From the NCBI GenBank assembly GCA_021107945.1, contig JAIORV010000066.1, forward strand, positions 1 to 64,000: a DNA stretch of 64,000 nucleotides, in the 5' to 3' direction. Origin of the DNA: Vulcanimicrobiota bacterium. Lineage in GTDB: Bacteria > Vulcanimicrobiota > JAJTBE01. Shown piece after piece: positions 1 to 64,000 of this stretch (positions are counted from its first letter, which is position 1; each line of letters opens with the position of its first letter). Made by a program: the position numbers and the translations under genes. Below the pieces are notes generated by a model. It made no database searches and was not told the DNA's origin. It was given only the letters and a program-made list of their open reading frames with translations.

Positions 1-1
1 C

Positions 2-37
2 GCTCAGAAGGACAAGAAGCCTTGGGAGACTGAATAA
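2..37 (+). CDS. 3' end of a gene cut by the window edge (possible)
   Basis: The second forward frame reads AQKDKKPWETE and then TAA at 35-37, a polar and charged tail typical of a protein C-terminus. Nothing else of the gene is visible and no product can be named. The other forward frames give less protein-like text. The call rests only on composition and on the lack of another explanation for the left edge. Confidence 0.3.
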   Translation, partial: AQKDKKPWETE

Positions 38-328
38 TTACGCTTGAACCTTTGACAAAAAGTAAATGCACCCATATAAATATATATAAAGATTAGACCC
101 AAATAGTGGGATTATAAATCGGGAGGAGTATCACGCTTTTATACATGAAGGTTTTTCCAGGCAAAAGAAGAATTATGTGTAATATTAAGAAATATTAAAG
201 TAAGTGCTCAGAGCGGGTCGGGAGACCAACCTTCACTCAAATCCTGAGGGGGTCTGAATAGCAACATTCTATTCCCGCAATACAGGAGTACAGGTGCTTT
301 ATCGATAATTTGAAATGAGGGGTATAAG
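38..328. other. Intergenic region with a small hairpin
   Basis: No convincing gene. It holds an AT-rich stretch near 75-95 and a GGTCGGGAGACC palindrome at 216-227 that recurs at 20749-20764. A segment at 246-282 (GGGTCTGAATAG, later CCCGCAAT) partly resembles 40494-40523. Part of the promoter of the next gene should lie here, but no clear -35/-10 pair was identified. Confidence 0.4.
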
Positions 329-1021
329 ATGCAAATTTCCATCGAAACCAGAGCAATGAGAATATTTATCAACACTTTACTCAGTTGCCGATGCCCTGTT
401 TCACAGGAAGTTGAAAAAGAAATTGTTGATCTATATCTATCGGGAAGGGATATGCCATACATAGATTTCACCCGTGTGCTTGAAATAGCGGGTAAGATGA
501 ACAATGAGACTCCATTCCATCGTCTGAAAGAATTTATGGTATATAATATTAACGACATGGGACAGGAATTATTTATCACTCTCGATGATATATATAGGCA
601 TTTCTGCACAAAGTTCCACTGGAGAATTGTGGAGAAAACTCTTTTCCTCGGATATAAAAATATTATCGACATACCTTCCTGGTTCGTGGGGCATATGCTT
701 CTTCCGGTAGTAATTAAGAGAGAAAAAGGGAAGTATATGGCTGAATATACATTTGGGAACAGGATTATTAACCTGAAAAGTATTTTTGTGCCTGAGGATA
801 TGAATATTGAACAAAATATGCAATATGCAATACACTTTGCATCAGTTGTAACTCCCCTGGGAAAACATGATTTTAAAATGATTTCCCTTCATCTTGAAGA
901 GATTAATCTTTTCAGGCTTTTCAGGGAAAACCTTGAATCTATTGATTATTCCGACTTTCAGAGATTTGGGGATTTTCGAAAAGTTTGCGAGAATAGGTAT
1001 TCTAAATATTTCAATACATAG
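329..1021 (+). CDS. Protein of unknown function, 230 aa
   Basis: Not recognised. The ATG at 329 follows a GAGGGG ribosome binding site at 316-321. The protein is soluble, with no signal peptide or membrane helix, and mixes basic and aromatic residues over its whole length. Cysteines are few and no metal-binding or catalytic motif stands out. It ends 24 bases before the IscU-like ATG in the same direction, so the two may be co-transcribed, but the sequence gives no functional link. Reading-frame quality and the ribosome binding site make it a real gene; its role is open. Confidence 0.75.
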   Translation: MQISIETRAMRIFINTLLSCRCPVSQEVEKEIVDLYLSGRDMPYIDFTRVLEIAGKMNNETPFHRLKEFMVYNINDMGQELFITLDDIYRHFCTKFHWRIVEKTLFLGYKNIIDIPSWFVGHMLLPVVIKREKGKYMAEYTFGNRIINLKSIFVPEDMNIEQNMQYAIHFASVVTPLGKHDFKMISLHLEEINLFRLFRENLESIDYSDFQRFGDFRKVCENRYSKYFNT

Positions 1022-1045
1022 AGCTTGAGAGGAAAAAATATAATA

Positions 1046-1492
1046 ATGCCAGAAAGTCAAAGATATAATGAAACAGTTATGGACCATTTTATGAATCCCA
1101 GGAATGTTGGAGAGATCAAGGATGCAGACGGAATAGGATTAGCCAAGAGCTCCGATCACGGAGATACGATGAAGCTTTTTATTAAAGTGAATAATGATGT
1201 GATTGTGGATGCAAAATTCAAGACATTCGGATGTGGAGCTGCAATAGCATCATCCAGCATAACAACCGAGATGGTGAAAGGCAAGACAATTAAAGAGGCG
1301 TTGGAGTTGTCCAACATGGACGTGATTGATGCCCTGGGCGGGCTTCCCCCTTCAAAAATTCAATGCTCCGTTCTTGCGGAAGAAGTACTTAGGGCGGCAA
1401 TCGAAGATTACAGGAAAAGAAAAACTGGCAATGAAGAAACTGGTGTATCTGTGGGTTGCTCGGGGGATTGCGGGCGATGCAAAACAAAGTGA
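1046..1492 (+). CDS. IscU/NifU-like Fe-S cluster scaffold, altered ligands
   Basis: Homologue of the IscU/SufU/NifU N-terminal scaffold, which assembles Fe-S clusters on sulfur from a cysteine desulfurase. ATG 1046 is preferred over TTG 1025 because GAGAGG at 1027-1032 lies between them. Seen: the family start (NPRNVG), FKTFGCGAAIASSS with the second ligand cysteine, and the LPPSKIQCSVLAE region with the third. Two ligand positions differ from E. coli IscU: the first cysteine (ACGD) is histidine (DHGD), and the histidine before the last cysteine (IHC) is glutamine (IQC). The aspartate is kept. A C-terminal tail GCSGDCGRCK adds three cysteines. No desulfurase gene is nearby. It may be a specialised scaffold; the family call is firm. 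Confidence 0.9.
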   Translation: MPESQRYNETVMDHFMNPRNVGEIKDADGIGLAKSSDHGDTMKLFIKVNNDVIVDAKFKTFGCGAAIASSSITTEMVKGKTIKEALELSNMDVIDALGGLPPSKIQCSVLAEEVLRAAIEDYRKRKTGNEETGVSVGCSGDCGRCKTK

Positions 1493-1515
1493 TTTGTCGT
1501 TTGAGAAGACGGGAA

Positions 1516-4500
1516 TTATAAAATAACAATTGTTTTTATCTCAAAGGGACTGAAAAATAGGCGTATGGTTTTAAATCTGTCTTTTCGGGTCAACTCAAGA
1601 GGAATGCTGTTCTCGTTTATCTCTTCAAGTAAATTTACTTCAAATGCCTTTTCCACACATTCAGGAATAAATAATGTCGCTTCTCCCCTACTATTCAATG
1701 ATTCATACAACCTTATTATTATCCCGTCAACATCCTCGGCGGGTTTTATTGTGTTTATTGCAACATGATTTTCCCTGCTGATTATCCTGAATGCTCCGGA
1801 GATTGAATTTTCACCGCCCTTTTCTGTTTCCTGATTATCGTCTTTTTGGTATTTACCCGATAAATTAAGAAACGGCATATTCAACATGCCCGATTCTTTC
1901 AATAAATCAAAATTCGGATGCGATGCAACAACAGGCATGTATGAATATATAAATTGATGAATCCCCTCCTCGGCATCTGGATCTGGATAGACCGCCGACT
2001 TGAGCAGTGTCAGCTCAAGAGTTGATCCGTTTGCGCTGTAGCCATACTTGCAATCGTTAAGAACTGCCCCTCCATAACCGTTTTCAAATACAGCCGCCCA
2101 CCTTTGCGCCGGAACCTCGAAAGATGCTCTGTCTTGAGGATAATTCTTATGTGTAGAGCGCGCTATATATCCAAAAGGTATTTCGTAATAAGCTTCATTT
2201 GAATTCACATTAACCGGAAATGATGCCTTTATAAGTGTATTCTTATCATGCCATTCAACCCGGGTCTTGAAATCTATTCTGGGTGTATGGGCATAAAAGC
2301 AAATGTCCTGAATAATATGGGAATTCCTGAACCGCCTTTTTGTTCTGAATAATGCCCTTATCGGCCCGTTCTCAATCCATTCACCCGATATGAGATCAGA
2401 GTCTTCAAGGGGAAACTCTCTGTAATATTCGTCTATATCCCATGCATCCCAGTTCAGGGGACGATCCTCGAAATATTTCCATTTATTGAAGACCTCGCCG
2501 GGAATTATGGCGTCCCTTCGAGATGAAATTCTTTTGTCTTCAAACGATGTAATTTCACCTGCCAAGTTAATCTTTGCTTCGTAAAACGGTGTACTTATTA
2601 AATCTCCATTCACCCGCACGAAATTATATTCGATTTTCTCTTTAGCTTTATGGAATTCGAAATTCTCCGCTTCAAGAGCTTTTATAAAAGGAGTGAAAAT
2701 TATTTTCGATTCGTCAGCCATTTGAGCCCGATACATCTTGCCCCCGGTGCTTTTTACATATTCGAACAAATGTTCTTTTCCAGCTTCAATCTTGCTCGAA
2801 TCTATTTCGACAACATCAACAGCATCAAATGTATTGGGATTGAAAATTGTGTATTTGTTTTTATCAAAATCGAATAATCTTTGCATGAATTGAGATGTTT
2901 TTTTATTAACTCTTATTGATGCCTCTTTCAATTGTCTTTCCGCTTCAACATTAACCTCATGTATTGAGGAGCCTGCGATTATGTCGTGAAACTGGTTTAA
3001 GAGTAAAATCTTCCAATTTTCATCTATGAATAATTTTATCTCTTCATCCATTTTGATCTTGCCGCATAAAATCCCCAGGCTTACAGCTTTTTCCAGGATA
3101 TTCAACGAGTTTTCCAGATTTCTCATCCATTTTTTTATGGACGCTCTCGATGTCAGCGTCCCCCTGTGATATTCTAGATACAACTCACCGGACCATATCG
3201 GAAGCTTCTCCCCTACCCCCTCAATCTTTCTAAAGAAATTACATAGATTTCCGTGTTTGACTTTCGGAATCCCCGGTATTTTTCCAAGCACAGGAAATCT
3301 TTCCAGCATTTCTCTTGTAGGGCCGCCCCCACCGTCACCAAAGCCGTATGCCAGTAAAATCTCATCAAGAATATTCTTTTCCGAGAAAATATCCCATGCT
3401 CCTTTTATCTCGGACGGAATAAGCTTGCCGTTATATGTCGCCATCTGCCCGCCGTCCCTGTGGGGAGCGGTGAGGAAATATGAACTGATTTCAGTACCGT
3501 CTATCCCGCGCCATTTAAAAACATCGTACGGAAACCTTGTGTATTGATTCCAGGAAATCTTTGATGTTACAAAATAATCAACGCCTGATTTCTTCATAAT
3601 CTGGGGGAGATTCCCGTTGAATCCGAATGTGTCGGGAAGCCATAGTATGCGGCAGTCGTGTTTGAAATATTTCCTGAAATACTTCTTCCCATATAGAAAT
3701 TGCCTGACAATTGACTCTCCGGAGGGGATGTTCATATCAGGCTCCACCCATGTGGCGCCTTCCGCCTGCCATCTTCCTTCTGATGAATAATTTTGAATCC
3801 TCTCGAACAGCTCAGGCTCACTTTCTCTCACAAATTCATACAACAGCGGCTGGCTCTGGATGAATGTGAAATCCGGGTATTCCTCCATCAGCCTGCAAAC
3901 AGTCGAGAATGTCTGGCGTGTTTTTCTCCCGGTGGTTGAAAGATCCCACAGCCACGCCACATCAATGTGTGAATGTCCGATTGCGCTTGCAATGGGCTGA
4001 ATGCCGATCGACAATTCCGCCGGCATCTCAAATTTTCGCGCCACTTCCTCAACAGCACTTATAAATTCATATGATCCCGGGTTCGTAAACGGGACTTCTC
4101 TTATTATATCATCCAGCCATTCTATCAATCTCAATGTATCCAGGCGATCTTTATCAAGCAATACAATGGAATCATATAAGGTTTTGAGCTTTTGATACAA
4201 CCTGAAAACCGGAAGTTTTATTTCCCTTATTTCAAGGTTTACAATTTTCCTGTGTTTGTGCGACGTCTTAAAGTTCAACCTGACTGTAAGCTCATGATCA
4301 AGATCCGATGAAAAATCTTCCGGCAAAAGCACTTCCCTGTGATTCCAGTCAATTCCCTGGTATGCGATTCCATCGAGATAAACCATTCCCTCAACCGTTT
4401 CAAGATAGCCCGTGGGTTCATGATTGCCCGCCCATATATACAAACATAGCCTTTGGTTTTCAAGATTCCCGGGAATATTAAACCTTCTCCTGAGCCAGAT

Positions 4501-4728
4501 TATGGAATGGGGAGAAATGTGGGTCGGCAAGTCTTTCTCATCCCAAACAGTCCATTCTCCCGGCAAAATCATTGCAGGTGTGAGGATTGTCTCGGGCGTT
4601 TCTTTATATTGGATGGGAAATAATGTAACAGATTCCCCAAAAATATATCTTCCAATTTCTTTTATTTGGTTTGCAAGTCTTCCCAAAGTCATTTCAAGGT
4701 TAATCTTCTCAATAGGGGATTTTTCCAT
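1516..4728 (-). CDS. Alpha-mannosidase, glycoside hydrolase family 38
   Basis: Retaining zinc-dependent alpha-mannosidase of GH38 type, cleaving alpha-mannosyl linkages in glycans or glycolipids. Seen: an N-terminal alpha/beta and helical region; GHSHIDVAWLW near residue 250 (zinc ligands His and Asp); WLPDTFGFNG near 365, whose Asp is the nucleophile; NQFHDIIAGSS near 580 (zinc-ligand His); then a long beta-sandwich C-terminal half. The 1070 aa length is normal for large bacterial and eukaryotic members. No signal peptide, so it is likely cytoplasmic. AGGATG lies about 12 bases before the ATG. It converges with the IscU-like gene (23 bp apart) and stands alone with no sugar transporter nearby. 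The natural substrate cannot be read from the sequence. Confidence 0.93.
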   Translation of the reverse strand: MEKSPIEKINLEMTLGRLANQIKEIGRYIFGESVTLFPIQYKETPETILTPAMILPGEWTVWDEKDLPTHISPHSIIWLRRRFNIPGNLENQRLCLYIWAGNHEPTGYLETVEGMVYLDGIAYQGIDWNHREVLLPEDFSSDLDHELTVRLNFKTSHKHRKIVNLEIREIKLPVFRLYQKLKTLYDSIVLLDKDRLDTLRLIEWLDDIIREVPFTNPGSYEFISAVEEVARKFEMPAELSIGIQPIASAIGHSHIDVAWLWDLSTTGRKTRQTFSTVCRLMEEYPDFTFIQSQPLLYEFVRESEPELFERIQNYSSEGRWQAEGATWVEPDMNIPSGESIVRQFLYGKKYFRKYFKHDCRILWLPDTFGFNGNLPQIMKKSGVDYFVTSKISWNQYTRFPYDVFKWRGIDGTEISSYFLTAPHRDGGQMATYNGKLIPSEIKGAWDIFSEKNILDEILLAYGFGDGGGGPTREMLERFPVLGKIPGIPKVKHGNLCNFFRKIEGVGEKLPIWSGELYLEYHRGTLTSRASIKKWMRNLENSLNILEKAVSLGILCGKIKMDEEIKLFIDENWKILLLNQFHDIIAGSSIHEVNVEAERQLKEASIRVNKKTSQFMQRLFDFDKNKYTIFNPNTFDAVDVVEIDSSKIEAGKEHLFEYVKSTGGKMYRAQMADESKIIFTPFIKALEAENFEFHKAKEKIEYNFVRVNGDLISTPFYEAKINLAGEITSFEDKRISSRRDAIIPGEVFNKWKYFEDRPLNWDAWDIDEYYREFPLEDSDLISGEWIENGPIRALFRTKRRFRNSHIIQDICFYAHTPRIDFKTRVEWHDKNTLIKASFPVNVNSNEAYYEIPFGYIARSTHKNYPQDRASFEVPAQRWAAVFENGYGGAVLNDCKYGYSANGSTLELTLLKSAVYPDPDAEEGIHQFIYSYMPVVASHPNFDLLKESGMLNMPFLNLSGKYQKDDNQETEKGGENSISGAFRIISRENHVAINTIKPAEDVDGIIIRLYESLNSRGEATLFIPECVEKAFEVNLLEEINENSIPLELTRKDRFKTIRLFFSPFEIKTIVIL

Positions 4729-4784
4729 TTTTTATATCATCCTTTGTTAGGTAGCTGCAGCGTCTTGCCGCAGATTTCATTACT

Positions 4785-4830
4785 CCTATATATATATACA
4801 TTTATATACGTTCATATATATACATTCATA
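4785..4830. repeat. TATATA/TACATTTA simple repeat
   Basis: AT-only alternating tract with repeats of the form TATATATACATT, between the divergent mannosidase and DUF58 genes. It may melt easily and overlap both promoters; no specific site was assigned. Confidence 0.6.
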
Positions 4831-4912
4831 ATCCTCCTATATAAACAACGGGATAAACAAGGAGAGGAAAACTGTTTCGCCCGGTGAAGGATGGCAACAT
4901 TGGAGTGAAAGT

Positions 4913-5803
4913 GTGGATAATAAAAAAAGCAATTTAATTTCTCCCGGTTTTCTTCAAAAGCTCGAGACTTTGCAGTTGATGTCAAAGAAGATAATCAGGG
5001 GAAGTATCAAGGGTGAGAGGTCGAGTGCAAAACGGGGTCGCTCGGTTGAATTCGCCGATTATCGCAATTATGTCCCCGGCGACGAGATCAGGATAATTGA
5101 CTGGAATATCTATGGCAGACTTGACAAACTCTTCATCAAGCTTTTTGTTGAAGAAGAGGAATTGGTTTTATACATCCTGATCGACAACTCTCTCTCGATG
5201 GATTTTGGCAATCCTAAAAAAATCCATGTCTCACGACAGATTGCCGCCGCCATATCATACATCGCTCTTTCAAATTTCGACAGGGTGGCTTTCGGAATAA
5301 TCGGAAAAAGTCTTGCCCACTACCAAGCTCCTATAAGGGGCAAATCCCAGATTTTTAAGATATTTGATCTTCTGGAATCAATAAAGCCTTCCGGTGAGAC
5401 TTCTCTTGGTGTGGCAATCAGAGAGTTCGCATCAAGGAAACTCAGACCGGGAATGGTTATAATAATCTCTGATTTCCTTGATGAGGGAGATTTTTGTCAA
5501 TCCATAAAATACCTTGCATTCCAGAAACACGATATATTTCTGATACAGGTTCTGGATGCATTCGAGCTGAACCCAGACCTGGGAGGCGACCTGAAGCTTG
5601 TGGATATTGAGACCGGGGATTACAAGGATGTGACTGTTACCGATAAACTCCTTGATATGTATAAAGATGCTGTCTCCGGTCATTGCAGGGATATAAAAGA
5701 TTTTTCTCATTCAATAGGGTCAGGGTATATTCTTGCACCCACAAGTATTCCTTTTGAAGATCTTGTGATGGAATATTTTCGCCATGGAAAACTCTTCATG
5801 TAG
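4913..5803 (+). CDS. DUF58 protein with von Willebrand A-like fold
   Basis: Soluble DUF58 family protein. Seen: YRNYVPGDEIRIIDWNIYGR around residues 50-70, the diagnostic DUF58 block, and DNSLSM near residue 92, a DxSxS metal-site motif of the vWA-like half; a conserved SDF follows later. GTG 4913 is chosen because TGGAG at 4901-4905 sits 7 bases upstream. DUF58 proteins usually lie beside a MoxR AAA+ ATPase and are thought to work with it in envelope or chaperone functions; no MoxR gene is in this window. Full length for the short, membrane-free subgroup. Physiological role unknown. Confidence 0.88.
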   Translation: MDNKKSNLISPGFLQKLETLQLMSKKIIRGSIKGERSSAKRGRSVEFADYRNYVPGDEIRIIDWNIYGRLDKLFIKLFVEEEELVLYILIDNSLSMDFGNPKKIHVSRQIAAAISYIALSNFDRVAFGIIGKSLAHYQAPIRGKSQIFKIFDLLESIKPSGETSLGVAIREFASRKLRPGMVIIISDFLDEGDFCQSIKYLAFQKHDIFLIQVLDAFELNPDLGGDLKLVDIETGDYKDVTVTDKLLDMYKDAVSGHCRDIKDFSHSIGSGYILAPTSIPFEDLVMEYFRHGKLFM

Positions 5804-5818
5804 ATATTTTTTGCGATG

Positions 5819-5866
5819 TTAACATGTTCTTAACAAATGTTAACAAATTGTTAAGAATATTTACAA
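5819..5866 (+). promoter_or_regulatory. Array of five phased TTAACA-type boxes
   Basis: Hexamers start at 5819 (TTAACA), 5830 (TTAACA), 5840 (TTAACA), 5851 (TTAAGA) and 5861 (TTACAA), spaced 11, 10, 11 and 10 bp, so all face one side of the helix. The outer arms TTCTTAACAA (5827-5836) and TTGTTAAGAA (5848-5857) also form an exact inverted repeat. The array lies 30-77 bp before the likely -35 box. Direct TTAACA repeats at 11 bp match the known pattern of B. subtilis PhoP sites, and OmpR/PhoB-family regulators bind such arrays; the regulator here is inferred. The same array occurs before the other Met/Gly-rich gene (59916-59963). Confidence 0.65.
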
Positions 5867-5895
5867 ACATGTAACCATCAAAACAAAACATGTAA

Positions 5896-5924
5896 TTTAC
5901 TATTCTCCGACTATGTGGTAGAAT
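5896..5924 (+). promoter_or_regulatory. Likely sigma-70-type promoter of the Met/Gly-rich gene
   Basis: TTTACT at 5896-5901 and TAGAAT at 5919-5924 are separated by 17 bp. Transcription would begin about 30 bases before the ATG, just after the box array. The -35 box is weak, as is common for promoters that need an activator. Confidence 0.5.
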
Positions 5925-5960
5925 AAGTTAAAGTAAAAATTCACTAGGAGGGTTTTAAAC

Positions 5961-6713
5961 ATGATAGGTATGTTAGGAATGAACGGCGGAATGAGAGGCA
6001 TGTTTGGTGCCAGCATGGGTCTTTCCGCTGGCTTACAGCTTCCCGGATTATCTTTGGGTCTGAACTTGGGTGGCAGTATGGGAATGGATTCCATAGGATT
6101 ATCACCCGATGCAATGTGCGGCGGAGGCTCAAACTTTTCCCATCCCCTGTTGAACGGAGGAATGGGCGGACACCAGAATTTAGGCTCATGCGGAGGAATG
6201 GGATCAGTTCCCGGTATGCACCAGGGTATGGGTAGAGGCCAAGGACAGAACAAACAAATGATGATGCAGATGATGCAAATGATGATGCAGATGATGCAGA
6301 TGATGCAGGGTCAGATGGGTCAGAGGGGTCAGCAATGCGGAAGACGACCTCAAGGTATGCACGGTATGCACGGCAATAGTGGAATCGGAATGAACGGAAT
6401 GAACGGAATGAACGGGATGAGCGGTGCGTTCGCCGGAGTAGGTCCCAATGGCGCATTTGCAGGAGCATTTTCCGGGATGCCGGGTCCCCAGTTTGCAGGA
6501 GCAGGAAATGCAAGTCGTCGCGGTGGAATGGGACGTATGCCCAATAACATGATGAGAATGATGAATAAAATGATGAAAATGCTCATGGGCGGCCAAAATA
6601 GACCACATCATGGCGGACATGGATCACAAGGCAGGGAAAGCGGTGGATTATTTGGTACCTTAGGAGTAGGAATGCTAACCGGTGGATTGTCACTGGGTAT
6701 GAATTTCCTTTGA
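5961..6713 (+). CDS. Met/Gly-rich low-complexity protein, 250 aa
   Basis: No family recognised. About 45 of 250 residues are Met, and Gly, Asn and Gln dominate the rest. Order: residues 1-60 alternate Gly, Met and Leu; about 95-120 is a run of QMM and QMMM units; about 130-152 repeats HGM and NGM; 160-180 is Ala/Gly/Phe-rich; about 190-215 has MM pairs separated by Arg, Asn and Lys; a His patch NRPHHGGH follows. Only three Cys. No signal peptide. A strong AGGAGG lies 9 bases before the ATG, and the gene has its own promoter, box array and hairpin terminator, so it is a real, separately controlled unit. Metal (Cu/Ag) binding, self-assembly or condensate formation are guesses. It resembles the C-terminal half of the gene at 58723-59766 in composition and regulation. 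Confidence 0.8.
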   Translation: MIGMLGMNGGMRGMFGASMGLSAGLQLPGLSLGLNLGGSMGMDSIGLSPDAMCGGGSNFSHPLLNGGMGGHQNLGSCGGMGSVPGMHQGMGRGQGQNKQMMMQMMQMMMQMMQMMQGQMGQRGQQCGRRPQGMHGMHGNSGIGMNGMNGMNGMSGAFAGVGPNGAFAGAFSGMPGPQFAGAGNASRRGGMGRMPNNMMRMMNKMMKMLMGGQNRPHHGGHGSQGRESGGLFGTLGVGMLTGGLSLGMNFL

Positions 6714-6760
6714 TTTCTTTAGCCAAATTAAGACATTAACCAGATTATGATATAAACATT

Positions 6761-6792
6761 AAAAGTGAGGAGATTAATCTCCTCACTTTTTT
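6761..6792 (+). terminator. Rho-independent terminator after the Met/Gly-rich gene
   Basis: A perfect inverted repeat AAAAGTGAGGAGATT / AATCTCCTCACTTTT (6761-6790) ends in a T run. It can act in both directions. Confidence 0.85.
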
Positions 6793-6833
6793 AACGTATC
6801 CATTCGGCCTCCTTCTGCAATAGAAATTTCGTA

Positions 6834-6872
6834 ACTATTCACCACAGAGGTCGCAGAGAGCGCGGAGAGAAG
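6834..6872 (+). repeat. CTCTGCG-family element, left arm
   Basis: Begins ACTATTCACCACAGAGG and continues in GCAGAG and GCGGAG units. One arm of the dispersed element whose other arm reads CTCTGCGGTGAATAGT. Confidence 0.7.
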
Positions 6873-6877
6873 AAACT

Positions 6878-6901
6878 GTATGAGAGGCTTCCAGCCTCGA
6901 T
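6878..6901 (+). repeat. Hairpin repeat, GAGGCTTCCAGCCTC type
   Basis: GAGGCT and AGCCTC arms with a short loop, flanked by TATGA and GAT. Related to the hairpins at 8847, 27053, 49042 and 63798, which keep the flanks but change the stem. Confidence 0.6.
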
Positions 6902-6918
6902 TTCATACATTTACCTTT

Positions 6919-8742
6919 TTATTTTGATCCGAGGTATTTCAGAACCTGCTCGGCAACCTTGCGGTTGAATCCCGGAAGCTCCTGCAACTCATAAAGGGTG
7001 GCGTTTGTGATATCTTCAATTGAGTCAAAATGAAATAATAGGGTCTCTTTCCTTTTTTTTGCCACTCCGGGAATCCCATCAAGTATTGATACCTCCATCT
7101 TTTTCGAGCGAAGTTTCCTGTGGTAAGATACGGCGAACCTGTGCGCCTCATCCCTTACCTGCCGTAATAGCTTCAGACCAGGTGAATCTTTTTCCACGAC
7201 CATGGGATCTCTCATACCCGGCAAATAAACCTCTTCCTCCCTCTTTGCAAGCGAAATTATGGGTATTCCTTCTATTTCCATATCTCTCGCCGCCTTCAGT
7301 ACGGCGGACAACTGCCCCTTACCACCATCAATCAGTATTAGATCAGGCTTTTCACGAAAGCTCTCCATCTCTCCAAGCTTCAGGTTTCTAAACCTTCTTG
7401 TAAGAGCTTCATTCATCATTGAAAAATCATCGGGCTTATCTGCGCCTTTTATTTTAAACCTCCGGTAATGTCCCGATAGAGGCTCGCCATCACTGAAAAC
7501 TACCATTGATGCAGCAGCCATTTTTCCACTTATATTGGAAATATCGAATCCTTCTATTCTGTGAGGAATATTGTTCAAAGAGAGAATACTTCGCAGGTGC
7601 TCCAATTCTTCTTTATGTTTTTCCATGTTCCGCTTCGCCATGCTTGTCTTCATCTGAACATGCAACCGGGCGTTTGTGACGGCCATATCCATTATTTTCT
7701 TTTTCTCGCCTCTCATCGGGATCTTTATATGAACCCTCCCACTTCTCATCCCGGATATAAAATCTTCAACCTCTTCCTGATCCTCCGGGCTTTCCTGTAA
7801 ATACACATCGGGAGGAATAAAAAAACCCTCCCTGTATGTCTGGATGATAAATCCCCTGAGCAATAACGAAATTTCTTCTTTCAGAGGAATCGCAATTATA
7901 AATTTCTTTTGATTTAAAATCTTCCCGTCACGAATTTCAAGTAATGAAATACCCGCCATATCATTATCCCTGTGTATTCCGATAAAATCCATATCCTCAC
8001 CGGGTTTTGTCACCGCCTGCTGCCTATCCGTCGCTATTTGAATCGACTTCATAAGGTCCCTTACTATGGCGCATTTCTCAAATTCCAGCTTTACAGAGCA
8101 TTCCTCCATTTCACTGCGAAGTGAACTCAACAACTCCCTTGTTTTTCCATCAAGAAATTGACTTGCTCTTGCAACAAGCTGATTATATCGCTGTTTATCA
8201 ATATATCTCACACAGGTGGCGGGACAGAGATTTATATGATAGTCAAGACAGGGACGGGAAAGAGGCTTTTCAAGATCATATTTACATGTTCGAATCTTAA
8301 ACGCCTTCTGTACCAGCTTGAATGTCTTTCTCATCGCAGATGAATTCGTATATGGACCGAAATAACGGGATTTCTTATTCCTGGCACGGCGGACAATTCT
8401 CATGCGGGGGTAGTTTTCATATACCGTGATTTCAATGAACGGGTATCTCTTGTCGTCTTTTCTCTGCGCATTGAAATATGGTCTGTAACGCCTGATCAGG
8501 TTTGACTCAAGGATCAGGGCTTCAACAGGGGAATTCACAACAATATAATCAAGATCTGATATTTGATTTCTAAGCCACAGTATCTTTGGGGAAATATCAA
8601 TACCGGGCGATTGAAAATAAGAGCGAACCCGACTCCGCAGATTGTTGGCTTTCCCAATGTAAATAATTCGTCCCAGATCATCCTTAAATAAATAAACACC
8701 GCTTTTAGCGGGAAGATCTTTAATTTTGTCATTAATATCCAT
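6919..8742 (-). CDS. uvrC: Excinuclease ABC subunit C
   Basis: Nuclease subunit of nucleotide excision repair, making both cuts around a lesion after UvrAB loading. Seen: GIY-YIG domain at residues 14-90 (SGVYLF, IIYIGKA), a UVR (UvrB-binding) segment near 200-240, the RNase H-like nuclease core (GFDISNISG, LILIDGGKGQL, DEAHRFA) and C-terminal helix-hairpin-helix repeats (LDGIPGVAKKRKETLL, LQELPGFNRKVAEQVL). The start at 8742 is chosen because TAGGAG lies 11 bases upstream and because the longer reading adds 34 residues encoded by repeat DNA. 607 aa is the usual length. No uvrA or uvrB nearby. Confidence 0.97.
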   Translation of the reverse strand: MDINDKIKDLPAKSGVYLFKDDLGRIIYIGKANNLRSRVRSYFQSPGIDISPKILWLRNQISDLDYIVVNSPVEALILESNLIRRYRPYFNAQRKDDKRYPFIEITVYENYPRMRIVRRARNKKSRYFGPYTNSSAMRKTFKLVQKAFKIRTCKYDLEKPLSRPCLDYHINLCPATCVRYIDKQRYNQLVARASQFLDGKTRELLSSLRSEMEECSVKLEFEKCAIVRDLMKSIQIATDRQQAVTKPGEDMDFIGIHRDNDMAGISLLEIRDGKILNQKKFIIAIPLKEEISLLLRGFIIQTYREGFFIPPDVYLQESPEDQEEVEDFISGMRSGRVHIKIPMRGEKKKIMDMAVTNARLHVQMKTSMAKRNMEKHKEELEHLRSILSLNNIPHRIEGFDISNISGKMAAASMVVFSDGEPLSGHYRRFKIKGADKPDDFSMMNEALTRRFRNLKLGEMESFREKPDLILIDGGKGQLSAVLKAARDMEIEGIPIISLAKREEEVYLPGMRDPMVVEKDSPGLKLLRQVRDEAHRFAVSYHRKLRSKKMEVSILDGIPGVAKKRKETLLFHFDSIEDITNATLYELQELPGFNRKVAEQVLKYLGSK

Positions 8743-8846
8743 ACTTAGGGTTACTCCTACAAGCCGGGAAGAGGGAAGAGGGAAGTGGGAAACGGGATCC
8801 TTCATCCACCCTCCAGACTCTTGCGTCCATTCTCCGCCATCCATTT

Positions 8847-8871
8847 ATCGGGGTTAGGAAACCCCTCCTAC
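8847..8871 (-). repeat. GTAGGAG hairpin repeat, GGGGTT stem
   Basis: On the minus strand GTAGGAGGGGTTTCC leads into TAACCCCGAT. Nearly identical to 49042-49066. It lies upstream of uvrC. Confidence 0.65.
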
Positions 8872-8874
8872 AAA

Positions 8875-8908
8875 AACTCTGCGTCCTCTGCGAACTCCGC
8901 GTTGAATT
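8875..8908 (+). repeat. CTCTGCG-family element, right arm
   Basis: Three nine-base units (CTCTGCGTC, CTCTGCGAA, CTCCGCGTT) followed by GAATT. Adjacent to the hairpin repeat at 8847-8871. Confidence 0.7.
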
Positions 8909-8967
8909 GTCTCCTCAATTATAATCCCTCACCAAGGAGGATTCAAGAACCAAGCCACAAATATTAA

Positions 8968-10272
<1,305 letters not shown>

Positions 10273-10286
10273 AAGGAGGTTGAAAA

Positions 10287-11531
10287 TTGTCCAGAAGTAA
10301 GAAATTATTTACATCAGAATCTGTAACCGAGGGGCATCCTGACAAAATGTGCGATCAGATTTCAGATGCAATTCTTGATCAAATCATAGCTCAGGACCCC
10401 ATCGCTCGTGTTGCATGCGAAGCTCTCGTTCATACTGGTGTTGTTCATATCGCCGGGCAAATCTCCACCGCCTGTTATGTTGATATACCCAAAATAACAA
10501 GGGAAACAATAGCGGAAATCGGTTATACAAGGGCCAAGTTCGGATTCGATGCACAGACTTGTGGAATACTCCTGTCAATTGATGAACAGTCTCCCGATAT
10601 CGCAATGGGAGTTAATAAATCATACGAAACAAAGACAGGCAATATAAGCGATGAAGAAGTAGAGACGCTGGGAGCGGGAGACCAGGGAATGATGTTCGGA
10701 TATGCCTGCACTGAAACCCCTGAATTGATGCCCCTGCCTATCACAATTGCCCATGATCTCTCAATAATGCTGGCAGCGGTAAGAAAGAATAAGGATATAA
10801 ACTACCTTCGTCCCGACGGCAAAACGCAGGTTACTGTCGAGTATGACAGTGAAAATAATCCCGTCAGGATTGAAAATGTCGTCATATCAACCCAGCATAA
10901 GCCTGAGATACCCCTGGATTTAATAAGGAAAGACCTGATAAGGAATGTCATTAAAAGAATTATACCAGATGAGTATCTTGACAATAAGACCAAGATATTT
11001 ATTAATCCCACGGGCAGGTTTGTGCGCGGGGGACCTTTGGCGGATACCGGTCTGACCGGCAGGAAAATAATTGTTGATACATACGGCGGAATGGCGCGCC
11101 ATGGCGGTGGATGCTTCTCTGGTAAAGATCCCACAAAGGTAGATAGAAGCGGATCCTATGCAACAAGATATGTTGCCAAGAATATTGTTGCTGCAGGATT
11201 GGCGGACCGTTGCGAAGTTTCTATCGCATATGCAATAGGTGTTTCCAGACCGGTGAGTATTGGTGTAAATACATTTGGAACAGGGAAATTTTCCGACCTT
11301 ACGATTGTGAAATTGATCGACGATATATTTGACCTTCGTCCCGGAGCTATCATCAGGGATATGAAACTGCGAAGGCCAATCTATAAACAAGTGGCATGTT
11401 ATGGGCATTTCGGCAGACCCGGACTTGATCTTCCCTGGGAAAAACTAAACAAGGTTAATGAAATCCGGAGGGAGTTAAACCTGCCCTTAATCGATGAAGA
11501 TGAAGAATTGACACTTGATAATGACGATTAA
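10287..11531 (+). CDS. metK: S-adenosylmethionine synthase
   Basis: Makes SAM from methionine and ATP. Seen: the opening [31 protein letters not shown] (ATP-binding loop), the Lys/Asp-rich metal and phosphate residues in [15 protein letters not shown] form (here [16 protein letters not shown]), and a C-terminal YGHFGR. Start is TTG at 10287 with AGGAGGT at 10274-10280, 6 bases upstream. 414 aa, full length. Second gene of the ahcY operon: the hydrolase clears the by-product of reactions that use the SAM made here. No SAM riboswitch was seen before either gene. Confidence 0.97.
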
Positions 11532-11653
11532 TTTCTTATACTAAAAGAATTCATCTTAATATCGCTAATATCCTGATTGCAGGAAGGATTTAAACAGTTT
11601 CTGTTGAAAACGCTGTAAAGCTTTGGATAAAATGTAAAAAGGAGGATGAAATT

Positions 11654-12388
11654 ATGGTAGTGGGTCAGGCAATTAAATTGGAATATAAGATGAAAAAAGG
11701 CGAAACTCTAACTTATAAAACCACCGTTCACTCCGAACAGGAAATAAAAACCGAGGAGCAGTCGGGAAGCACAAGTTCAGATGTTGAGATGAAAATGGTT
11801 CAAAAATGTACCGATGTTGCTCCTGATGGAACAATGACTGTGGATGTTACAATCCAATCGGGGAAATTGAAAAGAGACGGTGAAGAGGAAGAGCTTCCCA
11901 ATGTGGGGCAGACAATTACACTTAAAATGAAGAAGAGTGGAGAAATTGTACATACATCGATAGATCTACCCTTCGAGCAACCGGCATTCCCCACAGACTC
12001 AGTTAAAAAAGGTGACTCTTGGGTCGGTGAAAGCAAGATCAGTATCCCCGGCAAAGCAGATATGGTTACATTAGAGTATAACTATTCTCTCTGGAGCTTT
12101 GATAAAACCCTGGGATATGATTGTGCAGAAATTAAGGTTGCATGTCCGAAAACAAATATTCCCATTCAGGAAGGGATTGATCAGACTCTTACGGCAAACG
12201 GCACAACACATTTCGCTCATAAACAAGGGCGGCTTGTGAAATCCGAGGTGGAAACCAGAACAAAGATTACAGCGCAGGATGGCGAAGTATCAACTTACAT
12301 CAAGGTTCTGGTGGAGCTCGTCGAGAAGCAGAAAGCCACTGATTCCCTGGGAATAACTGACGCCGACGATGGATTCATTCTCAAGTAA
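11654..12388 (+). CDS. Beta-rich protein of unknown function, 244 aa
   Basis: Not firmly recognised. The text is alternating polar and hydrophobic (LEYKMKKGETLTYKTTV, then VDVTIQSGKLK), typical of an all-beta protein, and the KGE-x-L-x-Y opening recalls DUF6263-type proteins, which is a weak match. No signal peptide and no membrane segment. AAAAGGAGG lies about 9 bases before the ATG at 11654. It lies 122 bp after metK and ends in its own hairpin terminator, so it may be part of the same transcript or independent. Role unknown. Confidence 0.75.
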   Translation: MVVGQAIKLEYKMKKGETLTYKTTVHSEQEIKTEEQSGSTSSDVEMKMVQKCTDVAPDGTMTVDVTIQSGKLKRDGEEEELPNVGQTITLKMKKSGEIVHTSIDLPFEQPAFPTDSVKKGDSWVGESKISIPGKADMVTLEYNYSLWSFDKTLGYDCAEIKVACPKTNIPIQEGIDQTLTANGTTHFAHKQGRLVKSEVETRTKITAQDGEVSTYIKVLVELVEKQKATDSLGITDADDGFILK

Positions 12389-12445
12389 TCAAGAAAATAT
12401 AGTATCAGGAATTCTTTAACCGGAATTCTTTGAATGGAATAAAAC

Positions 12446-12480
12446 AGGGGACGTTTTTGCGTCCCCTTTATTTATTTATT
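12446..12480 (+). terminator. Rho-independent terminator
   Basis: AGGGGACG and CGTCCCCT arms (12446-12453, 12460-12467) with a six-base loop, then TTATTTATTTATT. Closes the ahcY-metK-11654 unit. Confidence 0.85.
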
Positions 12481-12499
12481 TATCATCTGAAGTGATAGA

Positions 12500-13609
12500 T
12501 TATCTTTTCATCTCTCTCCCGTCAATATAATCGGGATAAGTATATCCATCCTTCTTGAAATAAACTTTCTTTTTAATCAACTCCCTGTAAAGATCGGGTC
12601 TGCGGTCTTTCAGGTAATAATATTTTGGCGCAGGATGAGTCCTGCCATAATATTCCGGTATGCAATCGGCAATGAGCATTGTGTCCTGTTCGTTATTCGC
12701 CGCCACAATCACATCTGCGTGAGGTCCTATAACAATGCTGTTCCCCCTGTAATGCCACTTGTTTCCGTCTCTTTCTTCATAGCCCGCCCTGTTGGAATAT
12801 GCGAAGAAGATATTGTTTTCGTAAGCCATTGCGGGAAGTAAAATCCTGGATATATCGGGGTATGGAACACTACTTCTTTTACCGTCGGGAAGAGTGTAGT
12901 ACCTGTCTGCCGCCGTAGGACCAACGATAAGCTTTGCTCCTTTTAGAGCAAGGACACGTGCAAGCTCGGGGAATTCACATTCATAACAATTCAGAATACC
13001 CACGGGAAAGCCGAATATCCGGTGAACCGGGAAATTGCTCTTTCCGAAGCTGAAGTTGTCCCTTTCCTGCTGTCCATAAAGTTGTGTCTTTTTATAACTA
13101 TCCAGCAACTTTCCATTCTCATTTATTACGGCGATGCTGTCGTAGTACTTTAAGACATTTCCAGGAGATTCTACTTTCTCAGCATATGGAACAAGTAGTG
13201 CCATATTATTTTTTCTTGCGATTTCTCTTGCCCTTGTAATGATTGCTCCGTCCTTGAACTCGGCAACTTTTTTTGCGGATTCCGGAGACTGTGTATATCC
13301 GGGGATAAAGAGCTCAGGAAATGAGAGGAGTTGAACTTTGTATTTTCTTGCCTGTGCGACAGCTTTTTCCAGCCTGGCCATATTTATCTTTGATGCTCCC
13401 GGTCCACATGCCGCTTGCGCCTGATAAACGCCCAGGCGGATTCCCTTTCCCTTCTCAGGAAGATTTTCATACATAGAAATTTTGAATTGAAGCTTCCTGT
13501 AGCTCTTCATCACAGTGTCATTATAAACGGGTGTCTGGGCAAGTGATGAAATGCTTGCAAGCAATAGTATTAACGAAATTAATACTAAAACAATGATATT
13601 CTTTTTCAA
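12500..13609 (-). CDS. Exported carbon-nitrogen hydrolase (nitrilase superfamily)
   Basis: Amidase or nitrilase-fold enzyme hydrolysing non-peptide C-N bonds. The Glu-Lys-Cys triad is visible: Glu in SFPELFIPGYT, Lys in DSYKKTQLYG, and Cys in ILNCYECEFPE. The start is TTG 13609, with a GAAGGGTGG site upstream; it gives a clean signal peptide (KKNII, then a long Val/Leu/Ile core ending SSLAQ). The longer reading from 13765 would run into the upstream gene and hide the signal. An exported member of this mostly cytoplasmic family is unusual. Last gene of a three-gene minus-strand cluster with the PIG-V-like and saccharopine-dehydrogenase-like genes. Substrate not predictable. Confidence 0.85.
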   Translation of the reverse strand: MKKNIIVLVLISLILLLASISSLAQTPVYNDTVMKSYRKLQFKISMYENLPEKGKGIRLGVYQAQAACGPGASKINMARLEKAVAQARKYKVQLLSFPELFIPGYTQSPESAKKVAEFKDGAIITRAREIARKNNMALLVPYAEKVESPGNVLKYYDSIAVINENGKLLDSYKKTQLYGQQERDNFSFGKSNFPVHRIFGFPVGILNCYECEFPELARVLALKGAKLIVGPTAADRYYTLPDGKRSSVPYPDISRILLPAMAYENNIFFAYSNRAGYEERDGNKWHYRGNSIVIGPHADVIVAANNEQDTMLIADCIPEYYGRTHPAPKYYYLKDRRPDLYRELIKKKVYFKKDGYTYPDYIDGREMKR

Positions 13610-13698
13610 TTTAATTGACCACCCTTCTTTAAAATTATTTCCCCGATGAATCCGGGGAATAGTTTTCTGTGACGGATGAAACGGGAAAGGAGGTCCTG

Positions 13699-14901
13699 TT
13701 ATATATAACAGGTTGTAAAATAATACTCCAGAGTTTTTATGCCTCCGAGGAAGAAAAATGTACATATTACAAAAAGGAAATACCTGTTTTCAATTAATTC
13801 TCCAAAAGCGATGAAAATCGGCCAGGCGTTCAATAAATGCCGTGGAATCGCTTTGATAACAGGCGGCATTGGAATGCACATCACAGAAAATATTGCAATA
13901 AGCGCGTAAGTTAAAAGACCGGCATTGATCTTTTTCAGGTGAAAACCCAGAAAAATCGCCGGAAGAATATACATATACATCTCAAGTCCCAGTTTTGTGT
14001 CCCCCATGAAATGCATAATCTGTTCTTTCGGTGACGGGGCAATCGGAAAAAAATATGAATTGGCAGATGGAATACTTTTTGAAAACGTATCCTGCCACAT
14101 TATAACATCACTGCTTGACATTATTCTTTTTGTAATCAGACTTGAAATCACAAATAGAATGAAAGGTATCAGGTAATACAAACAACCTGCGGGAGGAAGG
14201 GAAAACCTTTTCTCCTTCTTTATTTTTTTAATAAATCTTATCAGGAAACAGACAAAATAGATTCCAAGAAGTATCGCTCCCGATGTTCGAACACAAAGAG
14301 CCATGCCGGTAAAGACTGCGGACATGAGGTAGTCTTCTTTTTCAAAGTAGTACCAGGACAGGATTGCAAAGAATAGATAGGCGGGTTCCGAATACGTAAT
14401 CAACCCTGTTGCAAAGAAAGCGGGATAAGTCATGAGAAGGGCGGAAGCCGCGAAACTTTTTTCTTCAGATAAATATAACCTGCATACATGATAAAATGCA
14501 ATAATCGTGAGAATCGAAAAAACATTTGACGCAATAACTCCGGCAAGAATATTGCTCCTGAATATCCATCCCAGTATCATAATAATCGTGGGGAATAAGT
14601 AGCCGAAGTTTCTGAGAGCGAAATTCTTCTCTTTCCCCACAAGCTTAAAATGCTCTTTCCCCAGATATGATATATTCACATAATGGATGCTATCCCAATG
14701 GTATCCCAGCGCCATTATTACAGGAGAGATTTTGGCCTGTTTCATCACCTTTTCGCTTCTATAAACAAGCCCCTGGTTCATCTTTCCTTTTTTTATATAA
14801 TAATTGACAAATAGGCTCCCAAGTACTTTAAGCAAGAGCATCAAGATAATAAGTATCAATAGATACTTCCTGTCTTTTTCATTTTGAAATAGTTTAAACA
14901 T
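13699..14901 (-). CDS. Polytopic membrane protein, PIG-V/GT-C mannosyltransferase-like
   Basis: About ten hydrophobic helices across 400 aa. An early luminal loop near residue 68 contains HWDSIHYVNIS, which matches the W-D-x-x-x-Y pattern of bacterial PIG-V-like GT-C glycosyltransferases that use lipid-linked sugars; a later YSEPAYLFFA also fits. Known members transfer mannose to lipid or protein acceptors outside the membrane; for this protein that is inference. It begins 9 bases downstream of the stop of the saccharopine-dehydrogenase-like gene, so the two are co-transcribed. The C-terminus ends in a final hydrophobic helix. Confidence 0.7.
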   Translation of the reverse strand: MFKLFQNEKDRKYLLILIILMLLLKVLGSLFVNYYIKKGKMNQGLVYRSEKVMKQAKISPVIMALGYHWDSIHYVNISYLGKEHFKLVGKEKNFALRNFGYLFPTIIMILGWIFRSNILAGVIASNVFSILTIIAFYHVCRLYLSEEKSFAASALLMTYPAFFATGLITYSEPAYLFFAILSWYYFEKEDYLMSAVFTGMALCVRTSGAILLGIYFVCFLIRFIKKIKKEKRFSLPPAGCLYYLIPFILFVISSLITKRIMSSSDVIMWQDTFSKSIPSANSYFFPIAPSPKEQIMHFMGDTKLGLEMYMYILPAIFLGFHLKKINAGLLTYALIAIFSVMCIPMPPVIKAIPRHLLNAWPIFIAFGELIENRYFLFVICTFFFLGGIKTLEYYFTTCYI

Positions 14902-14910
14902 TAAACCCTG

Positions 14911-16065
14911 TTATTCGATCCTTTGCTTTCTATTTGAAATCCTTATATTCGCATCTTCCAGGTTTTTAAAGAAAATATCCAGGGGAATTGATTTCTCCTG
15001 GCATAAAACTCCCTTTTTAGATATATCTCCATTTGCAATCATCAATGCAATAATGGCACATGGAAATGCCGTCATTCTCATCATTGAGGTAAGGTGATTC
15101 TCCACATCGTAAAAGTCAATTACCTCTTGTGTAAATATGGTCTTGAAGCCTATATCCGTGCCGGTCGCAGTCACCCTTAGAAGTATGGCGTCAGAGGCGT
15201 TAGACTTGAGATTGTTTTCCAGAATTCTCTCAAGGACATTTCGTGGAACAATCTTGCCTCCCTCATAATCGATGGGATCTGAGCCTGTAAATCCCATCTC
15301 GATGAGAAACTTGATATACTTTTGATGTCCGGGATATCGAATTGTCTTGTAATCAAGATTTTTCACATTATCCCTGAGTGTTTTTGTCAGAGTGGAGATA
15401 CCTCCCGATGTAAAGAACGCTTCCATTTCCCCGAACGGATCAGGGAAGTGTATTGTCTCCAGCCCATCCATACTGTCAACGATAGTAATTTTACCGTCTT
15501 TTATTATTCGTGATTTTTCGATATATTCGTTTATAAGCCCTCTTGCATTGAAAAGGAGGCAGTAGTTTAAAGGAGGAAGGGGATCAATCGGAACTCCGCC
15601 GACACGAATTTGAATGGAATCGGTTTCATCAAGTTCGTCAATTGCCTTTGCAGACAATATATTTACAAAGCCCGGGGCAAGTCCACAGTCCGGAATAATC
15701 GTAACGCCTGCCTTTTTTGCTTCATCTGTACGGGCAAACTGCTGATCCACAACGTCATGATTTCCACCGAGATCAATAAAGCTACAGCCTGAATCTATCG
15801 CAATATCGGTATATAATAAATTATGCTCGTATGATGTGGCTCCTATCGCAACCTGGCAATTCTCCATCAACTCCCTTATTCTTACAGAATCTTTGGCGTC
15901 AAATGCCACCGGTTTTATCTTTTTCGAATTATATTCACGCGCAATGCTTTCAGGACGTTCAAGGTCTCTGTCTGCAAGGATAATTTCATCAATCTGTTTT
16001 TTCCCCGAAAGAAAAAAGGCGGCCGCATTTCCCATCATTCCTGATCCCAGGATTAATATTCTCAT
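14911..16065 (-). CDS. Saccharopine dehydrogenase-like oxidoreductase
   Basis: NAD(P)-dependent oxidoreductase of the Lys9/saccharopine reductase family. Seen: the Rossmann start MRILILGSGMMGNAAAFFL (GxGxxG form), an acidic end of beta-2 (LADRD), the SFIDLGGNHDVV and PDCGLAPGFVNIL blocks, and the C-terminal substrate domain with FPDPFGEMEAFFTSGG and IRYPGH. AAGGAGAA lies upstream of ATG 16065. 384 aa is the length of the short lysine-6-dehydrogenase or carboxynorspermidine-synthase-like group. It heads the minus-strand cluster. The amino-acid substrate (saccharopine, lysine or a polyamine precursor) cannot be decided. Confidence 0.88.
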   Translation of the reverse strand: MRILILGSGMMGNAAAFFLSGKKQIDEIILADRDLERPESIAREYNSKKIKPVAFDAKDSVRIRELMENCQVAIGATSYEHNLLYTDIAIDSGCSFIDLGGNHDVVDQQFARTDEAKKAGVTIIPDCGLAPGFVNILSAKAIDELDETDSIQIRVGGVPIDPLPPLNYCLLFNARGLINEYIEKSRIIKDGKITIVDSMDGLETIHFPDPFGEMEAFFTSGGISTLTKTLRDNVKNLDYKTIRYPGHQKYIKFLIEMGFTGSDPIDYEGGKIVPRNVLERILENNLKSNASDAILLRVTATGTDIGFKTIFTQEVIDFYDVENHLTSMMRMTAFPCAIIALMIANGDISKKGVLCQEKSIPLDIFFKNLEDANIRISNRKQRIE

Positions 16066-16120
16066 ACTTAATTATTCTCCTTCTTTTATCATACCGGTTA
16101 CTGTTCAGCCTCTATGTTTT

Positions 16121-16210
16121 TTTACCGCAAAAGCCTGCCCTGAACTCGTTTCAGGGATCGCGGAGGATAACCGGAGAAAAAAAATCTCTCTGTGTCCTCT
16201 GTGGTGAAAA
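16121..16210. repeat. CTCTGCG-family element, both arms
   Basis: A left arm (TTTACCGCAAAAGCC, later GGGATCGCGGAGGATAACCGGAG) and a right arm (CTCTGTGTCCTCTGTGGTGAAAA). A fragment of a second repeat (CCTGAACTCGTTTCAGG) sits inside it. Part of the gap between divergent genes; no gene seen from 16066 to 16413. Confidence 0.65.
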
Positions 16211-16325
16211 TAAAAACTATAAACAACCGGGATTTTGAGGTTTTTCCATATCCTCACTTGAGATCATCAAACAAGTAATTTCTCGACTGTCTCAGGTGAG
16301 AAATGTGATAAAACTTAAAAATAAA

Positions 16326-16359
16326 TTCTCTGCGATCTCTGCGCCCTCTGCGTTGAATT
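16326..16359 (+). repeat. CTCTGCG-family element, right arm
   Basis: CTCTGCGAT, CTCTGCGCC and CTCTGCGTT in tandem and then GAATTT, about 55 bases before the YcaO gene. Confidence 0.7.
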
Positions 16360-16413
16360 TAAAAGCATTATCCGGGATAAAGGGTTTTAGCAATTGTCTT
16401 CAAACTTTTCAAT

Positions 16414-18960
16414 ATGAAGAATATTTTTCCTGTAAAAGCTGACAATCTCCAGATGATAGACATCGAGCCAGGTTATTCGGTTATTTTTTGCAACTTTGAC
16501 CATTTCATGGAATTGGATAAAAAGGGATTGATACCGCTTTTTCACAATCTGACGGGTAAAATTGACGGAATAACGCCCCTGAAAAAGATAAAGCAAGAAT
16601 TAACCTCATCAATTCCGCCTGATATTTTCGACAAACTCATAGACATGCTTAAGGAGCATGGCTTTATTAAATTTCAGGAATCTCCACTCCCGGAGTCTCA
16701 GGCATTTAATTTCAGGAAGTTCAAAAATGATGCCCTCTCCCCTGCCCCGCAGTATCCTGATTTACAACTTGATGTATTAAAGGGAAAAAGCTTCCTGATT
16801 TATCTTGACGATCCGACCGCTCTGACAACAGCGAAAGTTCTGGCGGAAATTGACGGGACTGAAGTTGCTGTATATATGAAGCACCGCTCCAGGTTCTTCA
16901 ACAACCTTGAGAGAATAGGATTCAGCAAGCTTTTTCGCTCAAGGGGGATTAAGTATGACCGGTCTCTTCAGGGGTTTGATTTTGACATGACATTCAATTC
17001 CCCGGAGACATGGGATATCACCACGGAAAAAGAAATTGTCAGTTATCTCGACTTCCCGTCAAACAAGAAAACAAACAGGAGCTTTCTTTTATCCTTTTCA
17101 GGAATGGGAGAAAACGCCATGATTTTTTACCCTATTAACAGATATGGAAAAAATATTTACTCCCACTTTATGACATGCTTCTTCTGCGGTGTCAGGGACA
17201 AAAAGTCCTGGAGGAGGATTATCAGGAGAATTACTGATGTGGAAAACCAGACTGAATCAGATCTATCCTTCAGACTTCCACTCATCAAATATGACCGAGA
17301 ATATTTTATTAACGAAATCTTAAAGGAAGCAATCTCTTATTTCCAGGATGAAAATCAAATTCCACGGCAGGGCGTAGGGAAAATAAATATCATTCCCCAT
17401 GGAACAAATGAAGCTGAAACCATTTATTTCACTATACCGTATGAAGACTACACAGGACATAATAATAAAACAAACCCATTCGAGACACTTTGCCCTTTAA
17501 TTCCACAAGAAATAAAATATCCCATCCCGGCGATACCATCTGATATTTCAAGTTCAACCCTGATAAATAAACATGTGGGAATAATAGAAAGTATTAATAT
17601 TGAGCCACCTTCTTCCGGGAATCTCCCCTTTTACTATGTAAATGCGCAGACAAGAGATACAAGCCTATATACGGGAAGAGAGTCGGTGAATATCGGTGCA
17701 GGCTGCTCCTATATACAGGAAGTCGCAAGACGCTCTGCAATCGGCGAAGCACTGGAGAGATACTGTGCATCATTTATCTTCAGGGAGGATCCCATCCCGG
17801 TAGAAGAAAGAGCATATACATCTTGCCAATATTTCCAGCATGGATCATTCGACTCATTTTGCGAACCCGAATGCTGCCCTGAAGACTTTTCGCTTTTTTC
17901 TGATACTCAATATGGGAAACCGGGATTTCCATATACCCCGTTTGATCAAAAAACCAAAATCACATGGGTTCCGGGAAAGAGACTGCAAGGCGATATAATT
18001 GAAATTGATTATCGGAATAGTCTGTATAATAGAGCAAAAAAATGGGATGCAATTCTGCCCGCTCCTTTAGTATTCTTGCCCTACAATTCACAAAGATATA
18101 GTGATTTTCACCCTTCCTGTAAAGATGAGCCAGAAATATCATTTTATTCATCGGTTGGTCTTGGATGTGGCGAATCTCTCGAGGAGGCGATCCTGGCCGG
18201 GCTTTACGAGGTAATTGAGAGACATTCCCTTGCCCTGTTTTGGGTTCGAAAAGATGTTCGACCTGAAGTTGATATTAGGTATATAAAACAAAAGCTCAGG
18301 GAAAGGAAGATTGATTCCATCCTTGATCCTTCCGCCGATTACCGGATATTGAACCTGACGGGCGATTTCAACATCCCCATATTCTATGGATTTACAATCG
18401 AAAACCGGGACGGTCGAAAGCTTTTTGCATCGGGATCAGCCTGCAGGGTTGATCCGGTTGACGCCCTTGTAAAAACAATCTCCGAAATCTCACATAACAG
18501 AATATATCTTAGAAAAACATTATCCAAAAATAAGGATTACAGCCACATGTATGACTGGAATAATATCAGGTCATATAAGGATCATGCGCTGTTTTACAAC
18601 CTATTCCCGGAGATGTTTTCTTACCTTGATTTCATGTACAGGGGAGGAATAGACAAGGATATTCTCGATAAAGTTCTTGTGAAAAATGATGATGATATCT
18701 ATGTTTCGAAAAAGGAAAAAGCAAGAAGAATGCTTTTACATATAAACAGGATTATGGAAAACCGGGGGAAGCAAATATATTATTCCATTCTTACAACCAA
18801 AGATGTTGAAATGACAGGAAACCACGTTGTGCGGGTTTTGATTCCAGGCTTCATTTACCCGTCACCCATTTATGGGCAGGAATTCCTTGGATGTCCCGAT
18901 CTCTATTCCACAGGATTGAGAGAAGATGAGCTAAATCCCCTACCTCATCCATTTGCGTAG
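16414..18960 (+). CDS. Fused YcaO cyclodehydratase for a modified peptide
   Basis: Single-chain YcaO enzyme, which activates backbone amides with ATP to form azolines (or thioamides) on a ribosomal peptide. Residues 1-90 look like a PqqD-type recognition element that binds a leader peptide. Residues 120-370 look like the degenerate E1-like partner, with the CFFCGVRDKKSWRR cysteine pair typical of it. The YcaO domain fills 400-848: SAIGEALERYCA near 441 and EEAILAGLYEVIERHS near 590-605 carry the Glu/Arg ATP and Mg residues, and the chain ends PLPHPFA, keeping the C-terminal PxPxP motif of azoline-forming enzymes. No ribosome binding site is obvious before ATG 16414. No flavin dehydrogenase, peptidase, transporter or precursor peptide is visible beside it. 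Family call firm; product unknown. Confidence 0.88.
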   Translation: MKNIFPVKADNLQMIDIEPGYSVIFCNFDHFMELDKKGLIPLFHNLTGKIDGITPLKKIKQELTSSIPPDIFDKLIDMLKEHGFIKFQESPLPESQAFNFRKFKNDALSPAPQYPDLQLDVLKGKSFLIYLDDPTALTTAKVLAEIDGTEVAVYMKHRSRFFNNLERIGFSKLFRSRGIKYDRSLQGFDFDMTFNSPETWDITTEKEIVSYLDFPSNKKTNRSFLLSFSGMGENAMIFYPINRYGKNIYSHFMTCFFCGVRDKKSWRRIIRRITDVENQTESDLSFRLPLIKYDREYFINEILKEAISYFQDENQIPRQGVGKINIIPHGTNEAETIYFTIPYEDYTGHNNKTNPFETLCPLIPQEIKYPIPAIPSDISSSTLINKHVGIIESINIEPPSSGNLPFYYVNAQTRDTSLYTGRESVNIGAGCSYIQEVARRSAIGEALERYCASFIFREDPIPVEERAYTSCQYFQHGSFDSFCEPECCPEDFSLFSDTQYGKPGFPYTPFDQKTKITWVPGKRLQGDIIEIDYRNSLYNRAKKWDAILPAPLVFLPYNSQRYSDFHPSCKDEPEISFYSSVGLGCGESLEEAILAGLYEVIERHSLALFWVRKDVRPEVDIRYIKQKLRERKIDSILDPSADYRILNLTGDFNIPIFYGFTIENRDGRKLFASGSACRVDPVDALVKTISEISHNRIYLRKTLSKNKDYSHMYDWNNIRSYKDHALFYNLFPEMFSYLDFMYRGGIDKDILDKVLVKNDDDIYVSKKEKARRMLLHINRIMENRGKQIYYSILTTKDVEMTGNHVVRVLIPGFIYPSPIYGQEFLGCPDLYSTGLREDELNPLPHPFA

Positions 18961-19027
18961 GGTGAGCATGCAAATCCCGATGATATAGAGGAGCAAGTCT
19001 CAATAAAAGAGGATGATTGGCTTAAAG

Positions 19028-19125
19028 AGATCCTTCGCTGAGTAATACATCGGAGAAATGTAAAACTCGTTCTTGCCAAAGCTTATTCAGGAAAGTTAAA
19101 GATTGTATTCCGCTCAGGATGACAG
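19028..19125 (-). repeat. GTCATCCTGAGC element fragment
   Basis: Ends AGATCCTTCGCTGAG (19028-19042) and GCTCAGGATGACAG (19112-19125); the core contains CTTGCCAAAGCTTATTCAG. The same core lies in reverse at 49476-49720. Together with plain spacer it fills the gap between the YcaO gene and 19291. Confidence 0.65.
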
Positions 19126-19290
19126 CCCGGAAGATTTGGTTGCAGGAGATCATTCACTGTGAAATTCATAAGAAATAATTCACATAATTTTAACATCTTT
19201 CTGTTGTATTCAGGGTTATATTAGGGTAAAATAAAAATGGAAAGCTGCGGGAATGGCATACTTATATTAATAACAAGGGGTTGAGGGGAT

Positions 19291-20388
19291 ATGATCGACA
19301 GGACGCCCGTGTCGGGGATAAAAATAACAACTGGAAATATTCAAGCTCCTGGTAAAATAGAGAGAAAAAAAGGTTCTGAAGAATCAACTGAAGCTATCAT
19401 TGACAGAGCAGATCTTACGGCACAGGATCTCCGCAAAGCTTCTATTGAGTATTTTCCCATTCATGTCAAAAGAAGAAGAGAAGCACGGGATAAAGCAAAG
19501 GCGGAAGGACTTGAATCTCAAAAATCGATCGATTCACAAAAGAAAGAGTCAAGCTCTCTTCCCACCAAACCTGAAGACAGAGCTCCGGATTACATTGCCG
19601 ATGTTGAAGATAAAACCCCGTCAATATCGGAGGTCATCAATGATAATGTAAAAATAGATGCCGGTTTATCGAAAAAATCTGAGGGTTACGATATAACTCC
19701 TTTCGAGAAAAAACTATCAGCGGATTTAGGTCCACTGGTCAGAGTACAGAACGACTGGGATATTGACGGTTTACAAGGCAGGATACCCGGCGTTTCAGAG
19801 ATGAAAGAGATATTTGGCAACGTCGCCTCCGATGAATCCATACCATTCGAATATCTCCCCGACGGCTGTTATGCAAGGGCACATATAGCTTCGAAGTACT
19901 TCCTCGACAAAGGTATAAATTGCGCCAAGCTTTATGTGATGTTGTCAGATACAAATATGGACGATCCTTTCTACCCGTTCCCACCATTCAGACTTGAGGC
20001 GAAGAACAAATTTACCGAAGGCAGATGGTGGTATCATGTCGCTCCTGTTACATTTGCAAAAGATGAAGAGACAGGGAAGGTTGAGGGATACGTGATTGAT
20101 CCCGCCGTTAATCCGGAGAAACCCCTGAAGGCATCCGACTGGGTGAGAGGATTCTGGGATGGAACATTCCCGATACAATTTGACACAACGCAGGCTGACA
20201 TATCCAATCCGCCGGTAGAAGACTTTATGAATTACCAGCCAAAGGAGTTCTCGCAGGAGAAATTTGACAAGTTCACCCCGATGGCAAAAAAGATGAATGC
20301 CAGTTATAAAAGGGTGCTCGATAGAATCAAGAAAGAATATTATGAGGATCATCCGGAGAATATAGAACGAAAGACGGAAGCCGGATAA
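19291..20388 (+). CDS. Protein-glutaminase-like (papain-fold) protein, 365 aa
   Basis: Residues about 1-120 are polar, Lys/Glu/Ser-rich and probably disordered. The C-terminal two thirds resemble bacterial protein glutaminases, which deamidate glutamine side chains with a Cys-His-Asp triad. Seen: FEYLPDGCYARAHI near 190-203 (Cys and the usual CYARAH context), WWYHVAPV near 247-254 (His), and GYVIDPAVNP near 268-277 (Asp). No signal peptide, although characterised protein glutaminases are secreted; here the enzyme may act inside the cell. GAGGGG precedes the ATG. It follows the YcaO gene by 330 bp in the same direction; joint action on a peptide is speculation. The fold assignment is by motif. 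Confidence 0.75.
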   Translation: MIDRTPVSGIKITTGNIQAPGKIERKKGSEESTEAIIDRADLTAQDLRKASIEYFPIHVKRRREARDKAKAEGLESQKSIDSQKKESSSLPTKPEDRAPDYIADVEDKTPSISEVINDNVKIDAGLSKKSEGYDITPFEKKLSADLGPLVRVQNDWDIDGLQGRIPGVSEMKEIFGNVASDESIPFEYLPDGCYARAHIASKYFLDKGINCAKLYVMLSDTNMDDPFYPFPPFRLEAKNKFTEGRWWYHVAPVTFAKDEETGKVEGYVIDPAVNPEKPLKASDWVRGFWDGTFPIQFDTTQADISNPPVEDFMNYQPKEFSQEKFDKFTPMAKKMNASYKRVLDRIKKEYYEDHPENIERKTEAG

Positions 20389-20927
20389 CGGGGAGAGGAA
20401 GTCGGTTATTCACCACGAAGCCACGGAGGGCACGGAGGTTTTATTTTTATATGCCTTGACTTGTCATCCGAAGCGGAAAACGCCGCCCGGACTGTCATCC
20501 TGAGCGAAAAACAATCATTTTGCTTTAACAAACAAACCTTTCTCAAGAACGGGATTACTCAGCGAAGGATCTATTCTCTTATTCTCCCCTAAAACAATTA
20601 TCACTAATACTGCAATACTGCGACCCTCTTTTTCCAGACAATCAGGCCAGAGATTCTACACTATGCCCTCCCTTATTAGAAAAAGGTATTTATTCAAACC
20701 TCTCTTATGGAAAGAACTTTTCAAGCTCGATTTCATGCCGTTTCCAGCCTGGTCGGGAGACCAGCCTCTACCCAAACATTATGGAATTAATGATTATTAA
20801 GATCGTTAAATTCACTTTTAACTCTGCGTACTCTGCGTACTCTGCGGTGAATAGTTACGAATGCAACAACAAAATCAAGACATAGTAAAAAAAAGGTGGA
20901 TAAATGACATTATTGAATTAAATAAAA
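20389..20927. other. Intergenic region made largely of dispersed repeats
   Basis: No gene seen. 20407-20440 is a CCACGAAG/CACGGAGG arm of the CTCTGCG family. 20492-20572 is a GTCATCCTGAGCG element ending AGCGAAGGATCT, opposite in direction to 19028-19125. 20749-20764 is the CTGGTCGGGAGACCAG palindrome. 20821-20857 is three CTCTGCGTA-type nonamers ending GGTGAATAGTTAC. The YcaO-glutaminase block is thus flanked by repeat copies. Confidence 0.65.
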
Positions 20928-21170
20928 ATGGACAACATAAAAGACAAGCCTGTCATTGTCACAATCGTTGACAGGGTGAAGAATATCGAAAAGAAACAGG
21001 ATGATCGATACGAGGTAACATTCATTTACCTTTCCACAAGGTATTATCTCTCTTCAAAAAGAAAGAAATCATTAAGACTTCTTCAGGAGTCAAAAGCAAA
21101 AGAAATTCCTGTAAAAGTAAAAAGCAAGGGTAAGACGAGAGAAATTATTGAAGTTGAGGTGGCATCATAG
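20928..21170 (+). CDS. Small protein, 80 aa, paralogue of the next gene
   Basis: Unknown. Highly basic, with beta-type text (PVIVTIVDRV, YEVTFIYLSTRYYL). It aligns with the 76-aa product of the next gene over almost the whole length: a VT/IT strand, V-x-x-I, Y-x-V-x-F, Tyr about ten residues on, KS, a Leu-x-x-SK segment, and an EI-x-EV end. The stop codon at 21168-21170 touches the next ATG, so translation is probably coupled. The start lacks a strong ribosome binding site (AATTAAATAAAA only). Confidence 0.65.
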   Translation: MDNIKDKPVIVTIVDRVKNIEKKQDDRYEVTFIYLSTRYYLSSKRKKSLRLLQESKAKEIPVKVKSKGKTREIIEVEVAS

Positions 21171-21401
21171 ATGGGAAAAATAATCACTATCACATTCGAG
21201 GATGTTGTAAAGGCAATCGGCATAAACCCCGGGGAGAATGAATATATGGTCATTTTTAAAACACAAGCGGCGTTTTATAAAATAGACAAATCCAAATCCC
21301 CGGAAATTGAAACATTAAAAAACTCAAAAGAAAATGGATTAGAAGTTAGTATCGTAAATAACGCCCTTACATCAGAGATTTTAGAAGTAAACCTTACATA
21401 G
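21171..21401 (+). CDS. Small protein, 76 aa, paralogue of the preceding gene
   Basis: Unknown. Begins immediately after the stop of the 80-aa gene, with GAGGTGG inside that gene as ribosome binding site. It keeps the paralogue pattern (IITITFEDVV, EYMVIFKTQ, TSEILEV) but is near neutral rather than basic, so the pair has diverged in charge and may form a heterodimer. It ends 54 bases before the MttB-family gene and is probably in the same transcript. Confidence 0.7.
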   Translation: MGKIITITFEDVVKAIGINPGENEYMVIFKTQAAFYKIDKSKSPEIETLKNSKENGLEVSIVNNALTSEILEVNLT

Positions 21402-21455
21402 AAACCATCGGGAAACCTTCCGATAGCAAACAAATTAATGGAGGAATATTTCATA

Positions 21456-22847
21456 GTGAAACAACCTATTTTTATTGATAATGAAAAAGCTCAAATAATC
21501 CATAAAGCCACAATAGAAGTTCTTGAGAAAACAGGAATACAACTCGATAACAAGCAAGCTGAGAATATACTCCTTGAGAACGGAGCGAAAAAGGACAAAG
21601 ACGGCAGAATCCTTATCCCGGGATCGCTTGTTGAATCGGCACTTGCTAAATCGCTTTCTTCATTTACCTTGTATGACAGAAACGGTAATGAATCGCTGAT
21701 TGTGGAAGAAGGCAGGACATATTTCGGACCGGGATCCGATGCTTTGTATCAAAGGGATCTTATTTCAGGTGAGATAAGGGAGTCTTGCCTCGAGGATATA
21801 ACAAATAACGTAAAAGTTGCGGATGCTCTCGAATTTGATTTCATAATGTCAATGGCACTTCCCAGGCATATTCCTGAGAAAAAGCTTTATCCTGCGGTTT
21901 TTGCCGAGGTTGTAAAAAACACCCACAGACCTATCGTTTTTACAGCCATAAATATCCGTGATGTCAGGCATATACATAAGATTGCGCAAATAGCACAGGG
22001 AGAAAAAGAAATTTTTAAACCTTTCATGATTGCATACGTGGAACCTATATCTCCATTGAGACTTGACAATGAAAATGTTGAGAATCTGATCTATTGCGCC
22101 GATAATGATATACCTTTCTTATTTGCAGCCGGCGCTAATTGCGGCACGGGATCACCCATCACGCCCGAGGGTGGAATAGTACAAGGTGGAGCGGAATCTC
22201 TAGCCGGATTTGTTATAGCAATACTGAGAAATCCGAGTGCAAAATTCATATATGGAGCGAATGTATCAAGTTCCGACATGAGGAGTGGCTTCGTTTGCTA
22301 CGGAGCGTCAGAGTGGTCCAGGACGGTAGCCATGACTGCAGATATGGGGACATTCTACAATCTACCCTCCTGGGGTGCCGCAGGCTGCACTGACGCCCTT
22401 GAAATTGACGCCCAAGCGGCATGGGAAGCATACCGTGGAATCATGATGGCGCTCCTCTCAGAAAGTACATTTTTGCATGATATGGGATATATGTCATTTG
22501 GTGAATTATACGACCTCCGGTTTCTCGTGCTGGTGGCGGAGATGCTCAGGGAGGCGAAGCATATGTTGAAACCCATTGATATTTCAAGGGATTCACTTGC
22601 AATTGATACTATCGATGAGGTTGCAAGAAGTGCATCCCTGTATCTTGCCCATCCCCATACAAAGAAATATTTCAGAAAATCTCTCTGGTTGTCAAAATTG
22701 ATTAACAGAAACAGGATCGGTCAGGAACACACTGATATCAAAATAAAACTGGAGGAGAAAGCTAAGGATATCCTTGCAAATCACAAGCCTGATATGCTTG
22801 ATGACAAAAAACGGATCGAGATTGAGGAATACCTGGAATCGATATAA
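21456..22847 (+). CDS. MttB-superfamily methyltransferase without pyrrolysine
   Basis: TIM-barrel member of the trimethylamine methyltransferase superfamily; non-pyrrolysine members demethylate betaines, carnitine or similar amines and pass the methyl group to a corrinoid protein. GTG 21456 is preferred because TGGAGG at 21439-21444 serves it, while ATG 21438 has nothing upstream. Seen: an N-terminal helical part (HKATIEVLEKTGIQ), TYFGPGSDA, FTAINIRDVRHIHKIA, CGTGSPITPEGGIVQG, GASEWSRTVAMTADMGTFY and WGAAGCTDA. There is no in-frame TAG. No corrinoid protein, methyltransferase partner or transporter gene is near. 463 aa, full length. Substrate unknown. Confidence 0.85.
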   Translation: MKQPIFIDNEKAQIIHKATIEVLEKTGIQLDNKQAENILLENGAKKDKDGRILIPGSLVESALAKSLSSFTLYDRNGNESLIVEEGRTYFGPGSDALYQRDLISGEIRESCLEDITNNVKVADALEFDFIMSMALPRHIPEKKLYPAVFAEVVKNTHRPIVFTAINIRDVRHIHKIAQIAQGEKEIFKPFMIAYVEPISPLRLDNENVENLIYCADNDIPFLFAAGANCGTGSPITPEGGIVQGGAESLAGFVIAILRNPSAKFIYGANVSSSDMRSGFVCYGASEWSRTVAMTADMGTFYNLPSWGAAGCTDALEIDAQAAWEAYRGIMMALLSESTFLHDMGYMSFGELYDLRFLVLVAEMLREAKHMLKPIDISRDSLAIDTIDEVARSASLYLAHPHTKKYFRKSLWLSKLINRNRIGQEHTDIKIKLEEKAKDILANHKPDMLDDKKRIEIEEYLESI

Positions 22848-22859
22848 GCAGGATTAATA

Positions 22860-22890
22860 TTCACCGCAGAGGACGTAAAACTCAGTGACA
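22860..22890 (+). repeat. CTCTGCG-family element, left arm
   Basis: TTCACCGCAGAGGACG, then decays. It is followed by purine/pyrimidine-biased filler (TTCCATTTTCCCGC type) to about 22935. Confidence 0.55.
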
Positions 22891-23052
22891 CCTGGGAAAT
22901 TCCATTTTCCCGCTTCTTTTTTCTATTTTCCGAGAATTTTTTTGCACAACTTTTGGCAGTGTTCTTTCTTACAGACAAAAATTCTCTACGTGAAGGAATT
23001 CTTTCTTGTATGAGGGAATTTTACTTTAAATTTAATTCAGGGAGTGAAATCA

Positions 23053-23535
23053 TTGGATAAATTTGCACTTGATACATCAGGCAAAGACAAAAGAGACATA
23101 ACCACCATGATAAAAGATGCTTGTGACGAAATGGTGAAAGACCTGAAACCCGTTAGCATCAGTTTGAAAGGAAATTTCAATCCGGATGCCAACCTGATTG
23201 AAATTGAAGGCAAGGGATTTGACAACCAGGAGATTAACAATAAAGTTCTGAACATATTTTTTGATATTTTTTATTACCTCCCGGTTGATGTCCGCGGCAA
23301 AAAATACCGTTTCAAATTGACAACATTTTTAGACATAATGATGAATAAACCCAAAAACACATATCTATTCGAGACTTCTATGGATAAAATGCCCGATACC
23401 GGTAACATCACAAAGCAAGATTGGGATCTCTTCATCTCCCAGTTGACGGCCACAAAAAACGGCAAGCCTTTCCGCATTCCCGAGCCTGTCCCTTTCTGGG
23501 ATGAAGTCCCCACGGAGGAGCCACCTAAAAAATAA
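23053..23535 (+). CDS. Protein of unknown function, 160 aa
   Basis: Not recognised. TTG 23053 is preferred to GTG 23044 because AGGGAG (23039-23044) would overlap the GTG but sits 8 bases before the TTG. Soluble, with alternating strands in the middle (SISLKGNFNPDANLIEIEGKG) and an acidic/proline-rich end (PEPVPFWDEVPTEEPPKK). No signal peptide, membrane segment or known motif. It stands alone between the MttB-family gene and the transporter gene. Confidence 0.65.
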   Translation: MDKFALDTSGKDKRDITTMIKDACDEMVKDLKPVSISLKGNFNPDANLIEIEGKGFDNQEINNKVLNIFFDIFYYLPVDVRGKKYRFKLTTFLDIMMNKPKNTYLFETSMDKMPDTGNITKQDWDLFISQLTATKNGKPFRIPEPVPFWDEVPTEEPPKK

Positions 23536-23593
23536 AAAATCAAGTAAATGTATCATTGACAATAACACATTTTACAGATATATTATATATAAC

Positions 23594-23645
23594 AGGACTT
23601 ATGCAAAATGAGGAGTGATTCCTGTCATTCTGATACGTAAGTCAT
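23594..23645 (+). mobile_element. 52-bp MITE-like element
   Basis: Ends AGGACTTATGCA and TACGTAAGTCAT, which are near-inverted repeats; the core contains CCTGTCATTCTG. It sits in a TA-rich stretch on both sides, as expected for insertion at TA. Smallest of three elements with this end; the others are at 38348-38474 and 49451-49737. Confidence 0.6.
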
Positions 23646-23676
23646 AATATATTAATAGTTGTGGGGGATATTCAAA

Positions 23677-24261
23677 ATGAGACCAAGAATACCGATCAGA
23701 CAAATCGCCCTGACGGGAATAATGCTGGGAATTTGCGCAATACTCGTCAGCACACCCCTTGGAATGATTCCGGTTCCAACTCCCGCAAGGTATGCCACTA
23801 TAATGCATGTTCCGGTCATAATCGTGGGAATCCTGGAAGGTCCCATTGTCGGGGGAATAATGGGATTACTTTTCGGGCTTATCGCTTTTGCCAAAGTTCC
23901 CGAGTTCGGACCGATAGTACATCTTCTCCCAAGGCCTTTTGTGGGGATAATTCCCGCCCTTCTATATGGAGGACTGTCATACCTTTTCAGAAATTACCAG
24001 GGTAAATTAAAGGACACATTAATAATTGCAATTGCCACATTTACAGGCTCAATGGTAAATACCCTCGGTGTTCTCGGTCTGGCAGTTATTTTAATGCCCA
24101 AGCTGATGCCCAAAAGCGTTGCTCTGGTAATCGGTCTTACAAGCGGGATTCCTGAAGCGATTTTCTCGGTTTTAATAGCTGTACCCGTTGTCCTGGCAAT
24201 AAAAAAGAAATTCGCATATCAATACCTGAGAACAGAGGAAAAGGGATCTTTACAGCATTAG
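23677..24261 (+). CDS. ECF transporter S component, substrate unknown
   Basis: Membrane substrate-binding subunit of an energy-coupling-factor transporter for a vitamin or related micronutrient. Five or six hydrophobic helices; the ALTGIMLGICAIL opening, ATIMHVPVIIVGILEGPIVGG and MGLLFGLIAF blocks are typical of S components, and GSMVNTLGVLGLAV gives the late helix. ATG 23677 is preferred because GGGGG at 23663-23667 precedes it. No EcfA or EcfT gene is present, so it would share a module encoded elsewhere. Its last 12 bases overlap the end of the convergent PIN gene. Confidence 0.82.
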   Translation: MRPRIPIRQIALTGIMLGICAILVSTPLGMIPVPTPARYATIMHVPVIIVGILEGPIVGGIMGLLFGLIAFAKVPEFGPIVHLLPRPFVGIIPALLYGGLSYLFRNYQGKLKDTLIIAIATFTGSMVNTLGVLGLAVILMPKLMPKSVALVIGLTSGIPEAIFSVLIAVPVVLAIKKKFAYQYLRTEEKGSLQH

Positions 24262-24699
24262 TCTACGAAACCTCTTACATATATCATAAAAATCCTTGTG
24301 ATTGTATGTTTTGAAAATGTCAATCTTTAAATCAGAGGCAGACAGAATTTCTCTTACAATCCTGTCAACAAGACTCAAATCCCTATAATGTTCAGTTTTT
24401 CTTTCTAATTCTTTAAAAACGTCATCAAGTGCTTTTTCCCGATATGGTAAATCATTTATAAAATGTATTCTTTTCCTTTCCATGAGAAAACGCAAGTTTC
24501 TATGAAAAATCTTTATATTCTTTCTCTTTCTGACCATTCTCGTAGAAAATGTCTCATATAATATAGGCCATGGAATCATAAGAGAATTATTCGTATTTTC
24601 AATATACTCACAATTAAACTCAACAGCATTTTGATGATATTTATCTCTTTCATCATATAAGGCAATAAAAAAACCTGAATCTATAAGTAGATATTTCAT
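24250..24699 (-). CDS. PIN-domain ribonuclease, VapC-like
   Basis: PIN-fold metal-dependent ribonuclease, likely a toxin. Seen: LIDSGFFIALYD at residues 5-16 with the first catalytic Asp, ILYETFSTR near 47 with the conserved Glu, SLVDRIVREI near 109 with the third acidic residue, and a C-terminal TYNHKDF giving the fourth. GAGGAT lies before ATG 24699. Its start is 3 bases after the stop of the small upstream gene, the usual arrangement of an antitoxin-toxin pair. Its tail overlaps the tail of the ECF S gene by 12 bp. Confidence 0.8.
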   Translation of the reverse strand: MKYLLIDSGFFIALYDERDKYHQNAVEFNCEYIENTNNSLMIPWPILYETFSTRMVRKRKNIKIFHRNLRFLMERKRIHFINDLPYREKALDDVFKELERKTEHYRDLSLVDRIVREILSASDLKIDIFKTYNHKDFYDICKRFRRLML

Positions 24700-24702
24700 G
24701 AC

Positions 24703-25014
24703 CTAATCCTCATCAATCTCATCATCACCAAATTCAACATCCGCATAGCCCGACCAGGGGGGAACCGTTCTTTTTCCCAGGATAAACCTCCCACCTCTTT
24801 TCATATTTTCAAGTGGGCGGGTGTTTATCAGGTATATCCTGGCATCACTATCAAGAATATCTGATAGTTCATTTTTTATTTGATCTTTATTTTGATCGCT
24901 CTTGAAAGTTGCGCAACTATCTCCACATTCTTTTGCTCCCAGATTATCAAGCCATTTATACAAACCATCGTAGTTTCCCTTGAAGCCAAGATCATAATCC
25001 AACCAATATCTCAT
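24703..25014 (-). CDS. Small partner of the PIN protein, 103 aa
   Basis: Family not recognised. N-terminal MRYWLDYDLGFKGNYDGLYKWL suggests a small alpha/beta domain, followed by KECGDSCATF, a charged helix (DQNKDQIKNELSDIL), the strand ARIYLINTRPL, and an acidic end (FGDDEIDED). No DNA-binding motif of the usual VapB families is seen. Three bases from the PIN gene and first in the pair, so it is the likely antitoxin or regulatory partner, a role inferred from position only. AGGAGG lies 9-14 bases upstream of its ATG. Confidence 0.72.
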   Translation of the reverse strand: MRYWLDYDLGFKGNYDGLYKWLDNLGAKECGDSCATFKSDQNKDQIKNELSDILDSDARIYLINTRPLENMKRGGRFILGKRTVPPWSGYADVEFGDDEIDED

Positions 25015-25168
25015 AAAACAATACCTCCTATTGGAATAAAATAATCCATGTTACTATTATGCCCGATTATTCTTTCAAATTATGCTGCTCCATTTCATAT
25101 CAAATCGGGGGAATTTAAACATTCTTTTAAATTTAGCAATTTACTATCTAAAATGTCAGCTTCGTCTA

Positions 25169-25204
25169 AAACTCCGCGTCCCCTGCGAACTCTGCGGTGA
25201 ATAT
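25169..25204 (+). repeat. CTCTGCG-family element, right arm
   Basis: ACTCCGCGTC, CCCTGCGAA and CTCTGCGGTGAATAT in tandem, directly after the alpha/beta hydrolase gene that ends here from the other strand. Confidence 0.7.
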
Positions 25205-25210
25205 TTTTGG

Positions 25211-26917
25211 TTAAATATAATACTCCCTCACCCATTTAATGATACTATCCAAAATCTGGTCATAAGGTTTTACATATTTCCTGTATGGGTAAGATTTCCC
25301 CGGTTGTATGAACTCGCCGAAAAAATGTCCCGTATCTGTTAATATGATCATTCTTATATTCTCATTCCCCGATTCTTTCAGGGCAAGATATATATTTTTG
25401 CCATGACGAACCGGGACAATGATGTCATTCTCACCGTGAAGAACAATCGCAGGACACTTTATATTTTTGATGACCTTCAAAGGATCCGGTGATTTATAAT
25501 AAGAGATAAGAGATTTCATAGAAATTCGACTGCCATTAAATTCATACCACGCATGTCCGTTATCGATCCTTGTTTTTACATCCGTTATACTTTCCCTCAA
25601 CTTTAACGAGGCCTCTTTTGTCCATCCGTTAAAATTATCAAAAAAGATGGATTGCTCCATGACCATATCAGGGAACATCCTGACCGAGGGGGATGCCATC
25701 AATATAACTCCCCGAATGTTTTTATTGTCAATGGCGACTCTTGATGCAATCAAAGCTCCTTCACTATGACCCAGGATGCCCATCCTGAGGGGATCAATCT
25801 CTTTCCGGCCGGCAAGGAATTCAACCGCGCTATCGGCGTCAAGAACAAGATCGTTCAGGGTCGCCCTGTTACAAATTCCATCGCTCTCCCCTACTCCTCT
25901 CTTGTCATATCTCAATGTGGCAATCCCGTTCCTTGCCAGCATATCAGATATGTGATACAAAAGACCGCCCCCGGATCGGTCGTAGGAACCGGAGCCCGGG
26001 ACGAGAATAAACCCTGGATGTGGAGCTTTTGCTTTGGGAATCGATAATATTCCCGATATTCTCGTACCATCATGACTTATAAATGAAACGGGAATTTCTT
26101 TATAGGGATGAGATAGTTTTTTGTATGGCGGCGCAATATAAATATTTATCTTCTTTGATGAAATATTAACAGGAGAATTGGTAAAAGAATTGTCCTTGTT
26201 ATTATACTGTTTTATTATAATCCCTGGGTTGCGGATCATAACTTCCTTAAAGCTCTTGTCGATGCGGAAAAACATAAGTGAATCATTGGGGAATATTATC
26301 TTTTTTATCTTGCCGTCAGTCATCTTAATAATTGAGTTAAATATTCCACTAAAATAATAATTACCGAATTTCCTCTCCAGACCTCCTTCTTTTATTGAAG
26401 CGTCAGCGGAGGGTATCAAATATTTAACTTTCCTTTTGCCGTCAGTGTTTTGTTTGTTTCTGTCCATAAAAATTGAAAAAAGAGCGGGGCTCAAATCCTC
26501 AAGAAAATCAACACCTTCAATTCCCCGGATATTCTTATTTATATAAAATATCCTTCCGTAATCAAGAAGTTGATTAAAACCGGCTTCTCCTTTGTTGAGA
26601 ACAACAATTTCTCTACCGTCGTCATAATATGTTGTTTTTTTGAATTTTGTAATTTTTCCGCTTTCAGGTTGAAATATAATTTCCCTGACTACGGTATTCG
26701 GGAAATAATCGTATGGGAAATAAACTCGCTCCAATATCAGATAGCTTCCGTCTTTCCGTATGGTTTTTTCTATCTCACAAAATCCGGTTGTCTCGCCGTT
26801 TTGCTCCAACCGGTAGTGTTCTATTTTTTCTGCAAATGAGAATTCCGGAAGTATGAAAAAGAGAATGCAAAACAGAAAAACTATTGCCAGGTATTTTTTG
26901 TGAATGTTTTGTGTCAA
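25211..26917 (-). CDS. Exported alpha/beta hydrolase, 568 aa
   Basis: Serine hydrolase of the dienelactone hydrolase/acyl-aminoacyl peptidase type. TTG 26917 is preferred: AAGGATG lies just upstream and the protein then opens with a signal peptide (TQNIHKKYLAIVFLF, ending FSFAEK). The longer reading from 27046 adds 43 residues of translated repeat. Residues about 25-280 form a beta-rich N-terminal domain of unknown kind. The hydrolase domain follows: ILVPGSGSYDRSGGG (oxyanion region), LRYDKRGVGESDG, GILGHSEGALIAS (nucleophile Ser), HGENDIIVP (Asp) and TDTGHFF (His). The triad is complete. Substrate unknown; probably acts outside the cytoplasm. Confidence 0.85.
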   Translation of the reverse strand: MTQNIHKKYLAIVFLFCILFFILPEFSFAEKIEHYRLEQNGETTGFCEIEKTIRKDGSYLILERVYFPYDYFPNTVVREIIFQPESGKITKFKKTTYYDDGREIVVLNKGEAGFNQLLDYGRIFYINKNIRGIEGVDFLEDLSPALFSIFMDRNKQNTDGKRKVKYLIPSADASIKEGGLERKFGNYYFSGIFNSIIKMTDGKIKKIIFPNDSLMFFRIDKSFKEVMIRNPGIIIKQYNNKDNSFTNSPVNISSKKINIYIAPPYKKLSHPYKEIPVSFISHDGTRISGILSIPKAKAPHPGFILVPGSGSYDRSGGGLLYHISDMLARNGIATLRYDKRGVGESDGICNRATLNDLVLDADSAVEFLAGRKEIDPLRMGILGHSEGALIASRVAIDNKNIRGVILMASPSVRMFPDMVMEQSIFFDNFNGWTKEASLKLRESITDVKTRIDNGHAWYEFNGSRISMKSLISYYKSPDPLKVIKNIKCPAIVLHGENDIIVPVRHGKNIYLALKESGNENIRMIILTDTGHFFGEFIQPGKSYPYRKYVKPYDQILDSIIKWVREYYI

Positions 26918-26944
26918 TTTTTCATCCTTGTTTAGTAATTTTTT

Positions 26945-27020
26945 CAACGCAGAGATCGCGGAGACCGCAGAGGAAAACTGGAGAGAAAACACTGATAACT
27001 CTGTGTTCTCTGTGGCGGAT
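26945..27020. repeat. CTCTGCG-family element, both arms
   Basis: Left arm CAACGCAGAGATCGCGGAGACCGCAGAG, spacer, then right arm CTCTGTGTTCTCTGTGGCGGATGAG. One of the clearest two-armed copies. The opposite strand reads as the spurious N-terminal extension of the 25211 gene. Confidence 0.7.
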
Positions 27021-27052
27021 GAGAAACGGGAAAGGGGGGAAAACAACTGTTT

Positions 27053-27077
27053 ATCGGGGCGAGACGCCCCTCCTACA
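27053..27077 (-). repeat. GTAGGAG hairpin repeat, GGGGCG stem
   Basis: On the minus strand TGTAGGAGGGGCGTCT leads into CGCCCCGATAA. Same flanks as 49042-49066, with the stem changed on both arms. Followed to 27133 by pyrimidine-biased filler (CTTCCTTTTTCCATTTTCC type). Confidence 0.65.
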
Positions 27078-27129
27078 GATTCTGCCTTTAAGCTCCATCT
27101 TCCAACTTCCTTTTTCCATTTTCCATTTT

Positions 27130-27702
27130 CTATTGTAGATAAGGATTTGTTTGTCTTTCAATTCCCATAGTAGTGGAAGGTCCATGACCGGGATAAAGAA
27201 CCGCATCGCCGGGTATATCTTCGAATTTGTTCTCAAGGGTGTTCTTCATCACTTTCATATCGCCGCCCAGGTCAGTCCTTCCGATGGATCCGGCAAATAA
27301 TATGTCGCCGGTCAGCATGAATCCGTCCCCGATAATGCAGACGGATCCCATTGTATGCCCCGGTGTATGCAGAACCCTGAGTTTTTCACCTTCGAATTCT
27401 ATCTCATCTCCATCCCTGATCGACTTATCAAAAGAAACTTCGAAAAAATCGGCATCATCCGGGTGAATGTATATGGGTATATTATATTTTTCTTTAATAA
27501 ACTCATTTGCCTCAATATGATCCGGGTGTCCATGCGTGTTTATTATCATCACGGGTGTCAGTTTATTCATATTGAGATATTGCACTATTTCATGCCCGCT
27601 TCCGCCCGGATCTACAATAACGGTTTTGTTGTTATCGGCAATCAGGAAATATGTATTTTCCTGGAACATTCCGACAACTATGTGATCGATTTTTATTGCC
27701 AT
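27130..27702 (-). CDS. MBL-fold metallo-hydrolase, glyoxalase II-like
   Basis: Di-metal hydrolase. Seen: NTHGHPDHI (HxHxDH metal site) near residue 57, HTPGHTMGSVC (third His) near 110, LTGDILFAGSIGRTD (bridging Asp) and YPGHGPSTT (last His). ATG 27702 is preferred over TTG 27708 because GAGGAG then lies 9 bases upstream. 190 aa is the short YcbL/GloB2-like form that lacks the C-terminal helical domain of classical glyoxalase II. Third gene of a minus-strand rel-dtd-MBL operon, 2 bases after dtd, an order also common in Bacillota. Likely a thioester hydrolase. Confidence 0.9.
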   Translation of the reverse strand: MAIKIDHIVVGMFQENTYFLIADNNKTVIVDPGGSGHEIVQYLNMNKLTPVMIINTHGHPDHIEANEFIKEKYNIPIYIHPDDADFFEVSFDKSIRDGDEIEFEGEKLRVLHTPGHTMGSVCIIGDGFMLTGDILFAGSIGRTDLGGDMKVMKNTLENKFEDIPGDAVLYPGHGPSTTMGIERQTNPYLQ

Positions 27703-27704
27703 AA

Positions 27705-28154
27705 TCAAAAACTCCTCTTACTGTCAATCATTAATGTTACGGGCCCGTCGTTAACAAGGTGGACATCCATCATAGCCTGGAATACTCCCTCTTCTGTGTG
27801 AACGCCCTGTTTTTCCATCTCTTCAATAAATTTTTCATAAAGGGGAACTGCAAGCTCCGGTTTTGCGGCATGTGAGTAGCTGGGGCGCCTTCCCTTTCTA
27901 CAGTCACCTATAAGTGTGAATTGGGACACAACGAGCGCCTCACCTTTCACATCTATTATGGAAAGGTTCATTTTGCCCGATTTGTCCTGAAAAATCCTCA
28001 AATTAGCGATTTTCTCGCCCATGTATTTTGCATCTTTTTCCGTATCATCCTCCTGGACTCCGAGGAGGACGAGGATACCCATACCTATTTCACCCACGGT
28101 TTTCCCGTCAACCATGACCTTACTTTCCCTGACTCTCTGAACAACAGCTCTCAT
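27705..28154 (-). CDS. dtd: D-aminoacyl-tRNA deacylase
   Basis: Removes D-amino acids (and misloaded glycine) from tRNA. Seen: MRAVVQRV start, ILVLLGV, the SQFTL motif near residues 77-81 (catalytic region), [11 protein letters not shown], and the C-terminal [10 protein letters not shown] with the cross-subunit Gly-x-Pro-type loop (NDGPVT). ATG 28154 is chosen because GAGGAGG lies 10 bases upstream and the family begins at MRAV; the longer reading adds 9 residues. 149 aa, normal length. Middle gene of the rel-dtd-MBL cluster, 51 bases after rel; a TTTAAAGTTTTTTAAAGATG repeat fills that gap. Confidence 0.96.
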
Positions 28155-28168
28155 CGGTCTGAAGCCCT

Positions 28169-28201
28169 CCTCAAATCCCATCTTTAAAAAACTTTATACT
28201 G
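28169..28201 (-). repeat. TTTAAAGTTTTTTAAAGATG-type repeat, copy 1
   Basis: Minus strand: ACTTTATACTG on plus reads CAGTATAAAGTTTTTTAAAG, then ATGGGATTTGAGG. Shared with 36701-36733 (minus) and 39015-39082 (plus). The GAGGAGG at its end may provide the dtd ribosome binding site. Confidence 0.6.
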
Positions 28202-28205
28202 TATT

Positions 28206-30455
28206 TTACCTTGATTTTCTCAATGTTGATCTTGCGACACTGTGCACACTTTTTATTGAAAGCAAAGTCTTAATAAGCTCGTCCATTTCATCTTTTGATT
28301 TAATATCCACCGATACCTTGATAGTAGCATATGAGCGTTTCGACCAGGCCTTACAGTAGTTTGCATGAATTCCTTTTTCGTTGATTCTCCCCATAACATC
28401 GGATAAAAGCCCGGTCCTGTCCCATGCTTCAACTTCCAGTTGTGTCGTGTATAGAGTATCAATTATATCCTCGCTCCATTTTACTTCTACAACCCTCTCC
28501 TTCTTCTTTGCAAGATGGGCGAAACTGGGGCAATTTTTTCGATGGATGGAAGCTCCCTTTCCAAGCGTAACGTAACCGATGATTTCATCTCCCTGTACAG
28601 GCGAGCAACATCTTGCAAATTTGACGGCAATACTGGATATTCCATCAATGACAACAGGCGATTTTGATTTCCTCCTGCGTCTTTTTTTCTTTTCCTTCGC
28701 CTCAGGAGGAGGTATCTCCACGGGTATAGGTCCCAGGAAATCCCGGATACGGTGCATTATTGTGACGGGACTGGTCTCGCCATATCCAACCGATGCGAAA
28801 AGATCATTGATAGACTGGAATTTATACTTCTTGGCAATTTTTCCAAACATCTCAATATTGTTAAAACTCACATCCATCCTTGAGCGTTCCAGCTCGTTTT
28901 TTATTAATTCCTTTCCCCTGTCGATATTTTCCTCTTTTCTCTCTTTCTTGAACCATTGTTTGATCTTGTTTCTAGCCTGACTGCTTTTTACTATATTGAG
29001 CCAATCCCGTGACGGGCTCCCTTGCTTTTGCGTGATAATCTCGACAATATCGGCATTTTTGAGTTTATAATCAATGGGAACAATCTTGGTGTTTACCTTT
29101 GCTCCTATAAGCCTATGTCCCACTTCCGTATGAATGTTGTATGCGAAATCCAGGGGGGTTGATCCGGCAGGCAGATCAATCACATCACCTTTTGGCGTAA
29201 ATACAAAAACTTCCATCTCAAGGAGATTCACTTTAAGGTTATCAATATATTCACGGGCGTCCTTACTGTCGTCTTCGAAGTCCAGAATCTTACGAATCCA
29301 GGGATACACTTCTTTTGTAATATTGATATCCGCTTTTCCGCCCTCTTTATATGCCCAATGTGCCGCGATTCCATATTCATCAACTCGATGCATCTCCCAT
29401 GTTCGAACCTGGACTTCAACGGGTTGATTGGCGGGACCATAGACAGTGGTATGCAAGGAGCGGTAATTGTTTGACTTGGGCATTGCGATGTAATCCTTGA
29501 ACCTGTCATGAAACGGCATCCAGAAATTGTGCACAATACCCAGAGCCTGATAGCATTCCCTTACAGTATTTACAATAATCCTAACAGCGGTGAGGTCATA
29601 TATGTCTTCAAGAGAACAGTTTCTTTGGGTCATTTTCTGGAATATACTGTAATAATGTTTTGGTCTTCCCTCAATATGAAAATTCTTAAATCCCACCTTA
29701 ACAAGCGCCCCAAAGATTTTTTCTTTCACATGTTCTACAATTTGTTCTCTCTCTCTTCTCCTTTGCGACACATTATCCATCAACTCTTTGAATTCATCGG
29801 GGAATAAATAACCTGCGGCAAGGTCTTCCAATTGCCATTTTATCTCCCACATACCAAGGCGGCTAGCTATGGGAGCAAAAATCTCAAGTGTCTCTTTTGC
29901 TATAAATTTTTGCTTCTTTTCGGAAAGAAAGGTCAATGTTCTGAGATTATGAAGCCTGTCCGCCACCTTGATCAGGATTACGCGGATATCTTTTGCCATT
30001 GCAAGAAATATTTTTCTCAGGTTCTCCGCTTGCTTGTCAACTCTTGACCTGGTTTTTTGAAAGCCTGTCCCTTTTTCTTTTGACTCGCTTATTGCAGTAA
30101 GTTTTGTAACGCCATCAACAAGGTTTGCAACCTCATCGCCAAACTCTTTGTTTATATATTCCTTACCTAACTCAGTATCTTCAACAACATCGTGCAGTAT
30201 CGCCGCTGTCAGGGTCGGAGTGTCCATATGAATCTGCGCAAGGATTTTCGCCGTTTCCAGGGGATGAGTAATGTAAGGATCACCGGAAGCCCGCTTCTGC
30301 TTCTTGTGTGCGTCGGCGGCAATGATATATGCCTCTTCCAATGTTTTATGATCTGACTCATCCTTGTTATAATCCCTGACAATATCCATTAACTCCGAAA
30401 ATATTTCATCGGGAGAGGCCTTATTATTATTCTTTTTTTGTCTGTTTTCAGCCAT
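28206..30455 (-). CDS. rel: Bifunctional (p)ppGpp synthetase/hydrolase
   Basis: Stringent-response enzyme making and degrading (p)ppGpp. Seen in order: HD hydrolase domain, residues about 45-200 (THPLETAKIL, AILHDVVEDTEL, intact His-Asp); synthetase domain about 230-380 (GRPKHYYSI, MPKSNNYRSLHTTVYGP, VEVQVRT); TGS about 395-460 (VFTPKGDVIDLPAGST); a zinc-finger-like segment with KFARCCSPVQGDEI, about 615; and a C-terminal ACT domain. Both active sites look intact, so it is of the Rel/SpoT type. 749 aa, full length. First gene of the rel-dtd-MBL operon; a TATAAT on the minus strand (plus 30508-30513) may be its -10 box. Confidence 0.97.
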   Translation of the reverse strand: MAENRQKKNNNKASPDEIFSELMDIVRDYNKDESDHKTLEEAYIIAADAHKKQKRASGDPYITHPLETAKILAQIHMDTPTLTAAILHDVVEDTELGKEYINKEFGDEVANLVDGVTKLTAISESKEKGTGFQKTRSRVDKQAENLRKIFLAMAKDIRVILIKVADRLHNLRTLTFLSEKKQKFIAKETLEIFAPIASRLGMWEIKWQLEDLAAGYLFPDEFKELMDNVSQRRREREQIVEHVKEKIFGALVKVGFKNFHIEGRPKHYYSIFQKMTQRNCSLEDIYDLTAVRIIVNTVRECYQALGIVHNFWMPFHDRFKDYIAMPKSNNYRSLHTTVYGPANQPVEVQVRTWEMHRVDEYGIAAHWAYKEGGKADINITKEVYPWIRKILDFEDDSKDAREYIDNLKVNLLEMEVFVFTPKGDVIDLPAGSTPLDFAYNIHTEVGHRLIGAKVNTKIVPIDYKLKNADIVEIITQKQGSPSRDWLNIVKSSQARNKIKQWFKKERKEENIDRGKELIKNELERSRMDVSFNNIEMFGKIAKKYKFQSINDLFASVGYGETSPVTIMHRIRDFLGPIPVEIPPPEAKEKKKRRRRKSKSPVVIDGISSIAVKFARCCSPVQGDEIIGYVTLGKGASIHRKNCPSFAHLAKKKERVVEVKWSEDIIDTLYTTQLEVEAWDRTGLLSDVMGRINEKGIHANYCKAWSKRSYATIKVSVDIKSKDEMDELIKTLLSIKSVHSVARSTLRKSR

Positions 30456-30591
30456 AATGAGTGAAGCACCTTAAATATCAGGAGATTCTCAAGAAAAATT
30501 CTTCACTATTATATCACAAGTATGTTATTGTTGAAAAGGAGATCCAAAATAAAAAAAGAAAATAGACAAAAAATTTAGGGGTGAATTTATT

Positions 30592-32742
30592 ATGAAGAAA
30601 TTTCCAGTGGTTGTCATTATCATTTTAATCGCAATTACAATATTGACTTTGACGGCTGATTCAGCATCATACAGAATAAGGATTATCAAGGGCAACAACC
30701 AGGCTATTCAGGTTGGAAAGCCCGCCAAGGATCCGATAGTTCTGAAAGTTGTTGACTCCAGGGGTATGCCTACAAGAGCGTTGGTCAAGTTGAAAATCTT
30801 AAAAGGCGAGCTCAAATTATCAACAAAGAGCATCAAAACCGATTCCAGGGGAATCGCCAAGATTTATTTGAACGCCGGAGTCGTGCCGGTAAAAACGGTT
30901 ATCAAGGCATATATACATAAGATGCCCGGAACGGGAGTCAAGCTTACCTATAATATTACTCTGGACAAGCCCGGGAGAAAACAACCCGGCAAGAAGGTTG
31001 CAAAGAGACCGGTAGTGAAACCCATTAAGAAACCCACTCCCAAAAAGACACCGGTGGCAAAACCAATTAAGAAACCTACTCCAAAAAAGACACCGGCGAT
31101 AAAACCAATTAAGAAACCTACTCCAAAAAAGACACCGGTTGCTCTGAAAACACCCGGAAAACCAGGTGAGGCAATTCCCTCGGTAATAATAGGCTTTGGA
31201 GGCTCAAACCAGAAAGTACTCCTTAACAAAACAGCAAAAGAAGAGCTTTCAGTGCAAATTATGGATGACAAAGGCAATGTTATGAAAGGTGTAACTGTGG
31301 AGTTTAAAGTGATAGAGGGAGAAGCGGTTGTCAATCCCAAAAAGTCGGATACTGACAGCAAGGGAATAGCTTCGACCAAAATCAAGATGAGGAAAAAGAT
31401 CGGGATGATAACCGTGAAAGCTATGGTGGAGGAAAACAAGGGGCTTTCAACGGTATTTAACCTCAAAGCGGTTAAGAAAGTTGCAATAAGCACGGTAAAG
31501 AAGCCGGTTGCCAGGCATTCTCCAGTGGTCGTGCCCTCACCGGCATATACTCCTACGACTCCAGCAACTCCCACAACTCCAAAATATACTCCATCGTCGG
31601 TACCCGATACAATCAAATTACCTCCCAGGCATACAACAAGACCCAGGGGAGCATATAGTCGCGAGGCGAGTGGAATATCGGTGGTTGCAGGAAACTATCA
31701 GTCTTCTCCTCCCGGAGTGAGACTTTCCCAACCTGTTGTTGTATATATAACCGATGCGGACGGTAATCCCACATTTGCCACAGTCACTTTCACTATAATG
31801 ACAGGCAAAGCTACAATTATCAACCGCGAGGTCAAAACAGATGCAAGAGGACTTGCAAGCACATTTGTTGTGGTCAATTCTCCGGAGACAGTGAAGATCG
31901 TAGCTGAAGTGCTGGAAAAACCCGGGCTGTCCACCATTGCATATGCCAATATGAAGAAGAAGGAGCCTAAAGCCGAGAATCGCACCAGGACGCCGATAAT
32001 TAGGGCGACTACCAACTCCAACACCCCCGGTTATCCTGCAAGTATCGCATTTTATGATCTCCGGGCAAGGAAATATGACAATATTGAAAAGACTAATGTC
32101 ATCCAACTTGAGATAGGAGTAAGCGATTTCAGAAACGCCCCGGTTTCAACAGCAGTGAAATTCTCGACTCTCAAAGGAAAGGCGAAAATTCTCACTCCCA
32201 TCGTCCAGACTGATTCCCGCGGCAAGGGTATATGTTATGTCGATGTGACTCAATCGATGGGAATATTCACGGTGGAAGCCCAATCAATGGAGAACCCGGA
32301 TTTACGGGCAATATTCAAATCGGGACCGGAAATCAGGACTGCTCCCGCTCCCAAAGTGGTTCAACCCGGGACGAGAAAGCCCGATACCAGAGGGATGAAA
32401 GTTCCTCCGCCTTCCAGTGAACTTGGCGAGGCCGGTAAACCCGCATTAATTGCAGTTATTGACGGTGGAGGACAGAAAGTGAAGACCCGCTCCAAGCTTC
32501 CCCGTCCTTTAGTGGTACTTGTGACGGATTCACGGGGCAATCCTGTTAAGGGCATAACAATATCATTCTTTATGCAAACAGGCAGAGCAGTCATTCATTC
32601 ACCATATGCAAGAACCAACAGTCAAGGCAAGGCAAAGACACATATAACACTTGGAAAGAAACCCGGTATCTATGAAATAGGAGTTCGCACAAAAGGAAAA
32701 GGCGGCCTTAGCACATCAATACGTGTCGAGGCAGTTAAATAG
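30592..32742 (+). CDS. Secreted protein with Ig-like (Big_1-type) repeats
   Basis: Signal peptide at residues 1-26 (KKFPVVVIIILIAITIL core, ends DSASY). Then about five beta-sandwich repeats of about 90 residues, each with a VVDSRGMPT or ITDADGNPT strand turn, followed by KTDSRGIAKI-type and later FTVEA-type strands, the pattern of bacterial Ig-like group 1 domains (invasin/intimin-type). Between repeats 1 and 2 is a basic linker of three 14-residue units (KPIKKPTPKKTPVA), a 42-bp DNA repeat at about 31018-31143. Other linkers are Pro/Thr-rich. No LPxTG or transmembrane anchor. Probably an extracellular structural or adhesive protein; the basic linker may bind an anionic surface. Confidence 0.82.
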   Translation: MKKFPVVVIIILIAITILTLTADSASYRIRIIKGNNQAIQVGKPAKDPIVLKVVDSRGMPTRALVKLKILKGELKLSTKSIKTDSRGIAKIYLNAGVVPVKTVIKAYIHKMPGTGVKLTYNITLDKPGRKQPGKKVAKRPVVKPIKKPTPKKTPVAKPIKKPTPKKTPAIKPIKKPTPKKTPVALKTPGKPGEAIPSVIIGFGGSNQKVLLNKTAKEELSVQIMDDKGNVMKGVTVEFKVIEGEAVVNPKKSDTDSKGIASTKIKMRKKIGMITVKAMVEENKGLSTVFNLKAVKKVAISTVKKPVARHSPVVVPSPAYTPTTPATPTTPKYTPSSVPDTIKLPPRHTTRPRGAYSREASGISVVAGNYQSSPPGVRLSQPVVVYITDADGNPTFATVTFTIMTGKATIINREVKTDARGLASTFVVVNSPETVKIVAEVLEKPGLSTIAYANMKKKEPKAENRTRTPIIRATTNSNTPGYPASIAFYDLRARKYDNIEKTNVIQLEIGVSDFRNAPVSTAVKFSTLKGKAKILTPIVQTDSRGKGICYVDVTQSMGIFTVEAQSMENPDLRAIFKSGPEIRTAPAPKVVQPGTRKPDTRGMKVPPPSSELGEAGKPALIAVIDGGGQKVKTRSKLPRPLVVLVTDSRGNPVKGITISFFMQTGRAVIHSPYARTNSQGKAKTHITLGKKPGIYEIGVRTKGKGGLSTSIRVEAVK

Positions 32743-32767
32743 TAAAAAATAAAATAGAGGTGAAGTA

Positions 32768-33478
32768 ATGAAAAAAGTATGCAGTATTATACTTCTTGCT
32801 TTCCTGGTTTTTGGATTGTTGATGGGATGCCAATCTCAGGCTGACACTCCAGGCAAGAAAGACGACGGCAAAAAAGAGGTAAAAGAAAAGGTAGCAGAAG
32901 AAAAGGCGACAAAGGAAAAGGTAACGGAAGAAAAAGCAACGGAAGAAAAGGCGACAAAAGAAAAGGTAACGGATGAAAAAGGAGGAAAGCAAAAAATGGA
33001 AAAATTGTTTGCTATAATTAAAACCGATAAAGGCGAGATGAAGGCAGAGCTTTATCCAGATGTGGCTCCGAATACTGTTCTCAGTTTCGTAACCCTTGCA
33101 AAAGATGGATTCTATGACGGACTTACATTTCACAGAGTGGTTCCAAACTTTGTAATTCAGGGTGGATGCCCACAGGGAACCGGAACCGGTGGACCGGGAT
33201 ATATGATACCGGCAGAGTTCAACAATAGAAAACACCTGCTTGGCTCACTGGCGATGGCAAGAAGCAGTGCTCCCGATAGCGCTGGAAGTCAATTTTATGT
33301 GTGTCTTGCTCCCCAGCCCAGTCTGGACAATAATTATACCGTCTTCGGACAGGTACTTGAAGGTGTATCAACCGCTCAGAATATCCTGAAAGGTGACAAG
33401 ATCACGACCATCGAGATAGTAGGAGAATTGCCCGCAGATTTGAAAGGAAAAGAAATCAAAAAAAGCGGCGTAAAATAA
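32768..33478 (+). CDS. Cyclophilin-type peptidyl-prolyl isomerase lipoprotein
   Basis: Proline isomerase assisting folding outside the cytoplasm. Signal peptide with lipobox LLMGC, Cys near 21. Residues about 30-75 are a charged Lys/Glu linker built of EKATKEKVT-type repeats. The cyclophilin domain follows: FHRVVPNFVIQGG (Arg, Phe and Gln of the active site), GPGYMIPAEF, SLAMARSSAPDSAGSQFYVCLA, LDNNYTVFGQV. GAGGTGAAGTA lies before the ATG. It follows the Ig-repeat gene by 25 bases, so they are likely co-transcribed; it may help fold that protein. The methyltransferase gene starts 4 bases after its stop. Confidence 0.93.
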   Translation: MKKVCSIILLAFLVFGLLMGCQSQADTPGKKDDGKKEVKEKVAEEKATKEKVTEEKATEEKATKEKVTDEKGGKQKMEKLFAIIKTDKGEMKAELYPDVAPNTVLSFVTLAKDGFYDGLTFHRVVPNFVIQGGCPQGTGTGGPGYMIPAEFNNRKHLLGSLAMARSSAPDSAGSQFYVCLAPQPSLDNNYTVFGQVLEGVSTAQNILKGDKITTIEIVGELPADLKGKEIKKSGVK

Positions 33479-33482
33479 AGGA

Positions 33483-35990
33483 ATGGCAAGAAATACATAT
33501 AGGAAAATAGATATTATCCTGAAAGAACTTTTATCATATAGTTCTAATATGGATTTCTTCAAAGACGATTTCAGGGAGGCGGAAAATTTCTTAATTTCCG
33601 CTTCCTTTTATTTTTTGTTCAATGATTCTATTGCCCTAAAAAAACCGACTCAAATAAAAAAAGATATCCCTTCTGAAGATACCATCCGGGAATTATTAAC
33701 AAAATATCATGAATTCCATTTTTCGACTGATCTGAAAATTGATATAGAAATATTAAAAAAAATTCTCAGACTGGTAAAAAAAGAAAGGATTATCATACCG
33801 GGACTGATTCACGAATACTTCCTGGAGAACTTCCCCAACGGCAAGAGAATAGAATCAAAACGAAAGAAGACAGGCACATACTATACCCCCAAATGGGTTG
33901 CCGATGATATTGTACAATGGAGCCTCAATGTTCATTTGCAGAACAAGCTGGATGAACTGAGGAAATGCAAAAATGATTGCAATTACGAGAAATTTGTTGA
34001 AATATGGAAATCGATTTCAGAGATTAAAATCCTTGACCCCGCCTGTGGCTGGGGAATCTTCCTTGTAAGTGTATATAGATATATGGAGCGATTCTATAGG
34101 TCTGCCGGACTTATGGCACAGAAAATGCTGGAGAATCAAGCCTGTCACCCGTTTGATGATGACGATATGCTCTCCGACGGATATTCCAGAAAGATTCAAT
34201 TCTCTATTTATTTGAAGGAAATATCCTCGATTGGCAGGGATCCCTCGACAATTATATCGGATAAAAATATATACGGATATGATATTGATAAGACAGCTCT
34301 TAATATTGCAAAACATCTTCTTGACAACCAGGGAGATGCCTCAGTAAGAAATGGTTCCCTTCAATGGAATATGTTGGAAAGAGATTTTATTCTTGATTTT
34401 GACAAAATCAAAGAAAGGTTTGACCTTATTGTCGGGAATCCGCCCTACTTTTCGATAGGCGGTGGAGGAAAGGGAAAGACCAAAACAATATATCATAGTA
34501 TATTGAAAAACCACTCCTATTACGGCAAATATTTCAGAAGTCAGTCTGACATATTCTACTACTTTATCCTTGGCGGCATCGAGATTCTGAAGCCCGGGGG
34601 GAGAATTTCTTTCATAACTCCGTCATACTGGCTTGATAATGAATATGCGGACACTTTGAAGAAGTTGATATTGGAAAAATGTCGTATAGAAGAGATAATT
34701 AATTTTGATCCTCTCGGTGTTTTCCGCACTTTACGAGGGAAAAAGGTAAATATTGATACAACCATATTCAGGTATAATAAAAATTGTAAATCCACCGACA
34801 AAGATGTGGAAGAAATAACACTAAAATTCATAGAACAAGATATGTTTTCAAACAAATCACCCTTGAACACACCCGGCAAACACTCATTCCCGGTCTATAA
34901 GACTCGCTTAAACCCTGATGATATGACCGCCAGGGGTTTTCTTGATAATATAAGAACTCATGACTTATCCGGGGATAATGAAAAAAGCTTTCATACGATT
35001 TTTAAAAGACATGATGAATTGTCCTGCGGCAAATGGCAGTTCAGCCGGTACAACAAGATTCTGGCAAAGATGAAGAAAAACGGCGAAACGATCTTGCCTT
35101 TAGGGGATATTTCAGAAAAAGAATATGAGAAATATCGGGGAGATTTTGAAAAATCAGACAACAATTATATGACGGGACTTTGTAAAATAGGACAGGGACA
35201 GGAGACGGGATTGTCACAGGTGTTTATGATAGATAAAGACACAGCAGAAAAATTAGACCTGGAGAAAGAGTTTCTTAAACAAAATATTAAAAATCGCAAT
35301 ATTCTACGTTTTGGACTGGAATATTCCGACCAGCTCATGATTATGGTAGATAGTGATGAAGATTTATCTCTGTGCCCGCACATTCGGAACTACCTTGAGT
35401 CTCACAGGGAATCTTTAACAAACAGACAGAGAGTGAGAATCGGTAATAGGAAATGGTATGAAATCAGCATCCCTCAGAATCTTGAAATATTTGAAAATCC
35501 CATGAAGATCCTTGTCCCCTATCGCTCTCCCCGCAATCGATTTGCCATCGACAGAAACGCTCATTTAAATGACGGGGGCGATGTGAGAGCAATTGTGATC
35601 AAGGATGAATTCCGGAATGTCATTTCATACGACTTCCTTCTTGCTGTTCTGAACTCCAGGCTAATCAGTTTCTGGTATATGCAATCGGGAAAGAAAAAGG
35701 GTAAGATATATGAGTATTTTACACGCCCCATGTCAAGGATTCCTATATGCATACCCGATTCCCAATTAAAGGTGAACATTGAAGAAATGAGCGGAGAAAT
35801 CCAGGGTCTATACCAAACATATAGAAACCAGATTGAGTTGTCGGCACAGGAAAAACAGAATTTGAAAAGCAAAATTGAAAACATTGAAAACGATATTGAT
35901 ACGGCGGTTTATAAACTTTATGATATTAACAGCCTGGAAATCGAGCGGATTGAAAGATATATGGAAAAAACTTTACCGGTGGGAGAATAA
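33483..35990 (+). CDS. Orphan N6-adenine DNA methyltransferase, Eco57I/TaqI-like
   Basis: Type II gamma-class adenine methyltransferase. Seen: TGTYYTPKWVADDIV near residue 130, ILDPACGWGIFL near 182 (SAM motif I; the usual Ser is Trp), YGYDIDKTALNIA (motif II), FDLIVGNPPYF near 320 (catalytic NPPY), GGRISFITPSYWL, then a C-terminal target-recognition region ending RPMSRIPICIPD as in TaqI specificity domains, and a coiled coil. The first 130 residues show no clear PD-(D/E)xK nuclease motif, and no restriction gene is beside it, so it is probably an orphan or regulatory methylase. It starts 4 bases after the cyclophilin lipoprotein gene, an odd pairing. Confidence 0.88.
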   Translation: MARNTYRKIDIILKELLSYSSNMDFFKDDFREAENFLISASFYFLFNDSIALKKPTQIKKDIPSEDTIRELLTKYHEFHFSTDLKIDIEILKKILRLVKKERIIIPGLIHEYFLENFPNGKRIESKRKKTGTYYTPKWVADDIVQWSLNVHLQNKLDELRKCKNDCNYEKFVEIWKSISEIKILDPACGWGIFLVSVYRYMERFYRSAGLMAQKMLENQACHPFDDDDMLSDGYSRKIQFSIYLKEISSIGRDPSTIISDKNIYGYDIDKTALNIAKHLLDNQGDASVRNGSLQWNMLERDFILDFDKIKERFDLIVGNPPYFSIGGGGKGKTKTIYHSILKNHSYYGKYFRSQSDIFYYFILGGIEILKPGGRISFITPSYWLDNEYADTLKKLILEKCRIEEIINFDPLGVFRTLRGKKVNIDTTIFRYNKNCKSTDKDVEEITLKFIEQDMFSNKSPLNTPGKHSFPVYKTRLNPDDMTARGFLDNIRTHDLSGDNEKSFHTIFKRHDELSCGKWQFSRYNKILAKMKKNGETILPLGDISEKEYEKYRGDFEKSDNNYMTGLCKIGQGQETGLSQVFMIDKDTAEKLDLEKEFLKQNIKNRNILRFGLEYSDQLMIMVDSDEDLSLCPHIRNYLESHRESLTNRQRVRIGNRKWYEISIPQNLEIFENPMKILVPYRSPRNRFAIDRNAHLNDGGDVRAIVIKDEFRNVISYDFLLAVLNSRLISFWYMQSGKKKGKIYEYFTRPMSRIPICIPDSQLKVNIEEMSGEIQGLYQTYRNQIELSAQEKQNLKSKIENIENDIDTAVYKLYDINSLEIERIERYMEKTLPVGE

Positions 35991-36005
35991 CATGAAACAG
36001 AATGA

Positions 36006-36677
36006 CTACCTGACCCTGTAAAACAGCACTGTGCATTCTCCCCAGCTTACAAAATAATTTTTCTTTTTTATTAGCTCAAGTCTTTGATTGTCATATGGTC
36101 TGGATACTGAAATAAATCTGCTCCCGGTCTTCATTTTATCGATATTCCTTGATACGGCATTATGCACCTCGTCAGGAAATGTTGTGCCGTGAATAAAAAC
36201 CACGGAGCCTGTGCTCAAATCCACATTTACAATATCCTCGAGGAAAAAATGAAGCTTGTTTATTCCCAATCCCTGTGTTATTTTCTCGGCGATATGAATG
36301 TGAGTGGGCAATAGATCAACCCCGATACAAGTCGCTCCCGTGGAAAGTCTCGTATAAAACATCATCTTTCCCCGTCCACACCCCAGGTCATAAAAGACGT
36401 CATTTTCTGTAACACCGATTTCCCTTACAATTTCTGCCGCCACAGGATATGAAACTTCGCCATATGAAAAAGTGCCCTTTGCATAATCAATATCTTTCGA
36501 CTCCTGGCGAATATAGATTGGTGAATACCTTATTATATAATTTTTGAAAAGCTGAATTTCAACAGCCCGGAGACCCGGGACTTTTGCCGATTCAATCCAA
36601 TCCTGAAATCCCGTAACAAAAGGCGCCCTGATCCAGTCGCCGACATTCTTGAGGTTATCCTTGATTTTTCTCAACAT
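36006..36677 (-). CDS. SAM-dependent methyltransferase (DOT1/PrmA-like class I fold)
   Basis: Class I methyltransferase. Seen: VFYDLGCGRGKMMFYTRL near residues 93-110 (SAM glycine loop), CIGVDLLPTHIHIAE (acidic residue after beta-2), FFLEDIVNVDL (motif III region) and VVFIHGTTFPDEV (motif IV position). The first 85 residues include an amphipathic region and YAKGTFSYGEVSYPVAAEI, as in DOT1-like proteins that act on large substrates. Acceptor unknown. It converges on the DNA methyltransferase gene, stops 15 bases apart. Confidence 0.82.
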   Translation of the reverse strand: MLRKIKDNLKNVGDWIRAPFVTGFQDWIESAKVPGLRAVEIQLFKNYIIRYSPIYIRQESKDIDYAKGTFSYGEVSYPVAAEIVREIGVTENDVFYDLGCGRGKMMFYTRLSTGATCIGVDLLPTHIHIAEKITQGLGINKLHFFLEDIVNVDLSTGSVVFIHGTTFPDEVHNAVSRNIDKMKTGSRFISVSRPYDNQRLELIKKKNYFVSWGECTVLFYRVR

Positions 36678-36700
36678 ATCATACTCCCGGGCTTGTAGTG

Positions 36701-36733
36701 CCCAAACCCCATCTTTAAAAAACTTTAAACTGC
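36701..36733 (-). repeat. TTTAAAGTTTTTTAAAGATG-type repeat, copy 2
   Basis: Minus strand reads CAGTTTAAAGTTTTTTAAAG, then ATGGGGTTTGGG. It lies 24 bases upstream of the methyltransferase start, as copy 1 lies upstream of dtd. Confidence 0.6.
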
Positions 36734-36907
36734 AGACTTCATAAATTACAGGAGAAGCCTACATCCCCCATATATATCATGGTTCAAATATTAACCAAAC
36801 ATTCCCTTTTATCAACCAATTATTCCATCAGGTACTTGAACAGATAAAGGATTACCTTAATAGAAAATTGAATTTTATAAACACTATATCCTGATGGAGG
36901 TATTTCG

Positions 36908-38338
36908 ATGAAGAAGCTATATTGTTATGCGATTGTTATGCTATTGGTTATTACTCTGACTTCCCTGATCATTACATCCTGTGGTTCCGACTCCGGTTCA
37001 AACGGAGAAAGCACCGAGACAACCGGCGATATCAACACTTTTATAGCAAAACTTGAGAACGATGGATTCACTGTCCAGGAAGGTGAATTTAGCCCTGTCG
37101 ATGCAATTCAATTATGCATTGATGGTATAGCTGTCAACTGTAACGGCAATAATGCCGGGAATCCTTACTTTGCATACAAATTACCCGAAGCGCCGGGGCA
37201 GACAATGCCCAACCTGATTCAGGATTTGGCTTATCCGTTGCGTTCCGATGAGGCGCTTGTCTTTGTCGGTCGCACTCCACCAAAGATGAAATATTTCAGT
37301 TACAGGAGTTTTCTTTTATCAAGGTATGATCAAGAAACACAGGAATATAAAAAAATATATGCAAGTCTGGGTGATTGCATTAATCTATATAACATCAGCA
37401 CTGAGGGAACCCCCGGAGGTGAGGACGGCGATTCATTTAATCAGCTCGCGATTATAGTCACAACCGCCGACAGGGGAATTGATAAGCGAGTCCGTACCGC
37501 CGCAAAATCCGCGGGATATCCCGATGTCATTATGAACACCGATGTAATTCCGTCCTCGCTGGTTAATATGGGACTGGAGAAAGGATGTGACACTTTCACA
37601 TTCCTCGGACGAACGGCGATGTTTCTCGACGAAGAAGCTTGCCAAGCTTACATTGATAACCCGGATGTCAGGGTATTCAGATTGACGCCCAACACACAAT
37701 CCCAGCTTGATCCATTCCCTACGCAGGAATTAACACCAAGGGGAACAGGCACTAATGAGATGGACTTAATGCCTGCCGTGGAAGAATTACGCACAGCTAT
37801 CCTGGCAAAATACAGCAATTATAAAGCCACCGAATTGCAAACCGAGATATGGCTCCCGGAGGCGTATGAAAGTATCCAAAGTGGCGAAGACTGCCTTGGA
37901 GAAAGCAGGGACACTTCATACCTGAGGACAAATGTAGCTTCACAATTCAAGCTCTCTGACAATCCCGACGATTTCCTGGTTGTGTATGGAGTTAATCATG
38001 TTCAAACCGGGAAATGTATATATGCGAATTTTATATTGTATGGAGCGGAATACTTCAATGGAGTAGCTTCAATTGATGATAGTAAATACCCGGGAAGTGC
38101 GGAAGACTATCTTCCGGGTCATTCACAAACTCAATATTTATATGCCTGGAAAGTTGCCAGGAATGCAAACGGCGATCTATATTGTCTGGAAGTGCCGACA
38201 GGTCCGTCTCTTTATGGTATCGGACTGGAAGATGATGCGTATGTCGGGTTTCGATCTTACATCGAGAAGGAAACCGAGGTGGGACCCGCCTATAATGAAA
38301 TTATTTATGACCGTGTAATCCACTTCACATCGAAATAA
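36908..38338 (+). CDS. Lipoprotein of unknown function, 476 aa
   Basis: Signal peptide with a long hydrophobic core and lipobox IITSC, Cys near residue 25, then a Ser/Gly/Thr/Glu linker. The mature part has about eight Cys, some in close pairs (LCIDGIAVNC; later KGC, EAC, EDC, GKC), consistent with disulfides in an exported protein. Other recognisable text: ALVFVGRTPPKMKYFSYRSF, VNHVQTGKCIYANFILYG and GIGLEDDAYVGFRSYIE. No family was recognised. Its own upstream region (36734-36907) is AT-rich, with TGGAGG before the ATG. Monocistronic. Confidence 0.8.
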   Translation: MKKLYCYAIVMLLVITLTSLIITSCGSDSGSNGESTETTGDINTFIAKLENDGFTVQEGEFSPVDAIQLCIDGIAVNCNGNNAGNPYFAYKLPEAPGQTMPNLIQDLAYPLRSDEALVFVGRTPPKMKYFSYRSFLLSRYDQETQEYKKIYASLGDCINLYNISTEGTPGGEDGDSFNQLAIIVTTADRGIDKRVRTAAKSAGYPDVIMNTDVIPSSLVNMGLEKGCDTFTFLGRTAMFLDEEACQAYIDNPDVRVFRLTPNTQSQLDPFPTQELTPRGTGTNEMDLMPAVEELRTAILAKYSNYKATELQTEIWLPEAYESIQSGEDCLGESRDTSYLRTNVASQFKLSDNPDDFLVVYGVNHVQTGKCIYANFILYGAEYFNGVASIDDSKYPGSAEDYLPGHSQTQYLYAWKVARNANGDLYCLEVPTGPSLYGIGLEDDAYVGFRSYIEKETEVGPAYNEIIYDRVIHFTSK

Positions 38339-38347
38339 ATACAAAAT

Positions 38348-38474
38348 AGGGCTTACGCATTATTAAAAAGAAACGGCTTAAAGACGTCATCCTGAACTTG
38401 TTTCAGGATCTATTAATAAACTGTGTTATTATTAGATTCCGAAACAAGTTCGGAATGACATTCGCATAACTCCT
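38348..38474 (+). mobile_element. 127-bp MITE-like element
   Basis: Ends AGGGCTTACGCA and GCATAACTCCT are near-inverted repeats. Inside, GTCATCCTGAACTTG (from 38386) and CAAGTTCGGAATGAC (to 38459) are arms of a 26-bp inverted repeat that would fold into a long hairpin. It abuts the stop of the next minus-strand gene, so it may also end transcripts. Confidence 0.65.
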
Positions 38475-38475
38475 G

Positions 38476-38928
38476 TTACAAATCAAGCGCAACCTTCAGC
38501 TTTGCCAGGAATTCTGCCTCCCCCTTGCTTATCTTGCTGCCCAACCCCAGGAAACCCTCACCATATGCCTCAGAGACTTTCTTGCCTATCCCGTACAGGA
38601 ATCTTTTGAATTCGAGTCCCTTTTGTCCGGGGTATAGATCATCCAGAATCCTGGATATGTCCCCGGCATATTCCATCACATCCCCACGCGGTCCCCCGCC
38701 GGAATCATCCACATTCGTAATTCCGCTTACCTGTGATAATACCGCCTGAATAAGCTCGTTATCCTCATATTTTTCCTGAGCTTCGCCACAGGCATGCATC
38801 AGCGCATCAAATTCACTATATGAAGATGATGGATCCATATCCGCATCCGACGCTGCAAGTCCGATTATAAAAGGTGATTCCACAAGCTTAATCCAGTCTT
38901 GTTCCGTAAAACGCTCTTCTATGCCCAT
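38476..38928 (-). CDS. Small acidic protein of unknown function, 150 aa
   Basis: ATG 38928 is preferred over GTG 38940 because GGAGG sits 5 bases before it. Soluble and acidic, mostly helical. The segment PFIIGLAASDADMDPSS weakly recalls TerB-like proteins, which have an acidic turn of this type, but the later helices do not clearly match. A Gly/Asp-rich loop (DDSGGGPRGD) divides two helical halves. No signal peptide. Function unknown. Confidence 0.7.
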   Translation of the reverse strand: MGIEERFTEQDWIKLVESPFIIGLAASDADMDPSSSYSEFDALMHACGEAQEKYEDNELIQAVLSQVSGITNVDDSGGGPRGDVMEYAGDISRILDDLYPGQKGLEFKRFLYGIGKKVSEAYGEGFLGLGSKISKGEAEFLAKLKVALDL

Positions 38929-39014
38929 ATTATCCTCCACTATTTTTCATAATTTTTCCAATTGACTTCTCTAAGTTAAAATTTCTTCCTTTTTATGCGG
39001 AAGGATAATCTTTT

Positions 39015-39082
39015 CTGTAGTTTAAAGTTTTTTTAAGATGAGATTTGGGGAAGAGACTTTTTTGAAAAAGTTTCTTCTCCGA
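39015..39082 (+). repeat. TTTAAAGTTTTTTTAAGATG repeat with hairpin, copy 3
   Basis: GTAGTTTAAAGTTTTTTTAA, then GATGAGATTTGGGG, continuing into a hairpin (GGAAGAGACTTTTTT and AAAAAGTTTCTTCTCC). The longest of the three copies. Confidence 0.6.
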
Positions 39083-39122
39083 GATAAGTTCCTGGGACAC
39101 TACTGAAAACAAATATAACACG

Positions 39123-39953
39123 GTGAATGGTAGCAATAACAATATGAATAATTTGAGAAAATATGGAAAACCCCCTTACAAAGTAGCAGTCATTCATGGA
39201 GGTCCCGGCGTATCTGGTGAAATGGCTCCCGTGGCAAGGGAGCTCTCTTCAATTTGCGGAATCCTGGAGCCTCTTCAGACCGCTGATTCACTCGACGGGC
39301 AGGTTGCGGAATTGCATAATGTGCTTATGAATAATACAAATTTTCCTGCTGTATTAATCGGTCATTCCTGGGGAGCGATGCTTGGATTTATCTATACTTC
39401 AAGGTTTCCTTTGAATGTTAAAAAGCTCATTCTTGTCGGATGCGGCTCCCTTGAAGCGGAGCATGCAAAAGAAATAATGGCAACCAGGCTAAGTCGTCTG
39501 GACCAATTGGAAAAACTGGAATTGCTTTCAATATTCAATATGCTGGATGATCCGGCAACCCGTGATAAGAACGACAAAATGAATCGCCTTGGTGTGTTGA
39601 TTGACAAGACCGACTCATTTTGTCCTCTGCCCGGAGATGATGATGTAATTGAATTCCGGGGTGATATATATCAAAGTGTATGGAATGAAGCCGCCAGGTT
39701 GAGGCGTGAAGGAAAGTTCCTAAAAATGGGAAGTTGGATTCGGTGTCCTGTTGTAGCGATTCATGGTGATTATGATCCCCATCCTTTCAAGGGTGTTGTA
39801 AGGCCTCTCGAAGCCTTAATAGATAATTTCAGGTTAATTCTCCTTGAAAAATGCGGACATGTTCCCTGGCTTGAGAAGTATGGGAAAGACAAATTTTACG
39901 AAGTATTGAAAAAGGAATTGGAAAGAGAGTTTCAACATATTGATACAGAATAA
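39123..39953 (+). CDS. Alpha/beta hydrolase, proline iminopeptidase-like
   Basis: Cytoplasmic alpha/beta hydrolase. Seen: VAVIHGGPGVSGEM (oxyanion HGGP motif typical of proline iminopeptidases), LIGHSWGAMLGF near residue 82 (nucleophile Ser), HGDYDPHP near 218 (Asp) and EKCGHVPWLEK near 244 (His). The triad is complete. The start is uncertain: GTG 39123 and ATG 39144 are both possible and neither has a clear ribosome binding site. 276 aa fits the family. Substrate unknown. Confidence 0.85.
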   Translation: MNGSNNNMNNLRKYGKPPYKVAVIHGGPGVSGEMAPVARELSSICGILEPLQTADSLDGQVAELHNVLMNNTNFPAVLIGHSWGAMLGFIYTSRFPLNVKKLILVGCGSLEAEHAKEIMATRLSRLDQLEKLELLSIFNMLDDPATRDKNDKMNRLGVLIDKTDSFCPLPGDDDVIEFRGDIYQSVWNEAARLRREGKFLKMGSWIRCPVVAIHGDYDPHPFKGVVRPLEALIDNFRLILLEKCGHVPWLEKYGKDKFYEVLKKELEREFQHIDTE

Positions 39954-40026
39954 TGAGAATCGCAATAGGCGAGATAGTTGGGGCAGATCATTTAATAATA
40001 AATTCTCAAAAAATTATAAATACCTA

Positions 40027-40055
40027 TTGACTGCTTTGTTTATTTGTTTTATACT
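40027..40055 (+). promoter_or_regulatory. Promoter of the tRNA cluster
   Basis: TTGACT (40027-40032), a 17-bp spacer and TATACT (40050-40055), 16 bp before the mature tRNA-Pro. A near-consensus sigma-70 promoter. Confidence 0.8.
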
Positions 40056-40071
40056 ATTGTTGCTTTAATAT

Positions 40072-40146
40072 CGAGGTGTGGCGCAGCTTGGCTAGCGCGT
40101 CTGCTTTGGGAGCAGAAGGCCGGAGGTTCAAATCCTCTCACCTCGA
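40072..40146 (+). tRNA. tRNA-Pro (anticodon TGG)
   Basis: Acceptor arms CGAGGTG (40072-40078) and CACCTCG (40139-40145) with discriminator A; anticodon stem TCTGC/GCAGA with loop TTTGGGA; GGTTCAAATCC T-arm. CCA is not encoded. First of three tRNAs behind one promoter. Confidence 0.97.
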
Positions 40147-40159
40147 TTTAGACTGACCC

Positions 40160-40232
<73 letters not shown>

Positions 40233-40362
40233 TTGATAAATTTTTTATTTATAGATGCTGATAATATCTTGGTTTGTTTAAAATGTTACTGAAACAAACC
40301 AGTTCTAATGACTTTAAAAGCATATCTTTATGGTGAGTTCTGAATATTCGCCATAAAAACAT

Positions 40363-40437
40363 GGTGAGCGTAGCTCAGCTGGTGAGAGCACTGGTCTGTG
40401 GCACCAGGGGTCGTGGGTTCAAATCCCATCGTTCACC
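40363..40437 (+). tRNA. tRNA-His (anticodon GTG)
   Basis: Acceptor GTGAGCG/CGTTCAC with the extra G at position -1 (40363) facing C73 (40437), the identity mark of tRNA-His; anticodon stem CTGGT/ACCAG with loop CTGTGGC; T-arm GGTTCAAATCC. CCA not encoded. Separated from tRNA-Arg by 130 AT-rich bases in which no gene is seen. Confidence 0.97.
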
Positions 40438-40452
40438 CTTAAAGAAACTACA

Positions 40453-40488
40453 AGCCTCCGTTATCGCTTTGACGGGGGCTTTTTTTAT
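40453..40488 (+). terminator. Rho-independent terminator of the tRNA cluster
   Basis: AGCCTCCGT (40453-40461) pairs with ACGGGGGCT (40472-40480), then a T run. Confidence 0.85.
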
Positions 40489-40600
40489 CTCGGGGAGGGT
40501 CTGAACAGTCCGTCCCGCAATTCAAAAAATCGAACATAGCGATAAATGTCAGGCGCATCATATTGTTAATAGCCCTGGTTTTTGGACATCTTGAAGAGAA

Positions 40601-40638
40601 AACTCTGTGTTCTTCGCAACCTCTGCGGTGAATAGTTA
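40601..40638 (+). repeat. CTCTGCG-family element, right arm
   Basis: CTCTGTGTT, CTTCGCAAC and CTCTGCGGTGAATAGTTAC. Upstream, 40489-40560 holds GGGTCTGAACAG/CCCGCAATTC text similar to 246-282. Confidence 0.65.
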
Positions 40639-40717
40639 CATCATTATAACAAGAGGGAAATATTTGTAAGGAATGAATAATGGGAATCAATAAAAATATT
40701 TTTTCAGAGGTGATCAT

Positions 40718-41398
40718 ATGAAAAAACTGCATATTATTATCATTTTTCTGCTCATATTGGCAATTCTGGGAACTGCGTTTTATTTTGTTAACTCGCAACA
40801 AAAGAAGACTCTTGAAGCATTGGACAAAAGTATTGCTGAAACAAAAGAAGAACTCAAAAAGAGCGAAGAGAGAATGAAACAAGCAAAGTTGGCGAATGAA
40901 GCCTATATACCTGAAAATGTAAACTTCGATGAATTCATTCGCTCGAATTTCAAGGCTGAGGATAAAACTGAATTTACAGCAAATTTCACAAAAGACATCA
41001 GGGATCTTTTTGCGACGGTAAAACAGTGTGCAAAGGACCCGAATTTCAAAATTGCCTCCATAAAATCAGGTGAAATTATCATGCCCGATTCGGGAAAATC
41101 CAAACCTGATATCGAGAAATCGGCAAAGGTCAACCCAAAAGAGAGCAAGGCGGAAAAGGATAACTCTACGCTTCAGAAGATGTTGTCAAGTCTTCCGCAC
41201 CAGGAATTTGACATGAAAATTCAGGGGAATAATGAAGCCTGCATGAGCTTTCTCAAGAGCCTTGGCGAGCTGAAATCAAAAAGACTTATCAGAGTTGATA
41301 ATATTAAAATAACTACATCTGGCGATTCCAATGGGAAAGAATCGACTGTCATGATTACAAACATTAAAATAACTGCATTTTTAATTGAGAAGAAATAA
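40718..41398 (+). CDS. PilO-like single-pass membrane protein
   Basis: One N-terminal membrane helix (residues 4-24), then a coiled coil (QQKKTLEALDKSIAETKEEL), a Lys/Glu/Ser-rich linker near 120-150 and a C-terminal alpha/beta domain (QEFDMKIQGNNEACMSFLKSL, RVDNIKI, VMITNIKITAFLI). This layout and the final domain match PilO/GspM-type assembly proteins of type IV pili and type II secretion, where the domain is periplasmic. No pilM, pilN or pilQ is nearby, so it may be a solitary relative. AGAGGTGATCAT precedes the ATG. Confidence 0.6.
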   Translation: MKKLHIIIIFLLILAILGTAFYFVNSQQKKTLEALDKSIAETKEELKKSEERMKQAKLANEAYIPENVNFDEFIRSNFKAEDKTEFTANFTKDIRDLFATVKQCAKDPNFKIASIKSGEIIMPDSGKSKPDIEKSAKVNPKESKAEKDNSTLQKMLSSLPHQEFDMKIQGNNEACMSFLKSLGELKSKRLIRVDNIKITTSGDSNGKESTVMITNIKITAFLIEKK

Positions 41399-41438
41399 AC
41401 ATTCAAAAATCCGGTATAAACACAATGGGGTGATAAAA

Positions 41439-42383
41439 ATGAAGAAAATATATTATTTACTTCCAATAATCATTGTAATATTTCTTTTCACATCGTGTGA
41501 CAGGAGAATGGAGAGCAAATCTGCGCCGCAATCCCTACCCGGCAGTCTCAAGAAAGCTTCAACAGGTGCACAATATGATAAGTCTATGGTCGCCGATGAA
41601 AGCGCGAAGAAAACGGATATCCGACAGAATCGAAAGATTGTCCGCACAGCTTCAGTCTCATTATACCTGGAGAATTTCGACAAAGGCTCGAAAGAGATCG
41701 AGTCAATAACACGGCAATACAGCGGTGTTGTGGCAAACAAATCTGTCCAGAGGTCAACTTATTCGGTCTATGGAACAATGACGCTGTGGGTTCCCGCCGA
41801 GAAACTGAAAGAATTTATCGAGAAAATCGAAAAAGTGGGAAAAGTCAGATCCTCCCAGATGACGGCAGAGGACATCTCCGACCAATACTACGACCTTGAA
41901 GCAAGGTTGAGAAGCAAGACAAAACAAGAAGAAAGGCTTCTCTCCATGCTCGATAAAGAAGGAAATTCCCTGGATCACCTCCTGAAGCTGGAGCAGGAGC
42001 TTGCCCGTGTGCGCGGTGAGGTCGAGACGATGGAAGGCAGGAAGCGCAGGTGGGATCAGCAAGTAACATATTCCACAGTGACTGTCACCCTCACGCAGGA
42101 CATTCAGGCGGCAAGAGAACCTGATGATATATGGAAACCTTTCAGAAGAGCGATAAGGGACATAAAACCCACATTCATATCCTCGGTAGGAGTGTTCATC
42201 AAGTTTATCGGCGGAATAGTCCTCCTTGCAGTCGCCCTTATCCCGTGGGCAATTGCGTTGTTTATCCTCATCCTGATATGGAAACTCCTCTTCGCAAAAC
42301 GCTGGTCTGCATACAGGGAAAGAAAAAGGAAAGAAAAGGAGCAGAGGAAGAACCGGTCTGAAGTGAATGTTGAGAAGAAGTAG
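41439..42383 (+). CDS. DUF4349 lipoprotein
   Basis: ATG 41439 is chosen because GGGGTGA lies 6 bases upstream; the longer reading from 41385 lacks a site. Signal peptide with lipobox FTSC, Cys near residue 20. The DUF4349 domain follows (IVRTASVSLYLENFDKG; GTMTLWVPAEKLKEFIEKIE; SDQYYDLEARLRSK), then a coiled coil (LEQELARVRGEVETMEGRK), a beta segment (YSTVTVTLTQ) and a C-terminal membrane helix near residues 255-285 with a basic tail. Family function unknown. It follows the PilO-like gene by 40 bases and is likely co-transcribed. Confidence 0.9.
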   Translation: MKKIYYLLPIIIVIFLFTSCDRRMESKSAPQSLPGSLKKASTGAQYDKSMVADESAKKTDIRQNRKIVRTASVSLYLENFDKGSKEIESITRQYSGVVANKSVQRSTYSVYGTMTLWVPAEKLKEFIEKIEKVGKVRSSQMTAEDISDQYYDLEARLRSKTKQEERLLSMLDKEGNSLDHLLKLEQELARVRGEVETMEGRKRRWDQQVTYSTVTVTLTQDIQAAREPDDIWKPFRRAIRDIKPTFISSVGVFIKFIGGIVLLAVALIPWAIALFILILIWKLLFAKRWSAYRERKRKEKEQRKNRSEVNVEKK

Positions 42384-42402
42384 AGGAAGGAATTAGAAAA
42401 TA

Positions 42403-42456
42403 AACCGCAAAGAATCAAAAACACAAAGAATTTCATTTTAATCTTTGCAGTGAATC
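42403..42456. repeat. CTTTGCG/CTCTGCG-family element, both arms
   Basis: ACCGCAAAGAATC and CACAAAGAAT on the left, AATCTTTGCAGTGAATCG on the right. A variant built on AAAG/CTTT instead of AGAG/CTCT; 56287-56344 is of the same kind. Confidence 0.6.
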
Positions 42457-42504
42457 GATACATTTCATGAAAAACACAATGTAAATATAGAAAGGTTGAT
42501 ATTA

Positions 42505-43728
42505 ATGGACAATATTGAAACAATAACCACGCAGGAAAACGAAAAGGAAGTTGTAAGCACGACAGCCGTTGCTACGATATCAGAAGACGAAATAAAAGAT
42601 AAGCCGGCTGAAGAAACAACCTCCCCGCTGATTTCTGATGAAGCTCCCGGTGAAACTCCTGTCGAAGAGAAGGAAGAAACTCACCCTGAAACAGGTTCAA
42701 AACAGGCTTCTGAAAAATTCGAGAGAGAGAAAAATGTAGCGATAAAACTTGAGCGTAATGCCGAGTATTTTGCAGAAAATCTGAAATTTGACGAGGCGCT
42801 TGAGAGCTTCAGGCAGTCCGCTTCACATTATCGAAAGATAAACGACCGCCAGAGCATTGCCCGCATACACTACAGGACTGGATTTTGCTATGAGCAGCAA
42901 CAAAAATATAACGAGGCCGTCAAATCATACATGGAAGCCAAGAGAATCTTTCTTAAAATGGAGAACATGGAAGATTACTCCACTGTCTCAGATAGGCTTG
43001 CAAAGACACATTATTTCCAGAATAAGATCGATGATGCCGTCGCAGAATATGAAGAGGTTATAGAAAACAATTGTATAACCGGTGATATGTATAACAACTT
43101 TGGCTTCATATTACTCGAGAAGGGTGAAATGGAAAAGGCAAGAGAGAGTCTTGAGAAATCGATAAAGATGCGTGAGGGTCTTGAAAGTGAAGAAATACAC
43201 CTTTCATACAATAACCTCGGTGTTGTGGATTATATTCAGGGCAATTATGATAAAGCGATAGAGAATTTCAAGACAGGACTCGAGCTTGACAAGAGGGACG
43301 CCAAGGACGACAGGACCATACAATTTACGGTCTTCATGAAACCGGAATTCAAAGAAGAAAAATTCACAGATCACAAGGTCTTCCCCGATGTTAACACAAA
43401 AGCCTGCCTGATGCTGAACCTCGCCGCGGCGCAGGGAATGAATGGAGATATGAAGTCCGCTGTGGAAACCTGCCAGGAGGCGCTCACGCTGGATAAGGAT
43501 CGTCCTTATCTGTATGAAGCCGCCGGATGGATTTATATCAACGCCGACCAGGAGAAAAGGGCGATTGAGTATTTCAGAAGAGCCACACCGTACGATTCAG
43601 CCAATGAAGAGTTAAAGAAAGTAATAACCATGATAAATCCATACATAGGACTCAAAGTTGGAAGAAACGAAACCTGCCCATGCGGAAGCGGGAAGAAATA
43701 CAAGAAGTGTCATGGGGCGGTTGTTTAA
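42505..43728 (+). CDS. TPR protein with C-terminal SEC-C motif
   Basis: ATG 42505 has AAAGG 9 bases upstream. Residues 1-75 are acidic and Thr/Glu-rich, probably disordered. About seven tetratricopeptide repeats follow ([61 protein letters not shown] and others), a protein-interaction scaffold. The end, [20 protein letters not shown], is a SEC-C zinc-binding motif like that of SecA, which binds SecB or ribosomes. No signal peptide, so cytoplasmic. Its stop overlaps that of the convergent CAP gene by 3-4 bases. Partner unknown. Confidence 0.9.
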
Positions 43729-44279
43729 TAATCTCCCCAGAAAACTTGTGTAAAATAGATTGCCCCATCAGTACCCCGAGCTATGCCCACACCAGCGCAT
43801 TTGAATTTTGGTGTCATTATATTTTTCCTGTGTCCCGGACTTTTCAGCCAGCCTGAAACAGCGATGGAAGCGGGATCAGAATATCCCATGTTCTTTGATA
43901 TGTTCTCGCCAATCCTCCGGTTCACAAGGGAAAAACCGTATTTCTCAATGCGGGCGAGAACACCCTTGCCTTCGGGATTTGTATGACTGAAATATTTTCG
44001 ATTGGCCATATCCCTGCTGTGATCAAGAGCGGCCTTGTATGCCATCTCCTCAAACTTCAGCGGGCTTAGTCCGTTTTCAACTCTGGCCTTGTTTATAAGC
44101 TCGAACACTCTTTTTTCCATCAATCTTAATTTATTATCATTATCGGCGGAAGCTTCATCAAGATATACGGATGTAAGCATGAGGAAAAAAATAACAAAGG
44201 AAACTGTTGCTATTAACGGGGAAAATTTGTGGATTTTATTCAGATGTATGAATGATGTGAATTTGTGCATTATCACCAT
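43725..44279 (-). CDS. CAP/SCP-domain protein, exported
   Basis: Cysteine-rich secretory protein-like domain of the bacterial YkwD type. ATG 44279 has AAGGAGA 5-6 bases upstream. One membrane helix or uncleaved signal ([19 protein letters not shown]) ends near ASA. The CAP domain follows: [39 protein letters not shown] (cavity His and Glu), [29 protein letters not shown] and YFTQVFWG. The putative metal and acidic residues of the CAP cavity are present. Role unknown; members bind lipids or act as proteases in some lineages. Confidence 0.9.
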
Positions 44280-44402
44280 AAGACTCTCCTTTTTGTTATA
44301 CTGGGTAGTTATACAATGTCTGTCCTTTCCAATAAATTTACCATTTACAATTGCGACATAGTAACCCATGTTTTCCCTAAACCATTCCCTGTTTGCCTTC
44401 AA
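44280..44402 (-). pseudogene. Possible DUF5678-like remnant in frame with the CAP gene
   Basis: The frame of the CAP gene stays open upstream to a TTG at 44402 and reads REWFRENMGYYVAIVNGKFI, which resembles the core of small DUF5678 proteins (WLKEN...GKYVAIVDGKVV in type). There is no ATG, no ribosome binding site and no stop before the CAP start. Either a decayed small gene fused to the CAP frame or a chance match; low certainty. Confidence 0.25.
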
Positions 44403-44415
44403 TTCCAGGAGTTTT

Positions 44416-45183
44416 TTAATTTATGTCTGATTCCAGCGGCTCTATTGCAGTTTGAGGCGGCAATACGGGGATCTCTTGGGATTCTTTTTTGTTTGAATTT
44501 TGCGAATTGTGGAGACCTTTGCAGAAGTCATTGAATTCATTAGATATACCTTCAGGTGGATAGAATTCGAATAGCATTGATATAAACGCCAAGCGATTTT
44601 CGCTTGCTCGGTGCTTCTCGATTTTTATACCATATTGTAGTAATTTTTCCGAATCTTTCTCATCAATCTTGCTAACGATGATTTTTTCAACTGCAATAGA
44701 TAATATATTTATAGGAACTTCTCGAAAATACATGCAGTTGTTAAATAATCGCAATTCCCTAATGTTTATCTGGGCAGTAATGTGATCCTCGATAGGTTGA
44801 ATAAGGAGGGTCATAATATCCAGAATCTCTTTTCCGTGCGTTCCCGGTTTCTTAATTCCAATTATTATTCCAATTATACCGCTTACTGTCAAAGTTGCGC
44901 CACAAATAATTGCAAATGCATATTCTTTCATCACACCCGCGGATAAGTTCTTGGAAGTATTTTGAGAAATGAGAAAAGAATTCTCTCTTATATAAAGATA
45001 AACGAAAGCCCCCAATAAAGAGCTTAATATAATAAACAAAAAAGACGCCCAAGAATATCTCGCGTAATTAAAACGTTGCCCGTATTTCATTTTTAGATAT
45101 GCAACCGAAAAAATGACTCCAGAAATTGCAGCCAATGCTGGACAAGCCCATTCATTGTGTTGTCTAAGAAAGTCGATAATCAT
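44416..45183 (-). CDS. Membrane protein coupled to the Roco-TIR gene, 255 aa
   Basis: Family not recognised. Three hydrophobic helices: about 12-31 (ALAAISGVIFSVAYL), 46-66 (ASFLFIILSSLLGAFVYLYI) and 88-111 (FAIICGATLTVSGIIGIIIGI). The last 140 residues are soluble and helical (ILDIMTLLIQPIEDHITAQINI, IAVEKIIVSKIDEKDSEKLL) and end in a Pro/Glu tail. The ATG overlaps the TGA of the upstream LRR-Roc-COR-TIR gene (ATGA, 45180-45183), so translation is coupled and the two proteins are probably made in fixed ratio. A membrane effector or anchor answering the TIR protein is inference. Confidence 0.8.
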   Translation of the reverse strand: MIIDFLRQHNEWACPALAAISGVIFSVAYLKMKYGQRFNYARYSWASFLFIILSSLLGAFVYLYIRENSFLISQNTSKNLSAGVMKEYAFAIICGATLTVSGIIGIIIGIKKPGTHGKEILDIMTLLIQPIEDHITAQINIRELRLFNNCMYFREVPINILSIAVEKIIVSKIDEKDSEKLLQYGIKIEKHRASENRLAFISMLFEFYPPEGISNEFNDFCKGLHNSQNSNKKESQEIPVLPPQTAIEPLESDIN

Positions 45184-48100
45184 TCTACGTGCTCCCTCCC
45201 TTCAGTTATTCCAGAAACAAGTGATTCGAAGGGACTTGTCTCACTTTTTCGAAAATCCACACTTAGAAACATTCTTAAGAAAAGAGGGAACTGGACATTA
45301 TTTGGGCAGTTGTGAAGGAAAACTGGGATAACAGGCCTCTGTCTTTCTATCATTTCTCGAATTAAAGCACTATATTCTTGTTTCTGCCACGGTCCGATAC
45401 CTCCCGCGCCAACGAAGATTACGACTGACTTGACATGCTTGCTCTGTTTCTCAATAACTTCTTGAAACTGCATGCCAGGTTGTAGTTCCCACTCGCCAAG
45501 CCAAGGCAGGATCCCGCGCTTTTTCAATCTTTCTCCAATTTCGCTGACCTCTTGTTTATCCTGGTAGTTGTAGCAGAGAAAAACATCGTAGTCGCCGGAT
45601 TCTATCTTACTTCTTGAAATATGTGGCTTCTGCTCTTTTTCAGACTCAATCCCGTCAAGAAGCTCCTTTATACTATATCTTTTTATCGCCCCCTCCGGAA
45701 TATATGTCTTCTCCCCTGATTCTTCCAGAAGGAGCAAATGTTCATAATCAACCACGATATCCGGATTATCAGGCATGGGGACTTTTCCTTTTACTTCGAT
45801 CCCGGAAATGGTGGAGTGGATTCCTTCCAGATAGGACCTGATGATTTCAAGAAATACACACCGGGTTTTATCTTTTCCCCTTATGGAAATAAAAATCTTC
45901 TTGTCCTCTATATCAGCCCTGACAAGGGCTTCATTGTCATCTTTCTTAAGAACCACCCCGGTACGCCAATATGTGTTTTTCGAAATATAGGCGTGCATCC
46001 TTACAATAAAGCGTGAAATGATACTTCCTGGAAGTACATCATAGTGATATTGAAACTGAAGGGAATTATCCCAGTTCCCAGTGTCCGGTTCCTCTTTCTG
46101 AAGGAGATCAGGAACCAGGAATTTCTTATCCTTGTAACCCTCAAAACCAAAACAGAGCTCAAATTTGCGCATCATATCGATGACAAACATGTGCCTATTT
46201 GGGGGATAGTCTTGAGGGTCTAAAATATGGTTTAATTGGCTCATCTGCAAGACACCCTTGCTCTGGAACAATTCATTAGAATTTAGAATCTTATAAACAC
46301 CATCTGTTACCCATTCGGGATTCAGGATGTTTGTGTCTTCAAGACGGTGATCGCCCTGAAAATTGAGCACAATTCCAAGGTCATGAAGGAGGCGGATTAA
46401 AGTGCCTTGATCGATGTCTTCTGTAATGCCTTCTGCCCTACACATTTCCCTGTATTCTGCATATGGAATGTAGTCAGCCTTAAGGGTCTTTCTCATGTCC
46501 TCCAGTTTATCCTTGATATTGAACCAACTGGTAAGGAGTTCATCATTTAAGTGGTCAAGTTTTGCCACTTCCCTTTCGATTAATTCCTTAACTTCCAGGA
46601 TGCCACCTCCTGTCATGCATGAGACTTCTTTCACAAAGGCTTTAATTGTAGGGTACTTTTTCTGAAGCCCGCTCCAGTTAAGATCAATTTTGTGCTGTTC
46701 GCATTTGTTACATACCACAATGATTGGAGAATCTCCAGCAAAACTCTGTATGATTTTCAGCCAGTATTCGACCTTGCTTTCATACTCCCCTTGGCGTGAA
46801 TCCAGCACAAGAACATAAAGGCTTCTTTTTGTCAGGAAGAACTGGTGCGTGGCGTGCATGATCTCCTGTCCGCCAAAGTCCCACACATTAAGTCTTATTT
46901 TGGTATCATTGACCGTGATGGGCCATTGCCTTACATCAATTCCCTCTGTCTTTGCTTCCTGTTGGTCAAAAGTATCATCTATCAACCGTTTCACAAGTGA
47001 TGTCTTCCCAACGCCCCCCTGCCCGACAAGGATCATCTTTGCCTCATTCAGAGGCTTCTTTTCCCCTTCAATGAGCTTGAGATAATAGTTTATAATTACG
47101 GAAGGTTCCTCGTACTTGGATAAAATTTCAGGCGGAATTGGAAGTGGATTACCCCATAAATAGAGTTCTTTTAGATTCTCCAGTTTCCCGATTTCCGGTG
47201 AGAGAGTAGTCAGTTGATTTCTATTGAGCCAGAGTACCGCCAAGTTAATCAGTTCCCCGATTTCATGGGGAAGTACGGTCAGTTGATTGATATCGAGCCT
47301 GAGCACCGTCAAGTTGGTCAGTTTCCCTATTTCCGGTGGAAGGGCGGTCAGTTCGTTTTTCCAGAGGTCAAATTTCGTCAGGTTATTCAGTTTCCCTATT
47401 TCCCCGGGAAGGGTGGCCAGTTTATTATCATTGAGGTGTAGCTCCTCCAGATTTGCAAGTTTTACGATTTTATCGGGCAATCCGGTAAGCTTATTTGAAT
47501 GGGCATCTAGAATCTTCAGTTTTGTAAGTTCCCCGATTTGCTCGGGCAATGTGGTTAGTCGATTGCGATATAGGCTGAGTTTTGTCAATTCAGTTAATTC
47601 TTTGATTTCTTGGGGTAACTCGGTTAATTGATTATAGCCGAGGTTGATTTTCGTCAATTTGGTTAGTTTCCTGATTGCCATTGGCAGAATGGTCAGTTGG
47701 TTTCCACCTATATCAAGTCCCGTCAGATTAGTCAGTTTCCCGATTTCCTCGGGAATGGCGGTAAGTTGGTTATTATAAAGGTAGAGTTCCGTCAGGTTAG
47801 TCAGTTTCCCGATTTCGGGGGGAAGAATGGTTAATCCCATTCCGGAAAGATTGAGCGCTGTCACCCCATCCCTTTCCGCTTTTTCGATAATTTGCATTGT
47901 ATTTCGATAGGCTATTAGACTGTCATCCAAGGAGAGAGACTCTAAGTTTTTCAGTTTCAAAATTTCCCAGGGAAGCGTGGTCAATTGATTATTATCAAGG
48001 TCGAGCCTCGTCAGGTTAGTCATTTTTCCTATTTCCGGTGGAAGGGTGGTAAGTTGATTGTTATTGAGTCTGAGTATTGTCAAATTTGTCAGTTCTCCTA

Positions 48101-48893
48101 TTTCCGGTGGGAGGGTGGTCAGTTGATTATCATTGAGCCAGAGTATCGTCAAATTTGTCAGTTTCCATAATTCCGGTGGGAGGGTGGTCAGTTGATTTTT
48201 ATAGAGCCAGAGTTTTGTCAACTCTGTCAGTTTCCCGATTTCTTGGGGAAGGGTGGTCAGTTGATTGCTAGCCAGAACAAGTCTCGTCAATTTGTCTAGT
48301 TCCCATATTTCCGGCGGAAGGGTGGTCAGTTGATTGCCACTGAGGTTGAGTTCCGTCAAGTTTGTCAGTTTCACTATTTCCGGTGGGAGGTTAGTCAGCT
48401 GACTGTTGGGGAACCAGAGTTTTGTCAAATTTGTAAGATTCCCTATTTCCGGCGGAAGGGCGGTCAGTTGATTGCTAACGAGGCTGAGTTCCGTCAAATT
48501 TGTCAGTCTCCATATTTCCGGCGGGAAGGTGCTAAGTTGATTCGCATGTAGCAAGAGTCCCGTCAAGTTCGTCAACTTCCCTATTTCCGGTGGGAGGGTG
48601 GTCAGTTGATTTCCCCAGAGGTAGAGTTCCGTCAAGTTTGTCAGTTCCCATATTTCTGGTGGGAGAGTGATCAGTTGATTATTATAAAGATGAATTTTCG
48701 TCAAGTTAATCAGTTCCCCGATTTCACCGGGAAGGGTGGTCAGTTTATTTTTATAAAGGTAGAGTGCCGTCAAATTTGTCAGTTTCCCTATTTCCGGTGG
48801 GAGGGTTGTTAATTCCTTATTGGAGAGGTCAAGCGCTGTCGCCCCTTCCCTTTCCGCTTTTTCTATAATTTCAAGCAATTCTTTGTTTGTCAT
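45180..48893 (-). CDS. LRR-Roc-COR-TIR protein (bacterial Roco with TIR domain)
   Basis: Multidomain sensor/effector of 1237 aa. ATG 48893 has GAGGTGG 5-6 bases upstream; the reading from 48977 lacks a site. Residues about 15-350 and 365-610 are two blocks of 23-residue leucine-rich repeats (about 13 and 11; type TELYLWGNQLTTLPPEIGKL), each opened by the same IEKAER-x-G cap helix. Roc GTPase: GQGGVGKTSL near 625, DFGGQE near 672, NKCE near 728 (variant of NKxD). The COR domain runs about 780-1080. TIR domain from about 1100: YDVFLCYNYQDK, WLGEWELQPG, GPWQKQEYSALI with the likely NADase Glu near 1170. No membrane segment. Roco proteins dimerise through COR and TIR domains can cleave NAD; use in phage defence is inference from architecture and the coupled membrane gene. 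Confidence 0.92.
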   Translation of the reverse strand: MTNKELLEIIEKAEREGATALDLSNKELTTLPPEIGKLTNLTALYLYKNKLTTLPGEIGELINLTKIHLYNNQLITLPPEIWELTNLTELYLWGNQLTTLPPEIGKLTNLTGLLLHANQLSTFPPEIWRLTNLTELSLVSNQLTALPPEIGNLTNLTKLWFPNSQLTNLPPEIVKLTNLTELNLSGNQLTTLPPEIWELDKLTRLVLASNQLTTLPQEIGKLTELTKLWLYKNQLTTLPPELWKLTNLTILWLNDNQLTTLPPEIGELTNLTILRLNNNQLTTLPPEIGKMTNLTRLDLDNNQLTTLPWEILKLKNLESLSLDDSLIAYRNTMQIIEKAERDGVTALNLSGMGLTILPPEIGKLTNLTELYLYNNQLTAIPEEIGKLTNLTGLDIGGNQLTILPMAIRKLTKLTKINLGYNQLTELPQEIKELTELTKLSLYRNRLTTLPEQIGELTKLKILDAHSNKLTGLPDKIVKLANLEELHLNDNKLATLPGEIGKLNNLTKFDLWKNELTALPPEIGKLTNLTVLRLDINQLTVLPHEIGELINLAVLWLNRNQLTTLSPEIGKLENLKELYLWGNPLPIPPEILSKYEEPSVIINYYLKLIEGEKKPLNEAKMILVGQGGVGKTSLVKRLIDDTFDQQEAKTEGIDVRQWPITVNDTKIRLNVWDFGGQEIMHATHQFFLTKRSLYVLVLDSRQGEYESKVEYWLKIIQSFAGDSPIIVVCNKCEQHKIDLNWSGLQKKYPTIKAFVKEVSCMTGGGILEVKELIEREVAKLDHLNDELLTSWFNIKDKLEDMRKTLKADYIPYAEYREMCRAEGITEDIDQGTLIRLLHDLGIVLNFQGDHRLEDTNILNPEWVTDGVYKILNSNELFQSKGVLQMSQLNHILDPQDYPPNRHMFVIDMMRKFELCFGFEGYKDKKFLVPDLLQKEEPDTGNWDNSLQFQYHYDVLPGSIISRFIVRMHAYISKNTYWRTGVVLKKDDNEALVRADIEDKKIFISIRGKDKTRCVFLEIIRSYLEGIHSTISGIEVKGKVPMPDNPDIVVDYEHLLLLEESGEKTYIPEGAIKRYSIKELLDGIESEKEQKPHISRSKIESGDYDVFLCYNYQDKQEVSEIGERLKKRGILPWLGEWELQPGMQFQEVIEKQSKHVKSVVIFVGAGGIGPWQKQEYSALIREMIERQRPVIPVFLHNCPNNVQFPLFLRMFLSVDFRKSETSPFESLVSGITEGREHVE

Positions 48894-49041
48894 TATTGCC
48901 ACCTCATTTATTTCACGTGTCAGGTCTGTTTTGGACGTAGGTGTCGAAAAATCCTCCAGATGTTGATTTATCTCCATAATTGTCAGTAGTTGCGTATTTT
49001 ATGAATGTTATCCCTTATACCATTTCGCATTCGTTATTACT

Positions 49042-49066
49042 GTAGGAGGGGTTTCCTAATCCCGAT
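49042..49066 (+). repeat. GTAGGAG hairpin repeat, GGGGTT stem
   Basis: GTAGGAGGGGTTTCC then TAATCCCGATAA. Same family as 8847-8871. It lies upstream of the Roco gene. Confidence 0.65.
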
Positions 49067-49168
49067 AAACAAATATAACTCCCACCGGGAAAAGGTTGTT
49101 TTATTGCCGATTTGTATTAGTGTGTATTCGTTTCGGTAGGGCGTTATTTATTTAAACACGATATGTTG

Positions 49169-49229
49169 GCGGGTTTAAAAACCCGCGCTACGTATTAATC
49201 ACGATGTGTTTGCGGGTTTAAAAACCCGC
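49169..49229. repeat. Tandem GCGGGTTTAAAAACCCGC palindromes
   Basis: Two identical 18-bp palindromes (49169-49186, 49212-49229) with a 43-bp period; both are followed by GCTACGTATT. Tandem duplication of a hairpin element. No gene is seen in 48894-49877, which also holds the element at 49451-49737. Confidence 0.75.
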
Positions 49230-49450
49230 GCTACGTATTTTAAATTCCTTTCCTATATAGCATGCAAACGGAAAAGGGTTTATATCGGTAGAAAAGAATA
49301 TAAAACTTTAGAGATTGCCCGGAATATAAAAAGAATACAACAAGATATTTTATCTATCTACAAGGGCGTATAGACATAAGCCTTTGTCTGGTTTTTTTGT
49401 TTTTACTTTCCTTTTTGATTATCAAATTTTATTAAGCTGTTTTCAATAAC

Positions 49451-49737
49451 AGGACTTTCGCATTTCCAAGAGAGAGATGTGTAAAACTGTCATCCTGAGC
49501 GAAATACGATCTTTATCTTTTCTGAATAAGCCTTGGCAAGAACGGATTTTACTTACCTCCGATGTCTTCCACAGCGAAGGATCTCTACCCACGACAAAAG
49601 ATCTACTGCAGGCAATTATTCAAGAGATTCTTCGCTATGTAAATCTCAGTAGATCAAGAAAATTCCGTCTTTGAGAAAGTCATTGGAGTAAAGCAAGTCT
49701 TTCGTGATCCGCTCAGAATGACAATTGTGTAAGTCCT
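49451..49737 (+). mobile_element. 287-bp MITE-like element
   Basis: Ends AGGACTTTCGCA and TGTGTAAGTCCT are inverted repeats. The core begins GTCATCCTGAGCGAA and ends GCTCAGAATGAC, and includes CTGAATAAGCCTTGGCAAG, shared in reverse with 19028-19125. No transposase; would need one in trans. An open frame inside it (49477-49674) is not considered a gene. Confidence 0.65.
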
Positions 49738-49877
49738 ACAATAAGTAATATCGTTTTCATTAGAATTCCAGTAAGCTTCAAAGAAGCGAATAAAGCACAA
49801 CAGATGCCGACAATCTGGTCTCTTGCCTCCGGTCTCTGTGGTGAAAAAATACTACCTTACTTTACGGGGTTATCATC

Positions 49878-51761
49878 ATGAAATATTTCAGAACAATAAT
49901 AATACTTCTTATCTTCATATTAATAAACGCTTTTACGGTGTCTGTGTATGCCGGGAAAAGCTCTTCTTCTCCGTCTCCATCTCCGTCTTCTTCTTCTTCT
50001 GATTCTAAAACTTCGGCCGGTAAGGATGTTTTTTCCGGTGAGAAGCCTACGGAATTCAAGATTGATTGGAGTAAAATAGATTCCAGGAAATTTTCAATAT
50101 GTGGTGTGAAATGCTCAATTCCATGTTACGAGATTAAACCCGGAGAGTTGCTTGTTCCCCTGAATGACCCCGATGTGAAAAGGATGTTGAAGAGTTTTGA
50201 CACAACCGTTTCATATGATAAGGATAGCAAGATAATCACTTTCACCCGCGCTAAAAACAAGATATTGCGGATGAAGATTGATTATAATGTGGCCGACTAT
50301 ATCGGGCAGAAAAAACAGATCCCAATTCCGCCGAGGATTATCAATGACAAGCCATACATTTCACCCTCCTCGTTTCGCAAGTTTATATGGGCAAGCTATA
50401 ATTACGACAAGAAGAACAAACTTTATTACCTTGATTCCTGGGTATTGGATGTATATCTCCAGACAACAAAAAGAAAAAAGGTGGTCATTGTTGCCAAAGG
50501 CACGGGAAAATTGAAATACCGCATCTTGAAATTGAGACATCCCACCCGGTTTGTTGTGGATGTGATGAACTCGGTTCTGGACGGAAAAGCCCGCTCGATT
50601 CACCATCCCACCCTGGGAGAAATAAGATTCTCTCAGCATGAATTGATGGGGAAAGAAGGAAGTATCGTAAGAATTGTCGTGCCTCAGAGTGAAGAGGTTG
50701 AAATTGTAATGTTGAAGCCCCGCGCTCCGAATTATGTAGAGGTAAACCTTCGTCCCCGGAAGGTATCTGCACCGGTTCAGGATTTACCTGTGCAAAAAAT
50801 AACAGACCTCAAGATTTACGAGAAGAAGAACCTGGTAACAATCATTATGACCACAACCGGCCCTATCCAGATAGAATGGAACAGGCTTCTTAAGCCTGAT
50901 AACAGGTTCTTTATTGATATTCCCGGGATGGTTTATCCACAGAGAAAGAAGACGTTCAAACTGAAATCCAAGTTTATCCCGAAAGTAAAAATTGCCCAGT
51001 TTCAACCTAAGCCAAATCCTACCGTAAGAATGGTTTTATCCCTTGAATCGCCGAATAAAGTGACAATTGAAACGGACAACAAAAACCCCAAACAGGTAAA
51101 AATATTCATCGGTAATGATACGGTTGATCCGAGAAAAACCGCCAGGAAGGGATATATTGTTACATATTATCCATCCGGAGGGCTTGTTATATGCCTTGAT
51201 CCCGGTCATGGGGGATCGGATCCGGGGGCAGTAAACAGGCGATATGGAGTCTATGAAAAAACAATTGCTTTGGATATCTCCAGAAGATTGAAGAAGCTTT
51301 TGAAGAAAGAGGGATGGACGGTTGTTATGACCCGCAACTCGGATCGTGACGTCACCTACCCCGGCAGTCCCGATTATGAGGAGCTTGCGTCCAGATCGCG
51401 AATTGCAAACGATCTCAAAGCTCATGTTTTTGTGAGTGTTCATATTAACGCATCGAGAAAAAACTGGGTGAAGGGAGTGTCAACATATTGGTGTAAATGG
51501 AATGACAAGACACTGGCAAGGTATATCCAGAGCTCGCTTGTACCCGCCACGGGGAGGAAAAACCTGGGGATAAGAAGACAGCCTTTCTTTGTTATAAGGC
51601 ACAGCAAGATGCCTGCGGCGTTGGTGGAAGTATGCTTCCTTTCAAATTCAGAAGAAGCGAAGCTTTTGAAAAAAGGCTGGTTCAGGCAAAAAGCGGCCGA
51701 GGGGATAATGAACGGTCTACGTGCCTATGCTCACAAAAAGGGGCTGCGGAAGAGGAAATGA
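49878..51761 (+). CDS. N-acetylmuramoyl-L-alanine amidase with AMIN domains
   Basis: Zinc amidase that cuts the bond between MurNAc and L-Ala in peptidoglycan, used in septum splitting or growth. Signal peptide 1-25 (ends SVYAG), then a Ser/Pro linker 27-46. Residues about 70-190 resemble a copper-amine-oxidase N-like domain (ELLVPLNDPDVKRML, PIPPRIINDKPYISP). Two AMIN-like beta domains follow, which target septal wall. Amidase_3 from about 438: CLDPGHGGSDPG, GVYEKTIALDISR (Glu), SVHINAS (His) and ALVEVCFLSN (catalytic Glu). All zinc and catalytic residues are present. ATG 49878 lies behind GGGG of TTACGGGGTTATC, a weak site. Confidence 0.93.
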   Translation: MKYFRTIIILLIFILINAFTVSVYAGKSSSSPSPSPSSSSSDSKTSAGKDVFSGEKPTEFKIDWSKIDSRKFSICGVKCSIPCYEIKPGELLVPLNDPDVKRMLKSFDTTVSYDKDSKIITFTRAKNKILRMKIDYNVADYIGQKKQIPIPPRIINDKPYISPSSFRKFIWASYNYDKKNKLYYLDSWVLDVYLQTTKRKKVVIVAKGTGKLKYRILKLRHPTRFVVDVMNSVLDGKARSIHHPTLGEIRFSQHELMGKEGSIVRIVVPQSEEVEIVMLKPRAPNYVEVNLRPRKVSAPVQDLPVQKITDLKIYEKKNLVTIIMTTTGPIQIEWNRLLKPDNRFFIDIPGMVYPQRKKTFKLKSKFIPKVKIAQFQPKPNPTVRMVLSLESPNKVTIETDNKNPKQVKIFIGNDTVDPRKTARKGYIVTYYPSGGLVICLDPGHGGSDPGAVNRRYGVYEKTIALDISRRLKKLLKKEGWTVVMTRNSDRDVTYPGSPDYEELASRSRIANDLKAHVFVSVHINASRKNWVKGVSTYWCKWNDKTLARYIQSSLVPATGRKNLGIRRQPFFVIRHSKMPAALVEVCFLSNSEEAKLLKKGWFRQKAAEGIMNGLRAYAHKKGLRKRK

Positions 51762-52168
51762 GGAATTTTGCCTCTTAGGAAATTGGGAAAGAAGGAAAAT
51801 GGATTACAGAGGACGGAAGGCGGAGAACGGAGTCCGGATCTTTGTTTTCCATTTCAATTTACCACGAAGGCACGAAGGACACGGAGGGAAATGGGATGAT
51901 GGAATAAGGAAAATGGTATAAGGAAACCGGAAATCTTGCCTCTTGCTTCCAAAATCCATTTTTCAATTTCTTTTTTCTTTTATCCTTTTTGTGGCATCGC
52001 GGTGTAAAAAAGAATCCGGTTCCCCATTTCCCACCTTTATTTTGGAGAGATCAATGTTTCTCCCTGGTTATCCTCTGCGGACTCTGCGATCTCTGCGTTG
52101 AAATTAAATACCTTTTTCCGGTTTCAAAAAAGGCAGTGGACGGAAAACGGAGAACAAAGAAGGAATAT
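51762..52168. other. Intergenic region of degenerate repeats
   Basis: No gene. 51770-51975 is purine-biased filler with GGAAAATGG-type units; 51855-51890 is a CACGAAGG/CACGGAGG arm; 52066-52105 has three CTCTGCG nonamers ending GTTGAAATT. Its translation gives the false N-terminal 60 residues of the next gene's longest reading. Confidence 0.6.
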
Positions 52169-53086
52169 ATGTGCAAATATTCTTTTACAACCGGCATATC
52201 GATAGACCCCGATGAACTTGTTGATTTCTTGAATGAAGAGGTCAACGGGTCTTCTGTTATTTCATATATATCTCATATATACATTGAAAACCCGTTTCGC
52301 CTCCTTCTTGACACGGAAAAAGACAGGCTGCAAAAGGAAAAGAAAGTCGCAAATATTGCAAAATCTCTTGAAGAGGTAAATATTGAGCCTGTTTTTGTTT
52401 TCGATTACACATGTATGGGAGACCATCATTTAACAACGGAATTTCACAGGTTATTCGGCAAGATGCTGGAATTCATCGACAAAACGGGGATAAAATCAAT
52501 CTCGCTTGCAGATTTGTACCTTGCCGGAACTTTCTCATCGGGATTTCCACCATACAACCGGTTTTCCCATTTCAAAGTATATTTATCACCCCATGCAAAG
52601 ATCAACCATGCTGTAAAATTCAAGTACCTTGACAATATTGAATACAGCATGGTTACCCTGCATCCCGATATAAATTATTCTTACCCGGAGGAAGAATTGC
52701 CCCGGGGAGGCACCTGGAAACCGACTCCCAACGACGACGAAATTAGAAGAGCGGTTAAATTTGCAGGAGCTGACAGGATAGAGATCCTTGTAAATACAAA
52801 GTGTATAATTAGATGTCCCCTGGAGATTTTCTGCAATGCGACAAGATTTCATGCAGAACAGGAGAAAATGTTACCCGATAAGAGGAAGGATGCTTCCAGA
52901 TACTACTGGAAAAAATACAGGGGATGGATTGAAGAGCAACCCGAGCTTATAAGGAAAATTCCCATCATTCCACCGGAAAGAGTTAATGAATTTTCAGCCC
53001 TGGGAGTAAAGTATTTTAAAATATTAAATGAACCTTACAGCATATCTGACATGAGGTGCAGGATCATCCCGTATATCTCAGCATAA
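52169..53086 (+). CDS. U32-peptidase-like TIM-barrel protein
   Basis: ATG 52169 follows AAGGAA at 52160-52165; the longer reading is translated repeat. 305 aa. The motif ILVNTKCIIRCPLEIFC near residues 215-232 matches the N-x-x-C-x-x-x-C-P signature of the U32 family (YhbU/YegQ/TrhP), whose cysteines bind an Fe-S cluster; a further Cys lies near the end (DMRC). Alternating strand/helix text (PVFVFDYTC; KSISLADLYLAG; YSMVTLHPD) fits a barrel. U32 proteins act in tRNA or quinone hydroxylation rather than proteolysis in the cases understood. Distant from characterised members; substrate unknown. Confidence 0.65.
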   Translation: MCKYSFTTGISIDPDELVDFLNEEVNGSSVISYISHIYIENPFRLLLDTEKDRLQKEKKVANIAKSLEEVNIEPVFVFDYTCMGDHHLTTEFHRLFGKMLEFIDKTGIKSISLADLYLAGTFSSGFPPYNRFSHFKVYLSPHAKINHAVKFKYLDNIEYSMVTLHPDINYSYPEEELPRGGTWKPTPNDDEIRRAVKFAGADRIEILVNTKCIIRCPLEIFCNATRFHAEQEKMLPDKRKDASRYYWKKYRGWIEEQPELIRKIPIIPPERVNEFSALGVKYFKILNEPYSISDMRCRIIPYISA

Positions 53087-53148
53087 TTCCGAGGGCGGTT
53101 GCCCCAGGTTGCCGGACTGAATAGATACGAAAGTTTTTCTTTTTTTCT

Positions 53149-53176
53149 TATCTCCGCGACCTCTGCGGTGAATAGT
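53149..53176 (+). repeat. CTCTGCG-family element, right arm
   Basis: TCTCCGCGAC then CTCTGCGGTGAATAGT, between the U32-like gene and mpl. Confidence 0.65.
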
Positions 53177-53255
53177 AGATATTTAAAATAGAGGGAAATC
53201 AACCTGCCGGAAGAAATGGGAATCACAAAATGCAACAATAATCGGAGTATTTATA

Positions 53256-54716
53256 ATGACTGAATCTATTAATCTAAACGATGTAAAACATATTCACCTC
53301 ATTGCAATATGTGGAACCGCCATGGGAGCGCTTGCGGGAATGTTGAAAAAGAAAGGTTTCAGAATCACCGGTTCCGACGAAGGCGTCTATCCGCCGATGA
53401 GCGATTATCTGCGGGACCTGGGTATTGAGGTAATGGAAGGATTTCGTTCGGAGAACCTTGATGTGAACCCCGATCTTGTTATCGTCGGGAACACAGTGAA
53501 ACGCATAAATCCTGAGGCGCAGGAAATGGTTCGGCGCAATATCCCCCATATTCACCTGCCGGGGGCGTTGTCGGAATATTTCCTGAAGCTTGGGCATCCC
53601 ATTGTAATATCGGGAACCCATGGCAAGACAACCACCACTGCCCTTTGTGCCTGGGTTCTTGAATCGGCGGGACTTGACCCGGGATTTCTTGTGGGTGGGA
53701 CTCTGAAGAATTTTAACTCAAATGCAAAAGTGGGTGAAGGTAAATTTTTCGCAATAGAAGGTGACGAGTATGACTCCGCCTATTATGACAAGGTCCCAAA
53801 ATTTTATCACTACAGGCCGAAGACCGGCGTCATAACAAGCGTGGAATTTGATCACGGCGATATTTACAAGGATATTGATCACATAAAATCCGTATTCACA
53901 AATTTCGCAAATCTAATCCCGCATGATGGCTACCTTGTAGCATGCGCAGATTTCCCCCATGTTTTGGATGTTATAAAGCCGGCGAAATGCGAGATTGTAA
54001 CTTATGGACTGACTCAAAATGCAGATATTCGGATTCGCGACCTTGAGCTTGACGAGAACGGCGCAAAATTCTCCCTGTTCAGGAAAGATGAAAAAATATC
54101 AGATTTCCGTTCCCCTCTCTGGGGAAGTCATAACGCATCAAACGCGGCGGCAGTGGCGATAGTCTGTCTCCGTCACGGGCTTTCAATCGCTCAAATACAG
54201 GAAGGATTCGACACATTCCAGGGCGTGAAGAGACGTCAGGAGATCCTTGCGGTTGTGAATGATATAATCATGATAGATGATTTCGCCCACCACCCCACAA
54301 AGGTGAGAGAAACGGTGAAAGCCGTCAGGGCAAGATACCCGGACAGGAGGCTATTCTGCGTATATGAACCCCGGACTAACACGAGCAGGAGGAATTTTTT
54401 CCAGGATGTTTACCCTATCTCGTTTTATGGGGCCGATTTTGTATTGATTGCCCCGGTTTATCACTCCGATCAAATTGAAAAAGACAGCCTGATGGATCCC
54501 GGGAAGCTTGCCGGTGATATCAGGAAGAAAGGTATCGAAGCGCACCATCTTGCCGGTGTTGATGATATTATCGAATTTCTTGCAGAAAACACAAAATCGG
54601 GTGATGTGATTTTAATTATGTCAAATGGAGGATTTGGAGGAATTTACAAGAAACTTCCGCAAAGATTGGCAAAGAACAAAGATTGGCAAAGAAAAAGAGG
54701 GAAAATCATTGTATAG
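53256..54716 (+). CDS. mpl: UDP-MurNAc:L-Ala-gamma-D-Glu-meso-DAP ligase
   Basis: Mur-ligase-family enzyme that recycles murein tripeptide by joining it to UDP-MurNAc with ATP. Seen: HIHLIAICGTAMGALAGML (N-terminal UDP site), ISGTHGKTTTTAL near 120 (ATP loop), IEGDEYDSAYYDK (the Mpl-type GDEYD block), EFDHGDIYKD, ASNAAAVA and IDDFAHHPTK, and YEPRTNTSRR near the end. The GDEYDSAYYDK and AHHPTK text distinguishes Mpl from MurC. 486 aa, normal. It implies meso-DAP peptidoglycan and a recycling pathway, commonest in Gram-negative bacteria. The TPR lipoprotein gene starts inside its last codons. Confidence 0.93.
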   Translation: MTESINLNDVKHIHLIAICGTAMGALAGMLKKKGFRITGSDEGVYPPMSDYLRDLGIEVMEGFRSENLDVNPDLVIVGNTVKRINPEAQEMVRRNIPHIHLPGALSEYFLKLGHPIVISGTHGKTTTTALCAWVLESAGLDPGFLVGGTLKNFNSNAKVGEGKFFAIEGDEYDSAYYDKVPKFYHYRPKTGVITSVEFDHGDIYKDIDHIKSVFTNFANLIPHDGYLVACADFPHVLDVIKPAKCEIVTYGLTQNADIRIRDLELDENGAKFSLFRKDEKISDFRSPLWGSHNASNAAAVAIVCLRHGLSIAQIQEGFDTFQGVKRRQEILAVVNDIIMIDDFAHHPTKVRETVKAVRARYPDRRLFCVYEPRTNTSRRNFFQDVYPISFYGADFVLIAPVYHSDQIEKDSLMDPGKLAGDIRKKGIEAHHLAGVDDIIEFLAENTKSGDVILIMSNGGFGGIYKKLPQRLAKNKDWQRKRGKIIV

Positions 54717-55710
54717 AAAATCAATTTATTATTCAATAATCGTAATACTCATGTTTACCCTGTGTTTCGGTTGTTCCCCGAAAGAAGAAGCTACATCGAA
54801 TAATTCTGAAAAAATTGAAACAGGACATTCTTTAACTCCGGAAGAACCCGTCGTTGGTGAAGATGATAAATCCACGGGAGAATATATAAAAGAGATAGAC
54901 AAACTTATTACCGACAATAAATTCGATGAAGGGCTGAAAACGGCAAACGTTGCCATCAAAAAAGAGTCCGACCATTCAACTTTGTATATGCAAAAGGGTA
55001 TATGTCTTTATTATAAATATGAGTATGAAGACGCTCTTGAATCTTTCAATAAATCGTTATCAATTGAAAAAGGTGCAAGGGAAAATTATGTTCACCGGGG
55101 ACAGACTTATTTAAAAATGGGACGATATGACGAAGCGATAGAGGATTTCAATCGCATAATCAAGATTGTAAGGGAGTTCTTCCCACTTTATAACAGCCGG
55201 GGAATAGCATATATTGCAAAGGGAAATCTCGATAAGGGTTTGGCTGATTTTAATAAAGCGGTGGAAATTGAGCCCGATTATGAGACTCCTTACGAGAACC
55301 GTGGCATGGCGTTTGCAATAAAGGGAGATTATAAAAAAGCGATAAAGGATCTTGATAAATCCCTGGAAATCAATCCTCAATTTGCCCGTGGTTATACAAC
55401 AAAGGGTATTATTTATATTCTGAAGAGAGATTATGAAAAAGGAATTGAAAACCTGAATAAAGCGCTGGAATTGAATCCGACTGATGCAGATACTTATTAT
55501 GCAAGGGGATATGCATATTTGAAAACAGGAAAGAAAGAGAAGGCAAAAATAGACTTTAAAAAGGGGCGCAAGTCCGATACTAACGGGGAAAGCTTGAGAT
55601 TTATCAAGGTATTGGCCAAGAATTATCCTGATACGGATATAGGTAAGATGGCCGGGGTCCAGGCAAAACAGATTATAAATGTTGAAAAAACTGCTCGTTT
55701 GAATAAGTGA
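54709..55710 (+). CDS. TPR lipoprotein
   Basis: TTG 54709 overlaps the mpl stop by 8 bases, with AGAGGG at 54696-54701 as site; the reading from 54625 lies inside mpl. Signal peptide with lipobox LCFGC, Cys near residue 21, then an acidic/Ser linker. About seven tetratricopeptide repeats follow (LYMQKGICLYYKYEYEDALE, YVHRGQTYLKMGRYDEAIED, GYTTKGIIYILKRDYEKGIE). Outer-membrane or surface scaffold of the NlpI type. Coupling to mpl suggests a role in peptidoglycan recycling or synthesis complexes, by context only. Confidence 0.85.
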   Translation: MYRKSIYYSIIVILMFTLCFGCSPKEEATSNNSEKIETGHSLTPEEPVVGEDDKSTGEYIKEIDKLITDNKFDEGLKTANVAIKKESDHSTLYMQKGICLYYKYEYEDALESFNKSLSIEKGARENYVHRGQTYLKMGRYDEAIEDFNRIIKIVREFFPLYNSRGIAYIAKGNLDKGLADFNKAVEIEPDYETPYENRGMAFAIKGDYKKAIKDLDKSLEINPQFARGYTTKGIIYILKRDYEKGIENLNKALELNPTDADTYYARGYAYLKTGKKEKAKIDFKKGRKSDTNGESLRFIKVLAKNYPDTDIGKMAGVQAKQIINVEKTARLNK

Positions 55711-55742
55711 TATAGTTTCTAACGAAGGACGGATCTGTTTTT

Positions 55743-55808
55743 TGCCACAGAAGTCACAGAGCTTTCATTCCGGTTATCCTCTGCGGTTTCCGCGATCTCT
55801 GCGGTAAA
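55743..55808. repeat. CTCTGCG-family element, both arms
   Basis: TGCCACAGAAGTCACAGAG on the left; CCTCTGCGG, TTTCCGCGAT and CTCTGCGGT on the right. Confidence 0.65.
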
Positions 55809-55847
55809 AAACCACATACCCGATATTTCGTTTCCCAAATGGCGAGC

Positions 55848-56156
55848 TTATTTTTTCGTAATTGAATAAGAGTTCCCCGACTTCCTGATAACTACCTTAT
55901 CACCACTTTGAAATGTACCCTGGCAAAGCTTCTTGTTATCCTTTGATTTCACGATTATTGTTGTTTCGCCGCTTCCACCGCATTGGGATGTCGTGCTGGA
56001 GTTTATGGAAGTGTGGGTTGTGCTGTTGCTGGATCTCACTTCCAGCTTGAGATATTCACCCGTTTTGTTGGTAACCGTTACCGATGCGAACGCCGGGAGA
56101 GAGACAATAAAGACCGCCAGGCAGACAACAGCAGCTATCAAGGCAAATTTTTTCAT
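55848..56156 (-). CDS. Small secreted protein, 102 aa
   Basis: Signal peptide 1-24 (KKFALIAAVVCLAVFIVSLPAF core, ends AFA). The mature 78 residues are Ser/Thr/Lys-rich with alternating beta text (SVTVTNKTGEYLKLEV, TTIIVKSK, KVVIRKSG) and two Cys in CGGSGE and LCQG that could form one disulfide. Family unknown. AGGGAGGTATTTTC lies before the ATG. Monocistronic, flanked by CTCTGCG-family elements on both sides. Confidence 0.7.
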   Translation of the reverse strand: MKKFALIAAVVCLAVFIVSLPAFASVTVTNKTGEYLKLEVRSSNSTTHTSINSSTTSQCGGSGETTIIVKSKDNKKLCQGTFQSGDKVVIRKSGNSYSITKK

Positions 56157-56286
56157 CGAAAATACCTCCCTGTTTATTTTATTGTCGAAGTATTATCATA
56201 GTTATCATGGAACTTCCCGTTCCTTTTTGTTATCGTTGTCCTGTCATCAAGATATCAATTACTGTCATTAAAAAGATTGTAATTGA

Positions 56287-56344
56287 CTATTCACCACAAA
56301 GAATTTAAAAAATCTTTGCGTTCTTTGCTTCTTTGCGGTTAATT
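56287..56344. repeat. CTTTGCG-type element, both arms
   Basis: ACTATTCACCACAAAGAAT on the left; CTTTGCGTT, CTTTGCTT and CTTTGCGGTTAAT on the right. Same ends as the CTCTGCG family but AAAG/CTTT arms, a matched change on both sides. Confidence 0.65.
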
Positions 56345-56389
56345 TTTATCATCAAAATCTTTCCAACATAATATAGCGAAGAGCCTTTC

Positions 56390-57547
56390 TTATTTAATAA
56401 CGCCCCAGACAGGATTACCGGCATGTTTTCTTAATCTTTCGTTTTTTCCCTCTCCTGCTATCCATATATCGGAACGCTTGATTTGTGAGAATTTTATTTT
56501 CACTTTCTCATAAACAAAATATTTTCCGTCGGGAGACCATTGGAGATTCATATTCTTTTTGAAAATAACTCTTTTACCCATGTCGTTTGTCAGCTTTTTG
56601 GCCTCACCTGTGCTCCCCTCAAATAGGTATAACTCTCCATTCCCCATGTCATCGCCGAATTTCTTGGGGCAGAAAAATACTATCTTGGATAGATCTTTGT
56701 TGTATGTAACAAGATATGCGTTTTTCTTGTTCTCGATGATCTGTTTTTGCTCGCCGCTCTGGGGGTCGAAAAGAAAAATTCCCTGATCTTTCTCCGACTG
56801 ATCCAGATTGTAATAAAGAAGGCCGTTTTTATTGTAAGCGACTACGAAGATATTCTTGAATGGCAGTTTAATCTTCTGTCTCCTACGTTTTACTATATCA
56901 AAGGCATATATCACATCGAACATGGAATAAAGCACTGTCGGGTTCTTGGAATCCCAACCAATAATGTTTTTCCTGATTCCCTGAAATACAAACTGCTTTT
57001 TCTTATTGCCCACCCGGGCGGCATATATTTTACTTTTGTCCTTACTCTCACCGGGCTTGCAGGTTGTCCATGCCCAGTATTTACCGGCTCTTGAAAGAAA
57101 GGGATTCTCATACAGGGTCTTGAGACTCTCTATCTTGTTATTCTCCGGGGTCATCCTGAAATATTCATAACATCCGTCTTTCCTGAGCTTTCGAAAAATA
57201 AAGCTATTGAGATCGGAAATCCAACTGTAAAGATCAACCTTATCTTCCTTTTCGCCCTCATAAACAAGCTTTTCTTCCATGCTATTCATATCAATCATAT
57301 AAATCTTGTTATTTAATGGATAGAATACTTTCTCTCCTGTGGATGAAAAAAGCGCGTTCGATGAAGCTCCTTTCTCGGAAATGACTTTCTCCCCGGCATG
57401 ATCAGGTTGAATCATCCACAACTTGCCTTTTTTCTCGAATAAAATGTTCCCCGGTGCATCAACAGCAAGGGATTTTCCAATTACAAGAAAAACAAATGTG
57501 AAAATTGACAGGCATAATATGAAATATAATCTTTTTTTCCTGAACAT
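56390..57547 (-). CDS. Exported TolB-like beta-propeller protein
   Basis: ATG 57547 follows GGGAGG, 6 bases upstream; the reading from 57634 adds 29 residues without a site. Signal peptide with core YFILCLSIFTFVFLVIG, ending SLAVDAP. The rest is a series of six or seven beta blades (KLWMIQPDHAGEKVI, GEKVFYPLNNKIYMID, SKIVFFCPKK, ELYLFEGSTGEAKKL, LQWSPDGKYFVYEK), the WSPDGK-x-x-x-Y form typical of TolB/DPP-type propellers. No enzyme domain follows. Probably periplasmic binding or sensing; partner unknown. Confidence 0.82.
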   Translation of the reverse strand: MFRKKRLYFILCLSIFTFVFLVIGKSLAVDAPGNILFEKKGKLWMIQPDHAGEKVISEKGASSNALFSSTGEKVFYPLNNKIYMIDMNSMEEKLVYEGEKEDKVDLYSWISDLNSFIFRKLRKDGCYEYFRMTPENNKIESLKTLYENPFLSRAGKYWAWTTCKPGESKDKSKIYAARVGNKKKQFVFQGIRKNIIGWDSKNPTVLYSMFDVIYAFDIVKRRRQKIKLPFKNIFVVAYNKNGLLYYNLDQSEKDQGIFLFDPQSGEQKQIIENKKNAYLVTYNKDLSKIVFFCPKKFGDDMGNGELYLFEGSTGEAKKLTNDMGKRVIFKKNMNLQWSPDGKYFVYEKVKIKFSQIKRSDIWIAGEGKNERLRKHAGNPVWGVIK

Positions 57548-57954
57548 TCTATTCCTCCCAAGAAATATGTTTAATCCTTCTCTGAAAGTTCCTTCAAGTA
57601 TGATTTTACCGAAAAATAATAAATTCCCCGCCATAGCCGCGCACCTGAGATACTTTGAACTCAGATGACATGTGGGAACTCCTCTATCCCGGAGTAAATC
57701 AGGATTCCCCCATTCCAGGAATTTTAATTTAAACGGATTAAATTAAAATCCCCGGGGAGGCTTTCAACACATTACCCGGAGTAATGTTCCCTTTTTTTGG
57801 GGTTAGCTCAAAATTTCTTACATGGCTTCTCACGAACCTGGCAGGGAATATTCACATTTACTATAATATCATAAAATCAGTCGTTTTGCAAGATACATGA
57901 TTTGGTATAGGATAATCCTATATTCTTTAATAATAATAAATGGACGTGTAAAAT
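57548..57954. other. Intergenic region with hairpins
   Basis: No gene. Seen: an AT inverted repeat (ATTTTAATTTAA at 57721 and TTAAATTAAAAT to 57749), and CATTACCCGGAGTAATG (57770-57786) followed by TTCCCTTTTTTT, which could end transcription. The divergent propeller gene and ftsE should have promoters here; no confident pair of boxes was assigned. Confidence 0.5.
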
Positions 57955-58653
57955 ATGTCAATGATTGAATTTTCTGAAGTAAGCTTCTCGTATCCAAATG
58001 AAACAAAAGCACTCCAGGATATTAACCTGTTTATAGACAAAGGTGAATTTGTTTTTATTACAGGAAGCACAGGATCCGGAAAATCAACTCTTTTAAAGCT
58101 TTTATACAGGGAGAATCTTCCCCAAAAAGGCGAGATCTATATCAACAATCACGATATCACGGAGATTCCCCGTTATAAGATTCCATTCTTAAGAAGAAAG
58201 TTGGGTGTTATTTTCCAGGACTTCAAGCTCCTTGATTATAAATCGGTTGGAGAGAATGTATCTTTTGCCCTTGAAGTAACAGGACATCCTCTGGATAAGA
58301 TTCCCGAGAGAGTGGACATGGTCCTTGAAGTTGTTGGAATGAAAGACAAAAAGGATCGATTGCCCGAGGAAATATCCGGTGGTGAAAAACAACTGACATC
58401 CATAGCCAGGGCGATCATTCACAATCCGCAGATTCTGATTGCCGACGAGCCTACAGGGAACCTTGACCCCACAACTGCGGAGAATATCATCGGAGCATTG
58501 GATTATATCAACTCCAGGGGTACTACAGTTATTGTGGCAACTCACAACGAGACACTTGTCAAGAAATTTATGAAAAGAGTGATCGCTCTGGAAGAGGGAA
58601 AGATCGTCTCTGACAAGGGACAGGCGCATAAGATACCGGAGCTTGTGGATTAA
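57955..58653 (+). CDS. ftsE: Cell-division ABC ATPase FtsE
   Basis: ABC-type ATPase that with FtsX controls peptidoglycan hydrolases at the division site. Seen: IEFSEVSFSYPNETKALQDI start, Walker A GSTGSGKSTLLKLL near residue 40, Q-loop GVIFQDFKLL, signature ISGGEKQ, Walker B ILIADEPTGNLDP and the H-loop ATHN. FQDFKLL and the EDGRI-like end fit FtsE better than other ABC ATPases. ATG 57955 has a weak GGACG site. The usual ftsX partner is absent: a terminator follows and then a convergent unrelated gene. Without FtsX nearby, an alternative is a related MacB/LolD-type ATPase. Confidence 0.85.
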   Translation: MSMIEFSEVSFSYPNETKALQDINLFIDKGEFVFITGSTGSGKSTLLKLLYRENLPQKGEIYINNHDITEIPRYKIPFLRRKLGVIFQDFKLLDYKSVGENVSFALEVTGHPLDKIPERVDMVLEVVGMKDKKDRLPEEISGGEKQLTSIARAIIHNPQILIADEPTGNLDPTTAENIIGALDYINSRGTTVIVATHNETLVKKFMKRVIALEEGKIVSDKGQAHKIPELVD

Positions 58654-58669
58654 AGAGAAGAAGAAAAAA

Positions 58670-58690
58670 CCCCCTCAAGAGAGGGGGCTT
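58670..58690. terminator. Bidirectional rho-independent terminator
   Basis: CCCCCTC (58670-58676), loop AAGA, GAGGGGG (58681-58687). The minus strand has a TTTTTT run and the plus strand CTTATTTAT, so it can serve both ftsE and the convergent Met/Gly-rich gene. Confidence 0.8.
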
Positions 58691-58722
58691 ATTTATATCA
58701 GTTAATTTAAGTCTTATAACAA

Positions 58723-59766
58723 TTAGATACGGAATTGGTTTCCACCCATAGCATTCATTCCGCCCATCGGATTCATTCCACCCATGGCGTTCATTCCACC
58801 CATCTGGTTTCCACCCATCTGGTTTCCACCCATCTGGTTCATTCCTGCGCCTGCCATCTGTAATGTGGATTGTACCATTTGCTCGGTTTGTGGTTTGAGC
58901 TTGGCTTTTTGCTGTTTGGCCATCATATAATCCTGCTGGAGCTTTCCAACGGGGCCGCCACCCATCATGCCGCCACCCATCTGGTTCATTCCGCCCATGG
59001 CACCCATTCCGCCCATCTGGTTCATTCCGCCCATCATGCCGCCCATCTGGTTCATTCCGCCCATCATGCCACCCATGGCGCCCATTCCGCCCATCATTCC
59101 ACCCATCGGATTCATTGCATTTCCCTGCATGGCATTCATTCCAGTTACTCCTGCACCGCCGCCACCCATTTTCATTGCGTTATGGACGGCCATACAATCC
59201 TGCGTAAGTATTTGATCCCAGTTGTTGTTTTGTTGTGGCATTTGTGCCTGCTGTGCCGGTTGTGCCGGTGCGGCTTCCTTGGGTCCCTCTTCTTTTTTCT
59301 CTTCGCCGGCACCTCCACAGCATCCGCCGCTTTCTTTGGCTCCTTCTGACGCCGCCGCTTCCTCGGCCTTCTTGGCCTCAAGCGCATCAAGCTTATCCTT
59401 GAGCTCCTCAATCTCACCTTTCAGATCGTCAATGGGATCTTTCTTTTCTTCTTCTTTGCCCTTTTCCGTTTCTTTGCCCTTTTCCGTTTCTTTGCCTTTT
59501 TCCGTTTCTTTGCCCTTTTCCGTTTCCTTGCCCTTCTCCGTTTCTTTGCCCTTTTCCGTTTCCTTGCCTTTTTTAGCTTCTTTAGCTTCTTTCGAAATAT
59601 TCACCTTGTCCTTGGTGTCGGTTTTTGCATCTTTGGTCTTCGCCGTCTTGGTAGTAGCCTTAGAAGTCTTCGGCTTCTTTGCGGAAGAACTCTTCCTTGA
59701 AGCGGAAGACCTCTTTGCACTGCTTGATTTCTTCGAACCGCTTACTTTTCCAACTTTTTTTGCCAT
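58723..59766 (-). CDS. Met/Gly-rich protein with basic and charged N-terminal half
   Basis: No family recognised. ATG 59766 is preferred over GTG 59778 because GGAG overlaps the GTG but lies 11 bases before the ATG. Order: residues 1-50 Lys/Ser/Ala/Thr-rich, like histone H1 tails; 60-105 six or seven KGKETE units (18-bp repeat, about 59455-59580); 110-140 an acidic coiled coil (DDLKGEIEELKDKLDALEA); GGCCGGAGEE with a Cys pair; a Pro/Gln linker; QDCMAVHNAMKMGGGG; then to the end GGMMGGMNQMGG-type repeats broken by one helical block (KLQQDYMMAKQQKAKLKPQ). No signal peptide. The C-terminal half matches the composition of the 5961-6713 protein, and both have phased TTAACA arrays upstream. May bind nucleic acid through the N-terminus; function unknown. 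Confidence 0.8.
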   Translation of the reverse strand: MAKKVGKVSGSKKSSSAKRSSASRKSSSAKKPKTSKATTKTAKTKDAKTDTKDKVNISKEAKEAKKGKETEKGKETEKGKETEKGKETEKGKETEKGKETEKGKEEEKKDPIDDLKGEIEELKDKLDALEAKKAEEAAASEGAKESGGCCGGAGEEKKEEGPKEAAPAQPAQQAQMPQQNNNWDQILTQDCMAVHNAMKMGGGGAGVTGMNAMQGNAMNPMGGMMGGMGAMGGMMGGMNQMGGMMGGMNQMGGMGAMGGMNQMGGGMMGGGPVGKLQQDYMMAKQQKAKLKPQTEQMVQSTLQMAGAGMNQMGGNQMGGNQMGGMNAMGGMNPMGGMNAMGGNQFRI

Positions 59767-59876
59767 AATATTTGACACTCCTTTTTGAGATTTATTATAA
59801 AATTCTTACTTGAGAAAATCCTGCTTTGGGACCCCCCTTTTCAATGGAGAGACAACCTGCTCTCCTTCTTGTCATA

Positions 59877-59903
59877 ATTATATCATGGCTTCTTTCATAT
59901 CAA
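59877..59903 (-). promoter_or_regulatory. Likely promoter of the second Met/Gly-rich gene
   Basis: Minus strand: TATAAT (plus 59877-59882) with TTGATA (plus 59898-59903) 15 bp upstream, or TGTTGA at 17 bp. Perfect -10 and a usable -35, immediately downstream of the box array. Confidence 0.6.
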
Positions 59904-59915
59904 CAATAGTAGAAA

Positions 59916-59963
59916 TGTAAACAGTTGTAAAAGAATGTTAACTAAATGTTAATTAATTGTTAA
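59916..59963 (-). promoter_or_regulatory. Array of five phased TTAACA-type boxes
   Basis: Minus-strand hexamers: TTAACA at 59958-59963, 59947-59952 (ATTAAC context) and 59936-59941, then TTACAA at 59925-59930 and TTTACA at 59916-59921. The conserved G/C step repeats at 59959, 59948, 59937, 59927 and 59917, that is every 10-11 bp. Same orientation and same place relative to the promoter as the array at 5819-5866, though the genes are 53 kb apart and in opposite directions. Probable operator of an OmpR/PhoB-type regulator. Confidence 0.65.
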
Positions 59964-59985
59964 ATTTCGTTTACATTTACTATGT

Positions 59986-60110
59986 GTAACTATTCACCGC
60001 AGGGATTATTAAAAAATGGATAATCCCAATAAAATCCCTGCGCTCTATTGGTAATGCAAGACAAAAAACACCCTAAACTTGTTTCAGGGTGCTCTATGTG
60101 GTAAAAAACC
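59986..60110. repeat. CTCTGCG-family element, both arms, with insert
   Basis: GTAACTATTCACCGCAGGGA at the left; AAATCCCTGCGCTCTATTGG in the middle pairs with it; CACCCTAAACTTGTTTCAGGGTG is an inserted hairpin; CTCTATGTGGTAAAA closes it. No gene is seen between 59779 and 60131. Confidence 0.6.
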
Positions 60111-60131
60111 ATAGGGGTTGAACAGTAACTA

Positions 60132-60803
60132 TTATGGATTAAACAGCAATCCCTTTTTAAATTTACGCTTGATCAACTCCTTGTGAATAATATCAAGGAC
60201 GATCTTATGAAGCTCCTGCACTCCCAGGTTACCGTCAAGAATTCTTACACGGATTGGCTCTTCCCTGGATACATAATGGTAGCCTTCTCTAACCCGTTCG
60301 AAAAACTCCAGATTTTCTTTCTCTATTCTATCTGCCGGTATTTCCAATTCTTGCAATCGGTTTGAAACTCTTGAGAGACCTTTTGCCGGTTCAACGTCAA
60401 CAAAAAAGGTTATGTCCGGGCGGACATTCCAGGACGCGGTCGAATTTGTCTCATAAACAAGATTGAGAGGCAATCCACGGCCAAAGCTTTGATATGCAAT
60501 AGACGCGTCGGAATAACGGTCGCATATTACAATCTTCCCTTCTTCAAGAGAAGGTCTTATTATGCATTCCACATGTTGCGCTCTGGATGCGGAGAAAAGG
60601 AAAAGCTCCGCCAGTGGAGTCATATCATTATACTGGGTGTTAGTCAGAATATTTTTTATCATATTACCCAAGGGTGTTCCTCCGGGCTCTGATGTGAGAA
60701 GGCAGGGGAAACCTTCAGCGGTTAATGCTTCGCAAAGAATTCTCGATTGAGTTGTCTTTCCTGCTCCCTCTATTCCTTCAAATGTAATAAAAACTCCATC
60801 CAT
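60132..60803 (-). CDS. tmk: Thymidylate kinase
   Basis: Phosphorylates dTMP to dTDP for DNA synthesis. Seen: FITFEGIEGAGKTTQ (P-loop) at residues 5-19, TSEPGGTPLG, LFLFSASRAQHVE, VICDRYSDASIAYQ near 93-107 (DRY), GRGLPL, ITFFVDVEPAKGLSRV and a short LID region with the C-terminal HKIVLDII helix. 223 aa, normal length. AGGAGG-type text (GAGGTTCCTC on the minus strand reads GAGGAACC) precedes the ATG. No holB or other replication gene follows. Confidence 0.95.
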   Translation of the reverse strand: MDGVFITFEGIEGAGKTTQSRILCEALTAEGFPCLLTSEPGGTPLGNMIKNILTNTQYNDMTPLAELFLFSASRAQHVECIIRPSLEEGKIVICDRYSDASIAYQSFGRGLPLNLVYETNSTASWNVRPDITFFVDVEPAKGLSRVSNRLQELEIPADRIEKENLEFFERVREGYHYVSREEPIRVRILDGNLGVQELHKIVLDIIHKELIKRKFKKGLLFNP

Positions 60804-60908
60804 GAGGAACCTCCTGATTTCTTGATTAAATTTGTGCTCATTAAATTAGCCATGAATTGAGATTTTACCTTCAATTCATCAGATCAAATTTGTTTGTTGT
60901 ATTCAAGG

Positions 60909-62471
60909 TTAATTATCCTGGAATATCATCAATCTCCTGTCAGGTTCCTTCCCCAGACTGCATGACTGAAGGTTGCACCTACTGATAAGTTTGTGTTGAA
61001 GCCTTCTAATATATGAATTTTGAGGAGATAACTCCACCGAATCCGATGTGCTTAGAACCTTCATCGCGCCATCTTCCGCTTCTTTCATAGCCATTTTTTC
61101 GCCATCTTTTTCAGATACCTGGAAAAACTCGCGCAGGAAATTCTGAATCTGGGTTACAGTATTACTTCTCACGGTATATATGGGTGTGGTTGTTCCGGCC
61201 ATCTCCCGGAGTTTTTTCGTACCCTTATGATTCTGACTTTTCAGGGTAAGAATAGCATCCGCATCCTCCCACTTGCGTACAACCTGCGCCTTGACATCCA
61301 TTGCCAAGATTGCCTTCTCCATACGTTTCCTGCTGACAGCATACGGGAAGATATTTACAATTCTGCCTCTTCCCGGTATAGGCCTTCTTTTTGAAGACGG
61401 TAAAAAAGAATTTCCCTTACTTTCTTTCTTTTTATTTTTAGTTTGCTCCTCATATAGACTTGGCTCTTGAACCACCTTATACCCACATTCATCATCACGA
61501 ACTCTTATCTCCGGTCTTGGTGGACATACTCTGAGCATCATATCAACAACATCCGCGACATCCCTGTGCAGAGCAAGCTTGTCTTTTTCCTGGATTTCTA
61601 TCAGGATATCAAATGTGGGAGGAGCTTTTCTCTCGAGCACTGTCTTCTTGGTTTTGCGCCTTCTCGCCTCCTCGTCGCTGAGTGTCACCGCCTGGATTCC
61701 ACCAACGAGGTCTGAGAGCGTCGGATTCATCAGGAGATTCTCAAGGGCATTTCCATGCGCCGTCGCTATCAACTGTACTCCTCTCTCTGCTATCGTCCTC
61801 GCCGCGTAGGTCTCTTTTTCCGTTCCGATTTCATCTACAACGATAACCTCAGGCATGTGATTCTCCACAGCTTCAATCATCACCTCATGCTGAAGTTCAG
61901 GTGTTGGAACCTGCATTCTCCTTGCAAGACCGATTCCCGGGTGGGGTATATCGCCATCTCCCGCTATTTCATTGGAAGTGTCAACTATTACTACTCTCTT
62001 TTCAAAATCGTCCGCAAGCACCCTGGCCATTTCACGAAGCATTGTGGTTTTCCCAACGCCGGGACGCCCCAACATGAGTATCGACTCACCTCCGTCAAGA
62101 AGATCGCTTATAAGGGCAATCGTGCCATAAACAGCCCTTCCCACCCGCAGGGTAAGTCCTATAACATCGTTTGTACGATTTCGTATGGCGGAAATCCGGT
62201 GAAGGGTTCTCTCAATACCTGCCCTGTTGTCTTTGCCGAATTTTCCAACCCTTTTAACCACATGATTTATTTCTTCTCTTGTTAAAAAATCTTCTTTCAA
62301 ATATGAAAAATGATCCGGAAACCTCGCCTCGGGCTTTCTACCAAGATCCATTACTATTTCAATAAGGTCATTTAACCTTTCCATTTTCCTCAAAGAATCC
62401 TGTAAGTCTTGAGGTAAAATCCGGAGTAACTCTTCCAGATTGTCCGTTATCTTTATTTCAGCCGGTGTCAC
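60909..62471 (-). CDS. SpoIIIAA/Ycf45-like AAA+ ATPase with R3H domain
   Basis: P-loop ATPase of the type found in cyanobacteria and plastids (Ycf45) and related to the sporulation ATPase SpoIIIAA. Seen: N-terminal segment with [32 protein letters not shown], Walker [14 protein letters not shown] near 133-145, [21 protein letters not shown], Walker [15 protein letters not shown] near 208, [14 protein letters not shown]. The C-terminal 60 residues form an R3H single-strand nucleic-acid-binding domain ([22 protein letters not shown]). 520 aa, usual length. ATP-driven nucleic acid binding is known of the fold; cellular role unclear. Confidence 0.9.
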
Positions 62472-62747
62472 CTGTTTATCGCATCCTTTTTACTTATATT
62501 TCACTTCCCGATCACTTACATTATCTTTATATCATGTTGTAATGTCAAGCATTGATCAGGAAAAAAGGAAATTCTTTTAAGAAAATAAGGAATTTTACCC
62601 ATAAGGAAATAATAAAATGATAAAATTGAGAGTTTTACCCCTGAGGAAATTATGAAATAAGGAAAATGGAGGCCGGAAGCTGAAGGGCGGCGGAAAACCA
62701 CTAATTCGATAGTCTCAGAACGCAAAATGGAAAGCTGAAGCCTGTCA
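62472..62747. other. Intergenic region, purine-biased filler
   Basis: No gene. 62625-62745 contains repeats of GAGGAAATTATGAAATAAGG and GGAAAATGGA types similar to 51770-51975. One open frame on the minus strand here has no ribosome binding site or protein-like text. Confidence 0.5.
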
Positions 62748-63659
62748 TTATTCCCCGACTTCATCTTTCTTCGTCAACTGCTTAATAAATTCCTCGCCCC
62801 TTTCCTCTTCCAGGATTTCGACCATTGATCCCTTTATCTCTTCTTGCGTATGGAGGTTAATAATCAACTTCGAAAACTCATCCGCGCCCTCTTTTAGTTT
62901 GTCTATCGCCTTTTCGAGTGTTGACTCATCTTTACCGTCAAAATCACGGGCGATCTTGAATCCCTCCTCGACCAATTCCTCACCCTTCTTTTTATTCTCT
63001 TGTGTCACTTTTTCAAACCTGTTAACCTCTTCCTTTAAGGTTGACAGATTTATCTCACCTTTATAATATCTTTTGCCAAGATTTCCAATTACATTGGGCG
63101 CGTCTTCAAATGGGTTCATGGTCGCGGAGTAGTCATATTTCAACATCTCCATTATCTGGATGTATTCAAGCTCCGCTCGTTGGGTAAGGGTTCTGCCAAA
63201 ACGGATGTGGGACGGATCGGCGTCAACAGCGAAAAACCTTATCTCCTCAAGTCCTTTCATGAACATGAAATGTACATTCTCAAGAAGGGACAAAACCTGC
63301 TCCCTGTAGTCGTCAAGATCGGTCTGGATTTCTTCAACCCCCTGGTATATTGACTCAAATACGGAATCTGTATTTGATATCGCAGTTGCAATTCGCTGTT
63401 CGAATTCATCCGTTGTTATCTCCCCGGTCAATGCCTGATCAGTGAATTGAAAAAGTCCACCGACAATATCTCCCGGCCTTGGAATAAAAAAAGGCTCTTC
63501 TTCCTGGCTCTCCTGTTTTACCTCTTCTTTTCCCTCTTCTTCGGCTTTTTCCCTGAAAGATTGTTTCAGGTCAGGCACCTTTGCATTGCAGTGACTGCAA
63601 TACCTTGCGTTATAAGGAATGGAATTTTTACAGTATATACATACCCATTGTTGTTCCAT
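62748..63659 (-). CDS. Zinc-ribbon protein with long helical region
   Basis: N-terminal zinc ribbon: CIYCKNSIPYNARYCSHC at residues 7-24 (two CxxC knuckles). A Glu/Lys-rich linker follows, then about 250 residues of mostly helical, acidic text (EIQTDLDDYREQVLSLLENVHFMFM type; ATAISNTDSVFESIYQGVEE; VNRFEKVTQENKKKGEELVEE) likely to form a coiled-coil or helical bundle. No enzyme motif, membrane helix or signal peptide. Ribbon proteins of this layout often act as adaptors; family not recognised. Monocistronic, with GAGGAGAATGTTGAG before ATG 63659. Confidence 0.78.
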   Translation of the reverse strand: MEQQWVCIYCKNSIPYNARYCSHCNAKVPDLKQSFREKAEEEGKEEVKQESQEEEPFFIPRPGDIVGGLFQFTDQALTGEITTDEFEQRIATAISNTDSVFESIYQGVEEIQTDLDDYREQVLSLLENVHFMFMKGLEEIRFFAVDADPSHIRFGRTLTQRAELEYIQIMEMLKYDYSATMNPFEDAPNVIGNLGKRYYKGEINLSTLKEEVNRFEKVTQENKKKGEELVEEGFKIARDFDGKDESTLEKAIDKLKEGADEFSKLIINLHTQEEIKGSMVEILEEERGEEFIKQLTKKDEVGE

Positions 63660-63912
63660 CTCAACATTCTCCTCTTTTTATGTTATATTATAATCATACA
63701 TTTGTATAATTCTTCGTCTAAATCTTGTCAAATCCTGCACTTCTGATTCTATTCAGACCACCACAGGGTGCTGAAATAAGCTTTGTAGCCAAGACAATCG
63801 AGGCTGGAAGCCTCTCCTACAATTGAAATCGGGTCTGGAAGGCTCTCCTGCAGAGGACAGGAAACCTTTCTTAAACGCAGGAGAGACAGAGGGCGCAGAG
63901 AACTGAAGCTAA
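63660..63912. repeat. Intergenic region with two hairpin repeats and a CTCTGCG arm
   Basis: 63798-63820 (ATCGAGGCTGG, AAGCCTCTCCTAC) and 63828-63851 (ATCGGGTCTGG, AAGGCTCTCCTGC) are adjacent minus-strand copies of the hairpin repeat of 6878-6901, with differing stems. 63872-63905 is a GCAGGAGAGACAGAG / GGCGCAGAGA arm. No gene. Confidence 0.6.
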
Positions 63913-64000
63913 ATGAGCCAAAGACCTTCAAAATTCAATTGCATCTTCATTATAATACTTCTGTTTCTCTTCATTTTAAACACCTCAAACACCCGGGCAT
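63913..64000 (+). CDS. Start of a secreted protein, cut by the window edge
   Basis: ATG 63913 opens a frame that runs to the end: MSQRPSKFNC, then a hydrophobic core of Ile/Leu/Phe (IFIIILLFLFIL), then NTSNTRA, a good signal peptide with an Ala cleavage site at the end of the window. The ribosome binding site is weak (GAGAAC). Product unknown. Confidence 0.5.
   Translation, partial: MSQRPSKFNCIFIIILLFLFILNTSNTRA

What the first reader, a model, noticed from the sequence alone, without database searches (positions are those of the whole stretch)
59877..59963. The same operator layout recurs 53 kb away before the second Met/Gly-rich gene
Seen: on the minus strand, five TTAACA/TTACAA/TTTACA hexamers every 10-11 bp, then TTGATA and TATAAT. 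Orientation and distance relative to the promoter match the first array, although the genes are unlinked. Two low-complexity proteins of one composition under one shared switch suggest a regulon and a common structure or compartment.
Basis: seen in the sequence. Interest (0 to 1): 0.7.

Follow-up and report, generated by a model that had tools for sequence, protein, structure and literature searches.

The report
Switch array of a second secretion machine
The repeated TTAACA boxes are a real regulatory switch, but one that occurs at dozens of sites in this genome and its phylum: it sits in front of a second, flagellin-less flagellum-like secretion machine and many probable cargo genes, of which the Met/Gly-rich genes are only a small part.

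Summary
On the minus strand, five TTAACA-type boxes (59963-59916; steps 11, 11, 10, 10) precede an extended -10 (TGATATAAT, hexamer 59882-59877) and a Met/Gly-rich gene (ATG 59766). Such arrays are far beyond chance: 7 hits in the window against 0.1 expected, and genome-wide 40 against 1 in the reversed control.
A PWM scan found about 50 array clusters. They precede both operons of a second, complete flagellar-type export apparatus without flagellin, and dozens of genes whose products start with a disordered, mostly signal-peptide-free leader (often D-x-V-x-I/L-S). Behind the leader come clostripain proteases, 5'-nucleotidases, glycosidases, a deamidase or Gly-rich domains. Met/Gly-rich proteins are a minority, and two lack an array.
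The array lies before the same rod/hook-like gene of this apparatus in seven other genomes of the phylum (31-62% GC), so the link is ancient. The last box sits about 20-22 or 31-33 bp from the -10, as expected for an OmpR/PhoB-family activator bound head to tail. A strongly conserved PhoP/PhoB-like response regulator is the best candidate.
Not shown: binding, expression, secretion. Best reading: a type III secretion regulon, operator of known architecture, secretome apparently undescribed.

The parts
59916..59963 (-). Array of five TTAACA/TTTACA boxes (operator), steps 11, 11, 10, 10 bp
   Evidence: PWM score 34.3, among the highest in the genome
59877..59882 (-). -10 hexamer TATAAT with upstream TG (extended -10); 33 bp after the last box
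   Evidence: no good -35 at 16-18 bp
58723..59766 (-). Gene under the array: 347 aa, K/S/A-rich N-terminus, 'DKVNISKEAK' motif, (KGKETE)n repeats, coiled-coil stretch, Met/Gly-rich C-terminal half; no Pfam match; putative exported substrate
   Evidence: paralogue L065:695-1645 also under an array
5819..5876 (+). First array, six boxes (5819, 5830, 5840, 5851, 5860, 5871)
   Evidence: PWM 33.8
5896..5924 (+). Promoter TTTACT-N17-TAGAAT; -10 at 5919-5924
5961..6713 (+). Met/Gly-rich 250-aa protein with 'DSIGLSPDA' near the N-terminus; paralogue L044 also under an array
19168..19195 (+). Third, weaker array in the window (PWM 15.2)
19291..20388 (+). 365-aa protein with disordered N-terminus and a Gln_deamidase_2 domain (PF18626, E 4e-21); putative substrate of the same regulon

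Best explanation
The array is an operator for an activator of the OmpR/PhoB response-regulator family. Monomers would bind head to tail, one per 10-11 bp TTAACA box, on one face of the DNA, and contact RNA polymerase at an extended -10 promoter with a weak -35. The operator is shared by a large regulon whose core is a second flagellar-type type III secretion apparatus without flagellin and whose other members are mainly its exported proteins: enzymes and low-complexity proteins with disordered, Sec-independent N-termini. The Met/Gly-rich protein at 58.7-59.8 kb is most likely one such exported or surface protein. Shown: arrays, genome-wide enrichment, the genes they precede, phasing to the -10, conservation before the secretion cluster across the phylum. 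Inferred: the regulator's family and identity, activation rather than repression, and secretion.
For: (1) Arrays far above chance in window and genome. (2) Unit asymmetric (TTAACA), repeated at 11 bp, as direct repeats of monomers; 23 of 33 arrays lie on the sense strand of the gene (p=0.035). (3) Of 37 array genes with a good -10, 18 have it 20-22 or 31-33 bp after the last box; about 3 expected if even over 75 bp. (4) Arrays head both operons of a full second flagellar cluster on contig C83 (flgC fliE fliF fliG fliH fliI fliJ SLT fliK; flgE/F/G-like fliM fliN fliO fliP fliQ fliR flhB flhA), while the motility cluster with flagellin (C107) and the flgM locus have none in front of their flagellar genes. 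(5) A PWM trained only on this genome finds the array before the same flgE/F/G-like gene in G001, G004, G007, G010, G012, G014 and G017 (top 0.1-1.4% of gene upstreams), in loci of 31-62% GC. (6) That apparatus has its own FlhA clade, split from motility FlhA with 100/100 support. (7) Array-linked proteins are enriched in a D-x-V-x-I/L-S leader (18/51 vs 22/379, p=2e-8), disorder-type N-termini (p=4e-13) and low N-terminal hydrophobicity (p=4e-5). (8) A PhoP/PhoB-like regulator (C89) has 68-85% identity orthologues in 15 of 16 array-bearing genomes and none above 57% in the 14 genomes that lack both.
Against: No binding, expression or secretion data. Regulator uncertain: a second one (C68) lies in an operon headed by an array and its two best orthologues also adjoin regulon-type genes; the C89 regulator also occurs in 8 genomes where the pattern was not found, and its profile follows phylogeny. 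Some array-linked genes encode Sec-type exported proteins (L004, L051), so not all products need use the T3SS. The FlgM resemblance of the leader is by eye; no array-linked protein matches Pfam FlgM. In G002 the flgE/F/G-like gene has no array. Control contigs were picked among those without a 3-mismatch hit, so control rates are for array-poor DNA.
Confidence: 0.68

Rival explanations
1. A classical Pho regulon: PhoP-type boxes that switch on phosphate-scavenging genes.
For: Box sequence and 11-bp direct repeats resemble PHO boxes (PMC4415409, for the 11-nt architecture; the TT(A/C/T)ACA consensus of Bacillus PhoP is from memory). Three array-linked genes are 5'-nucleotidases. The C89 regulator is PhoP/PhoB-like.
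Against: No PstS (PF12849: 0 matches). Arrays precede a flagellar-type T3SS, proteases and glycosidases; the nucleotidases lack signal peptides.
Confidence: 0.1
2. One reading: a small regulon for Met/Gly-rich low-complexity proteins that form one structure or compartment inside the cell.
For: Met/Gly-rich genes are strongly over-represented under arrays (5/51 vs 0/379; 2/952 in the enlarged control).
Against: Most array genes are not Met/Gly-rich; two Met/Gly-rich genes have no array; arrays head a T3SS cluster.
Confidence: 0.08
3. The arrays bind a repressor or silencer of T3SS and substrate genes rather than an activator.
For: Some arrays overlap the -35 region; xenogeneic silencers also favour AT-rich DNA (general knowledge).
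Against: Sequence-specific boxes with fixed period and phase to the -10, weak or missing -35 elements and extended -10s suit activation; the same boxes persist in a 62% GC locus.
Confidence: 0.1
4. The arrays are an AT-rich promoter or UP-element feature without a dedicated regulator.
For: Boxes are AT-rich and lie upstream of -10 elements.
Against: Information content at C5 of the box, the 11-bp period, and gene-class specificity including conservation in high-GC relatives.
Confidence: 0.04

Closest known systems
PHO boxes of PhoB/PhoP (OmpR/PhoB-family response regulators)
   Same: Tandem direct repeats with an 11-nt unit upstream of the promoter, bound head to tail (PMC4415409); box sequence close to Bacillus PhoP boxes (memory)
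   Different: No PstS in the genome; the regulon is a flagellar-type T3SS and its putative substrates; regulator unproven
CtrA sites of Caulobacter (TTAA-N7-TTAA; from memory)
   Same: OmpR-family regulator, 11-bp step, controls flagellar-type genes
   Different: Different phylum; arrays of up to six boxes; here the motility flagellum is not covered, only the second, flagellin-less system
Flagellar T3SS and its substrates including FlgM (PMC3595227: FlgM as a secretion moiety)
   Same: Full export gate, ATPase, MS/C-ring, rod and FliK genes; disordered N-terminal leaders on putative substrates
   Different: No flagellin, FliD or FliS in the cluster; dozens of enzyme-type putative cargo genes scattered over the genome; leaders do not match Pfam FlgM

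Membership tests
OmpR/PhoB-family response-regulator operator | Asymmetric half-sites in direct repeat at 10-11 bp | tested here: met
OmpR/PhoB-family response-regulator operator | Position upstream of, and phased to, the -10 | tested here: met
   Gaps cluster at 20-22 and 31-33 bp
OmpR/PhoB-family response-regulator operator | A cognate winged-helix response regulator in the genome | tested here: inconclusive
   Candidates C89 and C68; co-occurrence and neighbourhood only
OmpR/PhoB-family response-regulator operator | Binding of the regulator to the boxes | not testable with these tools
   Needs DNase footprint or EMSA
Pho regulon | High-affinity phosphate uptake (pstS) in the genome under control of the boxes | tested here: not met
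   PF12849 absent from a 98.6% complete genome
Pho regulon | Induction by phosphate limitation | not testable with these tools
   No expression data
Flagellar-type T3SS (contig C83) | FlhA, FlhB, FliPQR, FliI, FliF, FliE, FliM/FliN, rod protein, FliK | tested here: met
   Pfam for FlhA, FliI, FliF, FliE, FliM, FliN, FlgC/FlgE-type and FliK; FlhB and FliPQR by sequence and gene order
Motility flagellum (contig C83) | Flagellin and cap in the cluster | tested here: not met
   fliC, fliD, fliS seen in the C107 cluster, not on C83
FlgM family (for the leaders) | Match to PF04316 | tested here: not met
   Only one locus, the presumed true flgM at C53, matches in the genome; ten array-linked and window proteins give no FlgM hit at E<=5
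T3SS substrates | Disordered, non-Sec N-terminal leader | tested here: met
   As a group statistic, not for each protein
T3SS substrates | Export that depends on the apparatus | not testable with these tools
   Needs secretome of an flhA deletion

The most novel reading that the evidence does not exclude
A phylum-wide, non-motility flagellar-type secretion machine with a large genome-scattered secretome (proteases, nucleotidases, glycosidases, deamidases and Met/Gly-rich low-complexity surface or filament proteins), run as one regulon by a single conserved response regulator acting at TTAACA arrays.
Probability: 0.5. Interest if true: 0.85.

Novelty: new variant of a known kind. Interest (0 to 1): 0.66.

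Why it matters
A readable DNA tag that marks the parts and probable cargo of a secretion machine allows its secretome to be listed from sequence alone in a phylum with almost no cultures, and raises the testable question of what a flagellum-like apparatus without flagellin is for. It also gives the Met/Gly-rich low-complexity proteins, which match no family, a first functional context.

Tried and rejected
Pho regulon as the simplest reading: no PstS in the genome. RNA element at the promoter: no Rfam match. Naming the organism by a genome-contig search with the neighbouring thymidylate kinase gave only remote phyla. Regulator from gene neighbourhood: works for the C68 type in three genomes but not for other array-bearing genomes, so co-occurrence was used. 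FlgM family membership of the leaders: no Pfam support. Reading the arrays as palindromes: flanking G/T are less conserved than the matching C/A, so asymmetric units are favoured. The contigs used as control had no 3-mismatch hit, because contigs with hits had already been set apart; they are an array-poor control, not a random sample. In that control, low PWM thresholds (8-14) do not separate real from reversed sequence, so only scores of about 17 or more were trusted.

Full report
OBSERVATION. On the minus strand at 59963-59916 there are five boxes, TTAACA TTAACA TTAACA TTTACA TTTACA, with steps 11, 11, 10, 10. The -10 hexamer TATAAT is at 59882-59877 and is preceded by TG. The first array has six boxes from 5819 to 5876 and a promoter TTTACT-N17-TAGAAT. 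The last TTTACA box lies 33 bp from the -10 in one case and 53 bp in the other, so the two layouts share orientation and roughly helical face, not distance. A third, weaker array at 19168-19195 precedes ORF 19291-20388. In dinucleotide shuffles 0.10 hits are expected in the window; 7 are seen.

GENOME-WIDE. The window belongs to a 5.56-Mb, 98.6% complete genome. Three boxes with up to 2 mismatches give 40 hits against 1 for the reversed pattern; with up to 3 mismatches, 90 against 25. A position weight matrix of the 10-bp unit finds 52 clusters scoring 17 or more in the DNA read, which was fetched largely because of pattern hits. Units are asymmetric (T.82 T.92 A.91 A.97 C.85 A.94, with upstream G only .45), so the array is a set of direct repeats. 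Array end to start codon is often about 80-115 bp.

WHAT THE ARRAYS PRECEDE. Array-linked genes include: Met/Gly-rich genes (both window genes, L065/L011, L044, L066, and L049 with a weaker array); four clostripain-family proteases; three 5'-nucleotidases; GH43/32, GH130, trehalase/GH63-like and alpha-amylase-type enzymes; an adenosine deaminase; an M14 carboxypeptidase; an NlpC/P60 protein; a Gln_deamidase_2 protein in the window; and Gly-rich hydrophobic proteins. Most begin with a disordered leader without signal peptide, often with D-x-V-x-I/L-S. In an alignment of 39 of them, the initial M and D-x-V are the only leader residues that reach a majority. Against ORFs of array-poor contigs the motif is enriched (18/51 vs 22/379, p=2e-8), disorder-type residues in the first 80 aa are higher (p=4e-13) and N-terminal hydrophobicity lower (p=4e-5). 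These regular expressions were chosen after seeing the proteins, so the p-values describe rather than test. In 1.32 Mb of array-poor contigs the few genes with the highest residual array scores are mostly of the same kind, e.g. a divergent pair at L225 scoring 28.5, L221 clostripain-like and L157. That DNA was not used to train the matrix.

SECOND FLAGELLAR-TYPE SYSTEM. Contig C83 carries flgC fliE fliF fliG fliH fliI fliJ, a lytic transglycosylase and fliK, then a flgE/F/G-like gene, fliM, fliN, fliO-R, flhB and flhA. There is an array at the head of the first operon (19975) and one before the flgE/F/G-like gene (10545). Assignments of fliG, fliH, fliJ, fliO, fliPQR and flhB rest on gene order and sequence, not on Pfam runs. 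Flagellin, fliD and fliS lie in another cluster, C107, with its own flhA and a fliA-like sigma gene (names by eye); the only array there is before an unrelated gene. The flgM locus has none. The C83-type FlhA has relatives in 17 other genomes of the phylum and is separated from motility FlhA with 100/100 support.

CONSERVATION. With the matrix trained on this genome only, the array is found directly upstream of the same flgE/F/G-like gene in G001, G004, G007, G010, G012, G014 and G017. Their scores, 16.2-29.6, lie in the top 0.1-1.4% of 704 other gene upstreams from the same loci. G012 is 62% GC in that locus, so AT-richness does not explain it. G002, G030 and G036 do not show it there. A Met/Gly-rich gene under a 34.1 array also exists in G010 (L203).

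HOW IT WORKS. Of 37 array genes with a good -10, 18 have gaps of 20-22 or 31-33 bp from the last box to the hexamer. The Rayleigh test at 11 bp gives p about 2e-3 for all and 1e-3 for exact TATAAT, but periods near 12-13 fit slightly better, so the two clusters, not an exact period, are the finding. Many promoters read TGATATAAT with no clear -35. This suits an activator of the OmpR/PhoB family bound head to tail, as described for PHO boxes (PMC4415409). Two regulators are candidates. C89 (L126:4368-5063) is PhoP/PhoB-like, with 68-85% identity orthologues (counting itself) in 23 of 38 genomes including 15 of 16 array-bearing ones; 14 genomes lack both (Fisher p=5e-4, not corrected for phylogeny). 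C68 (L118) lies in an operon that starts with an array and a Met/Gly-rich gene, and its two best orthologues (55-56%) also sit beside regulon-type genes. I favour C89 as the general regulator and C68 as a possible local one; neither is proven.

ORGANISM. No name is available. One member of the phylum (G008) is a single 3,508,363-bp contig, 69% GC in the locus read, which matches Vulcanimicrobium alpinus (3.50 Mbp, 68.4% GC, no flagellin; PMC9758169). The phylum is therefore probably Vulcanimicrobiota/Eremiobacterota; this is inference.

NOVELTY AND LIMITS. The operator architecture is known; the regulon, its tie to a flagellin-less flagellar-type T3SS and its putative secretome were not found in the papers searched, which is a limited search. 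Secretion, binding and co-expression are untested. Two Met/Gly-rich genes without arrays and several array-linked Sec-type proteins show that neither composition nor the array alone defines the exported set.

Noticed in passing
window 19168-20388 (+): Third array-linked gene of the window: a Gln_deamidase_2 (PF18626) protein with a disordered leader and no signal peptide.
   Followed up: partly
L108, L109, L110, L111 (G000 C24, C165, C44, C76): FlhA cytosolic-domain-like proteins without the membrane part, four in this genome and many in relatives (G016 has 19 FHIPEP matches in all); their role is unclear.
   Followed up: no
L004:1594-2535 and L008:1596-2537: Two near-identical Sec-type exported 313-aa proteins, each under a strong array; other array-linked Sec-type exported proteins of unclear relation in G002 (L086) and G017 (L081).
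   Followed up: partly
L067:1515-2311 and L169/L170: Conserved pair: a small 'GLTPEEMxxxFNRMYLDVWE' protein next to a short helical Gln/Met-rich protein (78-87 aa), near flhA in relatives; candidate chaperone and needle/filament subunit.
   Followed up: partly
L225:11888-14435: Divergent pair of K/E-rich proteins with CHAP-like and glucosaminidase-like ends (domains judged by eye) sharing one double array.
   Followed up: partly
L209:5084-6136 and L236:8206-9063: Two Met/Gly-rich proteins without an array; the first ends in an NlpC/P60-like domain similar to that of an array-linked gene (L052:2876-3487).
   Followed up: partly
L175, L182 (G036, G030): High-GC family with the C83-type apparatus but no array by the matrix; GTTACA and TTAACA lie 22 bp apart upstream of the flgE/F/G-like gene, perhaps a degenerate array.
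   Followed up: partly
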